Source: Bacteroidota bacterium
Lineage (GTDB): Bacteria > Bacteroidota > Bacteroidia > Bacteroidales > F082
Direction: 5' to 3'
Length of the DNA: 64,000 nucleotides
NCBI GenBank assembly: GCA_016845175.1
Contig: JAERTD010000091.1
Coordinates: 1-64,000 of the forward strand
The translations under genes and the position numbers were made by a program. The notes below the pieces were generated by a model. It was not told the origin of the DNA. It saw nothing but the letters and a program-made list of their open reading frames with translations, and made no database searches. Shown here in pieces: positions 1 through 64,000 of this stretch. Position 1 is the first letter of the stretch; each line of letters opens with the position of its first letter.

Positions 1-2045
1 AAGAGAATTCTACTGCGTTCAGGAAGTCTGACCGCAGCCATTTCCAGGTATTTCAAGGAGGCATCATAATCTTCCATTTCTGCCATCAGCAATCCCAGTG
101 AATAATAAGGTTCATTCTCATCAGGAAAATGTTCGATCATATAAAGCAGTAGTTCCCTGGCTTGCTCATTCTTACCCATACGGTTGTAGAGCATAGCCAG
201 ATTCACAATGGCCGGATAAAACTTGGCATCGATGCGTAAAGCTTCTTTATAGTTCTTAATGGCCAAATCATGTTGCCCGATATTACCATATAAATTACCA
301 AGATTGAACCGACTAGCAGCAAAATCGGCAGAGTAATTAAGTGCTTTTATATATTCATCAACTACAATATCAAAGGCTCTTTTTTGCTCCTGACTCAAAT
401 GGCCATCAGGCAGTTCACTGATTCGAATAACCGCTTCTATTCTGACCATTTTTACAGTGTCATTCAAAAAAGGAGCTATCGTATTCACTAAATCTTGAGG
501 ATCAGATGGAATAAAGCCCTTGATAGCCTCTCTTCTAACTATTGCTTCCGGATCATTGAGCATCTCTTTTATTACCTGATTATTTGATTCACTATTGAAT
601 TGTGTCAAATATTGAGTTGCTGCAGCCTTCACCATGGGGGCGTTTAAGGGGTTGTTGATGATTTCAAGCAAACCTTCCACAGCATTGGTATCCCCACGAT
701 ACGCCTGATGCATGGTTTCACCAAAATGAAATGCTTTGGGTTTATCATACCATTTTTCTGTATAGGAGGCTGCCCAGGCATTGCTTTGGTCCGCGTGACA
801 CTGAATACAGGCATTGGGTGTACCCAAAGCATCACTCAGGTCAGGTCTGGGAACGCGCATGCTATGATCGCGACGGAAATCCACTCCCATAAAATAAGTT
901 CCTGCCATATGACAGTTGATACAAAGAGATCCGGCACCTACCTCTGTCAACTCTTCTCTTACATCTACCTGTAAGGCCTCACCTTCTTCGTGATAATACT
1001 TATGAAAATGATGCTTATAATTATCATAATCAGCCTTTTTATGGCATTGGAGGCATAGGTCGTTGCCTTGTTTTTGAAGTTTGAGGCTGTGGACATCATG
1101 GCAATTGGTACATCTTACCTTATTCATGTGCATCTTGCTCTGCAGAAACGAAGCATATACATAATCCTCCTCCAATATCTGTCCATCTGCATAATACATG
1201 GGCTCAATAGGTAATTGTGGACTCACAATATCAAAAAAACGTTCTCTGGGATGAATAAAATCTTCGTAGGAACTTCTACGGGCATGACAATAGCCACATT
1301 GATCAATTAATTCTCTGGAACTGATTTCTGAAGTTTTAACTTCCAGGGCATAGTTTTCCACCTCAGGCCTGTTACCTTCCTTATAAGCAGCCCATTCATT
1401 ATGTCTGGATGATGGACCATGACAGGCTTCGCAACTCACATCTATCTCCGACCAGGTGGTATGAAACTCTCTGGTTTCCGGATCATAATTCTTCTTAAGA
1501 TTAGTCGAATGGCATTCAGCACACATCCCATTCCAGTTTTGTGCATTGTTGGTCCAGTATAACCAGTCATCAGGTGGAATTTCCTGATCCTTATATACCG
1601 AATCCGCCAAATGGTACCAGCGTTGATTCTCCGTGTCCCAGCTAATCTGAAGACATTGAAAACGACCATCCTCAAAAGGTATTAGGTATTGTTGTAATGG
1701 CCTGAAACCGAAAGTATAGGCTATCTGAAGATCAGCTGGCCCCCCCCCTGTTCCGAGTGTATGAACATAAAACTTGCCCTCTTTTTTATAGAATTTATGA
1801 GTAAAACCATTGTGGACAAATTCAGCATCATCAAAATCCCCCAGTACAGTTTCCTCAATGGCCGTATCCATACTAAAATCATGATCCGAGCCTACCCATA
1901 AATCATACTCTTTCTGATGGCACTCGACACAAGTCTGACGGCCAACAAAAACGGCTTCCTGGTCGCTCATCTGTGGTCTGCATGAAGCCAGGACTAACAA
2001 TACGAAGAAATAGTTGATGTATTTAGTGTAATGAATAGCATGCAT
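1..2045 (-). CDS. Octaheme c-type cytochrome with HEAT-like and TPR repeats, lipoprotein (3' end beyond window)
   Basis: The frame is open from the ATG at 2045 to the left edge (681 codons), so the C-terminus is missing. A short hydrophobic N-terminus ends in a lipobox-like LVLASC (Cys22), suggesting an exported lipoprotein. Eight CXXCH haem-binding motifs start at residues 39, 175, 205, 250, 312, 331, 375 and 413, matching the cytochrome c554-like multihaem family. After the last haem come HEAT-like helical repeats (about 440-540), then TPR-type repeats (about 570-680) with patterns such as FNLGNLYGNIGQHDLAIKNY. Such haem-plus-TPR proteins are known in Bacteroidota and Planctomycetes, usually without a defined reaction, so electron transfer is inferred and the partner unknown. 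A run of nine G (coding strand, residues 100-102) falls in a conserved GGG-P stretch and is in frame here. Confidence 0.88.
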   Translation of the reverse strand, partial: MHAIHYTKYINYFFVLLVLASCRPQMSDQEAVFVGRQTCVECHQKEYDLWVGSDHDFSMDTAIEETVLGDFDDAEFVHNGFTHKFYKKEGKFYVHTLGTGGGPADLQIAYTFGFRPLQQYLIPFEDGRFQCLQISWDTENQRWYHLADSVYKDQEIPPDDWLYWTNNAQNWNGMCAECHSTNLKKNYDPETREFHTTWSEIDVSCEACHGPSSRHNEWAAYKEGNRPEVENYALEVKTSEISSRELIDQCGYCHARRSSYEDFIHPRERFFDIVSPQLPIEPMYYADGQILEEDYVYASFLQSKMHMNKVRCTNCHDVHSLKLQKQGNDLCLQCHKKADYDNYKHHFHKYYHEEGEALQVDVREELTEVGAGSLCINCHMAGTYFMGVDFRRDHSMRVPRPDLSDALGTPNACIQCHADQSNAWAASYTEKWYDKPKAFHFGETMHQAYRGDTNAVEGLLEIINNPLNAPMVKAAATQYLTQFNSESNNQVIKEMLNDPEAIVRREAIKGFIPSDPQDLVNTIAPFLNDTVKMVRIEAVIRISELPDGHLSQEQKRAFDIVVDEYIKALNYSADFAASRFNLGNLYGNIGQHDLAIKNYKEALRIDAKFYPAIVNLAMLYNRMGKNEQARELLLYMIEHFPDENEPYYSLGLLMAEMEDYDASLKYLEMAAVRLPERSRIL

Positions 2046-2068
2046 ACAGATGATGATAAGGTGGGATA

Positions 2069-2076
2069 CAAAGGTA
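2069..2076 (-). promoter_or_regulatory. -7 box of the cytochrome gene
   Basis: On the minus strand this reads TACCTTTG, a full match to the Bacteroidota -7 consensus TAnnTTTG, ending 23 bases before the ATG at 2045. No clear TTTG was found at the -33 position, so only half of the promoter is supported. Confidence 0.5.
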
Positions 2077-2142
2077 GCAATAATGCCCTCTTTAAAAGAA
2101 CCAAAAAAGAAAAAGGTCACCTCTGATTGAGATAACCTTTTG

Positions 2143-2217
2143 TGGGCATTACTGGATTCGAACCAGTGACCCCCGCCCTGTCAAGGCGATGCTCTGAACC
2201 AACTGAGCTAAATGCCC
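2143..2217 (-). tRNA. tRNA-Val (GAC)
   Basis: The 75-nt minus-strand sequence folds as a standard cloverleaf. The acceptor GGGCATT pairs with AATGCCC, the D arm is GCTC...GAGC, the anticodon stem TCGCC/GGCGG encloses the loop TTGACAG (anticodon GAC), and the T loop is TTCGAAT. The 3' CCA is not encoded. It lies between the oppositely oriented cytochrome and peptidase genes. Confidence 0.95.
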
Positions 2218-2228
2218 TCTTATTAGAA

Positions 2229-2271
2229 CTCTGAACCATCCCGATAACTATCGGGAGAGCTAAATGCCCTC
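2229..2271 (-). repeat. Partial tRNA-Val copy split by an 18-bp palindrome
   Basis: CTCTGAACCA (2229-2238) and GAGCTAAATGCCCTC (2257-2271) are exact copies of the 5' part of the neighbouring tRNA-Val (2192-2201 and 2205-2219). In the real tRNA they are separated by three bases (ACT). Here those bases are replaced by the palindrome TCCCGATAACTATCGGGA (2239-2256; 8-bp arms, 2-base centre). The copy stops within the D arm, so it cannot make a tRNA; it is a remnant or repeat element. Confidence 0.85.
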
Positions 2272-2379
2272 ATCGACTGATCGCTCAATCGAAATGCAAA
2301 AATAGACAAATACTGTCAGCAGTCAATAAAAATGCATCGCATTCTTTGTCTTGGATTGAGACCATTTCACAAACAGGCC

Positions 2380-2387
2380 TATATTTG
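2380..2387 (+). promoter_or_regulatory. -7 box of the dipeptidyl peptidase gene
   Basis: TATATTTG matches TAnnTTTG exactly and ends 22 bases before the ATG at 2410. The -33 position has only TTGA. Its place downstream of the ATG at 2332 argues that the longer open frame is not the start used. Confidence 0.55.
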
Positions 2388-2409
2388 CATTTCAAAAATT
2401 ATCAAACCC

Positions 2410-4623
2410 ATGAAAAGTAGATTTTTAAGTGTATTGATTGGCATACTGACCATTAGTCTGTTAGCCAATGCCCAGGAGGACCTCAAGCAAATAAGCCTAT
2501 CCGAAATCTGGACTGATTATGCCTTCTACCCCAAGTCCGTAAGGGGCATGCGGAGTCTGGCAAACGGTAAACAATATACCATGATTAAAAATGGCTCGCT
2601 TGTTGTGTATGATTATAAAACCGGTGATTCTGCAGGAACTCTGATTTATGCTGATGAGCTCATTCCTGAGGGGCAAGAAAAACCAATTAAATTGGGAAGG
2701 TTTACCATAAGTGCTGATGAAACAAAATTCCTCATTCCTACCCAAACAGAATCCATCTACCGGCATTCATCCAAATCCAATTATTACATCTGGGATAAAG
2801 CCAATAAGAAGATGTCAAGTCTTGCGGATGGTGAAAAACAGCAATTGGCCGACTTCTCTCCTGCTGGTGACAAAGTGGCCTATATCCAGGACAATAATTT
2901 AGCATTTAAAACACTGGCCGACAACACCATAACCAAAGTCACTACCGACGGTAAATTCAATGAAATCATCAACGGAACCTGTGATTGGGTATATGAAGAA
3001 GAATTTGGCTTCACCAAAGCCTTTTTCTGGTCACCCGATGGTAAATACATTGCCTATTACAGATTTGATGAGAGTAAGGTGAAAGAATACACCCTTACTT
3101 TTTATGACCAACTGTACCCCGAACTCTATACCTATAAATACCCCAAAGCAGGAGAAGATAATTCCCTGGTTGAGATTTTTATATATGATGTGGAGAAAGG
3201 CACCACTCAGCACATAGACATAGGAAGTGAAACGGATCAGTATATTCCAAGAATTAAATGGACCAAGAGTTCCGGAAAGCTGTCTATTCAAAGGCTAAAC
3301 AGACTTCAAAACAAGTTAGATATCCTGTTGGCCAATGCTGAAGGTGGACAAACAAGTATACTGTATTCTGAGGAGAACCCTTATTATGTAGACATTACTG
3401 ATGACCTGAGATTTTTACCTGACAATGAACATTTTATACTCACTTCGGAAAAAAGCGGTTATAACCATATCTATCTGTATGATATGGAAGGAACTCTTGT
3501 AAAACAATTAACCGATGGTCTCTGGGATGTGATAAAAATATATGGCTATGATGCCAAACAAAAGCAGGTATTTTACCAGTCTGCCGAATTCTCACCACTG
3601 GATCAGGAAATATGCAAGGTCAGTTTGAAAGGTAAACGACAGAAATTATCAGCAAGGGCAGGTGTAAACAGAGCTACATTCAGTTCGAATTTCAGGTATT
3701 ATGTAAATACCTGGAGTAATGCCAACACACCTCCATATATCAGCATCAATAATAAGGATGGTGAAGTGGTTAGAGTGCTTCAGGACAATCAGGCTTTAAT
3801 TGACCGATTGGGCAACTATGATCTTAGCAAAAAAGAATTTTTCAGCTTTACCTCACCTGAAATCCTATTGCCAGACAGCACACAGGTCTCACTAAACGCC
3901 TGGCGCATCTTCCCTCCAGATTTTGATCCTCAAAAGAAATATCCTGTTCTGTTAACTATTTATGGAGGTCCGGGCTCACAAACTGTACAAAACAGTTGGG
4001 GAGGATTCAATTATATGTGGTATCAGATGCTGGCACAAAACGGCTTTATCATAGTTTCCGTCGACAACAGGGGTACTGGCAAACGAGGAGAGGTGTTTAA
4101 GAAAATGACCTATCAGGAGCTGGGTAAATATGAAACCCTCGATTATATTGAAACAGCAAAATATCTGGGAAAACTGGAGTATGTGGATAAAAGCCATATT
4201 GGCATTTTTGGATGGAGTTATGGTGGATTTATGGCCAGTAATGCGCTGTTCCAGGGTGCTGACTATTTTAATACTGCAGTGGCTGTTGCACCGGTGACCA
4301 GCTGGCGTTATTACGACAACATCTACACAGAGCGTTATATGAGAAAACCACAGGATAATGCTTCTGGTTACGATAACAATTCTCCCATCAACCATGTGGA
4401 CAAACTACAAGGGAACTTCCTGCTCATCCATGGAAGTACCGATGACAATGTTCATTTCCAAAATACCATGGATCTGGCCACTGCCTTGGTGAAAGCCAAT
4501 AAGCAGTTCGACTTTATGGCCTATCCCAACAAAAACCATGGCATTTACGGAGGGAATACCAGATACCATCTCTTTAAGAAGGTAACCGACTTCCTGTATG
4601 AACATATGAAAGCCCAGGACTAA
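2410..4623 (+). CDS. Dipeptidyl peptidase IV (S9B serine peptidase)
   Basis: The 737-residue protein starts with a signal peptide (MKSRFLSVLIGILTISLLANA), indicating a periplasmic or surface location. An N-terminal beta-propeller (about 40-480) carries the DWVYEEE motif, whose Glu pair binds the substrate N-terminus in this family. The C-terminal alpha/beta-hydrolase domain has the nucleophile motif GWSYGG (Ser603), Asp678 in STDDNVHF and His710 in NKNHGIYG, a complete catalytic triad. Family members cut X-Pro or X-Ala dipeptides from peptide N-termini, fitting a protein-degrading lifestyle. The open frame extends upstream to 2332, but that extension has no signal-peptide character and precedes the promoter, so 2410 was chosen. 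The gene stands alone. Confidence 0.95.
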   Translation: MKSRFLSVLIGILTISLLANAQEDLKQISLSEIWTDYAFYPKSVRGMRSLANGKQYTMIKNGSLVVYDYKTGDSAGTLIYADELIPEGQEKPIKLGRFTISADETKFLIPTQTESIYRHSSKSNYYIWDKANKKMSSLADGEKQQLADFSPAGDKVAYIQDNNLAFKTLADNTITKVTTDGKFNEIINGTCDWVYEEEFGFTKAFFWSPDGKYIAYYRFDESKVKEYTLTFYDQLYPELYTYKYPKAGEDNSLVEIFIYDVEKGTTQHIDIGSETDQYIPRIKWTKSSGKLSIQRLNRLQNKLDILLANAEGGQTSILYSEENPYYVDITDDLRFLPDNEHFILTSEKSGYNHIYLYDMEGTLVKQLTDGLWDVIKIYGYDAKQKQVFYQSAEFSPLDQEICKVSLKGKRQKLSARAGVNRATFSSNFRYYVNTWSNANTPPYISINNKDGEVVRVLQDNQALIDRLGNYDLSKKEFFSFTSPEILLPDSTQVSLNAWRIFPPDFDPQKKYPVLLTIYGGPGSQTVQNSWGGFNYMWYQMLAQNGFIIVSVDNRGTGKRGEVFKKMTYQELGKYETLDYIETAKYLGKLEYVDKSHIGIFGWSYGGFMASNALFQGADYFNTAVAVAPVTSWRYYDNIYTERYMRKPQDNASGYDNNSPINHVDKLQGNFLLIHGSTDDNVHFQNTMDLATALVKANKQFDFMAYPNKNHGIYGGNTRYHLFKKVTDFLYEHMKAQD

Positions 4624-4654
4624 GAAGGGCAGACTAAAAAAACAGGGGCAGTCA

Positions 4655-4683
4655 TTTGTCGAATAAAATATTTTGTACCTTTG
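4655..4683 (+). promoter_or_regulatory. Promoter of rpsU
   Basis: TTTG at 4655-4658 and TACCTTTG at 4676-4683 match the -33 and -7 elements with a 17-base spacer. The leader to the ATG at 4738 would be about 50 nt. Confidence 0.65.
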
Positions 4684-4737
4684 CGGCCCCTAATTAAATT
4701 GAATTATTAATCTTTTAAAGAAAAGGTAGGTATTACG

Positions 4738-4932
4738 ATGATCATTATTCCAATAAAAGAAGGTGAAAACATCGACAGAGCCCTGAAGCGCTTCAAACGT
4801 AAATTTGAGAAGACGGGTGCGATGCGGGAATTGCGTGCTAGGCAACGATTCACAAAACCATCTGTTATCAATCGGGAAGAAAAGTTGAAGGCGATTTACG
4901 TTCAGCAGCTTCGTCAGGCCGAACAAGGCTAA
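4738..4932 (+). CDS. rpsU: 30S ribosomal protein S21
   Basis: A 64-residue basic protein beginning MIIIPIKEGENIDRALKRFK, which is the S21 signature; the length fits the Bacteroidota form. S21 sits on the small ribosomal subunit near the 3' end of 16S rRNA and acts in initiation. It has its own promoter and is followed by a separate promoter for xerC. Confidence 0.96.
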   Translation: MIIIPIKEGENIDRALKRFKRKFEKTGAMRELRARQRFTKPSVINREEKLKAIYVQQLRQAEQG

Positions 4933-4966
4933 CAGATAGCCACCTAGGGATTTTCAAAGAAGAAAT

Positions 4967-4997
4967 TTTGAATCGGGTATAATTTGTATTATATTTG
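4967..4997 (+). promoter_or_regulatory. Promoter of xerC-hpf
   Basis: TTTG (4967-4970) and TATATTTG (4990-4997) are separated by 19 bases, close to the ideal Bacteroidota arrangement. Transcription would start near 5002, so the XerC start must be the ATG at 5022 and not an upstream codon at 4995. Confidence 0.7.
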
Positions 4998-5021
4998 ATT
5001 CTGGGTTTCTTCTTTTTTTAT

Positions 5022-5921
5022 ATGACCGTTACCAACTTCATCAACTTTCTTCTTTACGAAAAAAGGTATTCCAAGCATACCATTATTGCCTATCAAAACG
5101 ACCTGGAAGTTTTTTCCTCTTTCCTGGAAAATACATTTGAGCTAAACAGACTGGAAGAGGCTGATTCGGCCATGATCAGAAGTTGGATGGTAAGTTTGGT
5201 AGAGGAAGGCCACAGCAGCCGTACCATCAACCGCAAGATCAGTTCATTGAAATCCTTTTACAAACACCTGACCAAAGAGGCAATAATTGATCAGAATCCC
5301 GCCCGTGACATTCTATTACTCAAGAATGCCAAAAGACTTCCCAACTATTTTGACAAAGAGGGATTGGAAGACTACCTGAACGAAGAAAATGAGGCCTCAG
5401 ATTTTCCTGCCACCCGGGACCGTTTGGTCATCGATCTCTTGTATGCCACCGGTATGCGCAGAGGCGAATTGCTGGATCTTAAAACAACAGATATTGATGA
5501 GGCAAATGGACTCATAAAAGTAAGAGGAAAACGAAATAAAGAGCGCCAAATACCGTTATCAGAAAGAATGGTTAAGCGTATTAAAAACTACATCGACATA
5601 AAGGAGCAAGCATTTAATAATTCCGAGGATTCATTTATTGTAAGCAACAAAGGAAAAAAAGCCTACCCAAGACTTATTTATAATATCGTGCAGAACGAAC
5701 TTCAGCACATAACCAAGGCCAAAAAGAGTCCACATATACTCAGGCATTCATTTGCTACACATATGTTAAACAATGGTGCCGACCTGAACAGCATTAAAGA
5801 ACTGTTGGGGCATGCCAATTTATCTGCCACGCAGGTTTATACGCACAACACCATTGAGCAACTTAAATCAATATATTCACAGGCCCATCCACGGGCCAAT
5901 AAAAAAGGAGGCAAGATATGA
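5022..5921 (+). CDS. xerC: Tyrosine recombinase XerC/XerD type
   Basis: A 299-residue tyrosine recombinase, near the usual 290-300 of Xer proteins. The N-terminal SAM-like DNA-binding domain (about 5-90) has the NFLLYEKRYSKHTIIAYQND start. The catalytic residues are Arg146 (GMRRGEL), His238 and Arg241 (HILRHSFATH), His264 (LLGHANL) and nucleophile Tyr273 (QVYTH). Xer enzymes resolve chromosome dimers at dif. Being bound to rpsU, hpf and the tuf region in conserved Bacteroidota order points to the housekeeping enzyme rather than a phage integrase. XerC and XerD cannot be told apart here. It overlaps hpf by 4 bp (ATGA), implying translational coupling. Confidence 0.88.
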   Translation: MTVTNFINFLLYEKRYSKHTIIAYQNDLEVFSSFLENTFELNRLEEADSAMIRSWMVSLVEEGHSSRTINRKISSLKSFYKHLTKEAIIDQNPARDILLLKNAKRLPNYFDKEGLEDYLNEENEASDFPATRDRLVIDLLYATGMRRGELLDLKTTDIDEANGLIKVRGKRNKERQIPLSERMVKRIKNYIDIKEQAFNNSEDSFIVSNKGKKAYPRLIYNIVQNELQHITKAKKSPHILRHSFATHMLNNGADLNSIKELLGHANLSATQVYTHNTIEQLKSIYSQAHPRANKKGGKI

Positions 5922-6214
5922 AAGTAAACATCAATTCGGTTCACTTCAAAACTGACAGAAAATTGGAGAACTTCATTGAGAGGAAGATTGGAAAGCTTTC
6001 CGCCATTTTTGATGGTGTGATTGGATCAGAAGTTACCTTACGATTGGCTAACACTGAATCCAAGGACAATAAAATTACCGAAATCAGATTGCAGCTCAGA
6101 GGGAATGACCTTTATGCTAAAAAGCAGAGTTTCACCTTTGAAGAAGCTACTGATACGGCCATAGACGCGCTTAAAAAACAACTGGAGAAATACAAAGGAA
6201 GAAACAAGAAATAA
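5918..6214 (+). CDS. hpf: Ribosome hibernation-promoting factor, short form
   Basis: The 98-residue protein matches the HPF/RaiA sigma-54 modulation family (start MKVNINSVHFKTDRKLENFIE, then beta-alpha-beta-beta-beta-alpha pattern and a basic tail). It lacks the C-terminal dimerisation domain of long HPF. Family members bind the 30S decoding region in slow growth and protect idle ribosomes. The start codon overlaps the xerC stop (ATGA). The sequence is plain and complete. Confidence 0.9.
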   Translation: MKVNINSVHFKTDRKLENFIERKIGKLSAIFDGVIGSEVTLRLANTESKDNKITEIRLQLRGNDLYAKKQSFTFEEATDTAIDALKKQLEKYKGRNKK

Positions 6215-6238
6215 ATTTTAGTTTTTTTTGCCAAATTC

Positions 6239-6298
6239 TTTGGTTGTTATCCATAAAGTATATATTTTTGCAGACCTTTTTCAGAGAGGTCTGTATTT
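6239..6298 (+). promoter_or_regulatory. Promoter-like boxes and hairpin ahead of the tRNA-tuf operon
   Basis: TTTG (6239-6242) and TATTTTTG (6263-6270) are 20 bases apart and form a good Bacteroidota promoter for the tRNA-tuf operon. Immediately after, CAGACC (6271-6276) pairs with GGTCTG (6288-6293) and is followed by TATTTTTATA, which resembles a terminator for xerC-hpf. The start site would lie inside the hairpin, so both uses could share the DNA; which one operates is not decided by the sequence. Confidence 0.5.
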
Positions 6299-6376
6299 TT
6301 ATATAGAGAAACGTTCTGAATGTATTGTCAACAAAGCACCTCTAGAGTGTGCAAGGTGATAAGAAAAAAAGGAGAT

Positions 6377-6450
6377 GCCAACATAGCTCAGTTGGCCAGA
6401 GCAGCTGATTTGTAATCAGCCGGTCGGGGGTTCGAATCCCTCTGTTGGCT
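6377..6450 (+). tRNA. tRNA-Thr (TGT)
   Basis: Acceptor GCCAACA/TGTTGGC, D arm GCTC...GAGC, anticodon stem GCTGA/TCAGC with loop TTTGTAA, T loop TTCGAAT. No encoded CCA. First of four tRNAs leading into tuf. Confidence 0.95.
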
Positions 6451-6471
6451 CAGTTCTTAAAAATATTGATT

Positions 6472-6556
6472 GGGGAGATACCGAAGCGGTCAAACGGGGC
6501 AGACTGTAAATCTGTTGGCTCAGCCTTCGGAGGTTCGAATCCTCCTCTCCCCACCA
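6472..6556 (+). tRNA. tRNA-Tyr (GTA)
   Basis: The 85-nt class II tRNA has a long variable arm (about TTGGCTCAGCCTTCGG). Acceptor GGGGAGA/TCTCCCC, anticodon loop CTGTAAA, T loop TTCGAAT. The 3' CCA is encoded (6554-6556), unlike its neighbours. Confidence 0.95.
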
Positions 6557-6623
6557 ATTTAAATTTAAAGTTTGAAACAGTACCTATTATATAGGACACT
6601 GTTTCGGGCTTTAAATTTTTTTT

Positions 6624-6696
6624 GCGGGAGTAGCTCATCCGGTAGAGCGACAGCCTTCCAAGCTGTAGGTGGCGGGTTCGAGTCCCGTCTCCCGCT
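6624..6696 (+). tRNA. tRNA-Gly (TCC)
   Basis: Acceptor GCGGGAG/CTCCCGC, anticodon stem ACAGC/GCTGT with loop CTTCCAA, T loop TTCGAGT. No encoded CCA. Confidence 0.95.
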
Positions 6697-6703
6697 CACA
6701 AAA

Positions 6704-6775
6704 GCCGGGGTAGCTCAGGGGTAGAGCGCTTCCTTGGTAAGGAAGAGGTCACGAGTTCAATTCTCGTCCTCGGCT
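6704..6775 (+). tRNA. tRNA-Thr (GGT)
   Basis: Acceptor GCCGGGG/CCTCGGC (one G-T pair), anticodon stem CTTCC/GGAAG with loop TTGGTAA, T loop TTCAATT. Only 7 bases separate it from tRNA-Gly. It is followed 62 bases later by the tuf start. Confidence 0.95.
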
Positions 6776-6837
6776 CAAAAGAAGAAAAGGAATAAGTATA
6801 TAATAGATTACACATTTTAATTTAAATAGTTTTTGAT

Positions 6838-8025
6838 ATGGCTAAAGAAAAATTCGACCGTTCCAAACCACACGTAAACATTGGAACTATTGGACACGTT
6901 GACCACGGAAAGACCACTTTGACTGCTGCTATCACGCTTTCATTACAAGACGCTGGTTTGGCAGAATTTGCATCTTTTGATTCCATCGACAATGCTCCTG
7001 AAGAAAAAGAAAGAGGTATTACCATTAACACAGCTCACGTTGAGTACCAGACTGAAAATCGTCACTATGCTCACGTTGACTGTCCTGGTCACGCTGACTA
7101 CGTTAAGAACATGGTAACTGGTGCTGCCCAGATGGACGGTGCTATCCTTGTTGTAGCGGCTACTGATGGCCCTATGCCTCAAACCCGTGAACACATCTTG
7201 CTTGCTCGTCAGGTTGGTGTGCCTCGCTTGGTTGTATTTATGAATAAAGTAGACATGGTTGATGACGAAGAGCTTCTCGAACTCGTTGACATGGAAATTA
7301 GAGATCTTTTAAGTTTCTACGAATTTGACGGTGACAACACACCTGTTGTTCAAGGATCAGCTCTTGGTGCTTTGAACGGTGAGGCCGACTGGGTAGCAAA
7401 AGTAAAAGAACTTATGGCTGCTTGTGATGAGTGGATTCCATTACCAACACGTGACCAAGACAAACCATTCTTGATGCCTGTTGAAGATGTGTTCTCAATT
7501 ACAGGTCGTGGAACAGTGGCTACTGGTAGAATTGAAACCGGTATCATCCACACAGGTGACCCAGTTGATATTATCGGTATGGGCGCTGAAAAACTCAAAT
7601 CAGTTGTTACTGGTGTTGAGATGTTCCGTAAAATCCTCGACGAAGGACAAGCTGGTGACAACGCTGGTTTATTGCTTCGTGGTATTGACAAAACTGAGAT
7701 TCGCAGAGGTATGGTTATTGCTGCTACCGGTACTGTGACCCCTCATAAAAAATTCAATGCTGAGGTTTATATCCTGAAAAAAGAAGAAGGTGGACGTCAC
7801 ACTCCATTCCATAACAAATACCGTCCTCAGTTCTACTTCAGAACAACTGACGTAACTGGTGAGATTATGCTCCCTGATGGTGTTGAGATGGTAATGCCTG
7901 GTGATAACCTTACTGTAGAAGTAAATCTGATCGCTGAGATCGCCATGAACAAAGGACTCCGTTTTGCTATTCGCGAAGGTGGACGTACGGTTGGTGCTGG
8001 TCAGGTGACTGAAATTCTAGAGTAA
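6838..8025 (+). CDS. tuf: Elongation factor Tu
   Basis: A 395-residue translational GTPase, the normal EF-Tu length. The P-loop is GHVDHGKT (19-26), G3 is DCPGH, G4 is NKVD, and the C-terminal barrel domains end in [10 protein letters not shown]. It delivers aminoacyl-tRNA to the ribosome. It lies behind tRNA-Thr-Tyr-Gly-Thr, the same order as the tufB operon of Escherichia coli, and ahead of tRNA-Trp and secE, so it is probably transcribed with them. Codon use looks more GCT/GGT-biased than the neighbours, as expected for a very highly expressed gene. Confidence 0.98.
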
Positions 8026-8047
8026 TACTTATACAACTTATAAGCTG

Positions 8048-8077
8048 AAGGTATTTTGGATTTTTCCGAAATACCTT
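8048..8077 (+). terminator. Long hairpin between tuf and tRNA-Trp
   Basis: AAGGTATTT (8048-8056) pairs with AAATACCTT (8069-8077), and the stem extends inward through GGA/TCC to a TTTT loop, about 13 pairs. No T-run follows, so it may be an RNA processing site or a partial terminator that separates very high tuf output from secE-nusG. Confidence 0.5.
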
Positions 8078-8092
8078 TAGCTATAAAGGTAT

Positions 8093-8165
8093 ACGGGTGT
8101 AGCTCAATTGGTAGAGTGGCGGTCTCCAAAACCGTAGGTTGTGGGTTCGACTCCTACCACCCGTG
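8093..8165 (+). tRNA. tRNA-Trp (CCA)
   Basis: Acceptor ACGGGTG/CACCCGT, anticodon stem GCGGT/ACCGT with loop CTCCAAA, T loop TTCGACT, discriminator G. It sits between tuf and secE, a common Bacteroidota arrangement. Confidence 0.95.
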
Positions 8166-8181
8166 CAAAATCAAAATCACA

Positions 8182-8379
8182 ATGGCAAAATTCAGTATCA
8201 CAAGTTATTTCAAAGAAAGTTACGATGAATGGATGCATAAAGTATCCTGGCCAACTTGGAGTGAGCTGCAGAATAGTGCAATCGTTGTATCCGTCGCTTC
8301 CCTTATAATCGCTGCTGTCGTTTATTTGATGGATCTTTCGTTTTCAAGCATACTAGACAGATTCTATACATTGTTTTAG
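8182..8379 (+). CDS. secE: Preprotein translocase subunit SecE
   Basis: A 65-residue protein with the SecE pattern: an amphipathic stretch (YFKESYDEWMHKVSWPTWSE) followed by one membrane helix (about 34-52). SecE clamps SecY in the inner-membrane Sec translocon. The frame is open upstream to 8056 but that part runs through tRNA-Trp, so the ATG at 8182, 16 bases after the tRNA, is the start. nusG follows after 76 bases. Confidence 0.95.
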   Translation: MAKFSITSYFKESYDEWMHKVSWPTWSELQNSAIVVSVASLIIAAVVYLMDLSFSSILDRFYTLF

Positions 8380-8455
8380 ACTGTCACTTGTGTGTGCATT
8401 ATTCGACTAATTATATTTATAAACTGTTAATTACTAACCACAACCTCCCTGCACG

Positions 8456-9001
8456 ATGAGCGAGCAATCAGGTAACAAATGGTACGTCGTAAGAGCGATC
8501 AGTGGCAAAGAGAAGAAGGTAAAAGAATACCTTGAAAGCGAGATCAGTCGTCTCAACCTACAAGATTTCATTACCCAAATCCTCATACCCACAGAGAAGG
8601 TTTACCAGATTCGCAAAGGAAAAAAGGTGAGCAAGGAACGCAATTATTTCCCCGGTTACGTTTTAATAGAAGCTGAATTATCAGGCGAGATTCCTCACAT
8701 TATCAGAAATGTTCCCAATGTGTTGGGCTTTCTTGGTACACGTGGAGAAGCAGAAGCCATCAGACCTTCTGAAGTAAAACGCATCCTTGGAAAAGTTGAT
8801 GAACTTGCAGAACAGGGTGAAGAGTTTAATGTACCATTTATTGTTGGTGAAACCGTCACCGTTATCGACGGACCTTTCAACAGCTTTAGTGGTATCATTG
8901 AGGAGATCAACGAGGAGAAGAAGAAGTTAAAAGTGATGGTGAAGATCTTTGGTCGTAAGACCCCTCTGGAACTCAACTTTATGCAGGTGGAAAAGGAATA
9001 G
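8456..9001 (+). CDS. nusG: Transcription termination/antitermination factor NusG
   Basis: A 181-residue NusG with the N-terminal NGN domain (start [20 protein letters not shown]) and a C-terminal KOW domain (about 128-178, [17 protein letters not shown]). It binds RNA polymerase, lowers pausing and links to Rho or ribosomes. Standard position ahead of the L11-L1 genes. Confidence 0.97.
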
Positions 9002-9039
9002 GGTTAACGTATTCTAAAATTTTAAACATATAGTTTAAA

Positions 9040-9486
9040 ATGGCAAAAGAAGTAAGTGGATTAATAAAACTACAGATCAAAGGTGGAGCTGCCAATCCCT
9101 CACCTCCTGTAGGACCTGCATTGGGTGCTAAAGGTGTGAATATAATGGAGTTCTGTAAGCAGTTTAATGCTCGTACTCAGGAGCAAGCCGGTAAGGTTAT
9201 TCCTGTGATCATTACTGTTTACAAGGATAAATCATTTGATTTCATCATTAAATCACCCCCAGTTGCTGTTCAGGTAATGGAAGCCGCTAAATTAAGCAAA
9301 GGCTCACCAGAACCTAACCGTAACAAGGTTGCTACCATTACCTGGGAACAGGTACAAGGCATTGCTGAAGCTAAGATGAAAGACTTAAATGCTTTCACCG
9401 TTCCTTCTGCTATGAGAATGGTTGCAGGTACTGCAAGAAGTATGGGAGTAAAAGTAAAAGGCAAATTTCCCTTTGACGAAAATTAG
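9040..9486 (+). CDS. rplK: 50S ribosomal protein L11
   Basis: A 148-residue protein with the L11 signature [20 protein letters not shown] near the N-terminus and the rRNA-binding C-terminal domain ending in [12 protein letters not shown]. It forms the GTPase-associated centre with 23S rRNA. Followed 29 bases later by rplA. Confidence 0.98.
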
Positions 9487-9515
9487 TTAACGAAATCTGT
9501 TAACAGGAGAAGAAA

Positions 9516-10214
9516 ATGGCAAAATTATCAAAAAAACACAAAGAAGCTTTAGCCAAATTCGACAAGGAGCATCTATACTCCTTAACAGAAGCCGTTGAAC
9601 TAGTTAAGAATATATCTTATACGAAATTCGACGCTTCCGTTGATGTAAATGTCAGGCTGGGCGTGGATCCAAGAAAAGCTAACCAAATGGTTCGTGGATC
9701 GGTTACCTTACCTCACGGTACAGGTAAAAAAATTAGGGTTCTCGTGTTATGTACACCTGACAAGGAAGAAGAAGCTAAAGCTGCAGGAGCCGACCATGTT
9801 GGTCTTGATGACTATGTTCAAAAGATCAAAGATGGCTGGACTGATATTGATGTAGTAATTACCATGCCCAGTGTTATGGCAAAGGTTGGTGCATTAGGAA
9901 GAATTTTAGGCCCTCGTGGTTTAATGCCTAATCCAAAAACCGGTACCGTAACCATGGAAGTTGGAAAAGCTGTAAACGCTGCAAAAGCGGGTAAAATTGA
10001 TTTTAAAGTTGACAAATATGGCATCATCCATTCGGCTGTTGCTAAACTGAGCTTTAACAACGATCAGATCGTTGAAAACGCACAGGAATTGCTCAACACC
10101 ATTATCAAAATGAAGCCCTCTTCTGCTAAAGGTACTTATGTTAAAAGTATTTACCTGTCCAGCACCATGAGTCCAGGGATCTTGGTAGAACCTAAATCCA
10201 TCACTACTGCTTAA
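9516..10214 (+). CDS. rplA: 50S ribosomal protein L1
   Basis: A 232-residue L1 with the family signature around [19 protein letters not shown] and the two-domain length. It binds the L1 stalk of 23S rRNA and in other bacteria represses the L11-L1 mRNA; I could not identify such a target with confidence here. Start ATG follows GGAGAAG. Confidence 0.98.
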
Positions 10215-10234
10215 CGTTAAAAGCACTTAATGAT

Positions 10235-10762
10235 ATGAGAAAAGAAGATAAAAAACAACTCATAGATTCCTTAACGCAGCAGTTGACAGATAACAACAAC
10301 TTCTATTTAACTGATATCTCAACATTGAACGCTGAGAATACCAGTGACCTCAGAAGATTGTGTTTCAAATATGGCATTAAGATGCAAGTGGTTAAAAACA
10401 CCTTGCTGAAGAAAGCCATGGACACTGTTGATAGGGATTATGAAGAGCTTTATGGTATACTGAAGGGCAATACATCCGTGATGTTTTCCGAGGCAGGTAA
10501 TGCACCGGCAAAACTGATCAAAGAGTTTAGAAAAACCACAAAACAAGACCGCCCACTTTTAAAAGGCGCCTTTATTGAGGAAATGACTTATATCGGAGAA
10601 GACCAACTGGAATTCCTCACAAGTATTAAGTCTAAAGAAGAACTCTTGGGTGATATTATTGCACTCCTCCAGTCACCTGTTAAAAATGTTGTTTCAGCAT
10701 TACAATCCGGTGGTAGTACACTTTCCGGAATACTGGAAACCCTTTCCGAAAAAAGCGAATAG
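10235..10762 (+). CDS. rplJ: 50S ribosomal protein L10
   Basis: A 175-residue L10 (start MRKEDKKQLIDSLTQQLTDN, C-terminal helix NVVSALQSGGSTLSGIL that anchors L7/L12 dimers). Only 20 bases lie between rplA and rplJ, leaving no room for the long L10 leader known in Escherichia coli, so control must differ or lie further upstream. Confidence 0.97.
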   Translation: MRKEDKKQLIDSLTQQLTDNNNFYLTDISTLNAENTSDLRRLCFKYGIKMQVVKNTLLKKAMDTVDRDYEELYGILKGNTSVMFSEAGNAPAKLIKEFRKTTKQDRPLLKGAFIEEMTYIGEDQLEFLTSIKSKEELLGDIIALLQSPVKNVVSALQSGGSTLSGILETLSEKSE

Positions 10763-10814
10763 GGTAATATTACAAATAACTTGAATTATTCAATCAAATT
10801 AAAACGATACTAAA

Positions 10815-11192
10815 ATGGCAGATTTAAAAGCATTTGCAGAACAATTGGTTAACCTGACTGTTAAAGAAGTAAACGAACTCGCTGACATCTTAAAAGAAGA
10901 GTATGGCATTGAACCTGCTGCTGCTGCAGTAGCTGTTGCTGCTCCAGGTGCTGGCGGTGGTGATGACACTCCAGACGAACAAACAGCATTTGATGTTGTA
11001 TTGAAAGCTGCTGGTCAGTCAAAATTAGCTGTTGTGAAATTGGTAAAAGAATTAACCAGCCTTGGCCTCAAAGAAGCTAAAGAATTGGTTGACTCTGCAC
11101 CAAAAGCAATCAAAGAAGGCGTCACTAAAGATGAAGCTGACGCACTGAAAGCCCAACTTGAAGAAGCTGGTGCCGAAGTAGAAGTGAAGTAA
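10815..11192 (+). CDS. rplL: 50S ribosomal protein L7/L12
   Basis: A 125-residue protein with the N-terminal dimerisation helices, an Ala-rich hinge ([16 protein letters not shown], about 34-49) and the C-terminal domain with [11 protein letters not shown]. It forms the ribosomal stalk that recruits elongation factors. A hairpin between it and rpoB probably tunes the ratio of ribosomal protein to polymerase. Confidence 0.98.
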
Positions 11193-11218
11193 CCTTCATA
11201 TAAATTAAATAGTCGTAA

Positions 11219-11245
11219 CCTCTATCCCGTTTTTCGGGATAGAGG
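11219..11245 (+). terminator. rplL-rpoB attenuator-type hairpin
   Basis: CCTCTATCCCG (11219-11229), loop TTTTT, then CGGGATAGAGG (11235-11245): a perfect 11-bp stem. Only TTT follows, so termination should be partial, as expected between L7/L12 and rpoB where an attenuator is known in other bacteria. Confidence 0.7.
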
Positions 11246-11329
11246 TTTGCGCCTATATGTTCTTATACATCATTCTTTCATATTTCACTGGTTGATAACC
11301 AGATTTGTAACCACTTAAACTATAACGCC

Positions 11330-14300
11330 TTGGCTGAAATACAAACCGAAAGAATCAGTTTCGCATCAACTAAGAATCAGCTCCCTTATCCCGATTTCTT
11401 AGATATTCAGTTAAAGTCATTTCAAGACTTTTTCCAATTGGAAACAAATCCTGAAAACCGTAAAAACGAAGGTTTATTTAGGGTTTTTGCTGAAAACTTC
11501 CCAATTACCGATGCGAGAAACAACTTTGTTCTCGAATTTTTGGATTATTTTATTGATCCGCCTCGCTACTCCATTGAAGAGACTCTGGAGCGCGGCCTAA
11601 CATACAGTGTGCCTTTAAAAGCCAAATTAAAGCTTTATTGCACCGATCCTGAACACGAAGATTTTGAAACCATCGTGCAGGATGTATATCTGGGTATGAT
11701 TCCCTATATGACCCCCAAAGGAACCTTTGTAGTTAACGGCGCCGAACGTGTGGTCGTATCACAGCTGCACAGGTCACCCGGTGTATTCTTTGGTCAGCAC
11801 CGTCATGCCAATGGAACACAGTTGTTCTCTGCCAGAATTATTCCTTTTAAAGGATCCTGGATGGAGTTTTCAACAGATATCAATAGCGTTATGTATGCGT
11901 ATATTGATAGAAAAAAGAAGATGCCTGTGACTACCCTGCTACGTGCAATCGGGTATGAAACCGACAGAGACATCTTGGAGATATTTAACCTGGCTGAAGA
12001 AATTAAAGTAAGCAAAGCAGGACTAAACCGTGTACTGGGCCGTAGTCTGGCTGCTAGAGTGGTACGCTCCTGGTTTGAAGACTTTGTGGATGAAGACACA
12101 GGTGAAGTTGTTACCATAGAACGTAATGATGTAATCATAGAACGTGAAACCATTCTGGAAAGCGCACATATTGAGCAAATCATCGACGCAGGTGTTAAAA
12201 CCGTACTGCTTCATAAAGATGATCCGGAACTGGCTGACTATTCCATTATTTTTAATACCCTCCAGAAGGATACAACCAACTCTGAAAAAGAGGCCGTTGA
12301 ATTCATCTATTTCCAGCTGAGGAACGCATTACCACCGGATGAGGAAACCGCCCGTGGTATTTTTGAGAAATTATTCTTCTCAGATAAACGTTACGATCTG
12401 GGTGAAGTTGGCCGTTACAGGATAAACAAAAAGCTCAACCTGGAAACCTCATCAGACACACGTGTACTGACGAAGGAAGACATTATCCTGATTATCAAAT
12501 ACCTTATCAAACTGGTTAACCAAAAAACCATAGTTGATGACATCGACCACCTCAGTAACCGTAGGGTTAGAACCGTAGGTGAGCAGTTGTACAACCAGTT
12601 TGGCGTGGGTCTGGCCCGTATGGCAAGAACCATCCGTGAGCGTATGAATGTTCGTGACAACGAGGTATTTACTCCAACGGATTTGATTAATGCCAAGACC
12701 TTGTCTTCAGTGATCAATTCATTCTTTGGAACCAACCAGCTTTCACAATTCATGGATCAAACCAACCCCCTCTCTGAAATTACCCACAAAAGGCGTATTT
12801 CAGCACTGGGACCTGGTGGTTTGTCACGTGAGCGTGCCGGCTTTGAGGTAAGGGACGTCCATTATACTCACTATGGCCGTTTGTGTACCATTGAAACACC
12901 TGAGGGACCAAACATTGGTTTGATTTCTTCCCTTTGTGTGTACGCCAAGATTAACAAATTAGGATTCATTGAAACACCATACCGTCAGGTAACTGATGGA
13001 ACCATCGACTATAATAAGGATCCAATCTTCCTGAGTGCTGAAGAGGAAGAAGATAAGATTATCGCACAGGCCAATACTGTGGTTAATGATGAAGGTGACT
13101 TTGTAAATGAGAAGGTAAAAGTTCGTTACCAGGCTGACTATCCAATCACACCTCGTGAAGAAGTAGCCCTCATGGACATTGCCCCTAACCAGATTGCATC
13201 CATCGCTGCTTCTTTGATTCCATTCCTTGAGCATGATGATGCCAACCGTGCCTTGATGGGATCCAATATGATGCGTCAGGCTGTTCCATTGCTGAATGCC
13301 GAAGCACCTATCGTTGGTACCGGTATTGAAGGCAATGTGGCCCGTGACTCCCGCGTTTTGGTAAATGCCGAAGGCGAAGGTGTTGTGGAATATGTTGATG
13401 CTGCTACCATTACCATTCGTTATAAAAGAGACGAAATGGAGAAACTGGTAAGCTTCGATGATGACTTGAAAACATACGAACTAACCAAGTTTAAAAGAAC
13501 CAACCAGAATACTTCCATCAACCTGAGACCTATCGTCCGTAAAGGTGACCTTGTTACTGCAGGACAGGTGCTTTGTGAAGGCTATGCCACACAAAATGGT
13601 GAGGTTGCACTGGGAAGAAACCTGATGGTTGCTTTTATGCCTTGGAAAGGTTACAACTTTGAGGATGCCATCGTATTATCCGAAAAGATTGTAAAAGAAG
13701 ATATATTCACCTCTGTACATATTGAAGAATTTTCACTGGATGTTCGTGATACCAAACGTGGTATTGAAGAACTGACCAACGATATTCCAAATGTGAGCTC
13801 AGAAGCCACCAAAGATCTGGACGAAGATGGTCTGATAAGAATTGGTGCTGAAGTTAATGAAGGTGATATCCTGATTGGAAAAATTACACCTAAGGGTGAA
13901 AGTGATCCTACTCCGGAAGAGAAACTGTTGCGTGCCATTTTCGGTGACAAAGCAGGTGATGTCAAAAATGCTTCATTGAAAGCACCACCATCCATGAAAG
14001 GTGTGGTTATTGGCAACAACCTTTTCTCAAGAGCTATCAGAGACCGCAGGTCAAAAGCAAAAGAGAAGGATATCTTATCCGTATTGGAAGAGGAATACAA
14101 CAAATATTTTGCTGAACTTAAAGCCAAATTAATTGAAAAGCTTTCTGTATTGGTTTCCAACAGAACCTCACAGGGTGTTTATAACAATTACAATGATTTG
14201 GTAGTTCCTCAGAAAACCAAATTCACCTTAAAAATTCTGAACAGCCTAGACTATACCACTATCAATCCTGACAAGTGGACTACAGATAAAGGCAAAAACA

Positions 14301-15136
14301 ATTTGGTGAAAGCACTCATCAACAACTACAATATCAAATACAAAGAATTGTTAGGTGTTTATAACCGCAAACAATTTGTTGCTACTGTAGGTGATGAACT
14401 CCCCAATGGTATTGTTCAGATGGCCAAAGTATATATCGCCAAGAAGCGTAAGCTGAAAGTAGGTGATAAGATGGCCGGTCGTCACGGTAACAAAGGTATT
14501 GTGGCACGTATTGTTCGCGAAGAAGATATGCCGTTCCTCGAAGATGGAACACCAGTTGATATCGTATTGAATCCATTGGGTGTACCTTCAAGGATGAACC
14601 TTGGACAGATTTATGAAACCGTACTTGGATGGGCTGGTAAGAAATTAGGTAAGAATTTTGCTACTGCTATTTTTGATGGTGCTACCATTGATGAGATCAA
14701 CGGATATTTGTCACAAGCGGGCTTACCTGAAAACGGATCTACCTACCTATACGATGGGGAGACAGGTCAGCGTTTTGACCAGCCAGCGACTGTTGGTTAC
14801 ATCTATATGTTGAAATTACATCATATGGTGGATGACAAGATGCACGCCCGTTCCATTGGACCTTACTCTTTAATTACCCAGCAACCGCTTGGTGGTAAAG
14901 CTCAGTTTGGTGGTCAGCGTTTTGGTGAGATGGAAGTTTGGGCATTGGAAGCCTTTGGTGCTGCTAATATCCTTCAGGAAATCCTTACTGTTAAGTCGGA
15001 TGACGTGGCAGGAAGGGCCAAAGCCTACGAATCCATTGTTAAAGGCGAGGTTATGCCGGTTCCGAATATTCCAGAATCCTTCAATGTACTCGTACATGAA
15101 CTCAGGGGTCTTGGTTTGGAACTAAGCTTTGATTAA
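11330..15136 (+). CDS. rpoB: DNA-directed RNA polymerase subunit beta
   Basis: A 1268-residue beta subunit, complete. The rifampicin-pocket region ([20 protein letters not shown] then [13 protein letters not shown]) is wild-type in pattern, predicting sensitivity. The catalytic-core stretch [14 protein letters not shown] is present. No ATG fits the N-terminus: the frame begins at TTG (11330), and the residues that follow ([15 protein letters not shown]) align with the usual Bacteroidota N-terminus, so TTG is the likely start. rpoC follows after 35 bases. Confidence 0.97.
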
Positions 15137-15171
15137 TTTTTTATTCATCGATACTAAATAACTAACGATAT

Positions 15172-18100
15172 ATGGCTTTCAGAAAAGATAGCAAAATTCC
15201 GGGCACGTTTAACAGAATCACAATCAGTTTGGCTTCACCAGAATCCATACTGGAACGTTCTCATGGAGAAGTGCTCAAACCAGAAACCATTAACTACCGT
15301 ACCTACAAACCAGAACGCGATGGCTTGTTCTGTGAACGTATTTTCGGGCCGGTAAAAGATTACGAATGTCATTGCGGTAAATACAAGCGTATCCGTTATA
15401 AAGGGATTGTTTGTGACCGTTGTGGTGTGGAAGTAACTGAAAAGAAAGTACGTCGTGAACGCATGGGTCATATCCAACTCGTGGTTCCTGTAGTACACAT
15501 TTGGTTCTTCCGTTCCTTACCCAATAAAATTGGTGCCATGTTGGGTCTTCAGACCAAGAAACTGGAGTCCATTATCTATTATGAAAGATATGTGGTCATC
15601 AACCCGGGTATTAAAGAAAAAGATGGAATCAATTATATGGACTTCCTGACAGAAGAGGAATACCTCGACCTGATGGAGACCATTCCACCTGAAAATCAAT
15701 ACTTAGACGATACTGATCCTGATAAATTCATCGCCAAAATGGGTGCCGAGGCAGTTCATGATATTTTGGCTCGTCTCGATCTGGATAAAGTATCTTACGA
15801 ATTGCGTCACAAGGCCAATACAGAAACCTCACAGCAAAGAAAAGCAGAAGCTTTGAAAAGACTGCAGGTTTATGAAGCCTTCCGTGATGCCAGAAAAAGA
15901 GCTGAAAACCGTCCTGAATGGATGGTAGTGAAGATTGTTCCTGTAATTCCACCAGAATTGCGTCCATTGGTACCATTGGATGGCGGCCGTTTTGCCACCT
16001 CCGACTTAAATGACCTATACCGCAGGGTGATTATCAGAAACAACCGTCTGAAGCGACTGATCGAAATCAAAGCTCCTGACGTAATTATGCGTAATGAGAA
16101 ACGTATGCTCCAGGAAGCTGTTGACTCATTATTGGATAATTCAAGAAAGTCAAGCGCAGTGAAAACTGAATCGAACCGTCCACTGAAATCCTTAAGCGAC
16201 AGCTTAAAAGGAAAACAAGGTCGTTTCCGTCAGAACCTCTTGGGAAAACGTGTTGACTATTCTGGTCGTTCAGTAATCGTAGTTGGACCTGAATTGCAAC
16301 TCAACGAATGTGGTCTTCCTAAAGATATGGCAGCTGAGCTGTTCAAACCATTCGTTATCCGTAAATTGCTTGAACGGGGAATTGTAAAGACTGTTAAATC
16401 AGCCAAGAAAATTGTAGAACGTAAGGATGCCGTTGTTTGGGACATCCTCGAGAATATACTTAAGGGACATCCTGTATTGCTTAACCGTGCACCTACCCTA
16501 CACCGTTTGGGTATCCAGGCATTCCAGCCAAAACTGGTTGAAGGTAAAGCCATTCAATTGCACCCACTGGTATGTACCGCGTTTAATGCTGACTTTGATG
16601 GTGACCAGATGGCGGTTCACGTTCCTCTTGGAAATGCTGCTGTTTTGGAAGCCCAAGTTTTAATGCTTGCCTCACATAATATTTTGAACCCTGCCAATGG
16701 TGCGCCTATTACTGTACCTTCACAGGATATGGTATTGGGCTTGTATTATATTACCAAAGCTAGAAAAAGTACCAAAGACCATCCTGTAAAAGGAGAAGGC
16801 AAACAATATTACTCACCTGAAGAGGTAACCATTGCTTACAATGAGAAGCAAGCTGATCTACACGCCATCATCAATGTGAAACTGGATGTGGTTGAAGACG
16901 GAAAAATGGTTAGCAAAATGGTTGAAACTACTGTTGGCCGTATACTTTTCAATGAATTTGTACCCAAAGAGTATGGTTATATCAACCAGCTCCTTACCAA
17001 AAAAGCCCTTAGGGATATCATCGGTGATGTATTGAAAGTAACCGGTACTGCCGTTACATCCAAATTCCTTGATGATATCAAAAACCTCGGGTTTAAAATG
17101 GCTTATAAAGGTGGTTTATCCTTTAACTTAGGTAATGTTTTAATTCCTGAAGTAAAGGAAACGCTCGTTGCCAGCGCCAATGAAGAGGTTGAAGAAGTAT
17201 TGAACAACTATAATATGGGGTTCATTACCAACAACGAACGTTACAATCAGATTATCGATATCTGGACACATACCAATTCGCATCTGACCAACACCCTGAT
17301 GAAGGAGTTGTCACAAAATGATCAGGGCTTTAACCCTGTTTATATGATGCTTGACTCTGGTGCTCGTGGTTCCAAAGAACAGATTCGTCAGCTCTCAGGG
17401 ATGAGGGGACTGATGGCGAAACCTCAGAAATCAGGTGCTTCAGGCGGTGAGATTATCGAAAATCCGATTCTATCCAACTTTAAAGAAGGTCTATCCGTTC
17501 TTGAGTATTTTATTTCTACTCACGGTGCACGTAAAGGTCTTGCTGATACCGCCCTTAAAACTGCTGATGCTGGTTACCTTACCAGGAGACTTGTTGATGT
17601 AGCTCAGGATGTGGTGATCAAAGAGGCTGATTGTGGTACCCTTAGAGGATTGACCAACAGCGCATTGAAAAAAGGTGAAGATGTTGTAGAATCACTGTAT
17701 GACAGGATTCTTGGACGTGTAACCTTACATGATATTTATGATCCTATTTCAGGAGAATTGATTATCGAAGGTGGTGAAGAAGTCAATGAAATCATTGCCA
17801 AGCGCATTGAAGACTCACCCATTGAAACTGTAGAGATCAGATCGGTATTGACCTGTGAATCCAAAAGAGGTGTGTGTGCCAAATGTTACGGACGTAACCT
17901 GGCATCAGGCCGAATGGTTCAAAAAGGTGAAGCGGTTGGTGTAATTGCTGCCCAATCCATTGGAGAGCCTGGTACACAGCTTACCCTGAGGACATTCCAC
18001 CAGGGGGGTACTGCTTCTAATATTGCAGCTACTTCAAAAATTGAAGTTCAGTATAATGGTATACTTGAAATCGACGAACTACGTACAGTTGATTATAAAA

Positions 18101-19485
18101 ACCAGGAAGGTAAAAAATACCAGGTGGTTGTAGGACGTTCTGCAGAAATGAAGATCGTTGATGAAAAAACTGATATCGTATTGGCCTCAGGTAATATACC
18201 TTATGCAGCTAACTTATATATTAAGAATGGATCGAAAGTTAAAAAAGGTGACGTAGTTGCTGACTGGGATCCATATAACGCTGTTATTCTTTCCGAAGTT
18301 GAAGGTAGTGTAGCCTTTGAAAATATTGTTGAAGGTCAGACATTCCGTGTGGAATCTGATGAGCAAACCGGTTATTACGAAAAGGTTATCATCGAATCAC
18401 GTGTGAAAGCCAAGAACCCATTTATTAAGATTTTGGCGACCGATGGAACAGTTATCAGAAACTATGACTTACCTGTAGGTGCTCACATTCTTGTTGACGA
18501 AGGTGATAATATTAAAGCAGGTAGCTTGCTGGTTAAATTGCCACGTGCCTTTGGTAAATCTGGTGATATCACCGGTGGTTTGCCACGTGTAACTGAGTTA
18601 TTCGAGGCAAGAAACCCATCCGAACCTGCCGTTGTTTCTGAAATTGATGGTGTGGTTAGTTTTGGTCCTAAACTGAAACGTGGTAACCGTGAGGTAATCA
18701 TCACATCAAAAACCGGTGAGGAGAAAAAATACCTCATCGCGACTTCAAAACAGATCCTTGCTCAGGAAAATGACTTTGTAAAAGCTGGTACATCACTTTC
18801 AGATGGTGCCATGACTCCTTCAGATATTTTGGCCATTAAAGGACCTATGAAAGTTCAGGAATACATCGTGAATGAAATTCAAGAGGTATACCGACTACAG
18901 GGTGTGAAAATCAATGACAAACATTTTGAAGTTATCGTACGTCAGATGATGCGTAAGGTACAGGTAGCCGATTCTGGAGATACCCGTTTCCTTGAAGGTG
19001 AATTGGTAAACAAAACCGATTTCCAGGAGGTTAATGATGAGATCTTCGGTAAGAAAGTTATTGTAGAACCTGGTGACTCTCAAAATTACACTCAAGGTAT
19101 GATTGTGAGTGCCAGAAAATTACGTGATGAGAATTCCTCTTTGAAACGTAGGGATATGAAATTGGTGGAAGCCCGTGATGCCCAACCAGCCACTGCACGT
19201 CAGGTGCTGCAGGGTATTACCAAAGCATCACTTCAAACCAATAGCTTTATCTCTGCTGCTTCTTTCCAGGAAACCACTAAAGTTCTTACACAGGCTTCCA
19301 TTACTGCCAAATCAGACAGTTTGCTCGGCCTGAAAGAAAATGTGATTGTCGGACATAAGATTCCTGCCGGTACAGGCCTAAGGGAATATGACGACATCAT
19401 CGTTGGTTCCAAGGAAGAATATGACGCTGTTATGGAGTCGGCTTCCGAAACTGAAGTTGAAGAAGAAGTAACTACTAACGAATAA
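15172..19485 (+). CDS. rpoC: DNA-directed RNA polymerase subunit beta'
   Basis: A 1437-residue beta' subunit. The N-terminal zinc site [20 protein letters not shown], the catalytic NADFDGDQM (Asp474, 476, 478) and the second zinc region around [16 protein letters not shown] are all present. It forms the active centre with RpoB. The C-terminus ends in an acidic tail. A strong terminator begins 6 bases after the stop, closing the operon. Confidence 0.98.
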
Positions 19486-19490
19486 TTATA

Positions 19491-19519
19491 AAGCGCTTCT
19501 TAACGGAAGCGCTTTTTTT
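19491..19519 (+). terminator. rpoC terminator
   Basis: AAGCGCTTC, loop TTAACG, GAAGCGCTT, then TTTTT: a classic Rho-independent terminator. Confidence 0.92.
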
Positions 19520-19531
19520 AATCCCTATCAC

Positions 19532-19846
19532 ATGGAAGACCAGAAAAATAAAAAGCAAATCAATATTGAATTGTCTGACGAAATAGCGGAAGGTACCTAT
19601 TCAAACCTGGCCATTATTGCACATTCACATGCTGAATTTATTATTGATTTCGTTAAACTGATGCCTGGAGCTCCCAAGGCCAAAGTAAAGTCAAGAATCA
19701 TTCTCACACCTGAGCATGCCAAACGTCTGTACAAAGCCCTTCAGGATAACATCAGAAAATTTGAAAATCTACACGGCCCCATTAAAGAATCGAAAGATGG
19801 TGGGATGCCACCCTTTACACTGGGTGGACCAACTGCCGAAGCATAA
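19532..19846 (+). CDS. DUF3467 family protein
   Basis: A 104-residue soluble protein that fits the DUF3467 family (EGTYSNLAIIAHSHAEFIID, then FVKLMPGAPKAKVKSRIILT and PEHAKRLYKALQDNI). The family is widespread in Bacteroidota behind rpoC; no function is established. It starts 13 bases after the rpoC terminator run, so it relies on read-through or a promoter inside rpoC. It ends in a Gly/Pro-rich tail (GGMPPFTLGGPTAEA). Confidence 0.85.
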   Translation: MEDQKNKKQINIELSDEIAEGTYSNLAIIAHSHAEFIIDFVKLMPGAPKAKVKSRIILTPEHAKRLYKALQDNIRKFENLHGPIKESKDGGMPPFTLGGPTAEA

Positions 19847-19850
19847 ACCA

Positions 19851-19879
19851 AAAAACCCCGCCATACAGCGGGGTTTTTT
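19851..19879. terminator. Bidirectional terminator
   Basis: AAAAACCCCGC (19851-19861), loop CATACA, GCGGGGTTTTTT (19868-19879). The A-tract on one side and T-tract on the other make it work for the DUF3467 gene (+) and for the hydrolase gene (-) that converge here. Confidence 0.9.
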
Positions 19880-19899
19880 ATTAATTCTTCTTTTGTTAT

Positions 19900-20835
19900 C
19901 TATAAAGAAGCCAAAAATGCTTCCATTTCATCAAACACCTTAGCTCTTACCTCTTTACGCGATAATACCAGGTCGTGTAGTCCATCGGTAATTTCTGCTG
20001 TTTGTACTTTCTTGCCGATTCCACCGGCATACCTGGATATGTGGTCGACTGACAGAACAGAATCTGCACTATGCATGCCTTCATGATAATTACCTGGAGT
20101 CACACTCTTATCAGAATGCATAACCAGTACAGGGCATGGGATATCTAAACCCGCCTGCAGTCTTTTTTGAGCACCATGAATGGCATTGAGCCAGCCCAAA
20201 TTCAATTTAAAGCCTTCAATGGGTTTATACCTCAGGTCGAAATCCCATTCACCATGATAATCTTTATGAATGCTCATGGGATAGCCTGTTTTAAGCCCTT
20301 CCGGGGAAACAATATCAGGAAAACGCCTGCCAATAGCAGCCGAAACAGGAACCACAAGACTGTTAACCAGTTGAGGAACGTTGAAAGCAAAGAAAGGACT
20401 GTTGAGTATCAAGCCATCTATCTTTCTAACTTCCTTTCGGTCATGCACATAGAGCGATGCGATCAGTCCACCTGTGGAATGGCCCATGATCATACATTTG
20501 CTTCCATTTTCCTGGGAATTAATCAAATCGATGGCCGCATCAATCTCCTCATAATACTCATCCATATGACGAAAATTATTGGGTTTTTGGTGAGGCATCA
20601 TGGACCGGCCATATTTTCTTAAGTCAAGGGCATGAAAGTCATAGTTCAAATTGTTGGCCCATGCTGCCAGATGGGTTTGGAAGAAATAATCCACAAAGCC
20701 ATGGATGTAAAGTATGCTCCTGCCCTCTGATTCCATGGTCTTCCTGGATAGTAAAGTAGCCTCCACTCTACCTTCATAATCATCTCGGCAATGTATTTTC
20801 TGCACTTCAAAGCCATTGTTTTCTTTCCAACTCAT
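19900..20835 (-). CDS. Alpha/beta hydrolase, lysophospholipase/S33-like
   Basis: A 311-residue cytoplasmic-looking protein (no signal peptide). The oxyanion-hole region is ILYIHGFVDY (41-50), the nucleophile motif is GHSTGG (Ser120), the acid is probably in VLVMHSDKSVTPGN and the His in DGLHDLVLS near the C-terminus. This pattern resembles serine aminopeptidase S33 / monoacylglycerol-lipase-like hydrolases, so an ester substrate is likely but not known. It is a single gene converging on DUF3467, sharing its terminator. Confidence 0.82.
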   Translation of the reverse strand: MSWKENNGFEVQKIHCRDDYEGRVEATLLSRKTMESEGRSILYIHGFVDYFFQTHLAAWANNLNYDFHALDLRKYGRSMMPHQKPNNFRHMDEYYEEIDAAIDLINSQENGSKCMIMGHSTGGLIASLYVHDRKEVRKIDGLILNSPFFAFNVPQLVNSLVVPVSAAIGRRFPDIVSPEGLKTGYPMSIHKDYHGEWDFDLRYKPIEGFKLNLGWLNAIHGAQKRLQAGLDIPCPVLVMHSDKSVTPGNYHEGMHSADSVLSVDHISRYAGGIGKKVQTAEITDGLHDLVLSRKEVRAKVFDEMEAFLASL

Positions 20836-20983
20836 GGTAATAGTTTTAGTTTTAGCTTTCTCTTGTTTTTAATAATCCGCCTCACCTGATCACTATACTC
20901 AAAAATACATCATTTAAGTCAGAAACAGGCAAACCATTGATATAGATCCAAAAGATAAAGCTGGCTTGTGTAAGTATTAGGGT

Positions 20984-21016
20984 ATAAAAAAAGGCCACCC
21001 TATGAGGGCAGCCTTT
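20984..21016 (-). terminator. Terminator of the tricorn-like protease gene
   Basis: On the minus strand, AAAGGC (21016-21011) pairs with GCCTTT (20995-20990), with an inner CCCT/AGGG stem, followed by a T-run. Confidence 0.8.
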
Positions 21017-21035
21017 AAACAAAACATATATGGTT

Positions 21036-24000
21036 TTATTTTGATTTATCCGGATAGTCTGGTATCTCGGGTAATGGTTTGTAGTTTTTCAATTGCTCCA
21101 ATACCACTTCAATGGCCTTGTTCAATTGTTCATCCTCACCAGCATATTCTTTGGCAGGATCATTATCGATTTCGATATCGGGTTCAACACCATAGCCTTC
21201 AATCACCCAATTTCCGTTCTCATCAAATGGTGCAAATTCTGGTTTACGCAGATCACCACCATCAATAAATGGCAAGGATCCTCTGATACCAACGACACCT
21301 CCCCAGGATCTCATACCAATAGTGGTACCCAATTTCAGTTTTTTAAACTGGTAAGGGAAAAGGTCACCATCGGAGGCTGAATAATTATCAAGTAGCAACA
21401 CCTTAGGTCCCATCATCATTTGTCGGGGTTTGGTGTTGACATCGTTATTTCTCGACATACCATAAAGGGTTAATTCGCGCATAAGGCGTTCAATGATCAT
21501 GGGAGATACATTACCACCACCATTGCCTCGATCGTCGATAATTAAGGCTTTCTTGTTTAACTGAGGATAGAATTGCTTTACAAATTCATTGAGTCCGCCA
21601 GGGCCCATATCCGGAATATGGATGTAACCCACTTGTCCATCAGTTGCTTTATTTACCTTTTCGGTATTATCCCTGACCCAGTTAAAATAATACAGACCTG
21701 ACTCATCAGCCACCGGTACCACCAATACATTGCGGGCATCTGCTTTATCTGCTTTAGAATTTACAGTAAGTTGGATTTGTTTCCCGGCTTTGCCAACCAA
21801 CAATTGGTAAATATCGTTTACTTCAGTAACTGATTTACCATCAATGGCTATGATATAGTCACCTTCCCAAACATTGACTCCTACTCCAGTCAGTGGTGAG
21901 CGTGTACCTTTGGTCCAGTTCTCACCTTTCAGGATTTTATCAATGCGGTAATAACCACTTTCATCCTTGCTTAATTTGGCTCCCAGGAGTCCCAGTTTGA
22001 TACGATTTGGTTTTGGTTTGTCACCACCATTTACATAAGCATGTCCCACACATAATTCACCAATCATTTCACCAATCACATAGTTCAAGTCGTTACGGTT
22101 TTTCACATAAGGTAATAGCACGGCATATTTATCCTTAATAGCTGGCCAGTCAACCCCATGCATATTGGGGGCATAAAAGAAATCACGCATCTGTCTCCAT
22201 GATTCATTGTAGATCTGCTCCCATTCAGCTTGCAGATCAACCATCACCTTCATATTGCTCTTATCAATGAACTTACTGGGCTTAATTTTTCCCTGTGGCA
22301 GGTCCACTACAGCATATTTGCCTTTCATACTGACAAACATCTTTTTATGGTTGGCACTAATCACAAAGGATCCTGTGTTACCCAGTTCAGTTTCTTTCTC
22401 TTTTTTAAGGTCGTACATTTTCAGGGACACGCCTTTGGATTTTGAGGAAGCAAAAGCGTAATACACCTTGGTGCCCACAGCCTGGATATTCCAATAACTA
22501 CCAGCGCTGACCGGAAGTTTAACCACTCGTGAAGTAATGCCTTCAAATTCTATAGCAGGACTTTTATCCACAGCTTTCGCCTCATCATCACCCTTTTTAT
22601 TCTTCGACTTCTTATCCTTAGCATCAGACGCATCTTTAGTATCCTTTTTAACCTCAACTTCATCATTCTTTGGCTCGAATGGTGAGGCTGTTCCCTTCTG
22701 AAGGGTAACAAAATAGACACTACTCATATCCTGATAGGCATGGTTCCATTCAGTCCAGCTATAGGTTGGATTGAAATCCCTTGAAGATGTAAAAAACAAA
22801 TACTTACCATCGCTGTCGAAACTTGGAGAACCTGCATTATACCAGCTATCGGTAATGGTATGTGTTTCTTTGGTTTCCGTATCATACACCATCACACGAC
22901 TCACACCAAAGGTTTGGGGTAAGGCATAGGCAATATATCTACTGTCGGGGGACCAAGTATATGATCTTACCTCAAAACCATCCGACATGGCAACTTCTAT
23001 TACTGTTTTGCTTGCGATATCGAGGGTGTTTAAGCGGCCCATCTTATCACTCCATAATAAAGTCTTGCTGTCAGGAGACCAAATGGGATTGTATTTATAG
23101 GTATCTGAATCTGATGTCAGCTGAATGGCAGCTTCCAATCCATTCTGATTCTGAATATAGATTTCATCTTCACCATTTCGATCACTGATAAATGAAATAT
23201 ATTTGCCATCAGGAGACCATTCTACATTGCGGTCATGCACACCTGAACTCTGGGTGAGGTTTCTTGTTATTCCAGTGGTAGCAGGTAGTGTAAACACATC
23301 ACCTCTGGCTCCAAATACCACCCTTTTTCCATCAGGTGAGATAGCCCATGAATTGATACTCTTGCTGGCATCTTTTAGCTCAGCCCTGGCATTCAGAAAA
23401 TCATTATTAATGTTGACTTTAACCTGACTTATCTGGCCAGTTGCCAAATCATAATTAAAAATATAGCCTGCATTTTCATAGATAATAGATTCGTTACCCA
23501 AAGAAGGGAACTTAATATCATAATCAGTATAGTTGGTAAGCTTACTGGTTTGTTTGGTATTCAGGTCATAGGCAAACAAATTCATGGTTCGGTCACGATC
23601 GGACAAGAAGTATACTTTATCACCTGCCCACATAGGAAAGATATCCTGAGCTTTATTATTGGTAATATTGGTGGTGGTTTTATTGTCGAAATCATAAATC
23701 CAAACATCATCAGCCATACCACCTTCATAGTATTTCCAGGTACGGAACTCACGGAATACTCTGTTATAAGCCATTTTTTTACCATCAGGTGCATAGGAAC
23801 ACCAGCCCCCTGAAGGTAGTGGCAGTTCCTCTGATAATCCTCCATTATCAGCCACTATGAACAATTGTCCCTTAAAGGAATTAAAGGTTTGCTTACGGGA
23901 ACGGAATACAATATGTTCATCGTCCGCCCAGGTCATCACAATATTATTCGGCCCCATACGGTCAGAGATATCATCCCTGTTTAAGGTAGCCGTATAGGTT

Positions 24001-24308
24001 AATCGTGTAGGCACACCGCCATCGGCAGGAATGGTATACACTTCTGTATTGCCATCATATTGCCCGGTAAACGCAATCTGGCTGCCATCGGGCGAAAATC
24101 GTGGAAACATCTCATAACCCAGATCATCACTTGTTAGTTTTCTTGCAGTTCCTCCGGTCAGAGGTACTGAATAGAGGTCACCAGCATAGGTAAACACCAC
24201 CTGATCACCATGAACAGCAGGAAAACGCAACAAACGCACATTCTCCTGAGCTGTCAGGAATGCCATGCTACTCACAAGCATTAGCATCATCATTGTAAAT
24301 CTTCTCAT
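21036..24308 (-). CDS. Tricorn-type serine protease (S41 with PDZ)
   Basis: A 1090-residue exported protein (signal peptide to about residue 20, ends FLTAQ). Order: six- and seven-bladed beta-propeller regions with WD40-like/TolB repeats such as PRFSPDGSQIAFTG and WSPDSKTLLWSDK (about 25-590), a Lys/Asp-rich linker (about 555-585), a tricorn core domain, a PDZ domain (about 775-860) and an S41 catalytic domain. His756 (VGHAY) and Ser979 (NYSASDGD) match the His and nucleophile Ser of archaeal tricorn (746 and 965). It probably degrades peptides in the periplasm. Single gene with its own terminator. Confidence 0.92.
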   Translation of the reverse strand: MRRFTMMMLMLVSSMAFLTAQENVRLLRFPAVHGDQVVFTYAGDLYSVPLTGGTARKLTSDDLGYEMFPRFSPDGSQIAFTGQYDGNTEVYTIPADGGVPTRLTYTATLNRDDISDRMGPNNIVMTWADDEHIVFRSRKQTFNSFKGQLFIVADNGGLSEELPLPSGGWCSYAPDGKKMAYNRVFREFRTWKYYEGGMADDVWIYDFDNKTTTNITNNKAQDIFPMWAGDKVYFLSDRDRTMNLFAYDLNTKQTSKLTNYTDYDIKFPSLGNESIIYENAGYIFNYDLATGQISQVKVNINNDFLNARAELKDASKSINSWAISPDGKRVVFGARGDVFTLPATTGITRNLTQSSGVHDRNVEWSPDGKYISFISDRNGEDEIYIQNQNGLEAAIQLTSDSDTYKYNPIWSPDSKTLLWSDKMGRLNTLDIASKTVIEVAMSDGFEVRSYTWSPDSRYIAYALPQTFGVSRVMVYDTETKETHTITDSWYNAGSPSFDSDGKYLFFTSSRDFNPTYSWTEWNHAYQDMSSVYFVTLQKGTASPFEPKNDEVEVKKDTKDASDAKDKKSKNKKGDDEAKAVDKSPAIEFEGITSRVVKLPVSAGSYWNIQAVGTKVYYAFASSKSKGVSLKMYDLKKEKETELGNTGSFVISANHKKMFVSMKGKYAVVDLPQGKIKPSKFIDKSNMKVMVDLQAEWEQIYNESWRQMRDFFYAPNMHGVDWPAIKDKYAVLLPYVKNRNDLNYVIGEMIGELCVGHAYVNGGDKPKPNRIKLGLLGAKLSKDESGYYRIDKILKGENWTKGTRSPLTGVGVNVWEGDYIIAIDGKSVTEVNDIYQLLVGKAGKQIQLTVNSKADKADARNVLVVPVADESGLYYFNWVRDNTEKVNKATDGQVGYIHIPDMGPGGLNEFVKQFYPQLNKKALIIDDRGNGGGNVSPMIIERLMRELTLYGMSRNNDVNTKPRQMMMGPKVLLLDNYSASDGDLFPYQFKKLKLGTTIGMRSWGGVVGIRGSLPFIDGGDLRKPEFAPFDENGNWVIEGYGVEPDIEIDNDPAKEYAGEDEQLNKAIEVVLEQLKNYKPLPEIPDYPDKSK

Positions 24309-24495
24309 ATTACACTGTTTGTTAAAGAATCAAAGGCCTTTAAATAACTAATTTCATGCCACTTTACCCTATGATCTGGTTTATATGCATTTAGAAAAGA
24401 AGGCCATCGAATACTGTTCAATTGTGTACAATATTACATCAAATCTTGTCCGCATCTGTACATAGTATTTAGGTCCATAAAGCTGATCAAATTAC

Positions 24496-24503
24496 TATTT
24501 TTG
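24496..24503 (+). promoter_or_regulatory. -7 box of the EEP-family gene
   Basis: TATTTTTG is an exact TAnnTTTG match. Transcription would start near 24508, leaving the ATG at 24522 as the first usable start. Confidence 0.5.
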
Positions 24504-24521
24504 TGTATGCGGTATTTATTA

Positions 24522-25322
24522 ATGAAACCTATTGTAATTGCCGGGCTTTTGTTTTGGGGCCTTTGTTCCACAACACTTGCACAAACCAGCGCAGATAGCG
24601 GAACCATTATCAGGGTTTTGACATTTAATATCCTCCATGGAGCAACCACTCAGGGCACTTTCGATCTGGACCTTATAGCCCGGGTTATACAAGAGTCTCA
24701 GGCCGACATTGTAGCTTTACAGGAAGTGGATTTTAAAACCCGGCGCGCCAAAAACTATGATCTGGCTACAGAATTGGGATGGCGTACAAAAATGGCCTCA
24801 GTATTTGGAAAAGCCATGGATTACGACGGAGGTGCTTATGGAGAGGCCATATTATCCAAACACAGTTTTGCAGGCTCACGTCTGGTTAATTTGCCGCATA
24901 GCCCTGATCATGAACCAAGAGCGGCACTAGAAGTTCTGATTGCCTTTAACGAACAAGACACTATTTCTTTTATCGCTACCCATCTTGATCATTTACGGGA
25001 TGATAGTGACCGATTCAATCAGACGAAGGCAATCGTCCAGGTTTTCAATGCAGTTGATTACCCTTGCATTATCGCCGGCGATTTAAACGATATCCCTGGC
25101 AGCAGAAGTATTCAGACCATGGAAAACCATTGGACAGCAACCTATGAACCCGGCCATGCAGCTCCCACCTTTCCTTCTGATCACCCCAGAAAAAAAATCG
25201 ACTACATCATGTATAAGCCTCAAAAACGTTGGCGCCTGATTAGTACCGAAGTTATTGCCGACTCTATAGCTTCTGATCATTGTGCCTATATGGCTGTTCT
25301 TGAACTTTTGGACAAACCTTGA
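24522..25322 (+). CDS. Exported endonuclease/exonuclease/phosphatase (EEP) family hydrolase
   Basis: A 266-residue protein with a signal peptide (MKPIVIAGLLFWGLCSTTLAQ). EEP fold motifs: FNILHG near the N-terminus, ALQEVD (metal-binding Glu), THLDH, AGDLND (Asp/Asn) and the final SDHCAY with catalytic His. Members of this kind cleave phosphodiesters of nucleic acids, inositol phosphates or lipids; the substrate here is unknown. Codons TTG 24501 and ATG 24507 are in frame upstream but lie in or next to the -7 box, so the ATG at 24522 was chosen; it also gives the best signal peptide. Confidence 0.85.
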   Translation: MKPIVIAGLLFWGLCSTTLAQTSADSGTIIRVLTFNILHGATTQGTFDLDLIARVIQESQADIVALQEVDFKTRRAKNYDLATELGWRTKMASVFGKAMDYDGGAYGEAILSKHSFAGSRLVNLPHSPDHEPRAALEVLIAFNEQDTISFIATHLDHLRDDSDRFNQTKAIVQVFNAVDYPCIIAGDLNDIPGSRSIQTMENHWTATYEPGHAAPTFPSDHPRKKIDYIMYKPQKRWRLISTEVIADSIASDHCAYMAVLELLDKP

Positions 25323-25407
25323 TGTAAGATGGCCTCAGTTTTAACCAGGGAGCAGTTGATTTTAAAGTTCAGCGCCCTTCCATATTGATATGTTAGGAAC
25401 AATTTGG

Positions 25408-25415
25408 TAAATTTG
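25408..25415 (+). promoter_or_regulatory. -7 box of the small lipoprotein gene
   Basis: TAAATTTG fits TAnnTTTG and ends 27 bases before the ATG. The -33 element is not clear. Confidence 0.45.
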
Positions 25416-25442
25416 CATCCCAACCAACTTAATTAGCATCAT

Positions 25443-25898
25443 ATGAAATCACTTTCAATCACTAGTAAAGACATACTTATACCCCTATTTTTGGTTCTTT
25501 TTGCCTTTGCTTTGCAATCTTGCATGAAAACCAATGATCCCCCTTATGATATCGTTCGTACTGATGTAATGACAACGGTGACGGTGAAGGATATCTCAGG
25601 AAACCCTGTGGCTGATGAGGAGGTGAACTGGCGCATCCATATTTACAACTGGCAAACTTATACGGACAGCAATATGGAAAGTGGTGTGGTAACCACAGGA
25701 AGTGACGGAAAAGTGGATCTACCCTTGTACGAATGCCAGATCAACGCTGGCTTGCTTGTGCGTATAACCGCTTATGTGGCCGGACAGGATGTTCATACCA
25801 ATGAACCTGCCAGTGTTTCATTTAATGATGCCGCCAATGTAGCTAATGCAGAAGGCTTCGCAGAAGTACAAATAGATTACGAAATTACCAAACCATAG
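25443..25898 (+). CDS. Small lipoprotein with an Ig-like/carboxypeptidase-regulatory-like domain
   Basis: The 151-residue protein has a lipoprotein signal (hydrophobic stretch, then LQSC, Cys27). The mature part reads like a single beta-sandwich domain: VTVKDISGNPVADEEVNWRI and GVVTTGSDGKVDLPLY resemble Big-1 or carboxypeptidase-regulatory-like folds in which new loops follow NPV/DG turns. Function unknown; probably an envelope structural or binding protein. Its stop lies two bases from the stop of the convergent helicase gene, with no terminator visible between them. Confidence 0.75.
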   Translation: MKSLSITSKDILIPLFLVLFAFALQSCMKTNDPPYDIVRTDVMTTVTVKDISGNPVADEEVNWRIHIYNWQTYTDSNMESGVVTTGSDGKVDLPLYECQINAGLLVRITAYVAGQDVHTNEPASVSFNDAANVANAEGFAEVQIDYEITKP

Positions 25899-25900
25899 TT

Positions 25901-28900
25901 CTAATCCACAGTAACTTCCAACACTTCCACTTTCTGGTTGAGGTATACCAATAAGAGTTTAATCTTTGAATAACCCAGCTCTGCGAACAGTTGGGCATAG
26001 TCTTTTACCTGTTTGTTGTGTGAAACATCCCGATCACCGGTCTTATAATCAATAATAGTTAAAGTGTCATTCTGAATCACCACCCGATCCGGTCGGTGTG
26101 ATTTACCTTTTGCATCTATAACCTCTGTTTCATTCTTAACGATTACCTCTTGGGTAAAAAGAGAGGCTAGTTTAGGATGTTCAACTACATCTGCCAACAG
26201 TTGTTGAATTGTTTTGGACTCCTCCCTATCAATCTGACCAGCCAGATGACTCTCATTCACTACTTTGGAAACCTCAGTTGCAGTGATAATTCGTGAGAGC
26301 ATTTGGTGGATGAGTTTACCATAGGTTCGGGCCGGTTTACTATCGATCATTTCCCAATATACCTCATCTGAGGGTGCCAGTTTTACCAGTTCCTGCCAAT
26401 TGGTAGAGGCAAAAGATTTAATTTCCACTGACTTATTCTTCCCATCACTTTTCTTTAAATTTAAGTCTGACAGGCTCCCCCATTCATAATGTTGCTTATC
26501 ATCCTCCCATAAATGCTGGTCTATGAGAAAATCCTGAAGGAATTTTCCATACAAATCTCCTCCCCGACCGCCTCCCAATCTCCCGGTAATAATTAAACTA
26601 CTAACTGCTCGGGTAAATGCAACATATACAAGATTGATAAAATCGATTAGACGTTTGTTTTGTTCTTCCTCCAGAATGTCTATCTTATTCAGGAAGGCAA
26701 GTTCGCCGGACAAAGGTAACTGACTTACTTTCAAACCTTTTAAATCTTCATTATGGATGGGAGTCCAGAAGATATTTTTACCTTTTAAAGTCGTCGTCTG
26801 TGCAATATCTACGATGACAGCTTCAAATTTCAAGCCCTTAGCCTTATGTACGGTCATGACCTGTATGGCCTCCTCACCCTCGGGCATGGATATGAATAAT
26901 TTATCTTTTTTGTCTTCCCATCGCTTTAAAAAACCCTCGAGGCTAGCCTTTCCCTGTTGTTGGTACTCAAATACAAAATCGAGAAAGAACTGAAGGTACA
27001 CATTTGGCTTAGGGTCTCTGAGCAAATACCGAATGGCAAATTCGGCCATCTCATATACTGTAAACCCTTGTATCAAGGTGTAAAAACCTTCAAAATTGTA
27101 ATACTCTGCTGCTTTCGATTTCAAACCTTTGTCTACGGCTTTAAAAGCATGGTGAAAAGGTCCCTTAATGATTTCCGAATAAATCAGGTTTTGCACAAAA
27201 GAGGCTTGTACCACCCTATCATTCGGTGTAAGTACCAGGGTCAGGAAATCAATAATCAACCGTACATAGGGTGCATTTTGAAGCAACAGCGATTCAGATG
27301 AAACCACCTGATAACCTTTTCCCAAGAGATAAGCAGCCACCTCGGCCGTATTTTTATTGGTTCGTGACAGTACACAAATATCACTTTGACTGTATCCCTG
27401 CTTTAGCAATAGTTCAATACTGGATTCAAAATGCTGCATTCTTAAGTTGGCGTAATCAGCTACTTTTTCTGAGTAAATCAGATCCATAGCAACATACCCC
27501 CCCTTCTTCTCTTCCTTTTCCTCTACCAGTTGTTGGTGGCCTTTGAAAATATCCTGTATGCCTTGGTTATCCTTTTTCAAAAACTCAAAAAACAGATTAT
27601 TGAAATCCACTACCTCTTTCATGGACCTATAGTTGGTGTCCAGATTGACTTCCCTATAATGTTCTTTCAATAAGGATTCTCGCTGCATGGATTCAGGTGA
27701 AATCTCTGTCTGATACAGTTTTGGCAGCTGAGTGAATAAACCCACTTCACCATTTCGAAAGCGATAAATGGCTTGTTTGGCATCGCCTACCAACATATTA
27801 AAATTCCCGACTGAAAGGGATTCCTCTATGAGTGGAAGCAGGTTATTCCATTGTAATATGGAGGTATCCTGAAACTCATCAATAAGAAAGTGAGAATACT
27901 TTCTGCCCAGGCGCTCATAAATAAAGGGTACTGGTTGGCCAGAGATTTCATTGCTTATGCGCTTGTTAAATTCAGAAATATGAACACTTTGGTTTTCCTC
28001 GGTGTGTTGCTGAAATAAATCAGCAATTTCTTTCGTTAAGGCAACGGCATATATCTTGGCATACAGCAATTTAAAAAGGAAATAATGAGGTATATAGGTC
28101 TGGATACTATTGAAGGCTGCTAATAATTTATCCTTAATACTATCAATTGAGGTTTTGGTAGCGCTATCTATCTTTTTAGTATACCATATACCTTCTTCAA
28201 TGGTTTTATTCACATTTGAATTACCCTGGAAGTGATCATCCTTTACTAGGGTACTGCTTTTAACAAAGTACCCGTATATCCCTCTGGCGCCATAGTACAG
28301 ATCAGATGGTTCCAAATGCTGGCCAGCAATTAATTCAAGTGCATCTTTTGAGGTTTTTTGTATGGCAGACTTAATGGCAGCAGCATTAGATCTGATGCGC
28401 GAGATAATCCTTAAAAAGTCGTCCATGGTAAGTGATTCCAGTTGCCTGACAAAGTCGAACCCATCCTCCTTCAATTGCTGACTCACAAAATCATACAACT
28501 TCCTTGTGGGATCATATGCCCCCTCATCTTCAATGGTTGAGAGCACATAGTTTAGCATAATATTAGTCAGGCTGTCATCATGGCCTACTTTCTTATATAA
28601 ATCTTCAATAATATCGGGAATGATATCATCCTGATCAATTACTACTTCAAAATTCTGAGGCAGTTTTACATCCAATGCAAAGGTCCTTATGATCCTGTGT
28701 ACAAAGGCATCTATGGTGCTGATGGCAAAATCATCATACCGATGAAGAATCAACCCAAGTAATTTTTTGGACTGAAGTCTCAGCTCATCTTCAGTCATAT
28801 TGAGTGATTGGGTAAGCCCCTCAAACTCATTCGAGATTGGTTTATCTGAAGTAGATAACTCAGCAAGGGCCTTGAGAATGCGATCCTTCATCTCGTTGGC

Positions 28901-29035
28901 AGCCTTGTTGGTAAAAGTTATGGCCAGTACCCTTCGGAAGACCGATGGTTTTTGCAAACAAAGTCTCAAATATTCATTGACCAGGGTAGTGGTTTTCCCT
29001 GATCCAGCAGACGATTTGTATACAACGAGACTCAC
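25901..29035 (-). CDS. UvrD-like helicase-nuclease (RecB/AddA-like)
   Basis: A 1044-residue superfamily 1A helicase fused to a nuclease. Motifs: Walker A AGSGKTTTL (about 9-17), Ia AITFTNKAANEM, II LIDEFQDTS (about 383), III GDAKQAIYRFR, IV TNYRS, V TVHKAKGLKF (about 727), VI VAFTRA. Near the C-terminus PDRVV and IDYKTGD (about 980-1000) form a PD-(D/E)XK nuclease core. It probably processes double-strand breaks. The start is GTG: an in-frame TGA lies two codons upstream and no ATG is available. An AddB/RexB partner is not adjacent. It follows TamB and a T9SS protein on the same strand. Confidence 0.92.
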   Translation of the reverse strand: MSLVVYKSSAGSGKTTTLVNEYLRLCLQKPSVFRRVLAITFTNKAANEMKDRILKALAELSTSDKPISNEFEGLTQSLNMTEDELRLQSKKLLGLILHRYDDFAISTIDAFVHRIIRTFALDVKLPQNFEVVIDQDDIIPDIIEDLYKKVGHDDSLTNIMLNYVLSTIEDEGAYDPTRKLYDFVSQQLKEDGFDFVRQLESLTMDDFLRIISRIRSNAAAIKSAIQKTSKDALELIAGQHLEPSDLYYGARGIYGYFVKSSTLVKDDHFQGNSNVNKTIEEGIWYTKKIDSATKTSIDSIKDKLLAAFNSIQTYIPHYFLFKLLYAKIYAVALTKEIADLFQQHTEENQSVHISEFNKRISNEISGQPVPFIYERLGRKYSHFLIDEFQDTSILQWNNLLPLIEESLSVGNFNMLVGDAKQAIYRFRNGEVGLFTQLPKLYQTEISPESMQRESLLKEHYREVNLDTNYRSMKEVVDFNNLFFEFLKKDNQGIQDIFKGHQQLVEEKEEKKGGYVAMDLIYSEKVADYANLRMQHFESSIELLLKQGYSQSDICVLSRTNKNTAEVAAYLLGKGYQVVSSESLLLQNAPYVRLIIDFLTLVLTPNDRVVQASFVQNLIYSEIIKGPFHHAFKAVDKGLKSKAAEYYNFEGFYTLIQGFTVYEMAEFAIRYLLRDPKPNVYLQFFLDFVFEYQQQGKASLEGFLKRWEDKKDKLFISMPEGEEAIQVMTVHKAKGLKFEAVIVDIAQTTTLKGKNIFWTPIHNEDLKGLKVSQLPLSGELAFLNKIDILEEEQNKRLIDFINLVYVAFTRAVSSLIITGRLGGGRGGDLYGKFLQDFLIDQHLWEDDKQHYEWGSLSDLNLKKSDGKNKSVEIKSFASTNWQELVKLAPSDEVYWEMIDSKPARTYGKLIHQMLSRIITATEVSKVVNESHLAGQIDREESKTIQQLLADVVEHPKLASLFTQEVIVKNETEVIDAKGKSHRPDRVVIQNDTLTIIDYKTGDRDVSHNKQVKDYAQLFAELGYSKIKLLLVYLNQKVEVLEVTVD

Positions 29036-29097
29036 AGTTCAAATTTGATTACACATAATGAGGCAATAGCTTGAATTGAACTTGCCATGAATCGGCA

Positions 29098-30174
29098 TTA
29101 TTCAATCATAAATTTCTTCTGTATATACTGATTACCAACATGTAACAGCACAATATAAACACCTGACTTCAAACCATATTTTCGGCTCGAAATACTTAAT
29201 TGGACCTCTCCTTTATCGATTACTTTAGGTTCAGATTGAATGAACATATTGGATTGAAGGTCGTAAACTGTATATACAACCTGAGCTTTTTCCAGTTGGG
29301 TATACTCAAGGAAGAACCTATCATGGACAGGGTTGGGATACAGGCTCAAATTATTGCCTTTGATATAATTAATTTCGGGAATATCAATTAAATTATCCCT
29401 CACAGAATCAACATATTGAACAAAGACACCACCCACATTATAATTCTTAGTGATGGTAAGCAAAGGCCACTTATGCCCCTTACCCAGCCATTTATATTCT
29501 GTATATATCCGGTTCACCGGAACACCCATATCCAGTGAATCGATATAAATGCTATCATATTCCACAACCTCAGATCGCAACCTTATGGTCTCAAAGACCC
29601 CATAAGGCGTGATAAGACTGCCCCAACCATCCACATAATTGTGTCGTTTTTTATCCACCATAATATATCCAAGCTTATCAAGACCAAAGGCCAGATAAGC
29701 ATTTGAAGAATCTTCAGAGCCATAACTCAGTGGAAAACTAAACAAGACATCAGGGGTTTCATATTTAAAAGGAATGGGAAGTACATCTATGGAAGCTGTA
29801 AAACCAGCCTCATTATAGGATGTTTCAGCATTCTTATAAAAGCCATAGGTATTGGTGAGCTCGAAGGAACCCAAGCTCAGGTCTTGCTGTAAACGTTTGG
29901 CCTGATTGGCAGTATTCAGGAACCAGAAACCGATGGGAACAGCCATAGGATTAACGAAGGTGTCCAGCTGTTGGCTAATGGGTATCAAATCGGAAAAATC
30001 CCAGGTATAATTTGCACCAGTTTCCTCAATCATGTCTAAATCCAGGTTAATCCCGGTACTGATTCTCACTGTATCCCCTAGTTGTGGTAAATCGGACTGA
30101 TCGATCACTATCTGTGCCTGGCTCAAAAGCACAAACATTACCAGTATGCTGACCGAAAATAATTTAATCATCAT
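29098..30174 (-). CDS. T9SS-exported protein of unknown function
   Basis: A 358-residue protein with a signal peptide (ends LLSQAQ) and a C-terminal type IX sorting domain (about 275-358: LSLYPNPVHDRFFLEY, a YDLQ strand, then KSGVYIVLLHVGNQYIQKKF). The middle is beta-rich with no family I recognise. Expected at the cell surface or released. The start overlaps the TamB stop by one base (TGATG), so it is translationally coupled to TamB. Confidence 0.85.
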   Translation of the reverse strand: MMIKLFSVSILVMFVLLSQAQIVIDQSDLPQLGDTVRISTGINLDLDMIEETGANYTWDFSDLIPISQQLDTFVNPMAVPIGFWFLNTANQAKRLQQDLSLGSFELTNTYGFYKNAETSYNEAGFTASIDVLPIPFKYETPDVLFSFPLSYGSEDSSNAYLAFGLDKLGYIMVDKKRHNYVDGWGSLITPYGVFETIRLRSEVVEYDSIYIDSLDMGVPVNRIYTEYKWLGKGHKWPLLTITKNYNVGGVFVQYVDSVRDNLIDIPEINYIKGNNLSLYPNPVHDRFFLEYTQLEKAQVVYTVYDLQSNMFIQSEPKVIDKGEVQLSISSRKYGLKSGVYIVLLHVGNQYIQKKFMIE

Positions 30175-33100
30175 CAGAGGTTTTCATTGGTTTGGTTTTC
30201 CTCTTTATTCTTGGGCTTTCTTGGACGACTTCTCTGAAAGAGCTCTGCAAATTTGTTAAACTCTTTTCTAAACGCAATCCCAATCCCCTGAGTATAAGGA
30301 GCCACTTTATCATAATTGGCATAATTATACCATGAGTTTGTATTGGAATGGTTAAAAGCTTTCAATACCCAGCGTCCGTTTTTCGTGAGTTTGTAGCCAA
30401 TATCGACATCCCCAACGATATTACTGGCATTTTGACCTGAGCGGTCGTAGGTAACACCAAAATTGCCATCGATGGTCAAACGATCATCAAAAAGTTGTGT
30501 GGATAGGGCCACCTCGAATTCTTCCTGTGATATTTCGTCTCCGGGTTTATAGTTTACCCCAATATCAAAAGCATCACTGATTTGTGATAACATGCCACTG
30601 AGTTGGTTACTCAACACCGTATAATAAGATGAACTTAAAGTGAGGTTTGAAGCATTGCTGTAACTGAAGGATCCCAACACCAATAGTGAGATCATTTGCT
30701 GATTCATCATGGCAGGATTGGTGGTGTCCAGTTCGGCAAAAACGGCTCGTTTCAAATCAGGGTCGAGTTCAGGAATTTTTATTTCAAATGATATATCGGG
30801 GTCGAGCAATTGATTGGAGAGTATGACGTAGCATTCCACATTGACCCTGTTTTTAATGGATGAAGAATCATCAATGACTATTCCCAGGCTGTTCAGATTG
30901 GCTTTGACCCTGTATAAACCCTTCATATTCACATTGGCTTCATAGGGATCGCCGGTCCAGGATATGCGCCCACCTCTGACCAGCTCAAAACGCTTGCTAA
31001 CCAGATTTCCAATGGTAAAATGGAAGGATCCTTTTTCCACATTGTAATCGCCCACCAGGCTCATATCGCCACTGGAATTGGCTTGCATGCTCAAATCACC
31101 AAGCCCCTCAGTTTCAATACTTCCCATGTCAGACGGCAAGTAGATGGTTACTTTGGCGTCGGGTGTGATGCCCATATTTACATCAACCTCATAACTGGAA
31201 GATGCTTTGGCCTGAAGCGCCTCCGCTTTGCGGCTTTCCAGTTCTTCCAATGAATCTGCCTTACTCTTCACAAATACGATATAATCCTGATCAGAAATCT
31301 CCACTGAATATTCAAGAGGCAAGCTTACATCCGTTCCCGTTCCAGTATTGGCATCAAGGCTTAGTTTGATATCTTCAGGACTGCCTTTTAACTGTATATT
31401 TCCCGACATAATGGCCGTTCCATAATACAGCTCATTCATCCTACGGGTTGTGTTAAAAAACAAGAACCTATCGGTCACAATCTCTGCATCAAATATTGGA
31501 TTACTAAAATGCTGATGTTTCAGTTGCCCGTTGATGCGTGCCTGATTTCCAATAGTATCGTAAAGGATTAGCTGATCGAAGTTTACACTGTTAGGTTCAA
31601 AACTAATGGTATTTGAAAAGGAGTATTTCGTATTCAGATAGTTGATCAACAAACTGGTACGGTTCATTTCAAGGCTACCACTGAGTACAGGTTCAGCCAG
31701 GCTACCACTGAGTGTCATATCTCCTGATGCTTTTCCTTCGATTTGGGAAACATAATCGTCGAGGAAGGGTTCGAGGGCCCTTAGCTTAAACCTGTTGAAG
31801 GAGATATCGAGATCGATATTGTTTGTTTTTCTAAAGGGGTAATAATAGCCATCCACCACAAAAACTTCCCCTATACCTGCGGCACCCTCCCTAACGATTT
31901 GAGATTTCACGAAAACCGAATTCTGGACGTTGTCCCATGTGTTAAAAAGGCGTGCAGTACCCAGATACTCTTCATTGAAATAAAAATCATTGATGGTGAT
32001 ATCAGATACAACAGCCAGATTACCTGAAAGTATAGAAAAATCACAATCGCCATCAATTATACCATCAAGGTCAAAGTTTAGTGTTTGGGTGAGTAGGTCA
32101 AAGTTTGACAAATTCCAGGCATCAAACTCTACCCGCAAAGAATCATTGTCTTTTTCGGGAAAAGTACCCTTGACCATAAATCTTGAAATACCTCCGTGAA
32201 CAGCCACATCATGGAACACAATCCCGTTACTATCCAACACTATACGATTAGCAGCATCAATGGTCCACAAGGTATCATTGACCCAAATGTCAGAACGGGA
32301 AATATGTGCCACTGTTGCATACCCCATGTTCTGCAGGCTTCCTCTCAAATCACCTCGATTCATGAATTGGCTCTGTTCATTATCCCAGCTCAATTTGTAA
32401 TCCAATAGGTCATCATTGGCTCCCATGGAAAGCTTCATATCATCCAGTCCAAAGACTGTTTTATTATCCTCTGTACTATCTTTAATGATAACTTCCTGTG
32501 CCGTATAATTCAGTTTTAGTCCATTGGTGCGTGATTTTAGCGTGAGGTGATTATCCTGGAAACGAACCCCCATATAATTCATCTCTTCTGCATCAAAATC
32601 CAGCTTAACCTTCCTGTCACTAAAATTAAAGTTGGCCTCCATATGTGCTTCAGATCCCAGGTCCAGGCTCGGGACAATATGGTTTCTGATGATACTGACA
32701 TCGTCAAGATCGACCAATACATTGAGGTTTTTATTATTGACACTGTCCAATGCTCCATCCAATTGTTCTACCTGATAGTAGGAATTGAGTAAATTAATGA
32801 CCTGGTCAGGCAAGTCCAACAATTGATAATGTCCATCCATATGGACTTTTCCATAATCCCAGATTAGATCAATCACATGACCACTTCCCACCACATTTGA
32901 CTTGTGCAGTGCAAGGCGGTTCAGCGGGTAGGTTTGTTCACCAAAACTCAGCAGTGCAGTATCCACTAACAACTGACCAGTCATGGTATTTAAATCAAAT
33001 CCATTGAAGTCCAGCTTTATTTTACCTTTCAATCCCAGATCATCCAAGGGCCACAAGTTAATTTCATCCATGTGAGCCCTGATCAGATCAGCTTCTACTT

Positions 33101-34688
33101 TTACTCCTGGCTTATCACCAAAATCAAAAATTGTTTCCGCATTCAGCATCAGGTTCCTGTCTCCTATCCTAAGTTTGGCCTTTAGTTCATCTGCCTTCAT
33201 GGAGGCATCAAATCCGATGCGGTTATAGGTGTATTCATTGAATTGCAGAGATGAGGTATATCCCTGGGTATTGAATTCATACGGCTTACCATCAATTTTA
33301 CGGGCATCCAAGTCAGCTGTAAAGCTTATCCTGCCCATGAGGTTTTCCATGCCAATGAGTGCGCCAAGGGCCAATGAGTCGGCTGCTAAATGCCCCTGAA
33401 TACTTGTGGTATCTGTATCCAGAGCATAATCGATGCTAGCTAATAAGTTACCTTCCATATACTCAGCCTCCAAAGAGGTGCTGAACTGATCGAGGTAACC
33501 ATTGAAACTACCATGTAATTGTATCAATTCATCACAATCAAATTGTTCGGTAATATCAAGGGTTTGTTCTTCAATGGGGAGTCTAAATTCTTTCAGGTCA
33601 CAAGCAGTAGTACTTAGTTCTTTTATGTCTGCTTCAATTAAGGTATGATCCACATCAGGAAGGCCGACGAAATGGACATTCCCAAAAAACCGGGTATTGG
33701 ATCCATAATGCACACGGGCATCCTGACATACAAAATCTTCCACCGTACCTAACATACTCCCAGTAACACCCACTATATCCGGCATTTGAAACATAATATC
33801 AGAGAAATAGCCTACCTCATATAAATTCAGAGTAGTAGGCTTTAACTGCCCCCACATCACTACCGAATCTATAAATTCTCCGTAGGTCTCATAACTATGG
33901 GTATACATCTCAAAATCAAGGTCGAGAGAGGATTTATTTGTTTGAATCCTGGCTTCACGGAAACTCATCCGTTTCTTACTCAGGCCATATTTGAGCGCTG
34001 CACTATCGATAACAATACCAGATTGTTCACGAGCTACCAAGGCCAACACATGACAACTAATGGAATCTCCATAGACTATAAAGTCCTTTCCTTTTAGCTG
34101 GATACTATCCACCAGAATGTCAGCATAATTCATTCCCACACCATTGTCATAGCTTGCATTTTCGTCGAAAAAGTGAAAACTGGAATTTTTCATCACCAGA
34201 TTTCTGGCATGTAACTTAAATGTGGGTTTTTCAAATCCGCCTGAAGAGGTCTTGTCTTTGGAACTAAATTGCCTCAGGAGTTTGATAAAAGCAAAATCTA
34301 CATCATCCTTATACCTTCCGTATGCAAAAGAGGCGGAATCCAGGTGGATGGATAAGAAATCCAACTGCAACAAACGCCAATCCCCGAATAGAGGCTTGGC
34401 CTCCAGCTTTTTAAGTCCCAGGATCAGGTTCCCTTTGTGATCATCTACGTAGACATCTTCGAGTACAATACCAGTAAAGACATTGATTTGAATGGACTCA
34501 ATATTAATGATATGTCCAATCCTTTTGGAAGCCATCATAGTGAGGAGTCGTGCCGATAAGGTCTGTACCATGGGGTCACTGAACATCAGAGTCAGCGAAA
34601 ATGGGAGTACAAGCAAAATCAGCACAATATGCAGAACGCCATTGGCAAGCCTTTTTTTAATATTTTTGCGAAGCTTTTTCTCCTTCAA
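30174..34688 (-). CDS. tamB: TamB-like translocation/assembly protein (DUF490)
   Basis: A 1504-residue AsmA/TamB-type protein: one N-terminal membrane anchor (about 18-37, VLHIVLILLVLPFSLTLMF), a very long beta-taco region, and the conserved DUF490 C-terminus (from about 1050) with LSLDANTGTGTDVSLPLEYS and LDPDISFEIKIPELDPD. TamB proteins span the periplasm and are thought to move phospholipid or help outer-membrane protein assembly. The start is TTG at 34688, directly touching the ATG of tsaD on the other strand; an in-frame TAA lies six codons upstream and no ATG is available that would keep the membrane anchor. It ends in a Lys/Glu/Asn-rich tail. Confidence 0.9.
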   Translation of the reverse strand: MKEKKLRKNIKKRLANGVLHIVLILLVLPFSLTLMFSDPMVQTLSARLLTMMASKRIGHIINIESIQINVFTGIVLEDVYVDDHKGNLILGLKKLEAKPLFGDWRLLQLDFLSIHLDSASFAYGRYKDDVDFAFIKLLRQFSSKDKTSSGGFEKPTFKLHARNLVMKNSSFHFFDENASYDNGVGMNYADILVDSIQLKGKDFIVYGDSISCHVLALVAREQSGIVIDSAALKYGLSKKRMSFREARIQTNKSSLDLDFEMYTHSYETYGEFIDSVVMWGQLKPTTLNLYEVGYFSDIMFQMPDIVGVTGSMLGTVEDFVCQDARVHYGSNTRFFGNVHFVGLPDVDHTLIEADIKELSTTACDLKEFRLPIEEQTLDITEQFDCDELIQLHGSFNGYLDQFSTSLEAEYMEGNLLASIDYALDTDTTSIQGHLAADSLALGALIGMENLMGRISFTADLDARKIDGKPYEFNTQGYTSSLQFNEYTYNRIGFDASMKADELKAKLRIGDRNLMLNAETIFDFGDKPGVKVEADLIRAHMDEINLWPLDDLGLKGKIKLDFNGFDLNTMTGQLLVDTALLSFGEQTYPLNRLALHKSNVVGSGHVIDLIWDYGKVHMDGHYQLLDLPDQVINLLNSYYQVEQLDGALDSVNNKNLNVLVDLDDVSIIRNHIVPSLDLGSEAHMEANFNFSDRKVKLDFDAEEMNYMGVRFQDNHLTLKSRTNGLKLNYTAQEVIIKDSTEDNKTVFGLDDMKLSMGANDDLLDYKLSWDNEQSQFMNRGDLRGSLQNMGYATVAHISRSDIWVNDTLWTIDAANRIVLDSNGIVFHDVAVHGGISRFMVKGTFPEKDNDSLRVEFDAWNLSNFDLLTQTLNFDLDGIIDGDCDFSILSGNLAVVSDITINDFYFNEEYLGTARLFNTWDNVQNSVFVKSQIVREGAAGIGEVFVVDGYYYPFRKTNNIDLDISFNRFKLRALEPFLDDYVSQIEGKASGDMTLSGSLAEPVLSGSLEMNRTSLLINYLNTKYSFSNTISFEPNSVNFDQLILYDTIGNQARINGQLKHQHFSNPIFDAEIVTDRFLFFNTTRRMNELYYGTAIMSGNIQLKGSPEDIKLSLDANTGTGTDVSLPLEYSVEISDQDYIVFVKSKADSLEELESRKAEALQAKASSSYEVDVNMGITPDAKVTIYLPSDMGSIETEGLGDLSMQANSSGDMSLVGDYNVEKGSFHFTIGNLVSKRFELVRGGRISWTGDPYEANVNMKGLYRVKANLNSLGIVIDDSSSIKNRVNVECYVILSNQLLDPDISFEIKIPELDPDLKRAVFAELDTTNPAMMNQQMISLLVLGSFSYSNASNLTLSSSYYTVLSNQLSGMLSQISDAFDIGVNYKPGDEISQEEFEVALSTQLFDDRLTIDGNFGVTYDRSGQNASNIVGDVDIGYKLTKNGRWVLKAFNHSNTNSWYNYANYDKVAPYTQGIGIAFRKEFNKFAELFQRSRPRKPKNKEENQTNENL
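34661..34668 (+). promoter_or_regulatory. -7 box for tsaD inside the 5' end of tamB
   Basis: TATTTTTG matches TAnnTTTG and would start tsaD RNA about 15 nt before its ATG. It lies within the first codons of tamB on the other strand, the only place available because the start codons abut. Confidence 0.5.
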
Positions 34689-35708
34689 ATGAGTACATAT
34701 ATTTTAGGTATCGAGTCGTCATGTGACGACACTTCAGCGGCAGTTTTAAAGGACACAGTGGTTTTGTCTAATGTTATAGCCAACCAGGATGTTCATAAAA
34801 CCTATGGAGGTGTCGTACCAGAACTTGCATCAAGGGCTCACCAACAGAACATTATACCTGTTGTGGAAGTTGCCTTGCGCAAAGCAAATATAGGCAAAAA
34901 TCAGTTGAGTGCTGTGGCTTTTACTCGTGGGCCGGGGCTTCTGGGATCATTATTGGTCGGCACTTCTTTTGCAAAATCTTTCGCCATGGGTCTGAATATT
35001 CCCATGATCGAGGTGGATCATTTAAAGGCGCACATCCTATCCCATTTTATCGCGGACTCAGGAAGCCAGTCCCCACCAGTATTTCCCTATTTATGCTTAA
35101 CAGTATCCGGAGGACATACTCAGATTGTGAGAGTTGAAAGTCCGGAAACCATGGAAATCATTGGACATACCATAGATGATGCTGCAGGTGAAGCCTTCGA
35201 TAAAGCAGCAAAAATCATGGGTCTCCCTTATCCAGGTGGTCCTGAAATTGATAAGCTTGCGAAAATTGGTAATCCAAAAGCCTTCGCATTTTCAGAACCC
35301 AACATTGGTGGATTGGATTATAGCTTCAGTGGGCTGAAAACTGCATTTCTGTATTTTCTTAGGGATCAGCTTAAAAAGGATGATGATTTCATTGAAAACA
35401 ATAAAGCTGATCTGGCAGCCTCTATTCAGTCTACCATTATTAATATTCTGCTGAAGAAACTTAAAATTGCTGCTCAGCAGACAGGAATCAGGCATATAGC
35501 CATTGCCGGAGGCGTATCGGCCAACTCAGGATTGCGCTTAGCCATGCAAAAGACCGCTGAGGAACTGAGATGGGATATTTACCTTCCCAAACTTCAATAC
35601 AGCACAGATAATGCTGCCATGATTGCTGTTGCCGGTTATTTTAAATATTTAAACCAGGACTTTGCCTCACAGGACCTTACACCTTATTCAAGGAGCACAA
35701 ACAAATAA
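34689..35708 (+). CDS. tsaD: tRNA N6-adenosine threonylcarbamoyltransferase TsaD
   Basis: A 339-residue Kae1/TsaD protein. It starts MSTYILGIESSCDDTSAAVL; His111 and His115 (DHLKAH) bind the metal, and TVSGGHTQ, AAGEAFDKAAK and the C-terminal STDNAAMIA complete the family pattern. It transfers threonylcarbamoyl to A37 of ANN-decoding tRNAs. The open frame extends 20 codons further upstream, inside tamB, but the family N-terminus begins at this ATG. Confidence 0.96.
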   Translation: MSTYILGIESSCDDTSAAVLKDTVVLSNVIANQDVHKTYGGVVPELASRAHQQNIIPVVEVALRKANIGKNQLSAVAFTRGPGLLGSLLVGTSFAKSFAMGLNIPMIEVDHLKAHILSHFIADSGSQSPPVFPYLCLTVSGGHTQIVRVESPETMEIIGHTIDDAAGEAFDKAAKIMGLPYPGGPEIDKLAKIGNPKAFAFSEPNIGGLDYSFSGLKTAFLYFLRDQLKKDDDFIENNKADLAASIQSTIINILLKKLKIAAQQTGIRHIAIAGGVSANSGLRLAMQKTAEELRWDIYLPKLQYSTDNAAMIAVAGYFKYLNQDFASQDLTPYSRSTNK

Positions 35709-35807
35709 TCAGGCAGAATATCATAGCTCATCCTCTTTATATCATCTAAGATGGATGGGTAAGCTACATACATATGCATTTACGAAATCTCTTATATCCA
35801 ATAACAT

Positions 35808-37136
35808 ATGAATTGGGATCAACTGCTATCAGTAAAACGATTGGGATCGAAAAACCAGCACAGTAAAGATACTGCCTGGGCCAGAACACAGTTTCAAAAA
35901 GACTATGACCGCTTAATCTTTTCCTCACCATTCAGGAGGTTGCAAAACAAAACCCAGGTATTTCCATTGCCTGGAAGTGTATTCGTTCACAACCGCCTCA
36001 CCCACAGCCTAGAAGTTGCCAGTATTGGAAGGTCGCTGGGCGATATGGCAGCACATCATTTGAGTTCTGATCCAACAATCAAGACAGAGCTTATTCATGA
36101 ACTAGGTGCGGTTGTTGCTGCAGCCTGTCTGGCACACGATATTGGAAACCCACCTTTTGGGCATTCAGGAGAAACGGCCATCTCCCACTATTTCAACAGT
36201 GGAGAGGGTAGGCATATTCAACATCAGGTCAGTGAAGAAGCCTGGGCAGATTTGTGTCACTTTGAAGGTAACGCCAATGCTTTCAGGGTACTTACCCATC
36301 AATTTATGGGTCGTAGAAAAGGCGGGTTTGCACTCACCTATACCACACTGGCGGCTTTGGTCAAATACCCTTATGCTTCCACTACTTTGAAAAACACGAA
36401 GAAATATGGGTACTTCTCTACCGAGGCGGCAGATTATCAACTCATTGCAGAAGATTTAGGCATAAATAAAACCCAAGATACTGGTGTGTATGCACGACAC
36501 CCACTGGTGTATTTGGTGGAGGCAGCAGATGATATTGCCTACCAGCTTATGGACCTGGAAGATGCTCACAAGTTAAACATCCTGAGTTTGGAAGAAACAG
36601 AAAGTTTATTTCTGAACTTCTTTAACGAAATAGAAGATGCAGATTTTTTACGTATCAAGAGCAGTGTTTATAAGGAAGTGACTGATATTAATGAACGCAT
36701 TGCCTTTCTGAGGGCTTCCGTCATTAGCTCATTGGTCAATGAGTGCCTGAAGCTGTTTCTTGACCATCAGGAAGACTTATTGGAAGGCAGCTTTAGTGGC
36801 AGTCTGATCAAGAGAATTGATGGTACAAAAGGTCAAGCCATGAAAAAGGTGAAGGAGGTTTCTATCAATAAAATTTATAACTACCCTGGTGTGATTACTA
36901 CCGAATTAAGTGGTTATAATATTCTAGGCACCCTACTGGAAGAATTTATTCAAGCCATAAGAAACCCTGATCTCGACTATTCACGGAAAATGATTTCCCT
37001 GATCCCACCACAATACTTAACCGAAAGCGAAAACCTCTATCATCAGTTACAAACCGTACTTGACTTCGTGTCGAATATGACCGATTTATATGCGGTAAAA
37101 CTTTACAAGGATATTAAAGGGATTTCCTTGGTATAA
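35808..37136 (+). CDS. dgt: dGTP triphosphohydrolase (HD domain)
   Basis: A 442-residue dNTPase. His66 in HNRLTHSLEVASIGR and His110-Asp111 in LAHDIGNPPFGHSGE form the HD metal site; FEGNANAFR and VEAADDIAYQ are typical Dgt motifs. It hydrolyses dGTP to deoxyguanosine and tripolyphosphate and limits dNTP pools. About 100 bases follow tsaD, without a clear promoter match. The following 156 bases to the next gene (37137-37292) show nothing beyond a small GGGTTTCAACCC inverted repeat. Confidence 0.93.
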   Translation: MNWDQLLSVKRLGSKNQHSKDTAWARTQFQKDYDRLIFSSPFRRLQNKTQVFPLPGSVFVHNRLTHSLEVASIGRSLGDMAAHHLSSDPTIKTELIHELGAVVAAACLAHDIGNPPFGHSGETAISHYFNSGEGRHIQHQVSEEAWADLCHFEGNANAFRVLTHQFMGRRKGGFALTYTTLAALVKYPYASTTLKNTKKYGYFSTEAADYQLIAEDLGINKTQDTGVYARHPLVYLVEAADDIAYQLMDLEDAHKLNILSLEETESLFLNFFNEIEDADFLRIKSSVYKEVTDINERIAFLRASVISSLVNECLKLFLDHQEDLLEGSFSGSLIKRIDGTKGQAMKKVKEVSINKIYNYPGVITTELSGYNILGTLLEEFIQAIRNPDLDYSRKMISLIPPQYLTESENLYHQLQTVLDFVSNMTDLYAVKLYKDIKGISLV

Positions 37137-37292
37137 AGCGGCTGGGTTGCTATTGTCGTTATGTCCGTTGAGTTGGGTTTGCAATCCATATCTTTGAAAA
37201 GCCTCAGGTGCTGAAGTTTGGGTTTCAACCCCTAACCAGCAAAAAAAGGAAATCCGTATCTTATAAATAACAACTCTTATTAACCCAAACCC

Positions 37293-38315
37293 TTACTTTG
37301 GACTTGCCCTGAAGACAAACTTGAGCTTGGCAGGAGCTGTCTGCGGGATCACCTGTTGATTCCTGATATAGGTCAGGTTATACACATTGGCGATAGAACT
37401 TGAAAAGCCATCAAAAACGACACCCAATTCTTCGATGGTTTTAGGAAAGGCAGCAGCACCACCATTGGCAGCCAGGTTTCGTAAAACAGGAGCATCCACC
37501 TGTCCATCACCTTCTAAGCCGATGGTAAAGCTATTGACATTTGTCCCTATTTCGTTGTCAACCAATTTCTCATACAGATATTGAGGAGTATACAAGGGGT
37601 CGGAATTGTTATCGGTACCATCAGTAAAAGTCAGCAATGTTTTCGACTCCGCCTCATTGGCCTGCAGGATATCAATTCCTGTGTTCATGGCTTCATACAA
37701 AGCAGTGAACTCGCCTTGCTGAATGGATGATATATAGTTTTTGATCTCAGCTTCATTACTGGAGAGTGGTAAGGAATGGATTTCGGTTGAAAAATCAACC
37801 ACACCTACCCTTACATCAAAACTGTTTTCAAATATTTTACTGACAAAACCATTGGCATACTCCTGTACATTAGCAAAGTCGTTTCCCAATGAAGCACTAG
37901 CATCCAGCACAAGCATCACGTCTAGTTCTTCCACGTCTTCATACTCCATGCGGAATTCAACGTCTACTTTCCAGTTGTTGATATCTTCACGCCACTCAAA
38001 AGCAATAATACTGTCAATTACATAATTCACATTATTACCATCAATAATCCTAACATTATCAATGATCACATGTGTAAAATGGGGAGGAATGGCCTCTCCT
38101 GCAAATGCTTCTGAGAAGTCAATTTTAATTTCAGGTGATGAGTTCTGTGCATCAAAACTAATTTGAGGGTTATCACCATTTGGATTCCAGAAGTCAATAA
38201 ACAAGGCAAACTCTTTGGCTGTTACTACTTCATTGTCTTTGTCTTTCGAACAGCTGCTGTAAAATAGTCCTATGCTTAACAAAAGAATAACAGCAGCAAA
38301 TTGGGTAAGTTTCAT
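37293..38315 (-). CDS. vWA-domain lipoprotein
   Basis: A 340-residue lipoprotein (signal MKLTQFAAVILLLSIGLFYS, then SC). After an N-terminal beta domain (about 30-130), a von Willebrand factor A domain follows (about 130-320) with an intact MIDAS: DASAS and TFTDGTDNN. It likely binds a protein ligand in a divalent-metal-dependent way at the envelope. A longer frame starts 11 codons upstream, but the lipoprotein signal fits the ATG at 38315. Family and partner are unknown. Confidence 0.82.
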   Translation of the reverse strand: MKLTQFAAVILLLSIGLFYSSCSKDKDNEVVTAKEFALFIDFWNPNGDNPQISFDAQNSSPEIKIDFSEAFAGEAIPPHFTHVIIDNVRIIDGNNVNYVIDSIIAFEWREDINNWKVDVEFRMEYEDVEELDVMLVLDASASLGNDFANVQEYANGFVSKIFENSFDVRVGVVDFSTEIHSLPLSSNEAEIKNYISSIQQGEFTALYEAMNTGIDILQANEAESKTLLTFTDGTDNNSDPLYTPQYLYEKLVDNEIGTNVNSFTIGLEGDGQVDAPVLRNLAANGGAAAFPKTIEELGVVFDGFSSSIANVYNLTYIRNQQVIPQTAPAKLKFVFRASPK

Positions 38316-38351
38316 TTGGTTTATTTTATGGTATGTAATGAATTTCATTTG

Positions 38352-38371
38352 TATAGTATTGTCATACTATA
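38352..38371. promoter_or_regulatory. Inverted repeat upstream of the vWA gene
   Basis: TATAGTAT, TGTC, ATACTATA: perfect 8-bp arms, 37 bases upstream of the ATG at 38315. No T-run follows, so an operator is more likely than a terminator. The cognate regulator is not known. Confidence 0.45.
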
Positions 38372-38434
38372 TAAGTGCGAATATACTTTAAACACGATTA
38401 TTGAAAATTTATTTTACAGGGAGTTATTAATCAC

Positions 38435-39271
38435 TTATTCACCACCTTCCAAGGGGATAAACCTATCATCCTCCGCTTCAAAAAAGAGCTTTCGATAAGG
38501 ATCGTAGCGCCAGTATCTGCTCACCTTCTGATCTTCAGGTAATTTTTCCTGCAGATAGTTATTGAGCAGATAATCGTAGGTATAGGCACCATAGGCTCTT
38601 CCCAAATCAAAGGCATACTGATAGATTTTTGTAAGATCCAGTGAATCTGTATTATACAAATACTGAACCTTATTGGTAAAGGGGTCAAACCTGAATTCAC
38701 CATCCACCTGATCTGTAATGACATCCGTTACAAATAATACAGGAAAGTCTTCTTCCTTATTCACCGGAACAATCTCAAACCAGGAATGCACTGTGATGGA
38801 ATTCAGATAGTGATCGTGGTAGTAATGCTTGTCGTATACGTCAATTCCATCTCTGGTTTCAATGAAATTCTCCTCGATTTCAATTTGAGCAATGTGCACC
38901 TGGTAAGCCGGTGTATCTACCTGTAAAAACTCGGATACCTGTTCCGGGTTAAATACTGCCAAACCAAACTTTTCCAACTCCTGATACATACCAAGGGCAT
39001 AATTAGCAATGAAGAGCGAATCATTCATCACATTAATAAAATCGGCTGAATCCCATAATACCTGGTCTCTTTCAATCTCATCTACAATGCCAAGTGAATC
39101 AACATAATCTGTTTTTAGGCTTGATTTGTACACAAAATCCGGGGGTAGTATGTAGACGCTTGTTTGGTTATCCTTTATAAACCCAGCGGCCAGTTGTTGC
39201 TCCAGTGTACAGGAACCCATGAAAACCAGCATGATACCCATGCTTGCTGCAAGCTTTAATCTACTGATCAT
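38435..39271 (-). CDS. Lipoprotein of unknown function
   Basis: A 278-residue lipoprotein (MISRLKLAASMGIMLVFMGSC). The mature part is rich in acidic and aromatic residues (HYYHDHYLNSITVHSWFEIV, RAYGAYTYDYLLNNYL) and has no membrane segments. I know no function; similar proteins seem restricted to Bacteroidota. ATGs at 39289 and 39373 are also in frame; 39373 is excluded because it nearly touches the predicted RNA start, and 39271 gives the best lipoprotein signal. Confidence 0.7.
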   Translation of the reverse strand: MISRLKLAASMGIMLVFMGSCTLEQQLAAGFIKDNQTSVYILPPDFVYKSSLKTDYVDSLGIVDEIERDQVLWDSADFINVMNDSLFIANYALGMYQELEKFGLAVFNPEQVSEFLQVDTPAYQVHIAQIEIEENFIETRDGIDVYDKHYYHDHYLNSITVHSWFEIVPVNKEEDFPVLFVTDVITDQVDGEFRFDPFTNKVQYLYNTDSLDLTKIYQYAFDLGRAYGAYTYDYLLNNYLQEKLPEDQKVSRYWRYDPYRKLFFEAEDDRFIPLEGGE

Positions 39272-39381
39272 ATGAGGAGGTAAGGGCATATAATTAAAAA
39301 GCCAATTAAATATGATACTGAATTGTATCCAAATCCCTTGCCAAACGGCAATTATTTTCGATTTATTTTCCAAGGCTTATG

Positions 39382-39389
39382 CAAAATTA
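39382..39389 (-). promoter_or_regulatory. -7 box of the lipoprotein gene
   Basis: TAATTTTG on the minus strand fits TAnnTTTG; the -33 element is not seen. Confidence 0.4.
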
Positions 39390-39431
39390 AAAAAAAACCG
39401 CCCTGTACTTGACTTTTGCTTTTAATGTTTC

Positions 39432-39461
39432 TATATTTGTACACTTCATATATTATGAAGT
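39432..39461 (+). promoter_or_regulatory. Promoter box with operator-like palindrome
   Basis: TATATTTG (39432-39439) is a -7 match. It is followed by ACTTCATA, TAT, TATGAAGT (39443-39461), perfect 8-bp arms that cover the expected RNA start. This placement is typical of a repressor site, and the operon behind it encodes an HTH-like protein (40358-40954) that could bind it. Confidence 0.5.
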
Positions 39462-39524
39462 ATTAAATATTTGAACTAAAGAAAATATTAGAGTTACTAA
39501 CACCCAATAATAAAAACCTGAGCT

Positions 39525-40352
39525 ATGTATACCCGTAGAAAACTAAAACCCGACACCAGCATCAATGGTTTCATTCCCTTGATCGCCATTTCATCCGTCT
39601 TTTTGTTAAGCCTGATCCTTTTTGGAAAAAGTGTGGCCCTTAACATAGGAGGTACACTCATCCTGACATTGGCTTTGTTTACACTGATTCCTTATTCAAA
39701 AACTAAGAATCTGGGATTCCTTATAAGCAGCATCTATCTGTTTGTATTGTCACTGCTTATGTATACCATTCCTCCAAAAGCGGTCTTTGCCAGTTACCCG
39801 GGTAAACTACCTCCTCATGTAGGCCTGTTGGTTGTGCTAACCCTGGGCTTAGCAGTCTGGCTAATTAATCTAATGGTCCGAAGAAAAATTAAATGGAGGG
39901 GTCGTGAGATCTATGAGCTGGCCGCTGAGGGTCTTGAGGAATCATCCAACACTTTCACACAGCGTCCCAGGCCAATAGAAAAGCTGAATTATACCAAGGC
40001 TGAACTCAGAGATTTTGGAGACTTTCTGAAAAAGAATTTGATCAGCATGACGGTCATGGATGATACACGATTGCTCATCCTGCCCCTATTAAATTCAGAA
40101 GAATTCCCCCTGATGTATCAGTTTAGTTTCCCCTATGAAAACAGAAGCTGGGTATCCTTTGATTTTGAAGGCAATATAACTGCCAAAATCTCTAAAAAAG
40201 ACTATCTCTATTATAAGGACGATCTGCCCTTTGATCAATTATGCGATTCTCTCGGTAAGCTTTATATTGAGTTCTTTCAACTGTATATCGACGGCAAAGG
40301 TGTGCGTATTATTGATAAAATGGACGATTTAAAAATCAGCATTGTAAGCTAA
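39525..40352 (+). CDS. Membrane protein of unknown function
   Basis: A 275-residue protein with about four membrane segments in the first 115 residues (one around 17-34, others around 40-57, 63-80 and 97-115), then a soluble C-terminal part with no family I recognise. It lies five bases ahead of a DNA-binding-like gene on the same strand, so the two are probably one operon. The membrane protein could be a sensor or target of that regulator; this is inference from position only. Confidence 0.7.
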   Translation: MYTRRKLKPDTSINGFIPLIAISSVFLLSLILFGKSVALNIGGTLILTLALFTLIPYSKTKNLGFLISSIYLFVLSLLMYTIPPKAVFASYPGKLPPHVGLLVVLTLGLAVWLINLMVRRKIKWRGREIYELAAEGLEESSNTFTQRPRPIEKLNYTKAELRDFGDFLKKNLISMTVMDDTRLLILPLLNSEEFPLMYQFSFPYENRSWVSFDFEGNITAKISKKDYLYYKDDLPFDQLCDSLGKLYIEFFQLYIDGKGVRIIDKMDDLKISIVS

Positions 40353-40357
40353 GAATT

Positions 40358-40954
40358 ATGGACTTTAAAAAAGCAGCCCTATTGGGCACTTATTTATCCA
40401 AAGATTATGCTGAGGCATTCTTCAGACTGTTGGTCAACTACAAAAGTATTTCAGCTTCTGAAGCAGCATCCAGATTGAATCTTCACATACGAACGGCTCA
40501 GGATTTTCTTGAAGCCATGTCAACACTGGAACTGATTAAGAAAGAAGAGGTTTATGAAAGGAAGCGGCCCTATTTTCGATATACCCTGGTGAAAAACCAT
40601 ATTGAATTGAATATCAACCTGAGAGCATTGAGTGAAGAGCAGCAAGTTGGCGGTGGTAAACAAAGCCTTATAAGGGAACAACTAAACTCAGGAATTCAAT
40701 TTACAACCGCACGGAATGGGTCCTATTTTAGTAACCTTACCCTATTGGATGGTGAGGGTCGAGATGCTAAAATCAGGAAAATCAGCTTGACTGAAGCTCA
40801 GGGTAAATTTCTCTTCAACCTACCCTTCCCCGATGCCAAAGCAGAATCCATTAAGACCATCATGGAAAAGGCAAAAATAAATGATGGGATGTTAGCAGAA
40901 ATAAAAGACATTGTGAAGCTTTTAATTGATTCACAAGCCATTGAAGAAATATGA
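40358..40954 (+). CDS. Winged-helix-like DNA-binding protein
   Basis: A 198-residue protein with an N-terminal HTH pattern (about 12-70: LLVNYKSISASEAASRLNLH, RTAQDFLEAMSTLELIKKEE) resembling MarR/ArsR-type winged helices, and a C-terminal domain (about 100-198) of unknown kind. Likely a transcription factor that controls its own operon through the palindrome at 39443-39461; this is inferred from position. It ends 175 bases before the next gene; nothing stands out in that gap. Confidence 0.65.
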   Translation: MDFKKAALLGTYLSKDYAEAFFRLLVNYKSISASEAASRLNLHIRTAQDFLEAMSTLELIKKEEVYERKRPYFRYTLVKNHIELNINLRALSEEQQVGGGKQSLIREQLNSGIQFTTARNGSYFSNLTLLDGEGRDAKIRKISLTEAQGKFLFNLPFPDAKAESIKTIMEKAKINDGMLAEIKDIVKLLIDSQAIEEI

Positions 40955-41129
40955 TAAACCAGTCTTGCATGTCTGTCATCAGGAATAATGTAAACCAACA
41001 CGCCTCATGATGAAGTCACTCCCTGTATAGCTTATTTAGTACTAGTTTAAATGTTGCCGGCTTCACTTTAATTCCTCAATCTTTCTTAGGTTTGTTAAGT
41101 ATTGAAAATAACAAAACCCTAATTAACCC

Positions 41130-42254
41130 ATGAAGTTTAAAACAAAACTGCTAGTGGTTCTTGTACTTTTCTGTTTAACAGCAGGCCAGTACTTGAACGC
41201 TCAAACCAATTTTTTACCAGCCACCGCTTTGACCAGCTCAGGCGATAGTTTAAAAGGTTTCATTTCATTTGCTTATGCCAATGAATACCAAAGTCCTTCA
41301 AACGAGAAAGGACCACATGAGAATACCATTGTATTATTTAAATCATCGGCCGAGGCTACTGCTTCAAAACTTGATCTTAACCACCTATTGGTGATACATT
41401 TTAATGATGGACGCTATTATGAAATCTATGCAGATGCCGAAACCCATACACTGGACGTGTACAGATGCCACATCAAAGGTCCTGTGAGTATGTACACTAA
41501 AAGTGATGTGCAATTAAAAGACCATATCTATCTTGTTTATGATGAATCAGGACTTCAGGAGCTTATCGAAACCAAAACTGAGGTTAAAGAAACCCATGCG
41601 GTTAGTAATCGCTATGTAAAAACCAACAAGCTTTACTACAGAATCTTAAGTGCCGCATACCTGAGTTGCCCAACCATTCTACCCACGCTGGATCGCTATG
41701 ATCTGAATGTCAAGGATATTAAGAAATCTCTGCTGAACTACTATGAGTGTAGTGGAGAAAACTTTCATAATTATGAACAGAAAAAGAGCAATGTGGCACG
41801 ACCAGAATTAGGTGTATATGGAGGCTTCAACTATTTCCCATTCTATAATGAATCCTATATAAAAACCAATATGGGTTACAATATGGGTGCGTTGGTGAAT
41901 ATTTTTCTCTTCAGCAGTAGAAAAACTTTCTCAATTCAAGGTGAGATCAATATGATTTATTTCACACAGGAAGATACCCGTATAGCCAATGACAAATTTG
42001 AAGGTCAGTCAACCTCTATCACCAATATTGTAAAAAAATACTGGAGAATAAATAGAACGGCAATTTTTGCCGGTGTGGGTTATAACTTGAATATACATTC
42101 CAACATCAAGACTTCTGGTTTTATACTCAATGGAGGTTTGAGTCAATCGATTGGACCCATTCAAATTTTTGTTGATTACAGATTTCAAAAGCTATCCAAA
42201 GGAGGAGCTTCCTTTGGGAATATCGGTGTAATACTGAATAGCGACGCTTTTTAA
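41130..42254 (+). CDS. Outer-membrane beta-barrel protein of unknown function
   Basis: A 374-residue protein with a signal peptide (ends QYLNAQ). The N-terminal half (about 30-200) is a globular domain; the C-terminal part (about 220-374) has alternating aromatic strands (ELGVYGGFNYFPFY, AIFAGVGYNLNI, IQIFVDYRFQKLS) typical of a small outer-membrane barrel. Similar two-part proteins are common in Bacteroidota without a known role. Confidence 0.7.
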   Translation: MKFKTKLLVVLVLFCLTAGQYLNAQTNFLPATALTSSGDSLKGFISFAYANEYQSPSNEKGPHENTIVLFKSSAEATASKLDLNHLLVIHFNDGRYYEIYADAETHTLDVYRCHIKGPVSMYTKSDVQLKDHIYLVYDESGLQELIETKTEVKETHAVSNRYVKTNKLYYRILSAAYLSCPTILPTLDRYDLNVKDIKKSLLNYYECSGENFHNYEQKKSNVARPELGVYGGFNYFPFYNESYIKTNMGYNMGALVNIFLFSSRKTFSIQGEINMIYFTQEDTRIANDKFEGQSTSITNIVKKYWRINRTAIFAGVGYNLNIHSNIKTSGFILNGGLSQSIGPIQIFVDYRFQKLSKGGASFGNIGVILNSDAF

Positions 42255-42266
42255 GCCATAAATTTA

Positions 42267-42274
42267 TATTTTTG
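42267..42274 (+). promoter_or_regulatory. -7 box of the DksA/TraR-like gene
   Basis: TATTTTTG ends 8 bases before the ATG at 42283. With the usual spacing the RNA would start within a few bases of the start codon. Confidence 0.5.
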
Positions 42275-42282
42275 GTGGTCCT

Positions 42283-42615
42283 ATGAATGCAGAGGAGCGT
42301 AAAGCCATAAAAGCCAAAATACTCAAAGACATTGAGTCAACCACTAAAAAAGTTGGAACACTTAAAGAATTGAGTCAACCCATTGCTCCAGAAGATTCTA
42401 TAGGCAGGGTTTCGCGAATGGATGCCATTAATAATAAAAGCATTAATGAGGCCGCTCTCAAACTGTCACAGGAAAAGCTCATTGAACTGGAAGCCATATT
42501 ACCTGTTCTTGATGATCCCGATTTTGGCAAATGCCAAGGCTGTGGGACTCAGATTTCCATGGGTAGGGTTATGGTAATGCCCCATCGCAGGCTTTGTATG
42601 AAATGTGCCAGATAA
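42283..42615 (+). CDS. DksA/TraR-type C4 zinc-finger protein
   Basis: The 110-residue protein has a coiled-coil-like N-terminus (about 1-70) and a C-terminal C4 zinc finger (CQGCGTQISMGRVMVMPHRR then LCMKC). Family members bind RNA polymerase in the secondary channel and change promoter response to ppGpp. The acidic loop typical of classical DksA is not obvious, so it may be a TraR-like or secondary paralogue. Confidence 0.82.
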   Translation: MNAEERKAIKAKILKDIESTTKKVGTLKELSQPIAPEDSIGRVSRMDAINNKSINEAALKLSQEKLIELEAILPVLDDPDFGKCQGCGTQISMGRVMVMPHRRLCMKCAR

Positions 42616-42716
42616 TAACAGCCCAGAATTCGTTAGCATGTTGCCTGGCAATTCGCAGGGTTAAGGTCTAATCATAAGCAGAGCACAAGTTTCTCTTGTT
42701 GCTTATATATAAATAC

Positions 42717-42724
42717 TACATTTG
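42717..42724 (+). promoter_or_regulatory. -7 box of the methyltransferase gene
   Basis: TACATTTG ends 3 bases before the ATG at 42728, so the transcript would be leaderless or nearly so. Confidence 0.45.
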
Positions 42725-42727
42725 AGC

Positions 42728-43480
42728 ATGGACGATTCGGTATTTTATAGCAGTATTAGTCAGTATTACGACCACATCTTTCCTCTAAACAAGGCGCAGC
42801 TTAGCTTTATTGAAACGCAGCCTAATTATGGAAGTAACCTGAGAATTCTTGACATGGGCTGTGGTAGTGGCAGTTTGTCTCTGGCATTGGCAGAAAGAGG
42901 GCATCAGATAGATGCTATTGATTATGATGCTGAGATGATTGGTCTGGCAAATGAAAAAGCCAAAACCAACACGGCAAAGGTGAAACCTAAGTTTCAGCAA
43001 ATGGACATGAGAGAAATTGCCCAGCATTTTCCTGAAAACAGTTTTGATCAGGTGCTGTGTTTTGGCAACACCCTGGTGCACCTTGCCGATATGGAAACCA
43101 TAGCTGGATTTATTAATTCAATGGCACGACTTTGCAAACCCGGAGGTATGATACTAATTCAATTGTTGCATTATCAAAACATTTTCACCAACAGGAAGGC
43201 TAAATTACCCATAATCGAAAATGAGAAGATTCGTTTCGAACGCCATTATTCCTATGGAGATGAAAGAACAATTGATTTTAAAACTTCTCTGATGATCAAG
43301 GAGAGTGGTCAGCTTATACAAAACTGCATACCTCTATATGCTATTTTTAAAGAAGAATTGGAATTGCTTTTATCACATGCCGGACTAAGCCATATTAAAT
43401 TCTACGGAAACTTTAATTCGGAAGCATTGGAAGAAGATAGTATCCCTCTGGTGGTATCAGCTCAAAAAAGTAACCCATAA
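42728..43480 (+). CDS. Class I SAM-dependent methyltransferase
   Basis: A 250-residue Rossmann-fold methyltransferase. Motif I is ILDMGCGSGSLSLALAERG (about 40-58), the acidic loop follows in IDAIDYD, and post I contains FDQVLCFGNTLVHL. The type resembles small-molecule or lipid methyltransferases; the substrate is unknown. A TTG at 42722 is in frame but lies inside the -7 box, so the ATG at 42728 was taken. Confidence 0.82.
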   Translation: MDDSVFYSSISQYYDHIFPLNKAQLSFIETQPNYGSNLRILDMGCGSGSLSLALAERGHQIDAIDYDAEMIGLANEKAKTNTAKVKPKFQQMDMREIAQHFPENSFDQVLCFGNTLVHLADMETIAGFINSMARLCKPGGMILIQLLHYQNIFTNRKAKLPIIENEKIRFERHYSYGDERTIDFKTSLMIKESGQLIQNCIPLYAIFKEELELLLSHAGLSHIKFYGNFNSEALEEDSIPLVVSAQKSNP

Positions 43481-43511
43481 ACTCCAATATATTCTCCTGG
43501 ATACCTGGAGT

Positions 43512-44450
43512 TTAATTGGGATTGAAGTTCAGACTCTTAGACAACCTTAATGTAACCACATAATTATTGGTGAGCTGTGTTCCATTCATATTCTTATAAA
43601 ATGGATAATCATACTTAAGCGACACATTCCAGGTTTTAAAGAAATTATACCTGATTTGAGGAGAAATAAACATGACGTGACCACCCGTAGCATGTATTAA
43701 GTCCCCATCTTTATTTGAGGCCTTATCCCGATATTGGCTTCTCAGTTGTAAAGCCAAAGTAAGGGCCTTGCGAATTTTATAACCCACATACAAGGAATTA
43801 TTGTAGAGGTTACCATACTTATAATTGGTTCGGTCGGTTTTAATACGCTGGGAATATTCAAATGAATTATCAAAAAATAAAGCCAAATTGCCATCCATAT
43901 ATAATTTTGAAAACAGAAGACCCAAATGGTATTTATAACTCCCTGAAGATGGTTGAATGTCAATAGGTAAGATTACTGAACCATCTTCCTGATCAAAATC
44001 TCCAACAGGAAGGGTAATTCTAAACCTTGGAAAAATATTAAACAATCTTTTGCTGTTTCGATAGGCCAGATACTGGGCACCTATCACCAGGTCGCCAAAA
44101 CCAGTGGCATTGCGATTTTGATCAAACACAAAATATTGCGCTTTTGAAAAAAAGTAACCCATTTCAGCACTTAGCTTTAACCTACTCGTAATACCATAAG
44201 AAATGTTAACCGAAGAATATAAAAAATAAGAGTAGTCAATATATTCGTAGTCCGACTTATTGCTTCCTTTGAAATATATATCGGAATAGCTGTAGGTACC
44301 CAGTGCACTAATTTCCATGATTTTTTTTCCACCACCACTTGCTGAACCATCATCAGTAATTGGGTTACCAGCGGCACAGCATTGGGATTGAACACCTAGT
44401 GAACAACAAAACACAAGGCTGAAGATGCATAGAAAAATGTATTTGCACAT
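43512..44450 (-). CDS. Outer-membrane beta-barrel transporter-like protein with N-terminal Cys-Cys
   Basis: A 312-residue exported protein: signal peptide, then QCCAAGNPITDDG just after the cleavage site (Cys24-Cys25). The rest is strand-rich with aromatic ends (YFFSKAQYFVFD, RFRITLPVGDFD, NYVVTLRLSKSLNF), typical of MetA/porin-like transporter barrels. It is the last gene of a three-gene set with an Ig-like lipoprotein and an HMA-domain protein; 46 bases separate it from the lipoprotein gene. A role in metal transport or export at the outer membrane is inferred from the CC pair and the neighbours. Confidence 0.75.
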   Translation of the reverse strand: MCKYIFLCIFSLVFCCSLGVQSQCCAAGNPITDDGSASGGGKKIMEISALGTYSYSDIYFKGSNKSDYEYIDYSYFLYSSVNISYGITSRLKLSAEMGYFFSKAQYFVFDQNRNATGFGDLVIGAQYLAYRNSKRLFNIFPRFRITLPVGDFDQEDGSVILPIDIQPSSGSYKYHLGLLFSKLYMDGNLALFFDNSFEYSQRIKTDRTNYKYGNLYNNSLYVGYKIRKALTLALQLRSQYRDKASNKDGDLIHATGGHVMFISPQIRYNFFKTWNVSLKYDYPFYKNMNGTQLTNNYVVTLRLSKSLNFNPN

Positions 44451-44496
44451 CTGATGTAAGTTTAATAAAAAGCTTTGGCAAGGGTTGGTTTACGAC

Positions 44497-44865
44497 CTAA
44501 GGTTTATCAATAACTATAACGATAGTTTCCGAAACCGAGCCATTATCATTCGATGCTGTACATGTGATTATCTTCTCTCCTATACAACACTCAGAGCCGG
44601 TGAACCTGACTTGTGATCCATCCTCATTTAACACAAAGATATCACCCAAATCCACCTCCCATACAAAGCTTAAGCCCCCACCTGTGGCTTCACAGCTAAT
44701 AGTTGCGAACTCTTCACCTCCAAAATTAATGTTGGATTTATCTGAACTTAAACTTACAATTTCAGGAGTTGTAGTTTCAACATTTGCTGCTGGTGAGTCT
44801 TCTTTTTCACATGAGATCAAAAAAACCACGGACAAAACAATTATTGTTAATATTCTGAATTTCAT
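44497..44865 (-). CDS. Ig/PKD-like lipoprotein with Cys-Cys motif
   Basis: A 122-residue lipoprotein (signal MKFRILTIIVLSVVFLIS, Cys19). The mature part is one Ig/PKD-like sandwich with the usual Cys58-Cys102 pair (TISC ... ITCTASNDNGSVSETI) and a separate Cys93-Cys94 pair (GSECCIGE). Start: ATG 44865 is preceded at 7 bases by AGGAGG, a full Shine-Dalgarno site, rare in Bacteroidota; this rules out the TTG at 44871. Confidence 0.8.
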   Translation of the reverse strand: MKFRILTIIVLSVVFLISCEKEDSPAANVETTTPEIVSLSSDKSNINFGGEEFATISCEATGGGLSFVWEVDLGDIFVLNEDGSQVRFTGSECCIGEKIITCTASNDNGSVSETIVIVIDKP

Positions 44866-44872
44866 ACTCAAA

Positions 44873-44878
44873 CCTCCT
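44873..44878 (-). promoter_or_regulatory. Full Shine-Dalgarno site
   Basis: AGGAGG on the minus strand, 7 bases before the ATG at 44865, and overlapping the TAG stop of the upstream gene (TAGGAGG). It decides the lipoprotein start and allows termination-coupled initiation. Confidence 0.75.
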
Positions 44879-45551
44879 ATTGTTTACTAATCTTAATTCT
44901 GGAAATAATGTTATTGTTTCTTGAGAAAACCATCAAATAGTTGCCTGCAGCCATATGGTTTGACTCAATCTGATCATATGCTGAATAAATGTCTTTGGAC
45001 TTTATTAAATGTCCGGCCATAGAATATACATCAAGTCTTGCACTTCCCTTCTCTGAAACTGAAGGAAGCTGTATATTAAAATAAGTATTTCCCATCGATG
45101 GATACACTTTAATATCTGTTTCAGCCAGTGCATCTTCAATCGAAACATGAGGCATCCACAAATCCATTAAACTCAGGTAGCCAACTTCCACTTGAGTATA
45201 ATCTATGGTTCTTTCATACTCACAACAAGTACCTACCAGTAGTTCATAAGCTGCATCAGGAGCTTTAAACCATTCAGTATCATGCCCTGTATCAGCCACC
45301 GCCTGCATAATGATAAATGCATCGGTAATTAAGTCATCATAAGTTACTGAGGTAATTTTTTCGAAAGGATCGTATTCGGAGGATGAGACACCCTCCACAT
45401 AACTCAATTTATCCTCAATCCTAAGTTTACAGATATAACAATTTCCCAGTGTGATAAATTGAATCGTAAAATCCTCCCTTTGTTGAGCTAAGAGACTCGT
45501 ACTGGTAATAACTATGGAGAGAAAAATTAATAAAGTAGATTTCATTTTCAT
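44877..45551 (-). CDS. HMA-domain protein with T9SS C-terminal domain
   Basis: A 224-residue exported protein (signal peptide to LLAQ, about residue 23). The N-terminal heavy-metal-associated domain (about 28-115) has CYIC (Cys38, Cys41) at the metal loop, then DTGHDTEWFKAPDAAYELL and Cys109-Cys110 in GTCCEYER. This GHDTE...CCxYxR tail is typical of Bacteroidota copper-chaperone-like HMA proteins as I know them. The C-terminus (about 150-224: VYPSMGNTYFNIQLPS, YSMAGHLI, AAGNYLMVFS) is a type IX sorting domain, so this HMA domain is sent across the outer membrane. The start at 45551 fits the promoter at 45582; the longer frame to 45602 does not. Confidence 0.82.
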   Translation of the reverse strand: MKMKSTLLIFLSIVITSTSLLAQQREDFTIQFITLGNCYICKLRIEDKLSYVEGVSSSEYDPFEKITSVTYDDLITDAFIIMQAVADTGHDTEWFKAPDAAYELLVGTCCEYERTIDYTQVEVGYLSLMDLWMPHVSIEDALAETDIKVYPSMGNTYFNIQLPSVSEKGSARLDVYSMAGHLIKSKDIYSAYDQIESNHMAAGNYLMVFSRNNNIISRIKISKQ

Positions 45552-45581
45552 ATTGGCTGAAGTATTACAAATAATTTCTGC

Positions 45582-45589
45582 CAAAAATA
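45582..45589 (-). promoter_or_regulatory. -7 box of the HMA-protein operon
   Basis: TATTTTTG on the minus strand; RNA would start about 25 bases before the ATG at 45551. A 7-bp inverted repeat (ATTGGAT/ATCCAAT, 45694-45714) lies upstream; its role is open. Confidence 0.5.
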
Positions 45590-45749
45590 GGTTCATTACC
45601 ATGAGATCGGCATTCAGAAAACAACGAATACAACGTGAAAAACGCGATTAACATTCCACTTTTACCCGGGAAATATCGACTTGACAGGTATAGATTGGAT
45701 CTAATAAATCCAATTATTTTTATCGGGTTTGCATCAACTCAATGGATTA

Positions 45750-46442
45750 TCAACTTAACTCACTAATTTTTATTAGTCTGTCCATATTCTTAACTTGAAT
45801 GATACTGCCATCATTTTCAATAACTTCCTCTTTTTCCAGTTCTTTAAGAATTCTGATAACACTATCCTTGGACATGCCTGTTAGTTCAGCCATGTCTTGT
45901 CTTGATAAGGCAATCTTATTACCGCGATCATTAAATATTTTTTCATGCAGGTATATCAGACTGTCGGCAAGTCGTCCATGGATATTTTTATGGGTAAGAC
46001 AGTTAAACCTTTCATAATTGAAAATACCATCCCAACTGATCAGTTCCATGAATGATTCGGCAAATCGTTTATTCTCTCTGATCACCTGTTTAAAAACATG
46101 CAGATCAATAAAGCAAACCGATGATTCTTCCACAGCTCTTACTGAGGAATAATGAACCTGGTCAGCATAAATCCCAGGTGCCCCCAGAAAATTGGTAGGT
46201 TTAATGAATTGCAAAACCAAATTCCTATCACCAGAACCTTCTATATATACTTTTGCGATTCCAGAGGTAAAACTGATGACATGGGACATGGGTGCCCCTT
46301 GTTTGACAATGATTTCACCCTTCCTAAATACAACATGTCTTTTATTACAATTAATCAGCTCAAGTTCAGCATCGGACAAAACCTTGAACAAAGGTGATTT
46401 CATGGAACAAAATCTACAATTCATATCTTTTAAACATTCCAT
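45750..46442 (-). CDS. Crp/Fnr family transcription regulator with Cys-rich N-terminus
   Basis: A 230-residue Crp/Fnr regulator. N-terminal Cys3, Cys9, Cys12 (MECLKDMNCRFC) and Cys32 could hold a redox or Fe-S site, as Cys do in FNR, though the spacing is not that of FNR. A cNMP-binding-like domain (about 17-140, GEIIVKQGAPMSHV) and a C-terminal HTH (SRQDMAELTGMSKDSVIRIL) follow. The open frame reaches ATG 46610, adding 56 residues not usual for the family; ATG 46442 gives the normal length, but the long form cannot be excluded. It is divergent from hpdBCA with a CRP-type site between, so it probably controls that operon. Confidence 0.85.
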   Translation of the reverse strand: MECLKDMNCRFCSMKSPLFKVLSDAELELINCNKRHVVFRKGEIIVKQGAPMSHVISFTSGIAKVYIEGSGDRNLVLQFIKPTNFLGAPGIYADQVHYSSVRAVEESSVCFIDLHVFKQVIRENKRFAESFMELISWDGIFNYERFNCLTHKNIHGRLADSLIYLHEKIFNDRGNKIALSRQDMAELTGMSKDSVIRILKELEKEEVIENDGSIIQVKNMDRLIKISELS

Positions 46443-46655
46443 TAGAAAATAGTTTTTATTACATTGTACATCTTGGATGAGATCCGATGGTATGAGACCC
46501 TTTCTATAAATGAGTGAAGCTGACAATTCCCGACAAATATAATCAACAAGAGATAGGTTTGTCAGGTGATGCAAGGAAATAGCCTGGAAGACTTCCTTGT
46601 AGATTGTCATGAATCAATTTTTTCTTTAACTTTGAGTTCACCCTAGAATACTGAA

Positions 46656-46671
46656 GGTGAATGAATTCACA
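46656..46671. promoter_or_regulatory. CRP/FNR-type binding site
   Basis: GGTGAATGAATTCACA matches TGTGA-N6-TCACA with one mismatch; the arms GTGAAT/ATTCAC are a perfect inverted repeat. It lies between the divergent crp/fnr-like gene and hpdB, 113 bases before the hpdB start. No TAnnTTTG box was found for hpdB, which would fit an activator-dependent promoter. Confidence 0.6.
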
Positions 46672-46743
46672 GCACCATTAATTGTCAGGGATTAAATTCC
46701 TCTGAATACATATTCGCAAACTGGATTCAAAAAACTCAATAGC

Positions 46744-46755
46744 ATTCAATTGAAT
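46744..46755. promoter_or_regulatory. 12-bp palindrome ahead of hpdB
   Basis: ATTCAATTGAAT is a perfect palindrome 29 bases before the ATG. It may be a second regulator site or part of the leader. The rest of the 341-base gap 46443-46784 holds the CRP-type site and nothing else that I can name. Confidence 0.35.
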
Positions 46756-46784
46756 TGGCTGCTCTAACCTAATAACCTGATAAG

Positions 46785-49472
46785 ATGAACACCCCAACTA
46801 ACGGAAAGGAGCATGATAGTCAGTATAACCATTTTGGCAAGCTGGCATCCGAACAAACAACTGTACGAGAAGCTACTGATGCTCCTTCTTCAAGAACCCT
46901 CAGAGCCAAAGAACGTTACTTTGTCACCAAATCCTCGGCAAGCATCGAATACCCCTATTGGTATACCAGAACCTGGGAAGCGCTGGAAGGTGAGATACCC
47001 ATTATCCGAAGAGCTGAAGCCATGAAATCGGCTTTTTCTCATATCACTCCTGTGGTTTATCCCGGCGAGCTTATTGCCATGAGCAAGGCCAATTATCTCA
47101 GAGGATCCTTTCCGATGCCATGGTTATCAGAGGCCTATTTTATGGCTGCAGAAGGTGAGATGTATCAGGAAGCTTTACAAGCCGGCAAGGTTAGTGCTGA
47201 TACAGTAACCACTATGGGTCAGGGAGGTGGAAATGTCACCAAAAGTATGGGCAAAGTCTTGTCCATTGCAGGTAAATTTGGTTTGCGATCCGAGGAAATG
47301 CCCATGTTGGTGAAGATAGCCAAGAAATGGCATAATAAATCGGTGGATGATGTGGGCCACAAATACGAACAAATGGTACCCGGATATGATACCAAAGAGG
47401 AAATTATGCGTTCGGTCATCTGTATGTTCGATTCAGGCTATACCTTGCCACAGGGCCGGGAGGTGATGAATTACTATTATCCCTTACAATATGGCATCGA
47501 TGGAATCATTGATATGTGCAAGGAAGGCATCGAAGAAACTGCTGGCTATCCTGATATGGACCGATTGTATTTCTACAAGGCCATCATGCTCATGTTGGAA
47601 GGAATCCAAACCTGGATAAGAAACTATGCAGAGGAATACAAAGAAATAGCCACCTATTGCACTGAGGAACAAGAAAAAGAGGAATATCTGGACTTGGCAG
47701 AGAGGTTGTTATGGTTATCATCCAAACCTCCGAGAAGCTTTTTTGATGCAGTACAACTCACCTGGATCTTTCATATTGCTGTACTCAATGAAGATGCCAT
47801 CTCTGGTTTGTCACCCGGACGCCTCGGGCAGGTACTCTACCCCTATTGGAAAAGTGATATGGATAAGGGTATTATTAGCAGGGAATTAAGTTTGGAATGG
47901 CTGGAAAATATGCGCATGAAATTCACTCAAATTGACTGCTTTGCTTCCATGGGCGTCGTGGGTGGAGTGCTCTCGGGCAATACCTTTAACAATCTGTGTG
48001 TGGGTGGACTTGACAAAGAAGGGAACAGCGCAGCCAATGAGTTGGAAGCGCTGATACTGAAAGCTGGAATGACTTGTGATACTCCTCAGCCTACACTTTC
48101 ACTATTATTCGATGAAAAATCACCTGAAGACTTCCTGTTGAAAGGCGTGGAATGCACCAAGGTCGGTACTGGTTATCCAGCCTGGATTAACAACCAGGTG
48201 GCCATGGAATTCCTAATGACTAATTATGTGGAAGAAGGCATGACCATTGAGGAAGCAAGAGCCTGGGCCATAGGGGGTTGTCTGGAGACTTCTGCCTGTT
48301 CGTGGATGCCTCTTGAATATGAAGATATGACGCATTATATACCTGGAGGCTCTGCTCCTGCCACCAGTGTGGGTGTGCATTTTATATCACTTCCCAAAAT
48401 ACTCGAAACTGTCTTGAGCAGGGGTATTGACAAAAGAACAGGACAAAGGGTATATGAAGACCATCATTTCATATTAGATTCATATGAATCGGTCTGGAAG
48501 GCCTTTAAAAAGTATTTCAGGGAAACGGTAAAAGTGCTTACCCTGACCAATAATATACAGCATGATGCCTGGAGAAAGATCACACCCTCCCTGGTAAACT
48601 CCATGCTTAAACCTGATTGTCTTACCAAAGGGAAAGATATCGGACAACAGGGCTCACGTTACAACAGAACCTTCAATGTGGAAATCTGTGGGGGTGTGAA
48701 CCTTGCCAATGCCCTTGCCTCATTGAAGAAGAATGTGTTTGAGGACAAGAACTTTAGCCTTAAAGAGTTACGGGAAGCCCTGGATGCCAACTTTGGTTAC
48801 AAAACTGCACAGGAAACAGGCTCCTATTCTCTAATTGATCAGCAAAAGTCAGAGAACTTCTTAACCTACCTTAAGATTCATAAACTGTGTATGGATGCCC
48901 CGAAATATGGTAATGATGACCCCATGGTTGATGGTATATTTAAGGAGTGGCAGGAATGGTTTGCAGACATGTGTAGCGATTACACCTCTTTATACGACAA
49001 GGCCTTATACCCTTGTCAGATTTCAGTTTCCACCCATGCACCTATGGGAGCGGTTACCTTAGCTACTCCTGATGGCAGGCTGGCTGGCACTACCTTTGTG
49101 GATGGGTCTGTTTCGGCCTATCCAGGCACCGACAACAATGGACCTTATGCGCTGTTCAACTCGGCAACCTGTTACAACCATGCCTTGTCACAAAACTCAC
49201 AATTGAATATGAAAATACATCCATCGGTTGTGCAGGGACGTGAAGGGGCCAAGAAATTCCTTGAAATGATCAAAGCCTATTTGCGACAGGGTGCCTTTCA
49301 TGCTCAATTTAATGTGGTGGATTCACGCATGTTAAAAGATGCACAAGAGAATCCGGATGAATACAGGGGTCTCATGGTTCGCGTGGCTGGCTTTACACAG
49401 TACTGGGTTGAGCTTGGCAAACAGATTCAGGATGAAGTTATCGCCAGGACTGAATACCAGGAGATTGGTTAA
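46785..49472 (+). CDS. hpdB: 4-hydroxyphenylacetate decarboxylase, glycyl radical subunit
   Basis: An 895-residue glycyl radical enzyme. The thiyl radical Cys499 and Glu501 lie in GGCLET, the glycyl radical Gly869 in RVAGFTQYW; the 370-residue spacing equals that of characterised clostridial HpdB (Cys503-Gly873). With the same offset of four, Ser340, His532 and Glu633 match the substrate-binding Ser344, His536 and Glu637. It decarboxylates 4-hydroxyphenylacetate, from tyrosine fermentation, to p-cresol, in the cytoplasm without oxygen. The small subunit and activase genes follow directly, and the small subunit sets it apart from phenylacetate and indoleacetate decarboxylases as I know them. 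A related 3,4-dihydroxyphenylacetate activity is possible. Confidence 0.92.
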   Translation: MNTPTNGKEHDSQYNHFGKLASEQTTVREATDAPSSRTLRAKERYFVTKSSASIEYPYWYTRTWEALEGEIPIIRRAEAMKSAFSHITPVVYPGELIAMSKANYLRGSFPMPWLSEAYFMAAEGEMYQEALQAGKVSADTVTTMGQGGGNVTKSMGKVLSIAGKFGLRSEEMPMLVKIAKKWHNKSVDDVGHKYEQMVPGYDTKEEIMRSVICMFDSGYTLPQGREVMNYYYPLQYGIDGIIDMCKEGIEETAGYPDMDRLYFYKAIMLMLEGIQTWIRNYAEEYKEIATYCTEEQEKEEYLDLAERLLWLSSKPPRSFFDAVQLTWIFHIAVLNEDAISGLSPGRLGQVLYPYWKSDMDKGIISRELSLEWLENMRMKFTQIDCFASMGVVGGVLSGNTFNNLCVGGLDKEGNSAANELEALILKAGMTCDTPQPTLSLLFDEKSPEDFLLKGVECTKVGTGYPAWINNQVAMEFLMTNYVEEGMTIEEARAWAIGGCLETSACSWMPLEYEDMTHYIPGGSAPATSVGVHFISLPKILETVLSRGIDKRTGQRVYEDHHFILDSYESVWKAFKKYFRETVKVLTLTNNIQHDAWRKITPSLVNSMLKPDCLTKGKDIGQQGSRYNRTFNVEICGGVNLANALASLKKNVFEDKNFSLKELREALDANFGYKTAQETGSYSLIDQQKSENFLTYLKIHKLCMDAPKYGNDDPMVDGIFKEWQEWFADMCSDYTSLYDKALYPCQISVSTHAPMGAVTLATPDGRLAGTTFVDGSVSAYPGTDNNGPYALFNSATCYNHALSQNSQLNMKIHPSVVQGREGAKKFLEMIKAYLRQGAFHAQFNVVDSRMLKDAQENPDEYRGLMVRVAGFTQYWVELGKQIQDEVIARTEYQEIG

Positions 49473-49516
49473 TGTGATGCGAATACAAATACACACTTAA
49501 AATAAGACCTGACATT

Positions 49517-49774
49517 ATGGACTATACCCACAAAGATTGCAAACATTTCCTTGCGGTGGATGTATTCAAAGGTATATGCAAGCGCGACCAGGATAATATT
49601 CTGGCCGATGATAGCAGTTGTGATCGATTTGACTTGCTGGAACGATGCAAATACTGCAAGAATTACAAGGCAACCCAGGAGCAATTAGGCCTTTGTATGG
49701 ATACAGTGGATGCTTATCCTGACATGATTGCCAAAACCTGTAATGACTTCCAATGGAGAAGCCATCAAGCCTAA
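49517..49774 (+). CDS. hpdC: 4-hydroxyphenylacetate decarboxylase small Fe-S subunit
   Basis: An 85-residue protein matching HpdC. His5, Cys8, Cys21, Cys35 and Cys44, Cys47, Cys60, Cys75 correspond to the ligands of two [4Fe-4S] clusters, one with a His ligand (His3/Cys6/Cys19/Cys36 and Cys42/Cys45/Cys59/Cys77 in the clostridial protein). The subunit is required for a stable, activatable decarboxylase complex. The 3' end overlaps hpdA by 22 bases. Confidence 0.92.
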   Translation: MDYTHKDCKHFLAVDVFKGICKRDQDNILADDSSCDRFDLLERCKYCKNYKATQEQLGLCMDTVDAYPDMIAKTCNDFQWRSHQA

Positions 49775-50682
49775 GGGCTACCATTTTCGATGTGCAGGGT
49801 TTGTCGGTTCATGACGGTCCTGGATGCCGGACCGTTGTATTTTTCAAAGGATGCCCTTTGAATTGCTATTGGTGCTCGAACCCTGAAGGCATCTCGTTGG
49901 AAACCACCCCTTTTTATAACGCACAGAAATGCATAATGGATGGTAAATGTGCAGAGGCTTGCCTCTTGGATGCCATCACCATAACCGATGGAGCTTTGGA
50001 TATTGATCGCAATCGGTGTGGGCCTTGTCATGAATACCATTGTATTGATGTGTGCTTAACTGAGGCATTAAGGAAACCTTCCTATGACATCAGTTTAGAT
50101 GAGCTCATGAAGATTATCCAACGCGACCGGAAATTCTGGGGAGCCGAGGGAGGGATTACCTTATCAGGTGGGGAAGCTTTCCAACAGTTTGATTTCAGTT
50201 TTGAGCTTTTGAAACAAGCCTATGATTCTTACATTCACACGGCTATTGAAACATGTGGTTGTGTCCCCTGGGATCATTATGAAAAAGCCCTACCTTATTT
50301 GAATTGGATATATTTTGATCTGAAGCATATGGATGCTAAATCGCATAAGGAAGCCACTGGAGTGCATAACAAACTCATTTTGGAAAATGCTAAAAAACTG
50401 GTGGCACATTTTAAGGGAAGACTGATGTTTCGAACACCCATAATTCCGGGTTTTAATGACAACCAATCTCACATAGAATCTATGATTCAGTTTCTTCAGG
50501 AAATTAAGATAAAGGAAATTAACATCCTGCCTTTACATAATCTGGGCCTGGAGAAATACAAACATATGGGTTTGAAAAAAGAAGCCTTAGCAAGCCCAAA
50601 ACCCATTGAATTGCAGCGCATTGCCGACCGCTTTGCCAAAGAAAAAATCGAATGCTATATAGGTTCTGAAACGCCTTTTTAA
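49753..50682 (+). CDS. hpdA: 4-hydroxyphenylacetate decarboxylase activating enzyme
   Basis: A 309-residue glycyl-radical activase. The radical-SAM motif is CPLNCYWC (CX3CX2C) near residue 35, with the GGE motif in ITLSGGEAFQQ. An inserted ferredoxin-like part carries two Cys groups (CIMDGKCAEAC and CGPCHEYHCIDVC), as in HpdA-type activases. It uses S-adenosylmethionine and a reduced [4Fe-4S] cluster to make the Gly869 radical on HpdB. Start overlaps hpdC; the stop codon shares bases with the parC stop on the other strand. Confidence 0.92.
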   Translation: MEKPSSLRATIFDVQGLSVHDGPGCRTVVFFKGCPLNCYWCSNPEGISLETTPFYNAQKCIMDGKCAEACLLDAITITDGALDIDRNRCGPCHEYHCIDVCLTEALRKPSYDISLDELMKIIQRDRKFWGAEGGITLSGGEAFQQFDFSFELLKQAYDSYIHTAIETCGCVPWDHYEKALPYLNWIYFDLKHMDAKSHKEATGVHNKLILENAKKLVAHFKGRLMFRTPIIPGFNDNQSHIESMIQFLQEIKIKEINILPLHNLGLEKYKHMGLKKEALASPKPIELQRIADRFAKEKIECYIGSETPF

Positions 50683-53558
50683 AACTCCAGTTCCATTTGT
50701 GATTCTCCTGAATCGGCAGGTGGGTTTTTTGGATCTGTTTCCTCCTCTTTTACAGCTGACTCTGTCTTCTCAGTTGTTTTTATTTTTGGTTTTGCTTTGG
50801 TCTTAGGGGTAGTAGACTTTTTGGTTTCATTGCTTTTCTTTGTGGCTTTCGGCTCTTTGGTTTTTTTAATTTCTTTAGGTGCTACAATTTCCAGAGGAAT
50901 TTCAGATTCGATAACTTTGGGTTCTTCTTTCACTTCATCTTCCACAGGGGCCACTTCAGTTTCAGCTATTATCTCATCCTCCTTGATTTCTTCCGCAACT
51001 TCTTCTACTTCATGCTCACCCTCAGGTTTTTCATAGGGTAAGGGGTCCAGAAACTTAAGTTTCTTAACCGCTTTGTTGGTGATTCGCTTACCCTTAGCCC
51101 GATAACTCTTCACACCAATGAAATCTGCCAGAGTATGCACCTCAAACTCAGCTTCTGCATCCGACTTTTTCTTCATTTCAAGTTCCAGAACAGGAAGGTG
51201 ATCAAGAGAATACATCACCATTCGTGAGCCCTTGGTTTCAGGAATGAAAACATGTCGTTTATTCAATGGTAAATGCTCGGAAATTTGAAATCTTTTCACA
51301 TAGTATTTGCCTTGATCTCCATCAAAATAAATGGCTGTAACAACCATTTCGGGATTAAATTTTACCAGCTTGTCCATGCCATCGTCAAAATGGGTAGACA
51401 GGTCATAACCTGAAAGCTTGAAATCACCAGTGTTTTGAATGGAAAGGATTCGGTCATCACTGATGAAATCACCGACATAAATACCTCTGTCATCAGTATT
51501 CAAACGCCTGACAGTATCATCATACCATACACTTAGGGCACCTAAGGTTGACACTCCTTCTTCACGCTGTACGATATTCTTCACAGAGAATTTGGTCAGA
51601 ATATTACCCTTTACACCCCTACCCTTAATGGCCAGTTCACTAAAATCAAAGTCAAACTGGGTACGTTTCAGTCGTGCCTTGGGACGCAAATTAACTTTAA
51701 TAACCTCTGCTTCACCATTGGGGTTTGCTGTGAAATAAATGATTTTTGAACCCTCAGTTCCCTGAGTCAAGGAATACTCTTTGTCGCGTGTGATGCCTTT
51801 TACGGAAAAGCGTTTCACATAATAAGTTCCTCTTTTGCCATCACGATAGATCATATTGTAGACGGTACGGTCATCATTCTTCTTGAAGACATCCACATGC
51901 ATGACCCCTTCTCCAACAAAAACCTTTGATGCCACCTTGGTTACCACAAGGGTACCATCTTCACGAATAACTATGATATCATCTATATCGGAACATTCGG
52001 TTACATACTCATCTTTTTTGAGAGAAGTTCCAACAAAACCTTCATCGCGATTGACATACAATTTCTGATTGGCCACAGCAACCATGGTAGCCTGAATGGT
52101 ATCGAAATTCCTGATTTCAGTTTTACGTTCTTTCCCTTTTCCAAATTTCTTTTTTACTTGCCTGAAATAGTTGATGGCATAATCAATCAAGTGTTCCAGG
52201 TGATTCTTTACCTCATCCATTTCGGCTTCTATGGATTTAATGAGATCATCAGCCTTGAAGGCATTGTATTTGGAAATCCTCTTAATCTTTATTTCTGTAA
52301 GGCGAATCAAATCATCTTCGGTAACCGGGCGCCACAGCTTTTTCTTGAATGGCTTTAAACCCTTGTCGATGGTTTTGAGTACACAATCCCAGGTTTCGCA
52401 ACTTTCGATGTCGAGATAGATGCGGTTTTCGATGAAAATCTTTTCAAGAGAAGAGTTGTGCCATTGATCTTCCAGTTCCTTTAATCTGATCTCCAACTCG
52501 GTTTTCAGTAGCAGAACTGTATGGTCCGTATTACGCCTTAGAATTTCTTCCACACTTAAAAAGTGTGGTTTTTCATTGTAAATCACGCAACAGTTGGGTG
52601 ATATGGATACTTCACAATTGGTGAAGGCGTATAGGGCATCAATGGTTTGATCAGGAGAAACATTGGCCGCAAGGTGGATGACAATTTCAACATTTTCAGC
52701 TGTATTATCATCAATCTTTTTAATCTTAATCTTACCCTTATCGTTGGCGGATACCACCGAATCGATGAGTGATGTAGTGGTAGTGGTAAAGGGGATTTCG
52801 TTAATAACCAGAGTCTTCTTATCAATCAGGCTGATTTTAGCTCTCACCCTGACTTTTCCTCCTCTGAGGCCATTATTATATTTGGTGAAATCGGCCATTC
52901 CTCCGGTAAGGAAGTCAGGGAAGATTTCAAAATCTTTTTGTTGGAGGTATTTTATGGAAGCATCGATTAACTCGTTGAAGTTGTGGGGCAGAATTTTGGA
53001 TGCCAGGCCCACTGCGATTCCTTCCACTCCTTGTGCAAGCAACAAAGGAAATTTCACCGGAAGGGTAATGGGTTCTTTATTCCTGCCATCATAGGATGAT
53101 TTCCAGGAAGTAGTTTTGGGGTTAAATACAACTTCTTTGGCAAATTTTGATAATCGGGCTTCAATATATCTGGGAGCAGCGGCACGGTCACCGGTAAGTG
53201 TATTACCCCAGTTACCCTGCATCTCGATAAGCAATTCTTTTTGACCCAGTTGAACCAATGCATCTCCGATGGATGCATCACCGTGGGGATGAAATTGCAT
53301 AGTATGTCCGATAATATTAGCCACCTTATTGAAGCGCCCATCATCGAGACGGTTCATGGCATGAAGGATGCGTCGTTGTACAGGTTTAAGACCGTCGTCT
53401 ACTTCAGGAACAGCTCTTTCAAGGATAACATAGGACGCATAATCAAGAAACCAGTTTTCGTACATCCCCCTTAATGGGATGATGTGATGACCCTCGTTTG
53501 TTTGCAATTCTTCATTGTCCTTAGGTAATTCCTCTTGAATGTCCTCCTTTTCACTCAT
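50679..53558 (-). CDS. parC: DNA topoisomerase IV subunit A (ParC/GyrA-like)
   Basis: A 959-residue type IIA topoisomerase subunit. Catalytic Tyr131 is in AAAPRYIEARL, and HPHGDASIG lies before it. A beta-propeller C-terminal domain (about 500-830) follows, then a long Lys/Glu/Pro-rich tail (about 840-959: KPKIKTTEKTESAVKEEE). The HPHGDASIG form suggests ParC rather than GyrA. ParE is not in the window. ATG 53558 was taken over the in-frame TTG at 53561. The batA gene starts upstream, 21 bases between. Confidence 0.9.
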   Translation of the reverse strand: MSEKEDIQEELPKDNEELQTNEGHHIIPLRGMYENWFLDYASYVILERAVPEVDDGLKPVQRRILHAMNRLDDGRFNKVANIIGHTMQFHPHGDASIGDALVQLGQKELLIEMQGNWGNTLTGDRAAAPRYIEARLSKFAKEVVFNPKTTSWKSSYDGRNKEPITLPVKFPLLLAQGVEGIAVGLASKILPHNFNELIDASIKYLQQKDFEIFPDFLTGGMADFTKYNNGLRGGKVRVRAKISLIDKKTLVINEIPFTTTTTSLIDSVVSANDKGKIKIKKIDDNTAENVEIVIHLAANVSPDQTIDALYAFTNCEVSISPNCCVIYNEKPHFLSVEEILRRNTDHTVLLLKTELEIRLKELEDQWHNSSLEKIFIENRIYLDIESCETWDCVLKTIDKGLKPFKKKLWRPVTEDDLIRLTEIKIKRISKYNAFKADDLIKSIEAEMDEVKNHLEHLIDYAINYFRQVKKKFGKGKERKTEIRNFDTIQATMVAVANQKLYVNRDEGFVGTSLKKDEYVTECSDIDDIIVIREDGTLVVTKVASKVFVGEGVMHVDVFKKNDDRTVYNMIYRDGKRGTYYVKRFSVKGITRDKEYSLTQGTEGSKIIYFTANPNGEAEVIKVNLRPKARLKRTQFDFDFSELAIKGRGVKGNILTKFSVKNIVQREEGVSTLGALSVWYDDTVRRLNTDDRGIYVGDFISDDRILSIQNTGDFKLSGYDLSTHFDDGMDKLVKFNPEMVVTAIYFDGDQGKYYVKRFQISEHLPLNKRHVFIPETKGSRMVMYSLDHLPVLELEMKKKSDAEAEFEVHTLADFIGVKSYRAKGKRITNKAVKKLKFLDPLPYEKPEGEHEVEEVAEEIKEDEIIAETEVAPVEDEVKEEPKVIESEIPLEIVAPKEIKKTKEPKATKKSNETKKSTTPKTKAKPKIKTTEKTESAVKEEETDPKNPPADSGESQMELEF

Positions 53559-53579
53559 CAAATCTAAATTATAAGCCCT

Positions 53580-55622
53580 CTATCTCCAAAGGCGCAAAAT
53601 CAATACTTCTGCCAATAAAATCAAAAGTGCGAATATAATAAATAGCTTCCAAAAAGCGGGCTGTTTCAGCCTTGTGTTGATAACTTCATGAAGTGTATCT
53701 TCATTTTCCCCAATGACAGTGGTATAGGTTAAGGGACTGTCCAACAAAGCTGTTGTCAGGTCTGTTTCATCATAAAACTCCATCAAAGATTCTTCACGTG
53801 GATAATTAAAGGCAAAGAGCATTTTAGAAAGGGTATCCTGTTTCAAATTATAAAAGCCGTCAGTCGTGATGGCATCATAGAATGAAAGTTGGGGAACTGC
53901 GTTTACGTATTCCAGCGATGGGATGAATGAGTAATCACTACCTATTTCGTTTACACTGAGCTGTTCATCCTGAAGCTTGATATCTTTGGAGAGGGCCATT
54001 TTCGCATGCTGACCCACCTCATGATAAAAACCTGTTTGACGGTTACCAGCTAAAGCAGCCCCATACATAATGGGAACAAAAAGTTCATGATTGGAGAAAT
54101 TACCATAGGCCGGGTCCAGGTTCACTGCCAGCGCATAGAAATTGCCCAAACCCAGTTTCTTGGCATACAAAAAGACATCGCCATTGAGTAGATGGATCAG
54201 TGGTTCAATTCCTGAGTTGATGGTATAAGAATATCGCATATACCTCTGCAATACAGGAAGGTCGGGATTGTCGGGAATGAGGGTAATGGCATCCTTAAAT
54301 AATTCATGTTGTTCCTTTACCGACACTACCCTATTGCGACCCTTAACTACTGTTTCTATTTTACCAGCATTCAAATAGCTTAGCAACTGATTAGAAGCAC
54401 CAACCGACTCAGAATCTTCAGGTAAAAAAACCAGGTTTCCTCCTTGCTCGACATAGTTTCGGATTTGCTTTTGTAAGCCACTACTGTAGGAGGGTAGGCC
54501 ATTGAGTAGAATTAAATGGTAATCTTTGAGTTTGTTATAATCGATTCTTTTATGATGGATGGTTTCGAAATCAAACAAACTATCAGCCATGTAAAATGAG
54601 CTGAGTTCATCGGAACCTTTATCAGCATAAATCTCAAGAACCTTTATGGCTGGCATTACCTCATAACTAAAATAGAGTTTGTCATCAAAGCGGATGGGGA
54701 AATCTTCTATTTCAAGCAATCCGGCATGCCATCCTGCCTCTCCAAAGGTGAAATCCATATGCACCAATTGTCGGGCGTTGGCTTTCAGGTCGACACCTGC
54801 AACGGCTTTTTTCTGACCATCAATAAAGAGTTGTAGGGGCAGTTTCTCATAGTCAATATCCGAGGCATTCACCACCCGCACTTTAAGTTGCCCACGACGT
54901 TCAGGAAGCATCAGGGGTACATCCATCCAGCAGGTATCGATGAACACATTCCTGACATTAGCCTGCCTTGCAGGCACAAAATAATACATACCGGAACTAT
55001 CCGCAGGGAATTTATCAAAATCAGTACTGCTTTTTTGAAAATCAGAAAACAGAAAGGCGTTCCAGGCTTGTAAGTCATCTTGCTCTGCTGCTTTCCGGAT
55101 GGTTTTGAGCACAGCAGAAAGATGCCGTCTGTTATGATCAATGCTGATCATATCCAAGGCATTTAGCATTAAATCCTTGCTTATGGTTTTGCTCTGCCCT
55201 GTATTCACCTCATTGGTTAGCAATACAAAACGATGGTCGCGCTTAGCCGCTTCAACCATTTTTTTTGCATCATGTATGGCCTGGTCGAATAAGCGGCCAT
55301 TGTTTCCCTGGGCTCGCATGCTAAAGGAATTGTCGATGTAGATATAGGAGAAATCATCTGCTTTTTTCGTCAGGGTATCATCATCCTTAAACACAGGGTC
55401 AGCAAATGCCAATACCAAACTTGCTATGGCCAATAAGCGTAACAACAAAACAATGAGGTGTTTTAGCTTGTTTTGCTTACGGGTTTCCTGAGTAATGTTT
55501 TTCAGGAATTGTATATTACTGAAATATAATTTCTTATACCTCCTGAAATTAAACAGATGTATGATGATTGGAATGGCCAGAGCGAGCAGGCCATAAAGCA
55601 TTTCAGGATGATTAAACTGCAT
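53580..55622 (-). CDS. BatA-type membrane protein (N-terminal aerotolerance domain)
   Basis: A 680-residue protein with the BatA N-terminal domain: helix about 8-22 (LYGLLALAIPIIIHLFNF), a second near 58-76 (LIVLLLRLLAIASLVLAF), then a vWA-like domain with a DNSFSMR motif. A long middle part and a C-terminal helix (FIIFALLILLAEVLIL) follow. Such proteins sit in the inner membrane with a large periplasmic domain and occur in aerotolerance operons or alone. Position ahead of parC suggests cotranscription, not a functional link. Confidence 0.82.
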   Translation of the reverse strand: MQFNHPEMLYGLLALAIPIIIHLFNFRRYKKLYFSNIQFLKNITQETRKQNKLKHLIVLLLRLLAIASLVLAFADPVFKDDDTLTKKADDFSYIYIDNSFSMRAQGNNGRLFDQAIHDAKKMVEAAKRDHRFVLLTNEVNTGQSKTISKDLMLNALDMISIDHNRRHLSAVLKTIRKAAEQDDLQAWNAFLFSDFQKSSTDFDKFPADSSGMYYFVPARQANVRNVFIDTCWMDVPLMLPERRGQLKVRVVNASDIDYEKLPLQLFIDGQKKAVAGVDLKANARQLVHMDFTFGEAGWHAGLLEIEDFPIRFDDKLYFSYEVMPAIKVLEIYADKGSDELSSFYMADSLFDFETIHHKRIDYNKLKDYHLILLNGLPSYSSGLQKQIRNYVEQGGNLVFLPEDSESVGASNQLLSYLNAGKIETVVKGRNRVVSVKEQHELFKDAITLIPDNPDLPVLQRYMRYSYTINSGIEPLIHLLNGDVFLYAKKLGLGNFYALAVNLDPAYGNFSNHELFVPIMYGAALAGNRQTGFYHEVGQHAKMALSKDIKLQDEQLSVNEIGSDYSFIPSLEYVNAVPQLSFYDAITTDGFYNLKQDTLSKMLFAFNYPREESLMEFYDETDLTTALLDSPLTYTTVIGENEDTLHEVINTRLKQPAFWKLFIIFALLILLAEVLILRLWR

Positions 55623-55689
55623 GGAAGCTAAAAAATATGAGGGGCAAATTTAGCTAAAATACTGCAAAGCCCGCAGGCTGATTTTAGCC

Positions 55690-55881
55690 AGCTAAAGTCA
55701 TGCCCAGTCATTTGGATCGAATAAAGGATCTGGACCCGCAGTAGGGATAGCAGCGGCAGCTGGCTGCAGGCAAAAGCTATGGCGGCCGCCATGGCGGAGG
55801 CGAAGGTACTGAGCCCCCGTACAAGGCTGGCAAGCCAGCTCTTGACAAAGGCACTTAAGCGGATAGCCCGGCCACTGCCAT
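55690..55881. other. GC-rich gene-free patch
   Basis: Bases 55741-55860 hold 74 G or C of 120 (62 percent), well above the neighbours. The patch contains several inverted repeats: ATGGCGGCCGCCAT (55779-55792), GCTGGC/GCCAGC pairs and an outer pair GCTAAAAT/ATTTTAGC (55653-55688). A 66-codon frame on the minus strand starts inside the gdhA terminator and shows no family, so I do not call a gene. It could encode a structured RNA or be acquired DNA. Confidence 0.45.
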
Positions 55882-55914
55882 AAAAAAAGCTCCCCCATGG
55901 CTTTGGAGGAGCTC
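55882..55914 (-). terminator. gdhA terminator
   Basis: On the minus strand AGCTCC (55913-55908) pairs with GGAGCT (55893-55888), followed by seven T. It lies 32 bases after the gdhA stop. Confidence 0.8.
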
Positions 55915-55945
55915 TAAACTAAATTGTTAAACCTATAGTTTATCT

Positions 55946-57283
55946 TTATACGAGTCCCAGATCAAGCATGGCGTTGGCCACCTTGAGGAAACCGGCAACG
56001 TTGGCACCTTTTACATAATCGATGCTTCCGTCAGCTTTTTTACCATGAGTTACACAAGCTTCATGGATACTTTTCATGATATGATGCAGTTTGGCATCAA
56101 CTTCTTCACGTGTCCAGGCCAGTTTCATGGCATTTTGAGTCATTTCCAAACCTGATGTGGCTACACCACCAGCATTAACCGCTTTTCCAGGTCCGAATAA
56201 GATACCATTGCTTTGCATGGTATGAACAGCTTCTGGAGTGGAAGGCATATTGGCACCTTCAGCTACACACATACAGCCATTGTTGACTAAATTTTGTGCA
56301 TCATCACCGTCAAGTTCGTTCTGGGTAGCACAGGGCAAGGCCACATCTACTTTGACTTCCCAAGGACGCTTATCGGCATGGAATGTTGCTTCAGGAAATT
56401 CTTCAGCATAAGGAGAAACAATGTCCTGGTTGGACGCACGGAGTTCCAACAGATATTCCACTTTGTCGCCAGTAATACCTTCAGGATCATGAATATAACC
56501 ATCAGGTCCGGAAATAGTAACTACTTTACCACCCAGGTCATTCACCTTAGTTATGGCACCCCAGGCCACATTACCAAAACCGGAAACGGCTACGGTTTTT
56601 CCCTCAAAAGAATCACCTTTGGTTGCCAGCATTTCCTGTGCGAAATAAACAGTACCAAAACCAGTAGCTTCTGGTCTGATCAAACTGCCACCCCAATCGG
56701 TTCCTTTTCCTGTAAGTACACCAGTATGCTCTCTGGCCAATTTTTTGTACATGCCGTACATATAACCAATTTCTTTTCCTCCCACACCAATGTCACCAGC
56801 AGGCACATCAGTATCGGGACCTACCAGGCGCCATAATTCCAACATAAAGGATTGGCAGAAACGCATAATCTCAGCATCTGATTTCCCTTTAGGGTTAAAA
56901 TCAGAACCACCTTTACCACCGCCCATGGGGAGTGTGGTGAGTGCATTTTTAAAGATCTGTTCGAATCCTAAGAACTTCAGGATACTCAAGTTTACACTTG
57001 GGTGAAAGCGAAGGCCTCCTTTATAGGGTCCGATGGCGTTGTTAAACTGTACCCTGTAACCCAGGTTTACATTCACCTTACCATTATCCTCAGCCCAAGG
57101 CACTTTAAACATCAGTACCCTGTCTGGCTCAACCAAACGGTCAATAATGCCAGCTGATTCGAATTGTGGATTCTCATTTACAACGTCTTCCAAGGATTCA
57201 AGCACTTCGCGAACGGCTTGTAGGTATTCCATTTCGCCGGGATGCTTTTTCTCCAGATCATTCATAATTTTGTTCAGGTCCAT
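55946..57283 (-). CDS. gdhA: Glutamate dehydrogenase, NADP-type
   Basis: A 445-residue hexameric-type glutamate dehydrogenase. Lys88 (GPYKGGLRF) and Lys124 (PMGGGKGGSDF) bind glutamate and catalyse; VSGFGNVAWGA is the dinucleotide site. It interconverts glutamate and 2-oxoglutarate plus ammonium. Length and N-terminus are of the NADP-dependent anabolic class, but the cofactor is not proven by sequence alone. Single gene with its own promoter and terminator. Confidence 0.95.
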   Translation of the reverse strand: MDLNKIMNDLEKKHPGEMEYLQAVREVLESLEDVVNENPQFESAGIIDRLVEPDRVLMFKVPWAEDNGKVNVNLGYRVQFNNAIGPYKGGLRFHPSVNLSILKFLGFEQIFKNALTTLPMGGGKGGSDFNPKGKSDAEIMRFCQSFMLELWRLVGPDTDVPAGDIGVGGKEIGYMYGMYKKLAREHTGVLTGKGTDWGGSLIRPEATGFGTVYFAQEMLATKGDSFEGKTVAVSGFGNVAWGAITKVNDLGGKVVTISGPDGYIHDPEGITGDKVEYLLELRASNQDIVSPYAEEFPEATFHADKRPWEVKVDVALPCATQNELDGDDAQNLVNNGCMCVAEGANMPSTPEAVHTMQSNGILFGPGKAVNAGGVATSGLEMTQNAMKLAWTREEVDAKLHHIMKSIHEACVTHGKKADGSIDYVKGANVAGFLKVANAMLDLGLV

Positions 57284-57350
57284 GATCTTATATTTTTAGC
57301 TATTAGTAATAAGTATTGTTAATTTTTTAACAGTTGTCGTTTTGACGGCG

Positions 57351-57358
57351 CAAAAGTA
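57351..57358 (-). promoter_or_regulatory. -7 box of gdhA
   Basis: TACTTTTG on the minus strand is an exact TAnnTTTG match, giving a leader of about 65 nt. The -33 element is not clear. Confidence 0.5.
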
Positions 57359-57594
57359 GATTTATTTTTGACGTTCAGGGAGATTAAAGTTTAAAAATAG
57401 TATATTTTTTACTCTGTCTAAATAAAGCCTAAAATTTGGTCCAATAATTGGTGCAAATGTACGCATTAAGTGAGTGGTTTTTTATACTGAACTTGGGAAT
57501 TTTATTATGAGATGAAGGCCATAGGTCAAGCATTCAGAAAGACCGCTCTCCTATGGTATAAAAAGTAAGTTGAATAAACACATTCTTGATTTGA

Positions 57595-57610
57595 AACTAA
57601 TTATTTAGTT
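57595..57610. promoter_or_regulatory. BlaI-type operator, copy 1
   Basis: AACTAA-TTAT-TTAGTT, a perfect 6-bp dyad about 85 bases before the blaI start. Identical arms recur at 57657-57672 and 59726-59741. Confidence 0.6.
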
Positions 57611-57655
57611 ATTTTTATGATTGATTATCAATATTTTTTATTTCTTTGCAATAAT

Positions 57656-57673
57656 TAACTAATTTTTTAGTTA
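57656..57673. promoter_or_regulatory. BlaI-type operator, copy 2
   Basis: TAACTAA-TTTT-TTAGTTA, 7-bp arms, ending 23 bases before the blaI ATG. A -7-like TTTCTTTG (57641-57648) precedes it, so the dyad covers the expected RNA start, as a repressor site should. The rest of the 57284-57696 gap is AT-rich with no gene. Confidence 0.7.
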
Positions 57674-57696
57674 TAATTATAAAGACCCTTCAAATC

Positions 57697-58113
57697 ATGG
57701 CAGCAAAGATAAAAACGGATGGCGCAAAACAGCTGACAAAGGCAGAGGAACAAATCATGCAGGTCCTGTGGAAAATCAAAAAAGGCTACGTCCGTGATGT
57801 ACTGGATCAGATGACACACCCCAAACCAGCTTATAATACTATTTCCACCATTATAAGAATTTTGGAGGACAAGGGTTTTGTGGGACATATTGCCACCGGA
57901 AAATCGCATCAGTACCACCCCATGGTTACCAAGAAAGCTTACCGAAAAAACTACTTCAAATCGTTTCTTACCAATTATTTTGGAAACTCCTATCAGGCAT
58001 TGGCCTCCTTTTTCACCAATGAACAGGATTTGAGTCTGGAAGAACTGGAAAAAATAAAAGCCATGATTGAAGAAGAGATAGAAAAGAAAAACGAGGATAC
58101 CAATTCTAATTAA
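57697..58113 (+). CDS. BlaI/MecI-family transcription repressor
   Basis: The 138-residue protein has the BlaI winged-helix domain (about 12-82: LTKAEEQIMQVLWKIKKGYV, AYNTISTIIRILEDKGFVGH) and a C-terminal dimerisation region. In this family a partner M56 membrane peptidase triggers repressor cleavage. The M56 gene follows after 9 bases, and operators flank the pair. Confidence 0.92.
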   Translation: MAAKIKTDGAKQLTKAEEQIMQVLWKIKKGYVRDVLDQMTHPKPAYNTISTIIRILEDKGFVGHIATGKSHQYHPMVTKKAYRKNYFKSFLTNYFGNSYQALASFFTNEQDLSLEELEKIKAMIEEEIEKKNEDTNSN

Positions 58114-58122
58114 TTACTAATC

Positions 58123-59706
58123 ATGAGCCCATTGTTGCTATATCTGTTAAAATCCACCTTAAGCCTTTTGGTATTATATGTGGCTTTTATGCTGAGTTCA
58201 CGGTCGGCCCGTTATTTTCAATTCAATCGTTTCTTTTTAGTTGCCAGTATGCTGGTGGCAACTCTATTGCCTTTGTTTACCTTCCATCTAAGTCAGCTTC
58301 CCTATACCCTACCCTTGCTTGGGGAGGAGATACTCATATCAAGTCAGCGGTTTCAATTTAACCTGGAGGAAGTGGTTATTTCAGCCACAGCCACAGATAC
58401 AGCCAGTACTAGCTGGAGCTCATTAGTATATCTGTTCGGTTTTATTTATGTGGCCGGCGTCATGGCGAAAAGCCTTCAATTGGCCTGGAGGATATGGCAA
58501 TTGTACAGCATTAAAAGACGCTCGGAAGTCATTAAACAAAGAGATTTTACTTTTGTCTTTACCCCAAAGGGCACACCTACTTTTTCTTTTTACAGATGGA
58601 TTTTCATTGATGCCAGTTTGTATAAGAATGAAAAGGAAGCCCTTCACATCATAGAACACGAGAAAGTACATTTGCGGCAGGGTCATAGTTTCGATATTTT
58701 ACTGGTGGAGCTGATCAGCATCATCCAGTGGTTTAACCCTATTGTGTATTTGCTGCGTCAATATGTCAAAGAAAACCACGAGTTTATTGCCGATGAACTG
58801 GTGGTTGCCCAATATCAGGATGAACAAGCCTATCGTTTGCTTTTGCTGCAACATGCCAGCCACGTAAACGCATACGGTCTCACACATAATTTTAGTTATT
58901 CACTTTTAAAAAGGAGGTTACAAATGATGAAAAAACCAAAGTCCCCGTTGGGATTCTCACTGGCCCTGGCTGGCCTTGTGGTGGCATTAAACCTGGTGTT
59001 TTTTGCTTGCTCAGATCCCAATACGGATATTATGAATCAATCAGATGCTGCAATGAACGACGACAAAGTTTATAGTCAGGTGGAAACCAGCCCACAATAT
59101 CCGGGTGGCATGGACAGTCTGGTTCAGTATCTGGTAAAAAACATCACCTACCCACAGCAGTCGAAGGACCAGGGAGTTGAAGGCAAGGTAGTGGTAGAAT
59201 TTGTGGTGGAAAAGGATGGATCCATTCAGGATGTATCCGTTAAAAAAGGTTTGGATCCATTATGCGACAAGGAAGCCAAACGCGTGATCGCAAACATGCC
59301 CAATTGGACACCGGGTTTGAAAGACGGAAAAGCTGTTCGTGTTTCTTTTGCATTGCCTATTAATTTTGCATTAAACCAGGAGGACAACTCAGAAGTATTT
59401 AAAGTAGTAGAAGATATGCCTGAGTTCCCCGGAGGAATGAATGCTATGATGTCTTATTTAGGTGACAATATCACTTATCCTGAAGCAGCCAAAGAAGAAG
59501 GCGTACAGGGTCGTGTTTTTGTTAGTTTTGTCATAGAAAAAGACGGAAGAGTCACCAACGTAAAACTGCTCAGAGGTATTGGTGGTGCCTGTGATGAAGA
59601 AGCCCTCCGTGTGGTTTCAGAGATGCCTCGGTGGAAACCTGGTTATTCTGAAGGTAAAGCTGTACGTGTGGCTTATAACCTACCCATTAAATATAGTTTG
59701 AAGTAA
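58123..59706 (+). CDS. M56 (BlaR1-like) membrane peptidase with two TonB C-terminal domains
   Basis: A 527-residue protein. Membrane helices lie at about 5-20, 38-53, 105-120 and 280-300. The M56 zinc site is HEKVH (179-183), with NHEFIADE (218-225) after it. The segment beyond the last helix holds two tandem TonB C-terminal domains (about 315-421 and 422-527), each with P-x-PGGM, a V/F-x-FVxxKDG turn and a WxPG strand. There is no penicillin-binding domain as in BlaR1, so the signal may come through the TonB-like domains. Such M56-TonB proteins are common in Bacteroidota. Confidence 0.88.
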   Translation: MSPLLLYLLKSTLSLLVLYVAFMLSSRSARYFQFNRFFLVASMLVATLLPLFTFHLSQLPYTLPLLGEEILISSQRFQFNLEEVVISATATDTASTSWSSLVYLFGFIYVAGVMAKSLQLAWRIWQLYSIKRRSEVIKQRDFTFVFTPKGTPTFSFYRWIFIDASLYKNEKEALHIIEHEKVHLRQGHSFDILLVELISIIQWFNPIVYLLRQYVKENHEFIADELVVAQYQDEQAYRLLLLQHASHVNAYGLTHNFSYSLLKRRLQMMKKPKSPLGFSLALAGLVVALNLVFFACSDPNTDIMNQSDAAMNDDKVYSQVETSPQYPGGMDSLVQYLVKNITYPQQSKDQGVEGKVVVEFVVEKDGSIQDVSVKKGLDPLCDKEAKRVIANMPNWTPGLKDGKAVRVSFALPINFALNQEDNSEVFKVVEDMPEFPGGMNAMMSYLGDNITYPEAAKEEGVQGRVFVSFVIEKDGRVTNVKLLRGIGGACDEEALRVVSEMPRWKPGYSEGKAVRVAYNLPIKYSLK

Positions 59707-59725
59707 AATTTTTTTTATTTCTATT

Positions 59726-59741
59726 AACTAAGTTTTTAGTT
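59726..59741. promoter_or_regulatory. BlaI-type operator, copy 3, behind the M56 gene
   Basis: AACTAA-GTTT-TTAGTT, the same 6-bp arms as the two copies ahead of blaI, 19 bases after the M56 stop and ahead of the operon terminator. Confidence 0.6.
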
Positions 59742-59751
59742 GATTTCTTCT

Positions 59752-59781
59752 ACCCCGGGCTTTGGTTCGGGGTGTTTTTTT
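59752..59781 (+). terminator. Terminator of the BlaI-M56 operon
   Basis: ACCCCG (59752-59757), loop, CGGGGT (59768-59773), then a run of T. Confidence 0.82.
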
Positions 59782-59806
59782 GGTGGAGGAAGCCTTGTGG
59801 GGATAT

Positions 59807-59851
59807 GGGTATCAGGGTATAAAGGACAAGGGTATAAGGGTCGTTCGGGGG
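59807..59851 (+). repeat. G-rich direct repeats
   Basis: GGGTATCA, GGGTATAA, GGGTATAA and further G-runs follow one another, a possible two- or three-layer G-quadruplex on the plus strand. Related AGGGGTATAGAGGTATA occurs at about 59891-59907. No gene here. Confidence 0.45.
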
Positions 59852-59915
59852 TAAGGTTAATTGAAGATATGCAATATGGGTTTGAGATATAGGGGTATAG
59901 AGGTATATTAGGGAT

Positions 59916-60378
59916 CCCCGGGCTGAAGCCCGGGCTAACTTATATAAATGAGATCCAGAGGTGTTTCTTGCGTTAGCCTCAGTTACCCTGGGTTTTAACC
60001 CAGGGTCCTGGGTCTTAGAATTACAGTGGGTCGTAGTGTCCCCGGGCTGAAGCCCGGGGTAACTTATTTAAGGACTAAAAAAATCTTCCGGGCGATGGCG
60101 ATCAGATACCCTGGGTTTTAACCCAGGGTCTTGGGTCTTAGAAATAACAGTGGGTCGTACTATCCCCGGGCTGAAGCCCGGGGTAACTTATAGATGGACT
60201 AAGTAAAACTCTTCCGGGCGATAGCGATTAGTTGGCCTTGGTTTTAACCCAGGGATGGGAATAAAACAATTGGACATATACCCATATCCCCGGGCTGAAG
60301 CCCGGGGTAACTTATAGATGGACTAAGTAAAACTCTTCCGGGCGATGGCGATCAGTTGCTCTGGGTTTTAACCCAGGG
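59916..60378. repeat. Tandem array of four 124-bp units with paired hairpins
   Basis: The hairpin CCCCGGGCTGAAGCCCGGGG starts at 59916 (last base changed), 60040, 60164 and 60288, exactly 124 bases apart each time. A second hairpin, with arms CCCTGGGTT/AACCCAGGG, lies in every unit (59985-60006 and 60108-60129 perfect; near 60236-60254 and 60361-60378 degraded). Between them TAACTTA, GGACTAA and CTTCCGGGCGATGGCGATCAG-like blocks repeat. This resembles REP/BIME-type intergenic repeats. No repeat-associated transposase gene is in the window. It fills most of the 698-base gap before the EFR1 gene. Confidence 0.88.
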
Positions 60379-60404
60379 ATCAAAGTATTGAAAAAACAAC
60401 TTAA

Positions 60405-61478
60405 TTAAACAAGCTTCTTTGAAGGGCCAGCATATCGCCGCCACCACTTATAATGGGTAAAAGAAGTTTTGGAGATAATCCGATTGAACCAGCTAAAGCG
60501 CATCAGATACTGCATCAATCGGTAAAGCAGGTAGACCACCGCAATACCTAGCACATACTCCAATACATTAGCCGTACCGGAACCCAGGGTAAATCCAAAA
60601 GTTTGATTCAACCATATGGCTAATCCACTATTAAAAATCAAAACCAGTGGTAGTAGCGAGAAAGCCAGCCACCAGCTCAAAAATACAAAGCCATGGGGTG
60701 TTTCAATGGCCCTGCTAGGGCAATGGTTCATACATCTCATACAGCTTTCACAGCGGTGGGTCCAAAATGGTTTTTCACCAATGCTTATAATAGCCTGAGT
60801 AGGACAGTCTTTCTTACAGCGGCCACAGTTATTACATGCGTCTGTTGCCACAAATGTTTTAGCTAAAATAAAACGTCCATAGAGATAATAGCCGATCGCA
60901 GCAGGGCTGATCAGCAAGTCCTGAATGATATCCAACCAGCCTCGATATACCTTATCATGTACTAACAGTTGGTTGGCGTATTTTTTGCATTTCCTTTTGC
61001 ATCTATGGACGATTGAATCGACCACTTTTGATTTCAGTCCGGGATGCAAAGAGATCCAATTGGATGGCATATCCAAAGGCCGAAAGCCCTGGAATCCATA
61101 TCCTTTCAGCAGGAGAATCAATGCAGGCAACAGCAGTGCGAGTCCACTTAAGCCGGGTAAAAACAAAGATCCCATTTTCATTCCTGCTCTCGTGTTCAAC
61201 AAAAAAAAGCGATTGCCAGTGGCTTTATTCGCTGGAAAAGAGGCCATGAATTTCAACACCAGAGGAGCCATATTAAATCCATGGGTGGGTGAACAAAAAC
61301 CGATAAGTGTGTGATGATCTGGAATGGGCCAATCAGCTAAATCACTGCCAATATCGACACATTGAGCCGAAACACCCTTTAGTTCAGCCTCTTCAGCCAT
61401 CCACTGAGCAGCTACTCTGGCATTTCCTGTACCGGAAAAATAATAAATCAGTAAGCGATGAAACTCCTGGGTCTTCAC
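60405..61478 (-). CDS. EFR1-type flavodoxin-ferredoxin membrane protein
   Basis: A 357-residue fusion: a flavodoxin-like N-terminus (YYFSGTGNARVAAQW), a hydrophobic insertion (about 105-125), two 4Fe-4S motifs (CNNCGRCKKDCP and CESCMRCMNHCP, about 215-265), then two C-terminal membrane helices (about 272-292 and 312-334). EFR1 proteins are thought to carry electrons between a flavin and iron-sulfur clusters; the partner is not known. It lies last in a likely operon with a MORN-like lipoprotein and a LysM protein. Confidence 0.82.
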   Translation of the reverse strand: MKTQEFHRLLIYYFSGTGNARVAAQWMAEEAELKGVSAQCVDIGSDLADWPIPDHHTLIGFCSPTHGFNMAPLVLKFMASFPANKATGNRFFLLNTRAGMKMGSLFLPGLSGLALLLPALILLLKGYGFQGFRPLDMPSNWISLHPGLKSKVVDSIVHRCKRKCKKYANQLLVHDKVYRGWLDIIQDLLISPAAIGYYLYGRFILAKTFVATDACNNCGRCKKDCPTQAIISIGEKPFWTHRCESCMRCMNHCPSRAIETPHGFVFLSWWLAFSLLPLVLIFNSGLAIWLNQTFGFTLGSGTANVLEYVLGIAVVYLLYRLMQYLMRFSWFNRIISKTSFTHYKWWRRYAGPSKKLV

Positions 61479-61500
61479 CTGGTAAAACTTTTGTCCTTAC

Positions 61501-62136
61501 TTATTGTTGAATACCTTCCAAGAAGGTCTTGGTATCTTCGAGTGTTCCGTTTTCATCATACCATTTTTCCTGTCCGTGTTTGAGGTTTTCCTGGTACAGA
61601 ATCTCCCGCTTCAGTTTTCCATTGGGCCACCAGCTCTTCTGGGTACCACTACCCTTCTTATAATTACCAACTCCAACAATATTTCCAAAAGCATCGTAAT
61701 ATACCCATCTGCCCTCATAGTATCCCTGAACGTATGCGCCTTCAATTTTAAGAGAGCCATCTGGATACCATTGCTTGAATAAACCGTGTAAGGTGTCGGA
61801 ACGATAGTGTTCACTACTGATCTTCCTGCCCTGAATATCATAGGAAGCTGCCTCTCCTTCCATTAAATTGTTCTGATAATATGAGGTTGATTCCAGTCGG
61901 CCATTGCTATACCAACGTTTGAGAGGTCCATGAAGTTGATTGTCCACATAGAAAACCTGTTGCTCTTTCCTGCCGTTTTCGAAATACCAAAGGGCTTCTC
62001 CTGATAGCTTACCATCCACATAGGTCATTTCTGATTTCAAATGACCATTCTCCCAGTACTCCTTCCTGGTATCACTGCTACAGGAAACCAGCCATAGCAT
62101 CATTATCAACACCGATGATCTCAATATTATATTCAT
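61501..62136 (-). CDS. MORN-like repeat lipoprotein (YwqK type)
   Basis: A 211-residue lipoprotein (signal ends WLVSC, Cys19) built from about eight repeats of the MORN-like type: WENGHLKSEMTYVDGKLSGE, WYFENGRKEQQVFYVDNQLHG, WYPDGSLKIEGAYVQGYYEG. This repeat type is annotated as YwqK-family antitoxin, but no toxin lies near and the name says little about the role. Probably a peptidoglycan- or membrane-associated surface protein. It starts 9 bases after the LysM gene stop. Confidence 0.8.
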   Translation of the reverse strand: MNIILRSSVLIMMLWLVSCSSDTRKEYWENGHLKSEMTYVDGKLSGEALWYFENGRKEQQVFYVDNQLHGPLKRWYSNGRLESTSYYQNNLMEGEAASYDIQGRKISSEHYRSDTLHGLFKQWYPDGSLKIEGAYVQGYYEGRWVYYDAFGNIVGVGNYKKGSGTQKSWWPNGKLKREILYQENLKHGQEKWYDENGTLEDTKTFLEGIQQ

Positions 62137-62145
62137 GATAAATCC

Positions 62146-64000
62146 TTAAGGATTAGGGCGCTGCATGGGTATATTCCGCTTATGGAACCCATTAAATTGC
62201 AAGAGATTCCATTGAGTGTTTTCAAAATTATCCACTTTCCGGCTAGGTTGAAATTGGTAGGTATTTTCCAACAACCGCAGTGGCGGTAATTGATGTAAGC
62301 ATGGGATAAAACGATCTGAAAGATGGAAGAGGGCATTCAGAAAATAGTATGTAATATCGAATCCTGCAAATCCGTATGCATCCGGCTCTACCCCATAGGT
62401 ATTTACGAAATCAGCTATGTATTGCTGAACTTCCATATGATTGTAATCAATATGGGAGCTTGCAAAATAGGTTAGTGCCAGGTTTTTCGATTGTGTTAAA
62501 TCCAGATTCCCGAACCTCTCCCAGGTGGGCAATCCAACTACCTCAATATTAAAGGTATCGCGATACTCATTGAGTCGGTTCATGGCATCCATTACGAAGG
62601 CTTTATTATCACCATAAATAATAACCAGGTTTTTTCTCATCACTGAGGCTTTCTGCATGAAAGGATGCAAACTATCAACTATATAATTAATTCTCAATAA
62701 GTCATTGGTAAAAGCTGTACTATCGAAAGTGCCACTTTCCAGCTGCTCAGGAAGCATATGTGCACCTTCAAAAGTAAAAGGTGGCAGAGGTGTACTGGCA
62801 TCATATTCCTCATCGCGATAGGCTACATCAATGGCCAGGTTGTATAAATCGTCGTTGGAAAAATAGGTAGTGGGTTCCAACACTTCCCTGATTTCATTTT
62901 CCAGCATTAAAGCCCTGTCAGCATCCTTATAGGGAGTTTGTGTAATCATAAATACCTTATGATCGGAATACTGTTCTCGAATCCGTTCAGCAATTATCCG
63001 GTGTTGATACAATGGGTTTGGTTTAACCTTTATGACCGACTTGTATTTATCCACCACCGTTTCACGGAAAGACAAGGGGTTAACGATGGGTATATTAAAA
63101 TTGGCAGCAAACAAGGCCGTCTGCTGAAAGCTTTTGTTGTAAAAGGGTCCAATGATGAGATCCATTGACCTCAATTCAGGATTGTTGAGCACCCTGGCAG
63201 TTTTTGTAATGCTTTGATCCACATCATATACATACCATTCGAGTTGCATACCTTGATGCTTTAGGGAATCGATGGCCAACATAGCTCCTTCGTAAAAATG
63301 GAGGTATTTAAAAGGCAGGAACTTATCTTGTTTGGACATCAGGAATTGCTCAACATCCAAACTATCCATCTCTTCAAAATACAAAGGGACCATCAGGGCG
63401 ACTTTGAATTGTCTGGAGAAATCTGGCTGCACAGGAGCACATTCGTTGGTAACCGGAATGATGACGATTTCCTCTTCCACTGGATCCTCCACCTTTATTT
63501 CTTCTGGTTCAAAAGGAACAATTATGGCCCGGTCTCCCACAGGTATTTTTACAATCTGACCAGGATAGATCCTTTTTCCAAGACTTGGATTGGCATCTGC
63601 TAATTCGTAATATGAAATGGCATAGAGTTTGGCCAGTTTACTCAGCTTAGTCTTCTTACTGACCTTGTGAAGCAGGAAAGGGCTACTTATTTTTTTTTTT
63701 GGCACCTTGATCACCTGACCAATGCTTAACCTGTCTGACAGGCCAGGATTTGCATCATATAAATCCTGGACTTTCACTCCATATTGTCGTGATATGCTGT
63801 ATAGGGTCTCTTTCTTTTTCACCATATGACGTACCAAGGCGGCCTGCTCCTGACTAACATCCTCCTTTCGGATTTCAGTCTTACTGGAGTCCGATGTATC
63901 GGGTAAGACCGGTGCTACCATTGTGGGTTGTGATTCCGTTTTGGTTTTTTCAGTATTCTCAACTACAGGGATTCGGAGCCTGTCCCCTTTCACAACAGAA
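62146..64000 (-). CDS. LysM-domain protein with periplasmic-binding-like domain (5' end beyond window)
   Basis: The frame is open to the right edge, so the N-terminus is missing; a GTG at 63993 is probably internal, as the preceding codons read SVVKGD as in a LysM start. At least two LysM domains follow (HMVKKKETLYSISRQYGVKV, HKVSKKTKLSKLAKLYAISY, about 55-155 in the visible part), then a large type I periplasmic-binding-like domain (from about 195: FKVALMVPLYFEE, LIIGPFYNKSFQQTALFAAN, NLVIIYGDNKAFVMDAMNRL). LysM binds peptidoglycan. The ligand of the other domain is unknown. It heads the operon with the MORN and EFR1 genes. Confidence 0.85.
   Translation of the reverse strand, partial: SVVKGDRLRIPVVENTEKTKTESQPTMVAPVLPDTSDSSKTEIRKEDVSQEQAALVRHMVKKKETLYSISRQYGVKVQDLYDANPGLSDRLSIGQVIKVPKKKISSPFLLHKVSKKTKLSKLAKLYAISYYELADANPSLGKRIYPGQIVKIPVGDRAIIVPFEPEEIKVEDPVEEEIVIIPVTNECAPVQPDFSRQFKVALMVPLYFEEMDSLDVEQFLMSKQDKFLPFKYLHFYEGAMLAIDSLKHQGMQLEWYVYDVDQSITKTARVLNNPELRSMDLIIGPFYNKSFQQTALFAANFNIPIVNPLSFRETVVDKYKSVIKVKPNPLYQHRIIAERIREQYSDHKVFMITQTPYKDADRALMLENEIREVLEPTTYFSNDDLYNLAIDVAYRDEEYDASTPLPPFTFEGAHMLPEQLESGTFDSTAFTNDLLRINYIVDSLHPFMQKASVMRKNLVIIYGDNKAFVMDAMNRLNEYRDTFNIEVVGLPTWERFGNLDLTQSKNLALTYFASSHIDYNHMEVQQYIADFVNTYGVEPDAYGFAGFDITYYFLNALFHLSDRFIPCLHQLPPLRLLENTYQFQPSRKVDNFENTQWNLLQFNGFHKRNIPMQRPNP

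Follow-up and report, generated by a model that had tools for sequence, protein, structure and literature searches.

Gene Content of the Locus

The window analyzed here is a stretch of 64,000 nucleotides from contig JAERTD010000091.1 of a Bacteroidota bacterium (Bacteroidales, F082). Its minus strand carries, head to tail and with operon-like packing, the genes for a 224-aa secreted protein with an HMA domain and a C-terminal type IX secretion system (T9SS) sorting domain (44877..45551), a 122-aa Ig/PKD-like lipoprotein (44497..44865), and a 312-aa outer-membrane barrel (43512..44450), which are separated by gaps of 11 and 46 bp, respectively. The coordinates and motifs reported for these genes in the preliminary description are correct. 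Their assignment to one three-gene operon agrees with the packing and with the synteny described below; however, the unit comprises four genes, as the linked upstream gene for a Crp/Fnr-family regulator (45750..46442, minus strand) had been overlooked. The start of the latter gene was set by that of its homologs, and the open reading frame (ORF) could begin at 46610. At the other end, where the barrel gene converges with a methyltransferase gene, a stem-loop between the two (43475..43518; strand unassigned; RNA fold -11.4 kcal/mol, z -2.3) is the probable end of the operon; a consensus scan for terminators flagged none at this position.

All three exported products were described as having an adjacent pair of cysteines, and each of these pairs proved to be conserved in homologs. 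Only four of the 43 ORFs in the window contain CC, and three of the four are these genes; given also the conservation of each pair, a chance origin of the shared motif is ruled out.

The Three Exported Proteins

The product of the first gene consists of a signal peptide, an HMA domain (45210..45470, minus strand), and a type A T9SS sorting domain at the C-terminus (residues 149-224; 44880..45107, minus strand), and thus is predicted to be extracellular. The proposed fusion of the two domains is borne out by a match to the MerP model (E=3e-7, below the equivalog cut-off), a CopZ-like fold, and a TIGR04183 score of 27.9 bits against a cut-off of 23. The Pfam HMA model (PF00403) yields 15.7 bits, under its gathering cut-off of 24.8. 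In Foldseek comparisons, the HMA region of the AlphaFold2 model matches CopZ (6ff2; TMt 0.93, rmsd 0.8 Å) and MerP (1osd; TM 0.86), and this modeled structure firmly supports the ferredoxin-like β-α-β-β-α-β fold of HMA domains. The cysteines C38 and C41 of the CxxC motif (codons 45429-45440) and C109 and C110 of a CC-x-Y-x-R tail (codons 45222-45227) are invariant among relatives, and the tail is kept in 13 of 13 HMA sequences. Thus, the protein shares the HMA fold and CxxC motif with the CopZ and MerP metallochaperones but differs from them in having the conserved tail, the signal peptide, and the sorting domain. The latter domain is conserved in the orthologs, scores 25.5 with Pfam PF18962 (slightly below the cut-off of 27), and lies in the C-terminal half of the model, which resembles the T9SS sorting domains of mirolase and NucA (8qb1/8glk, Foldseek). 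The genome encodes T9SS machinery, namely SprA (2599 bits) and PorU (1330 and 1186 bits).

The CC-x-Y-x-R tail marks a large HMA subfamily in Bacteroidota, short versions of which were found in 110 of the 395 genomes of a phylum-wide sample. The full-length HMA–T9SS form is much rarer: it was found in no genome of this phylum sample except that of the window, in two of the 393 genomes of an order-level sample (the window genome and G492), and in five of the 149 genomes of a family-level sample.

The lipoprotein encoded by the second gene matches no Pfam or NCBIfam family, and its assignment to a known family was rejected on this basis. A two-domain relative matches PKD/Ig models, and therefore an Ig/PKD fold is likely for the window protein as well. 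The CC pair noted earlier at positions 93-94 is present (codons 44584-44589), and all 67 members of the family have a cysteine pair in the form of either CC (43 members) or CxxC (24 members). The lipidated cysteine of the lipobox (C19) is followed by EKEDS, and the resulting C-E-K-E-D-S fits the surface-export (LES) rule C-X-K-(D/E)2-X (PMC5080379). The motif is kept in only five of the 67 family members according to a crude scan, hence surface exposure of the window lipoprotein is predicted with no more than moderate confidence.

The AlphaFold2 model of the third protein is a barrel of 12 strands (pLDDT 88.3); among solved structures, it most closely resembles the COG4313 channel Pput2725 (4rl8; Foldseek E=8e-15, TMq 0.73), followed by FapF. 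Like the COG4313 / Phenol_MetA_deg channels Pput2725, SphA, and TcpY, it has 12 strands, a similar length, an N-terminal segment ahead of strand 1, and a match to PF13557 (1.1e-10); in contrast to them, with which it shares 12% identity, its family has an invariant QCC at the mature N-terminus, is nearly always accompanied by a Cys-pair lipoprotein, occurs in metal or arsenic contexts, and in some members has a C-terminal HMA domain. The barrel was correctly reported to contain CC just past the signal cleavage site: its mature N-terminus reads QCCAAGNP, with QCC at residues 23-25 (C24-C25, codons 44376-44381). In Pput2725, the segment preceding the first strand enters and occludes the lumen (PMC4493636). 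Since the corresponding segment of the window barrel begins with QCCAAGNP, its cysteine pair is predicted to lie in a lumen plug or at the periplasmic mouth, and not at the cell surface; the segment 16-40 that includes this pair is a low-confidence stretch of the model. The QCC start is kept in 19 of 19 barrel homologs collected by a search without that motif. Conservation of QCC was judged on this set only, as the patterns QCC[AST]AGNP and QPSSG had served to retrieve the loci L067-L136 used below. Among known proteins that handle ionic copper at the outer membrane, the copper-binding TonB-dependent transporter OprC has an unrelated barrel, being a 22-strand TonB-dependent importer.

Conservation and Genomic Context of the Gene Set

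The search for the three genes outside the window, as proposed in the preliminary description, revealed that they and the Crp/Fnr gene constitute a quartet (Crp/Fnr, HMA–T9SS, lipoprotein, barrel) that is conserved in this order in nine genomes, so that full-length syntenic orthologs of the HMA–T9SS gene are present in eight genomes besides that of the window. In the family-level sample of 149 genomes, the same five genomes, and no others, encode a full-length HMA–T9SS protein and a full-length barrel with more than 50% identity to that of the window, with the genes lying next to one another.

A scan of 84,980 species yielded 70 barrel loci, which were sorted into four groups. Seven loci contain the complete quartet and, with the window and G492, make up the nine quartet genomes. 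In another seven loci (L074, L076, L079, L080, L083, L084, and L114), found in metagenome-assembled genomes of Ignavibacteria, Kapaibacteria, Flavobacteriales, and Salinivirgaceae, the barrel itself extends at its C-terminus into an HMA domain that ends with CC-x-Y-R, so that HMA domain and barrel form one polypeptide; the Pfam HMA model was found in all three fused barrels tested, and by the predicted topology of the barrel its C-terminus, and thus the fused domain, would face the periplasm. The upstream gene in this group encodes a double-HMA T9SS protein in L083, and a T9SS protein with an FtrD-like (PF10080) CxxC domain located directly upstream of the lipoprotein–barrel pair in four other loci (L074:7914-8669, L079:1890-2582, L080:7366-8163, and L114:8348-9061); in Ignavibacteria and Kapaibacteria, the upstream T9SS cargo has this domain in place of HMA. 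The largest group comprises 50 loci located beside ars genes, where the neighbors encode ArsR, ArsF, ArsG, an SO_0444-like permease, rhodanese, ArsC, ArsM, and ACR3; these identities were confirmed on representatives, those of ArsF, ArsG, the permease, ACR3, and ArsM by NCBIfam. The remaining six loci have neither context. The lipoprotein gene adjoins the barrel gene in 67 of the 70 loci. The lipoprotein–barrel pair thus forms a broader module, hitherto undescribed, and is the widespread core of what had been presented as a three-gene surface set; most of its copies neighbor arsenic genes, and the HMA–T9SS protein represents a less common addition to it. The ars clusters share the homologous pair with the quartet but lack the HMA–T9SS protein and a linked Crp/Fnr gene.

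Two of the quartet loci (L047/L067 and L207) continue from CusA/CzcA–OMF–CusB-like–HMA genes. The other seven of the nine, including the window, have no metal-resistance genes alongside, and no ars genes were found beside the pair at the window or any other quartet locus. No RND pump, adaptor, or TolC-type outer-membrane factor (OMF) is encoded in the window operon; a CusA/CzcA-family RND gene is located on another contig of the same genome. The quartet presumably has in common with the copper/silver efflux system CusCBA the efflux of soft metals from the envelope, and at the two loci named above the genes of both are neighbors, but the barrel of the quartet is not a TolC-type OMF. Spread by plasmids was dismissed, as only one remote hit (21%) was obtained.

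Several related arrangements were observed in passing. In genome G073 (L051 around 3434-3592), a barrel remnant of 53 residues (77% identical) follows a CusB-HMA set, which suggests decay or deletion of the quartet within a Cus-type cluster. In L202 (1-2139, minus strand), two HMA-CC domains are found at the N-terminus of an apparent TonB-dependent receptor, possibly a copper receptor that carries its own metallochaperone domains. Remoter barrels starting with QCC[SA]TGSP (L043, L044, and L045) have a related lipoprotein directly upstream and represent a third version of the pair, with an additional putative lipoprotein of ~420-450 aa; no metal genes were seen in these short loci.

The Regulator and Its Candidate Operator

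The Crp/Fnr protein has an N-terminal C-x2-C-S-M-K-S motif, is encoded in all nine quartet loci, and shares C-x2-C-S-M-[KR]-S and a later conserved cysteine with its homologs. A palindrome-like element, AACGTGAAAAACGCGAT, is located between its gene and the HMA–T9SS gene (45632..45648, plus strand) and is the sole intergenic match in the genome; by itself, this match is not above chance within the window. Variants of the form ATCGTRAAAATCRCGAT were found between the same two genes in seven quartet loci (L067-L072 and L127) as well as in the window, and the ninth quartet locus, L207, has only a degraded version. The common position in several genomes is suggestive of an operator. Two other palindrome matches in the genome fall inside genes rather than promoters, and therefore a wider regulon was rejected.

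Proposed Function

The preliminary description had inferred metal capture or export, perhaps of copper, at the cell surface. Metal or metalloid handling is well supported by the Cus-type clusters, the ars clusters, and the HMA–barrel fusions, and the interpretation as a whole is partly supported. As the lipoprotein–barrel pair recurs in both copper and arsenic resistance clusters, it looks like an undescribed route for toxic metals over the outer membrane. For the quartet, we propose, with a confidence slightly better than even, a soft-metal relay that runs outward from the periplasm through a thiol-plugged channel to surface thiol proteins and probably carries Cu(I) or Ag(I). Periplasmic HMA-type donors, which relatives carry as fusions with the barrel or with CusB and which may otherwise be short MerP-like proteins, would load the COG4313-type barrel, whose N-terminal plug would hold the vicinal dithiol of QCC. 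By thiol exchange, the barrel would hand a thiophilic cation outward, with Cu(I) or Ag(I) as the most likely candidates, and the cation would then be seized at the outer face by the cysteine pairs of two proteins, the Ig-like lipoprotein and the HMA protein displayed by the T9SS, and thereby kept from re-entry. The operon would be controlled by the Crp/Fnr protein.

This proposal is supported by the quartet synteny, the Cus-type clusters, the HMA–barrel fusions, the ars contexts, the invariant cysteine pairs, the predicted folds, and the T9SS machinery, as well as by the constant neighborhood of lipoprotein and barrel (67 of 70 loci), the exchange of CC for CxxC in the lipoprotein, the FtrD-like CxxC cargo of Ignavibacteria and Kapaibacteria, and the CusA/CzcA-family gene elsewhere in the window genome. 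It is weakened by the seven of nine quartet loci that lack metal-resistance neighbors, by the poorly conserved LES motif of the lipoprotein and the low-confidence position of the barrel cysteines, and by the hydrophobic molecules that COG4313 channels are thought to carry (PMC4493636). For the quartet, the CopZ-like fold and the Cus-type surroundings favor Cu(I)/Ag(I) as the putative substrate; arsenicals are the likely substrate of the ars-linked branch. A more far-reaching and doubtful version would make the barrel a metal gate of an undescribed kind, a COG4313-type channel with a dithiol plug in its lumen that is loaded by periplasmic HMA domains, unloads to a surface metallochaperone and lipoprotein, and serves arsenic as well as copper.

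The direction of transport could be the opposite. The surface HMA protein and the lipoprotein would then scavenge a scarce soft metal, such as copper, which would pass via the barrel to periplasmic HMA proteins. A high-affinity binder displayed at the surface, together with a surface lipoprotein on a channel, would recall uptake systems such as BtuG-BtuB or Sus. FtrD-like domains, found here in T9SS cargo, are parts of iron uptake systems, and in L047/L067 and L114 the set has a gene for a TonB-dependent receptor as its neighbor. COG4313 channels are themselves regarded as uptake channels (PMC4493636). However, every diagnostic neighbor is an efflux or detoxification gene (CusA/B, ArsG, ACR3, ArsM), which makes efflux the more likely direction, and the barrel has neither a TonB box nor a plug domain, so that an energy source for concentrating metal inward is not evident; we consider uptake unlikely.

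Still less probable are two explanations in which the cysteine pairs or the substrate are read differently. The pairs might shuttle electrons or disulfides to the outer membrane, with metals being incidental, as would fit the CxxC in 24 of the 67 lipoproteins, the thioredoxin-like ArsF and DsbD-related ArsG among the ars-type neighbors, and the redox-type class of the Crp/Fnr regulator; yet the barrel and the T9SS cargo are fused to HMA domains and not to thioredoxin folds, and no thioredoxin partner is encoded close to the quartet. The other, which we rate no higher, takes As(III), a methylated or organic arsenical, or another metalloid as the substrate and the quartet as a side branch of an arsenic-export module. 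The ars genes around the pair in 50 of 70 loci, the good binding of As(III) by vicinal thiols, and the suitability of hydrophobic methylarsines for a COG4313 channel would be consistent with it, but ars genes are absent from the quartet loci, the fold of the HMA domain is that of a Cu/Hg-type chaperone, and both quartet loci with metal neighbors lie in Cus-type clusters.

Every part of the proposed relay has a known fold, and the lipoprotein–QCC barrel module is undescribed in the open-access literature, where we found no paper combining T9SS, an HMA domain, and copper, and no description of this module, a T9SS-displayed metallochaperone, or an HMA–barrel fusion. RND–TolC pumps aside, the exit of soft metals and arsenicals from the Bacteroidota periplasm is poorly known, and the module, present in dozens of genomes near arsenic genes, together with its copper-type T9SS version offers a concrete and mutable candidate for this step. 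If the relay exists, extracellular metallochaperones would join the cargo of the T9SS as a new class, and one branch of the COG4313 channels would gain a substrate class. If the gate version holds as well, a chaperone-type relay of thiol exchange would span the outer membrane, and a single gate would have been recruited for both copper and arsenic.

Flanking Glycyl Radical Enzyme Genes

The glycyl radical genes next to the quartet were considered as part of the metal system and ruled out, as they are hpdBCA and are not conserved beside the quartet. This plus-strand locus (46785-50682) contains a complete set of genes for the p-cresol-forming 4-hydroxyphenylacetate decarboxylase in the genome of an uncultured Bacteroidota bacterium: the large and small subunits score 1401 and 63 bits, respectively (both over cut-off), and the radical-SAM activase scores 335 bits, under its equivalog cut-off. 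The oppositely oriented hpdBCA and Crp/Fnr genes share the divergent intergenic region 46611-46784.
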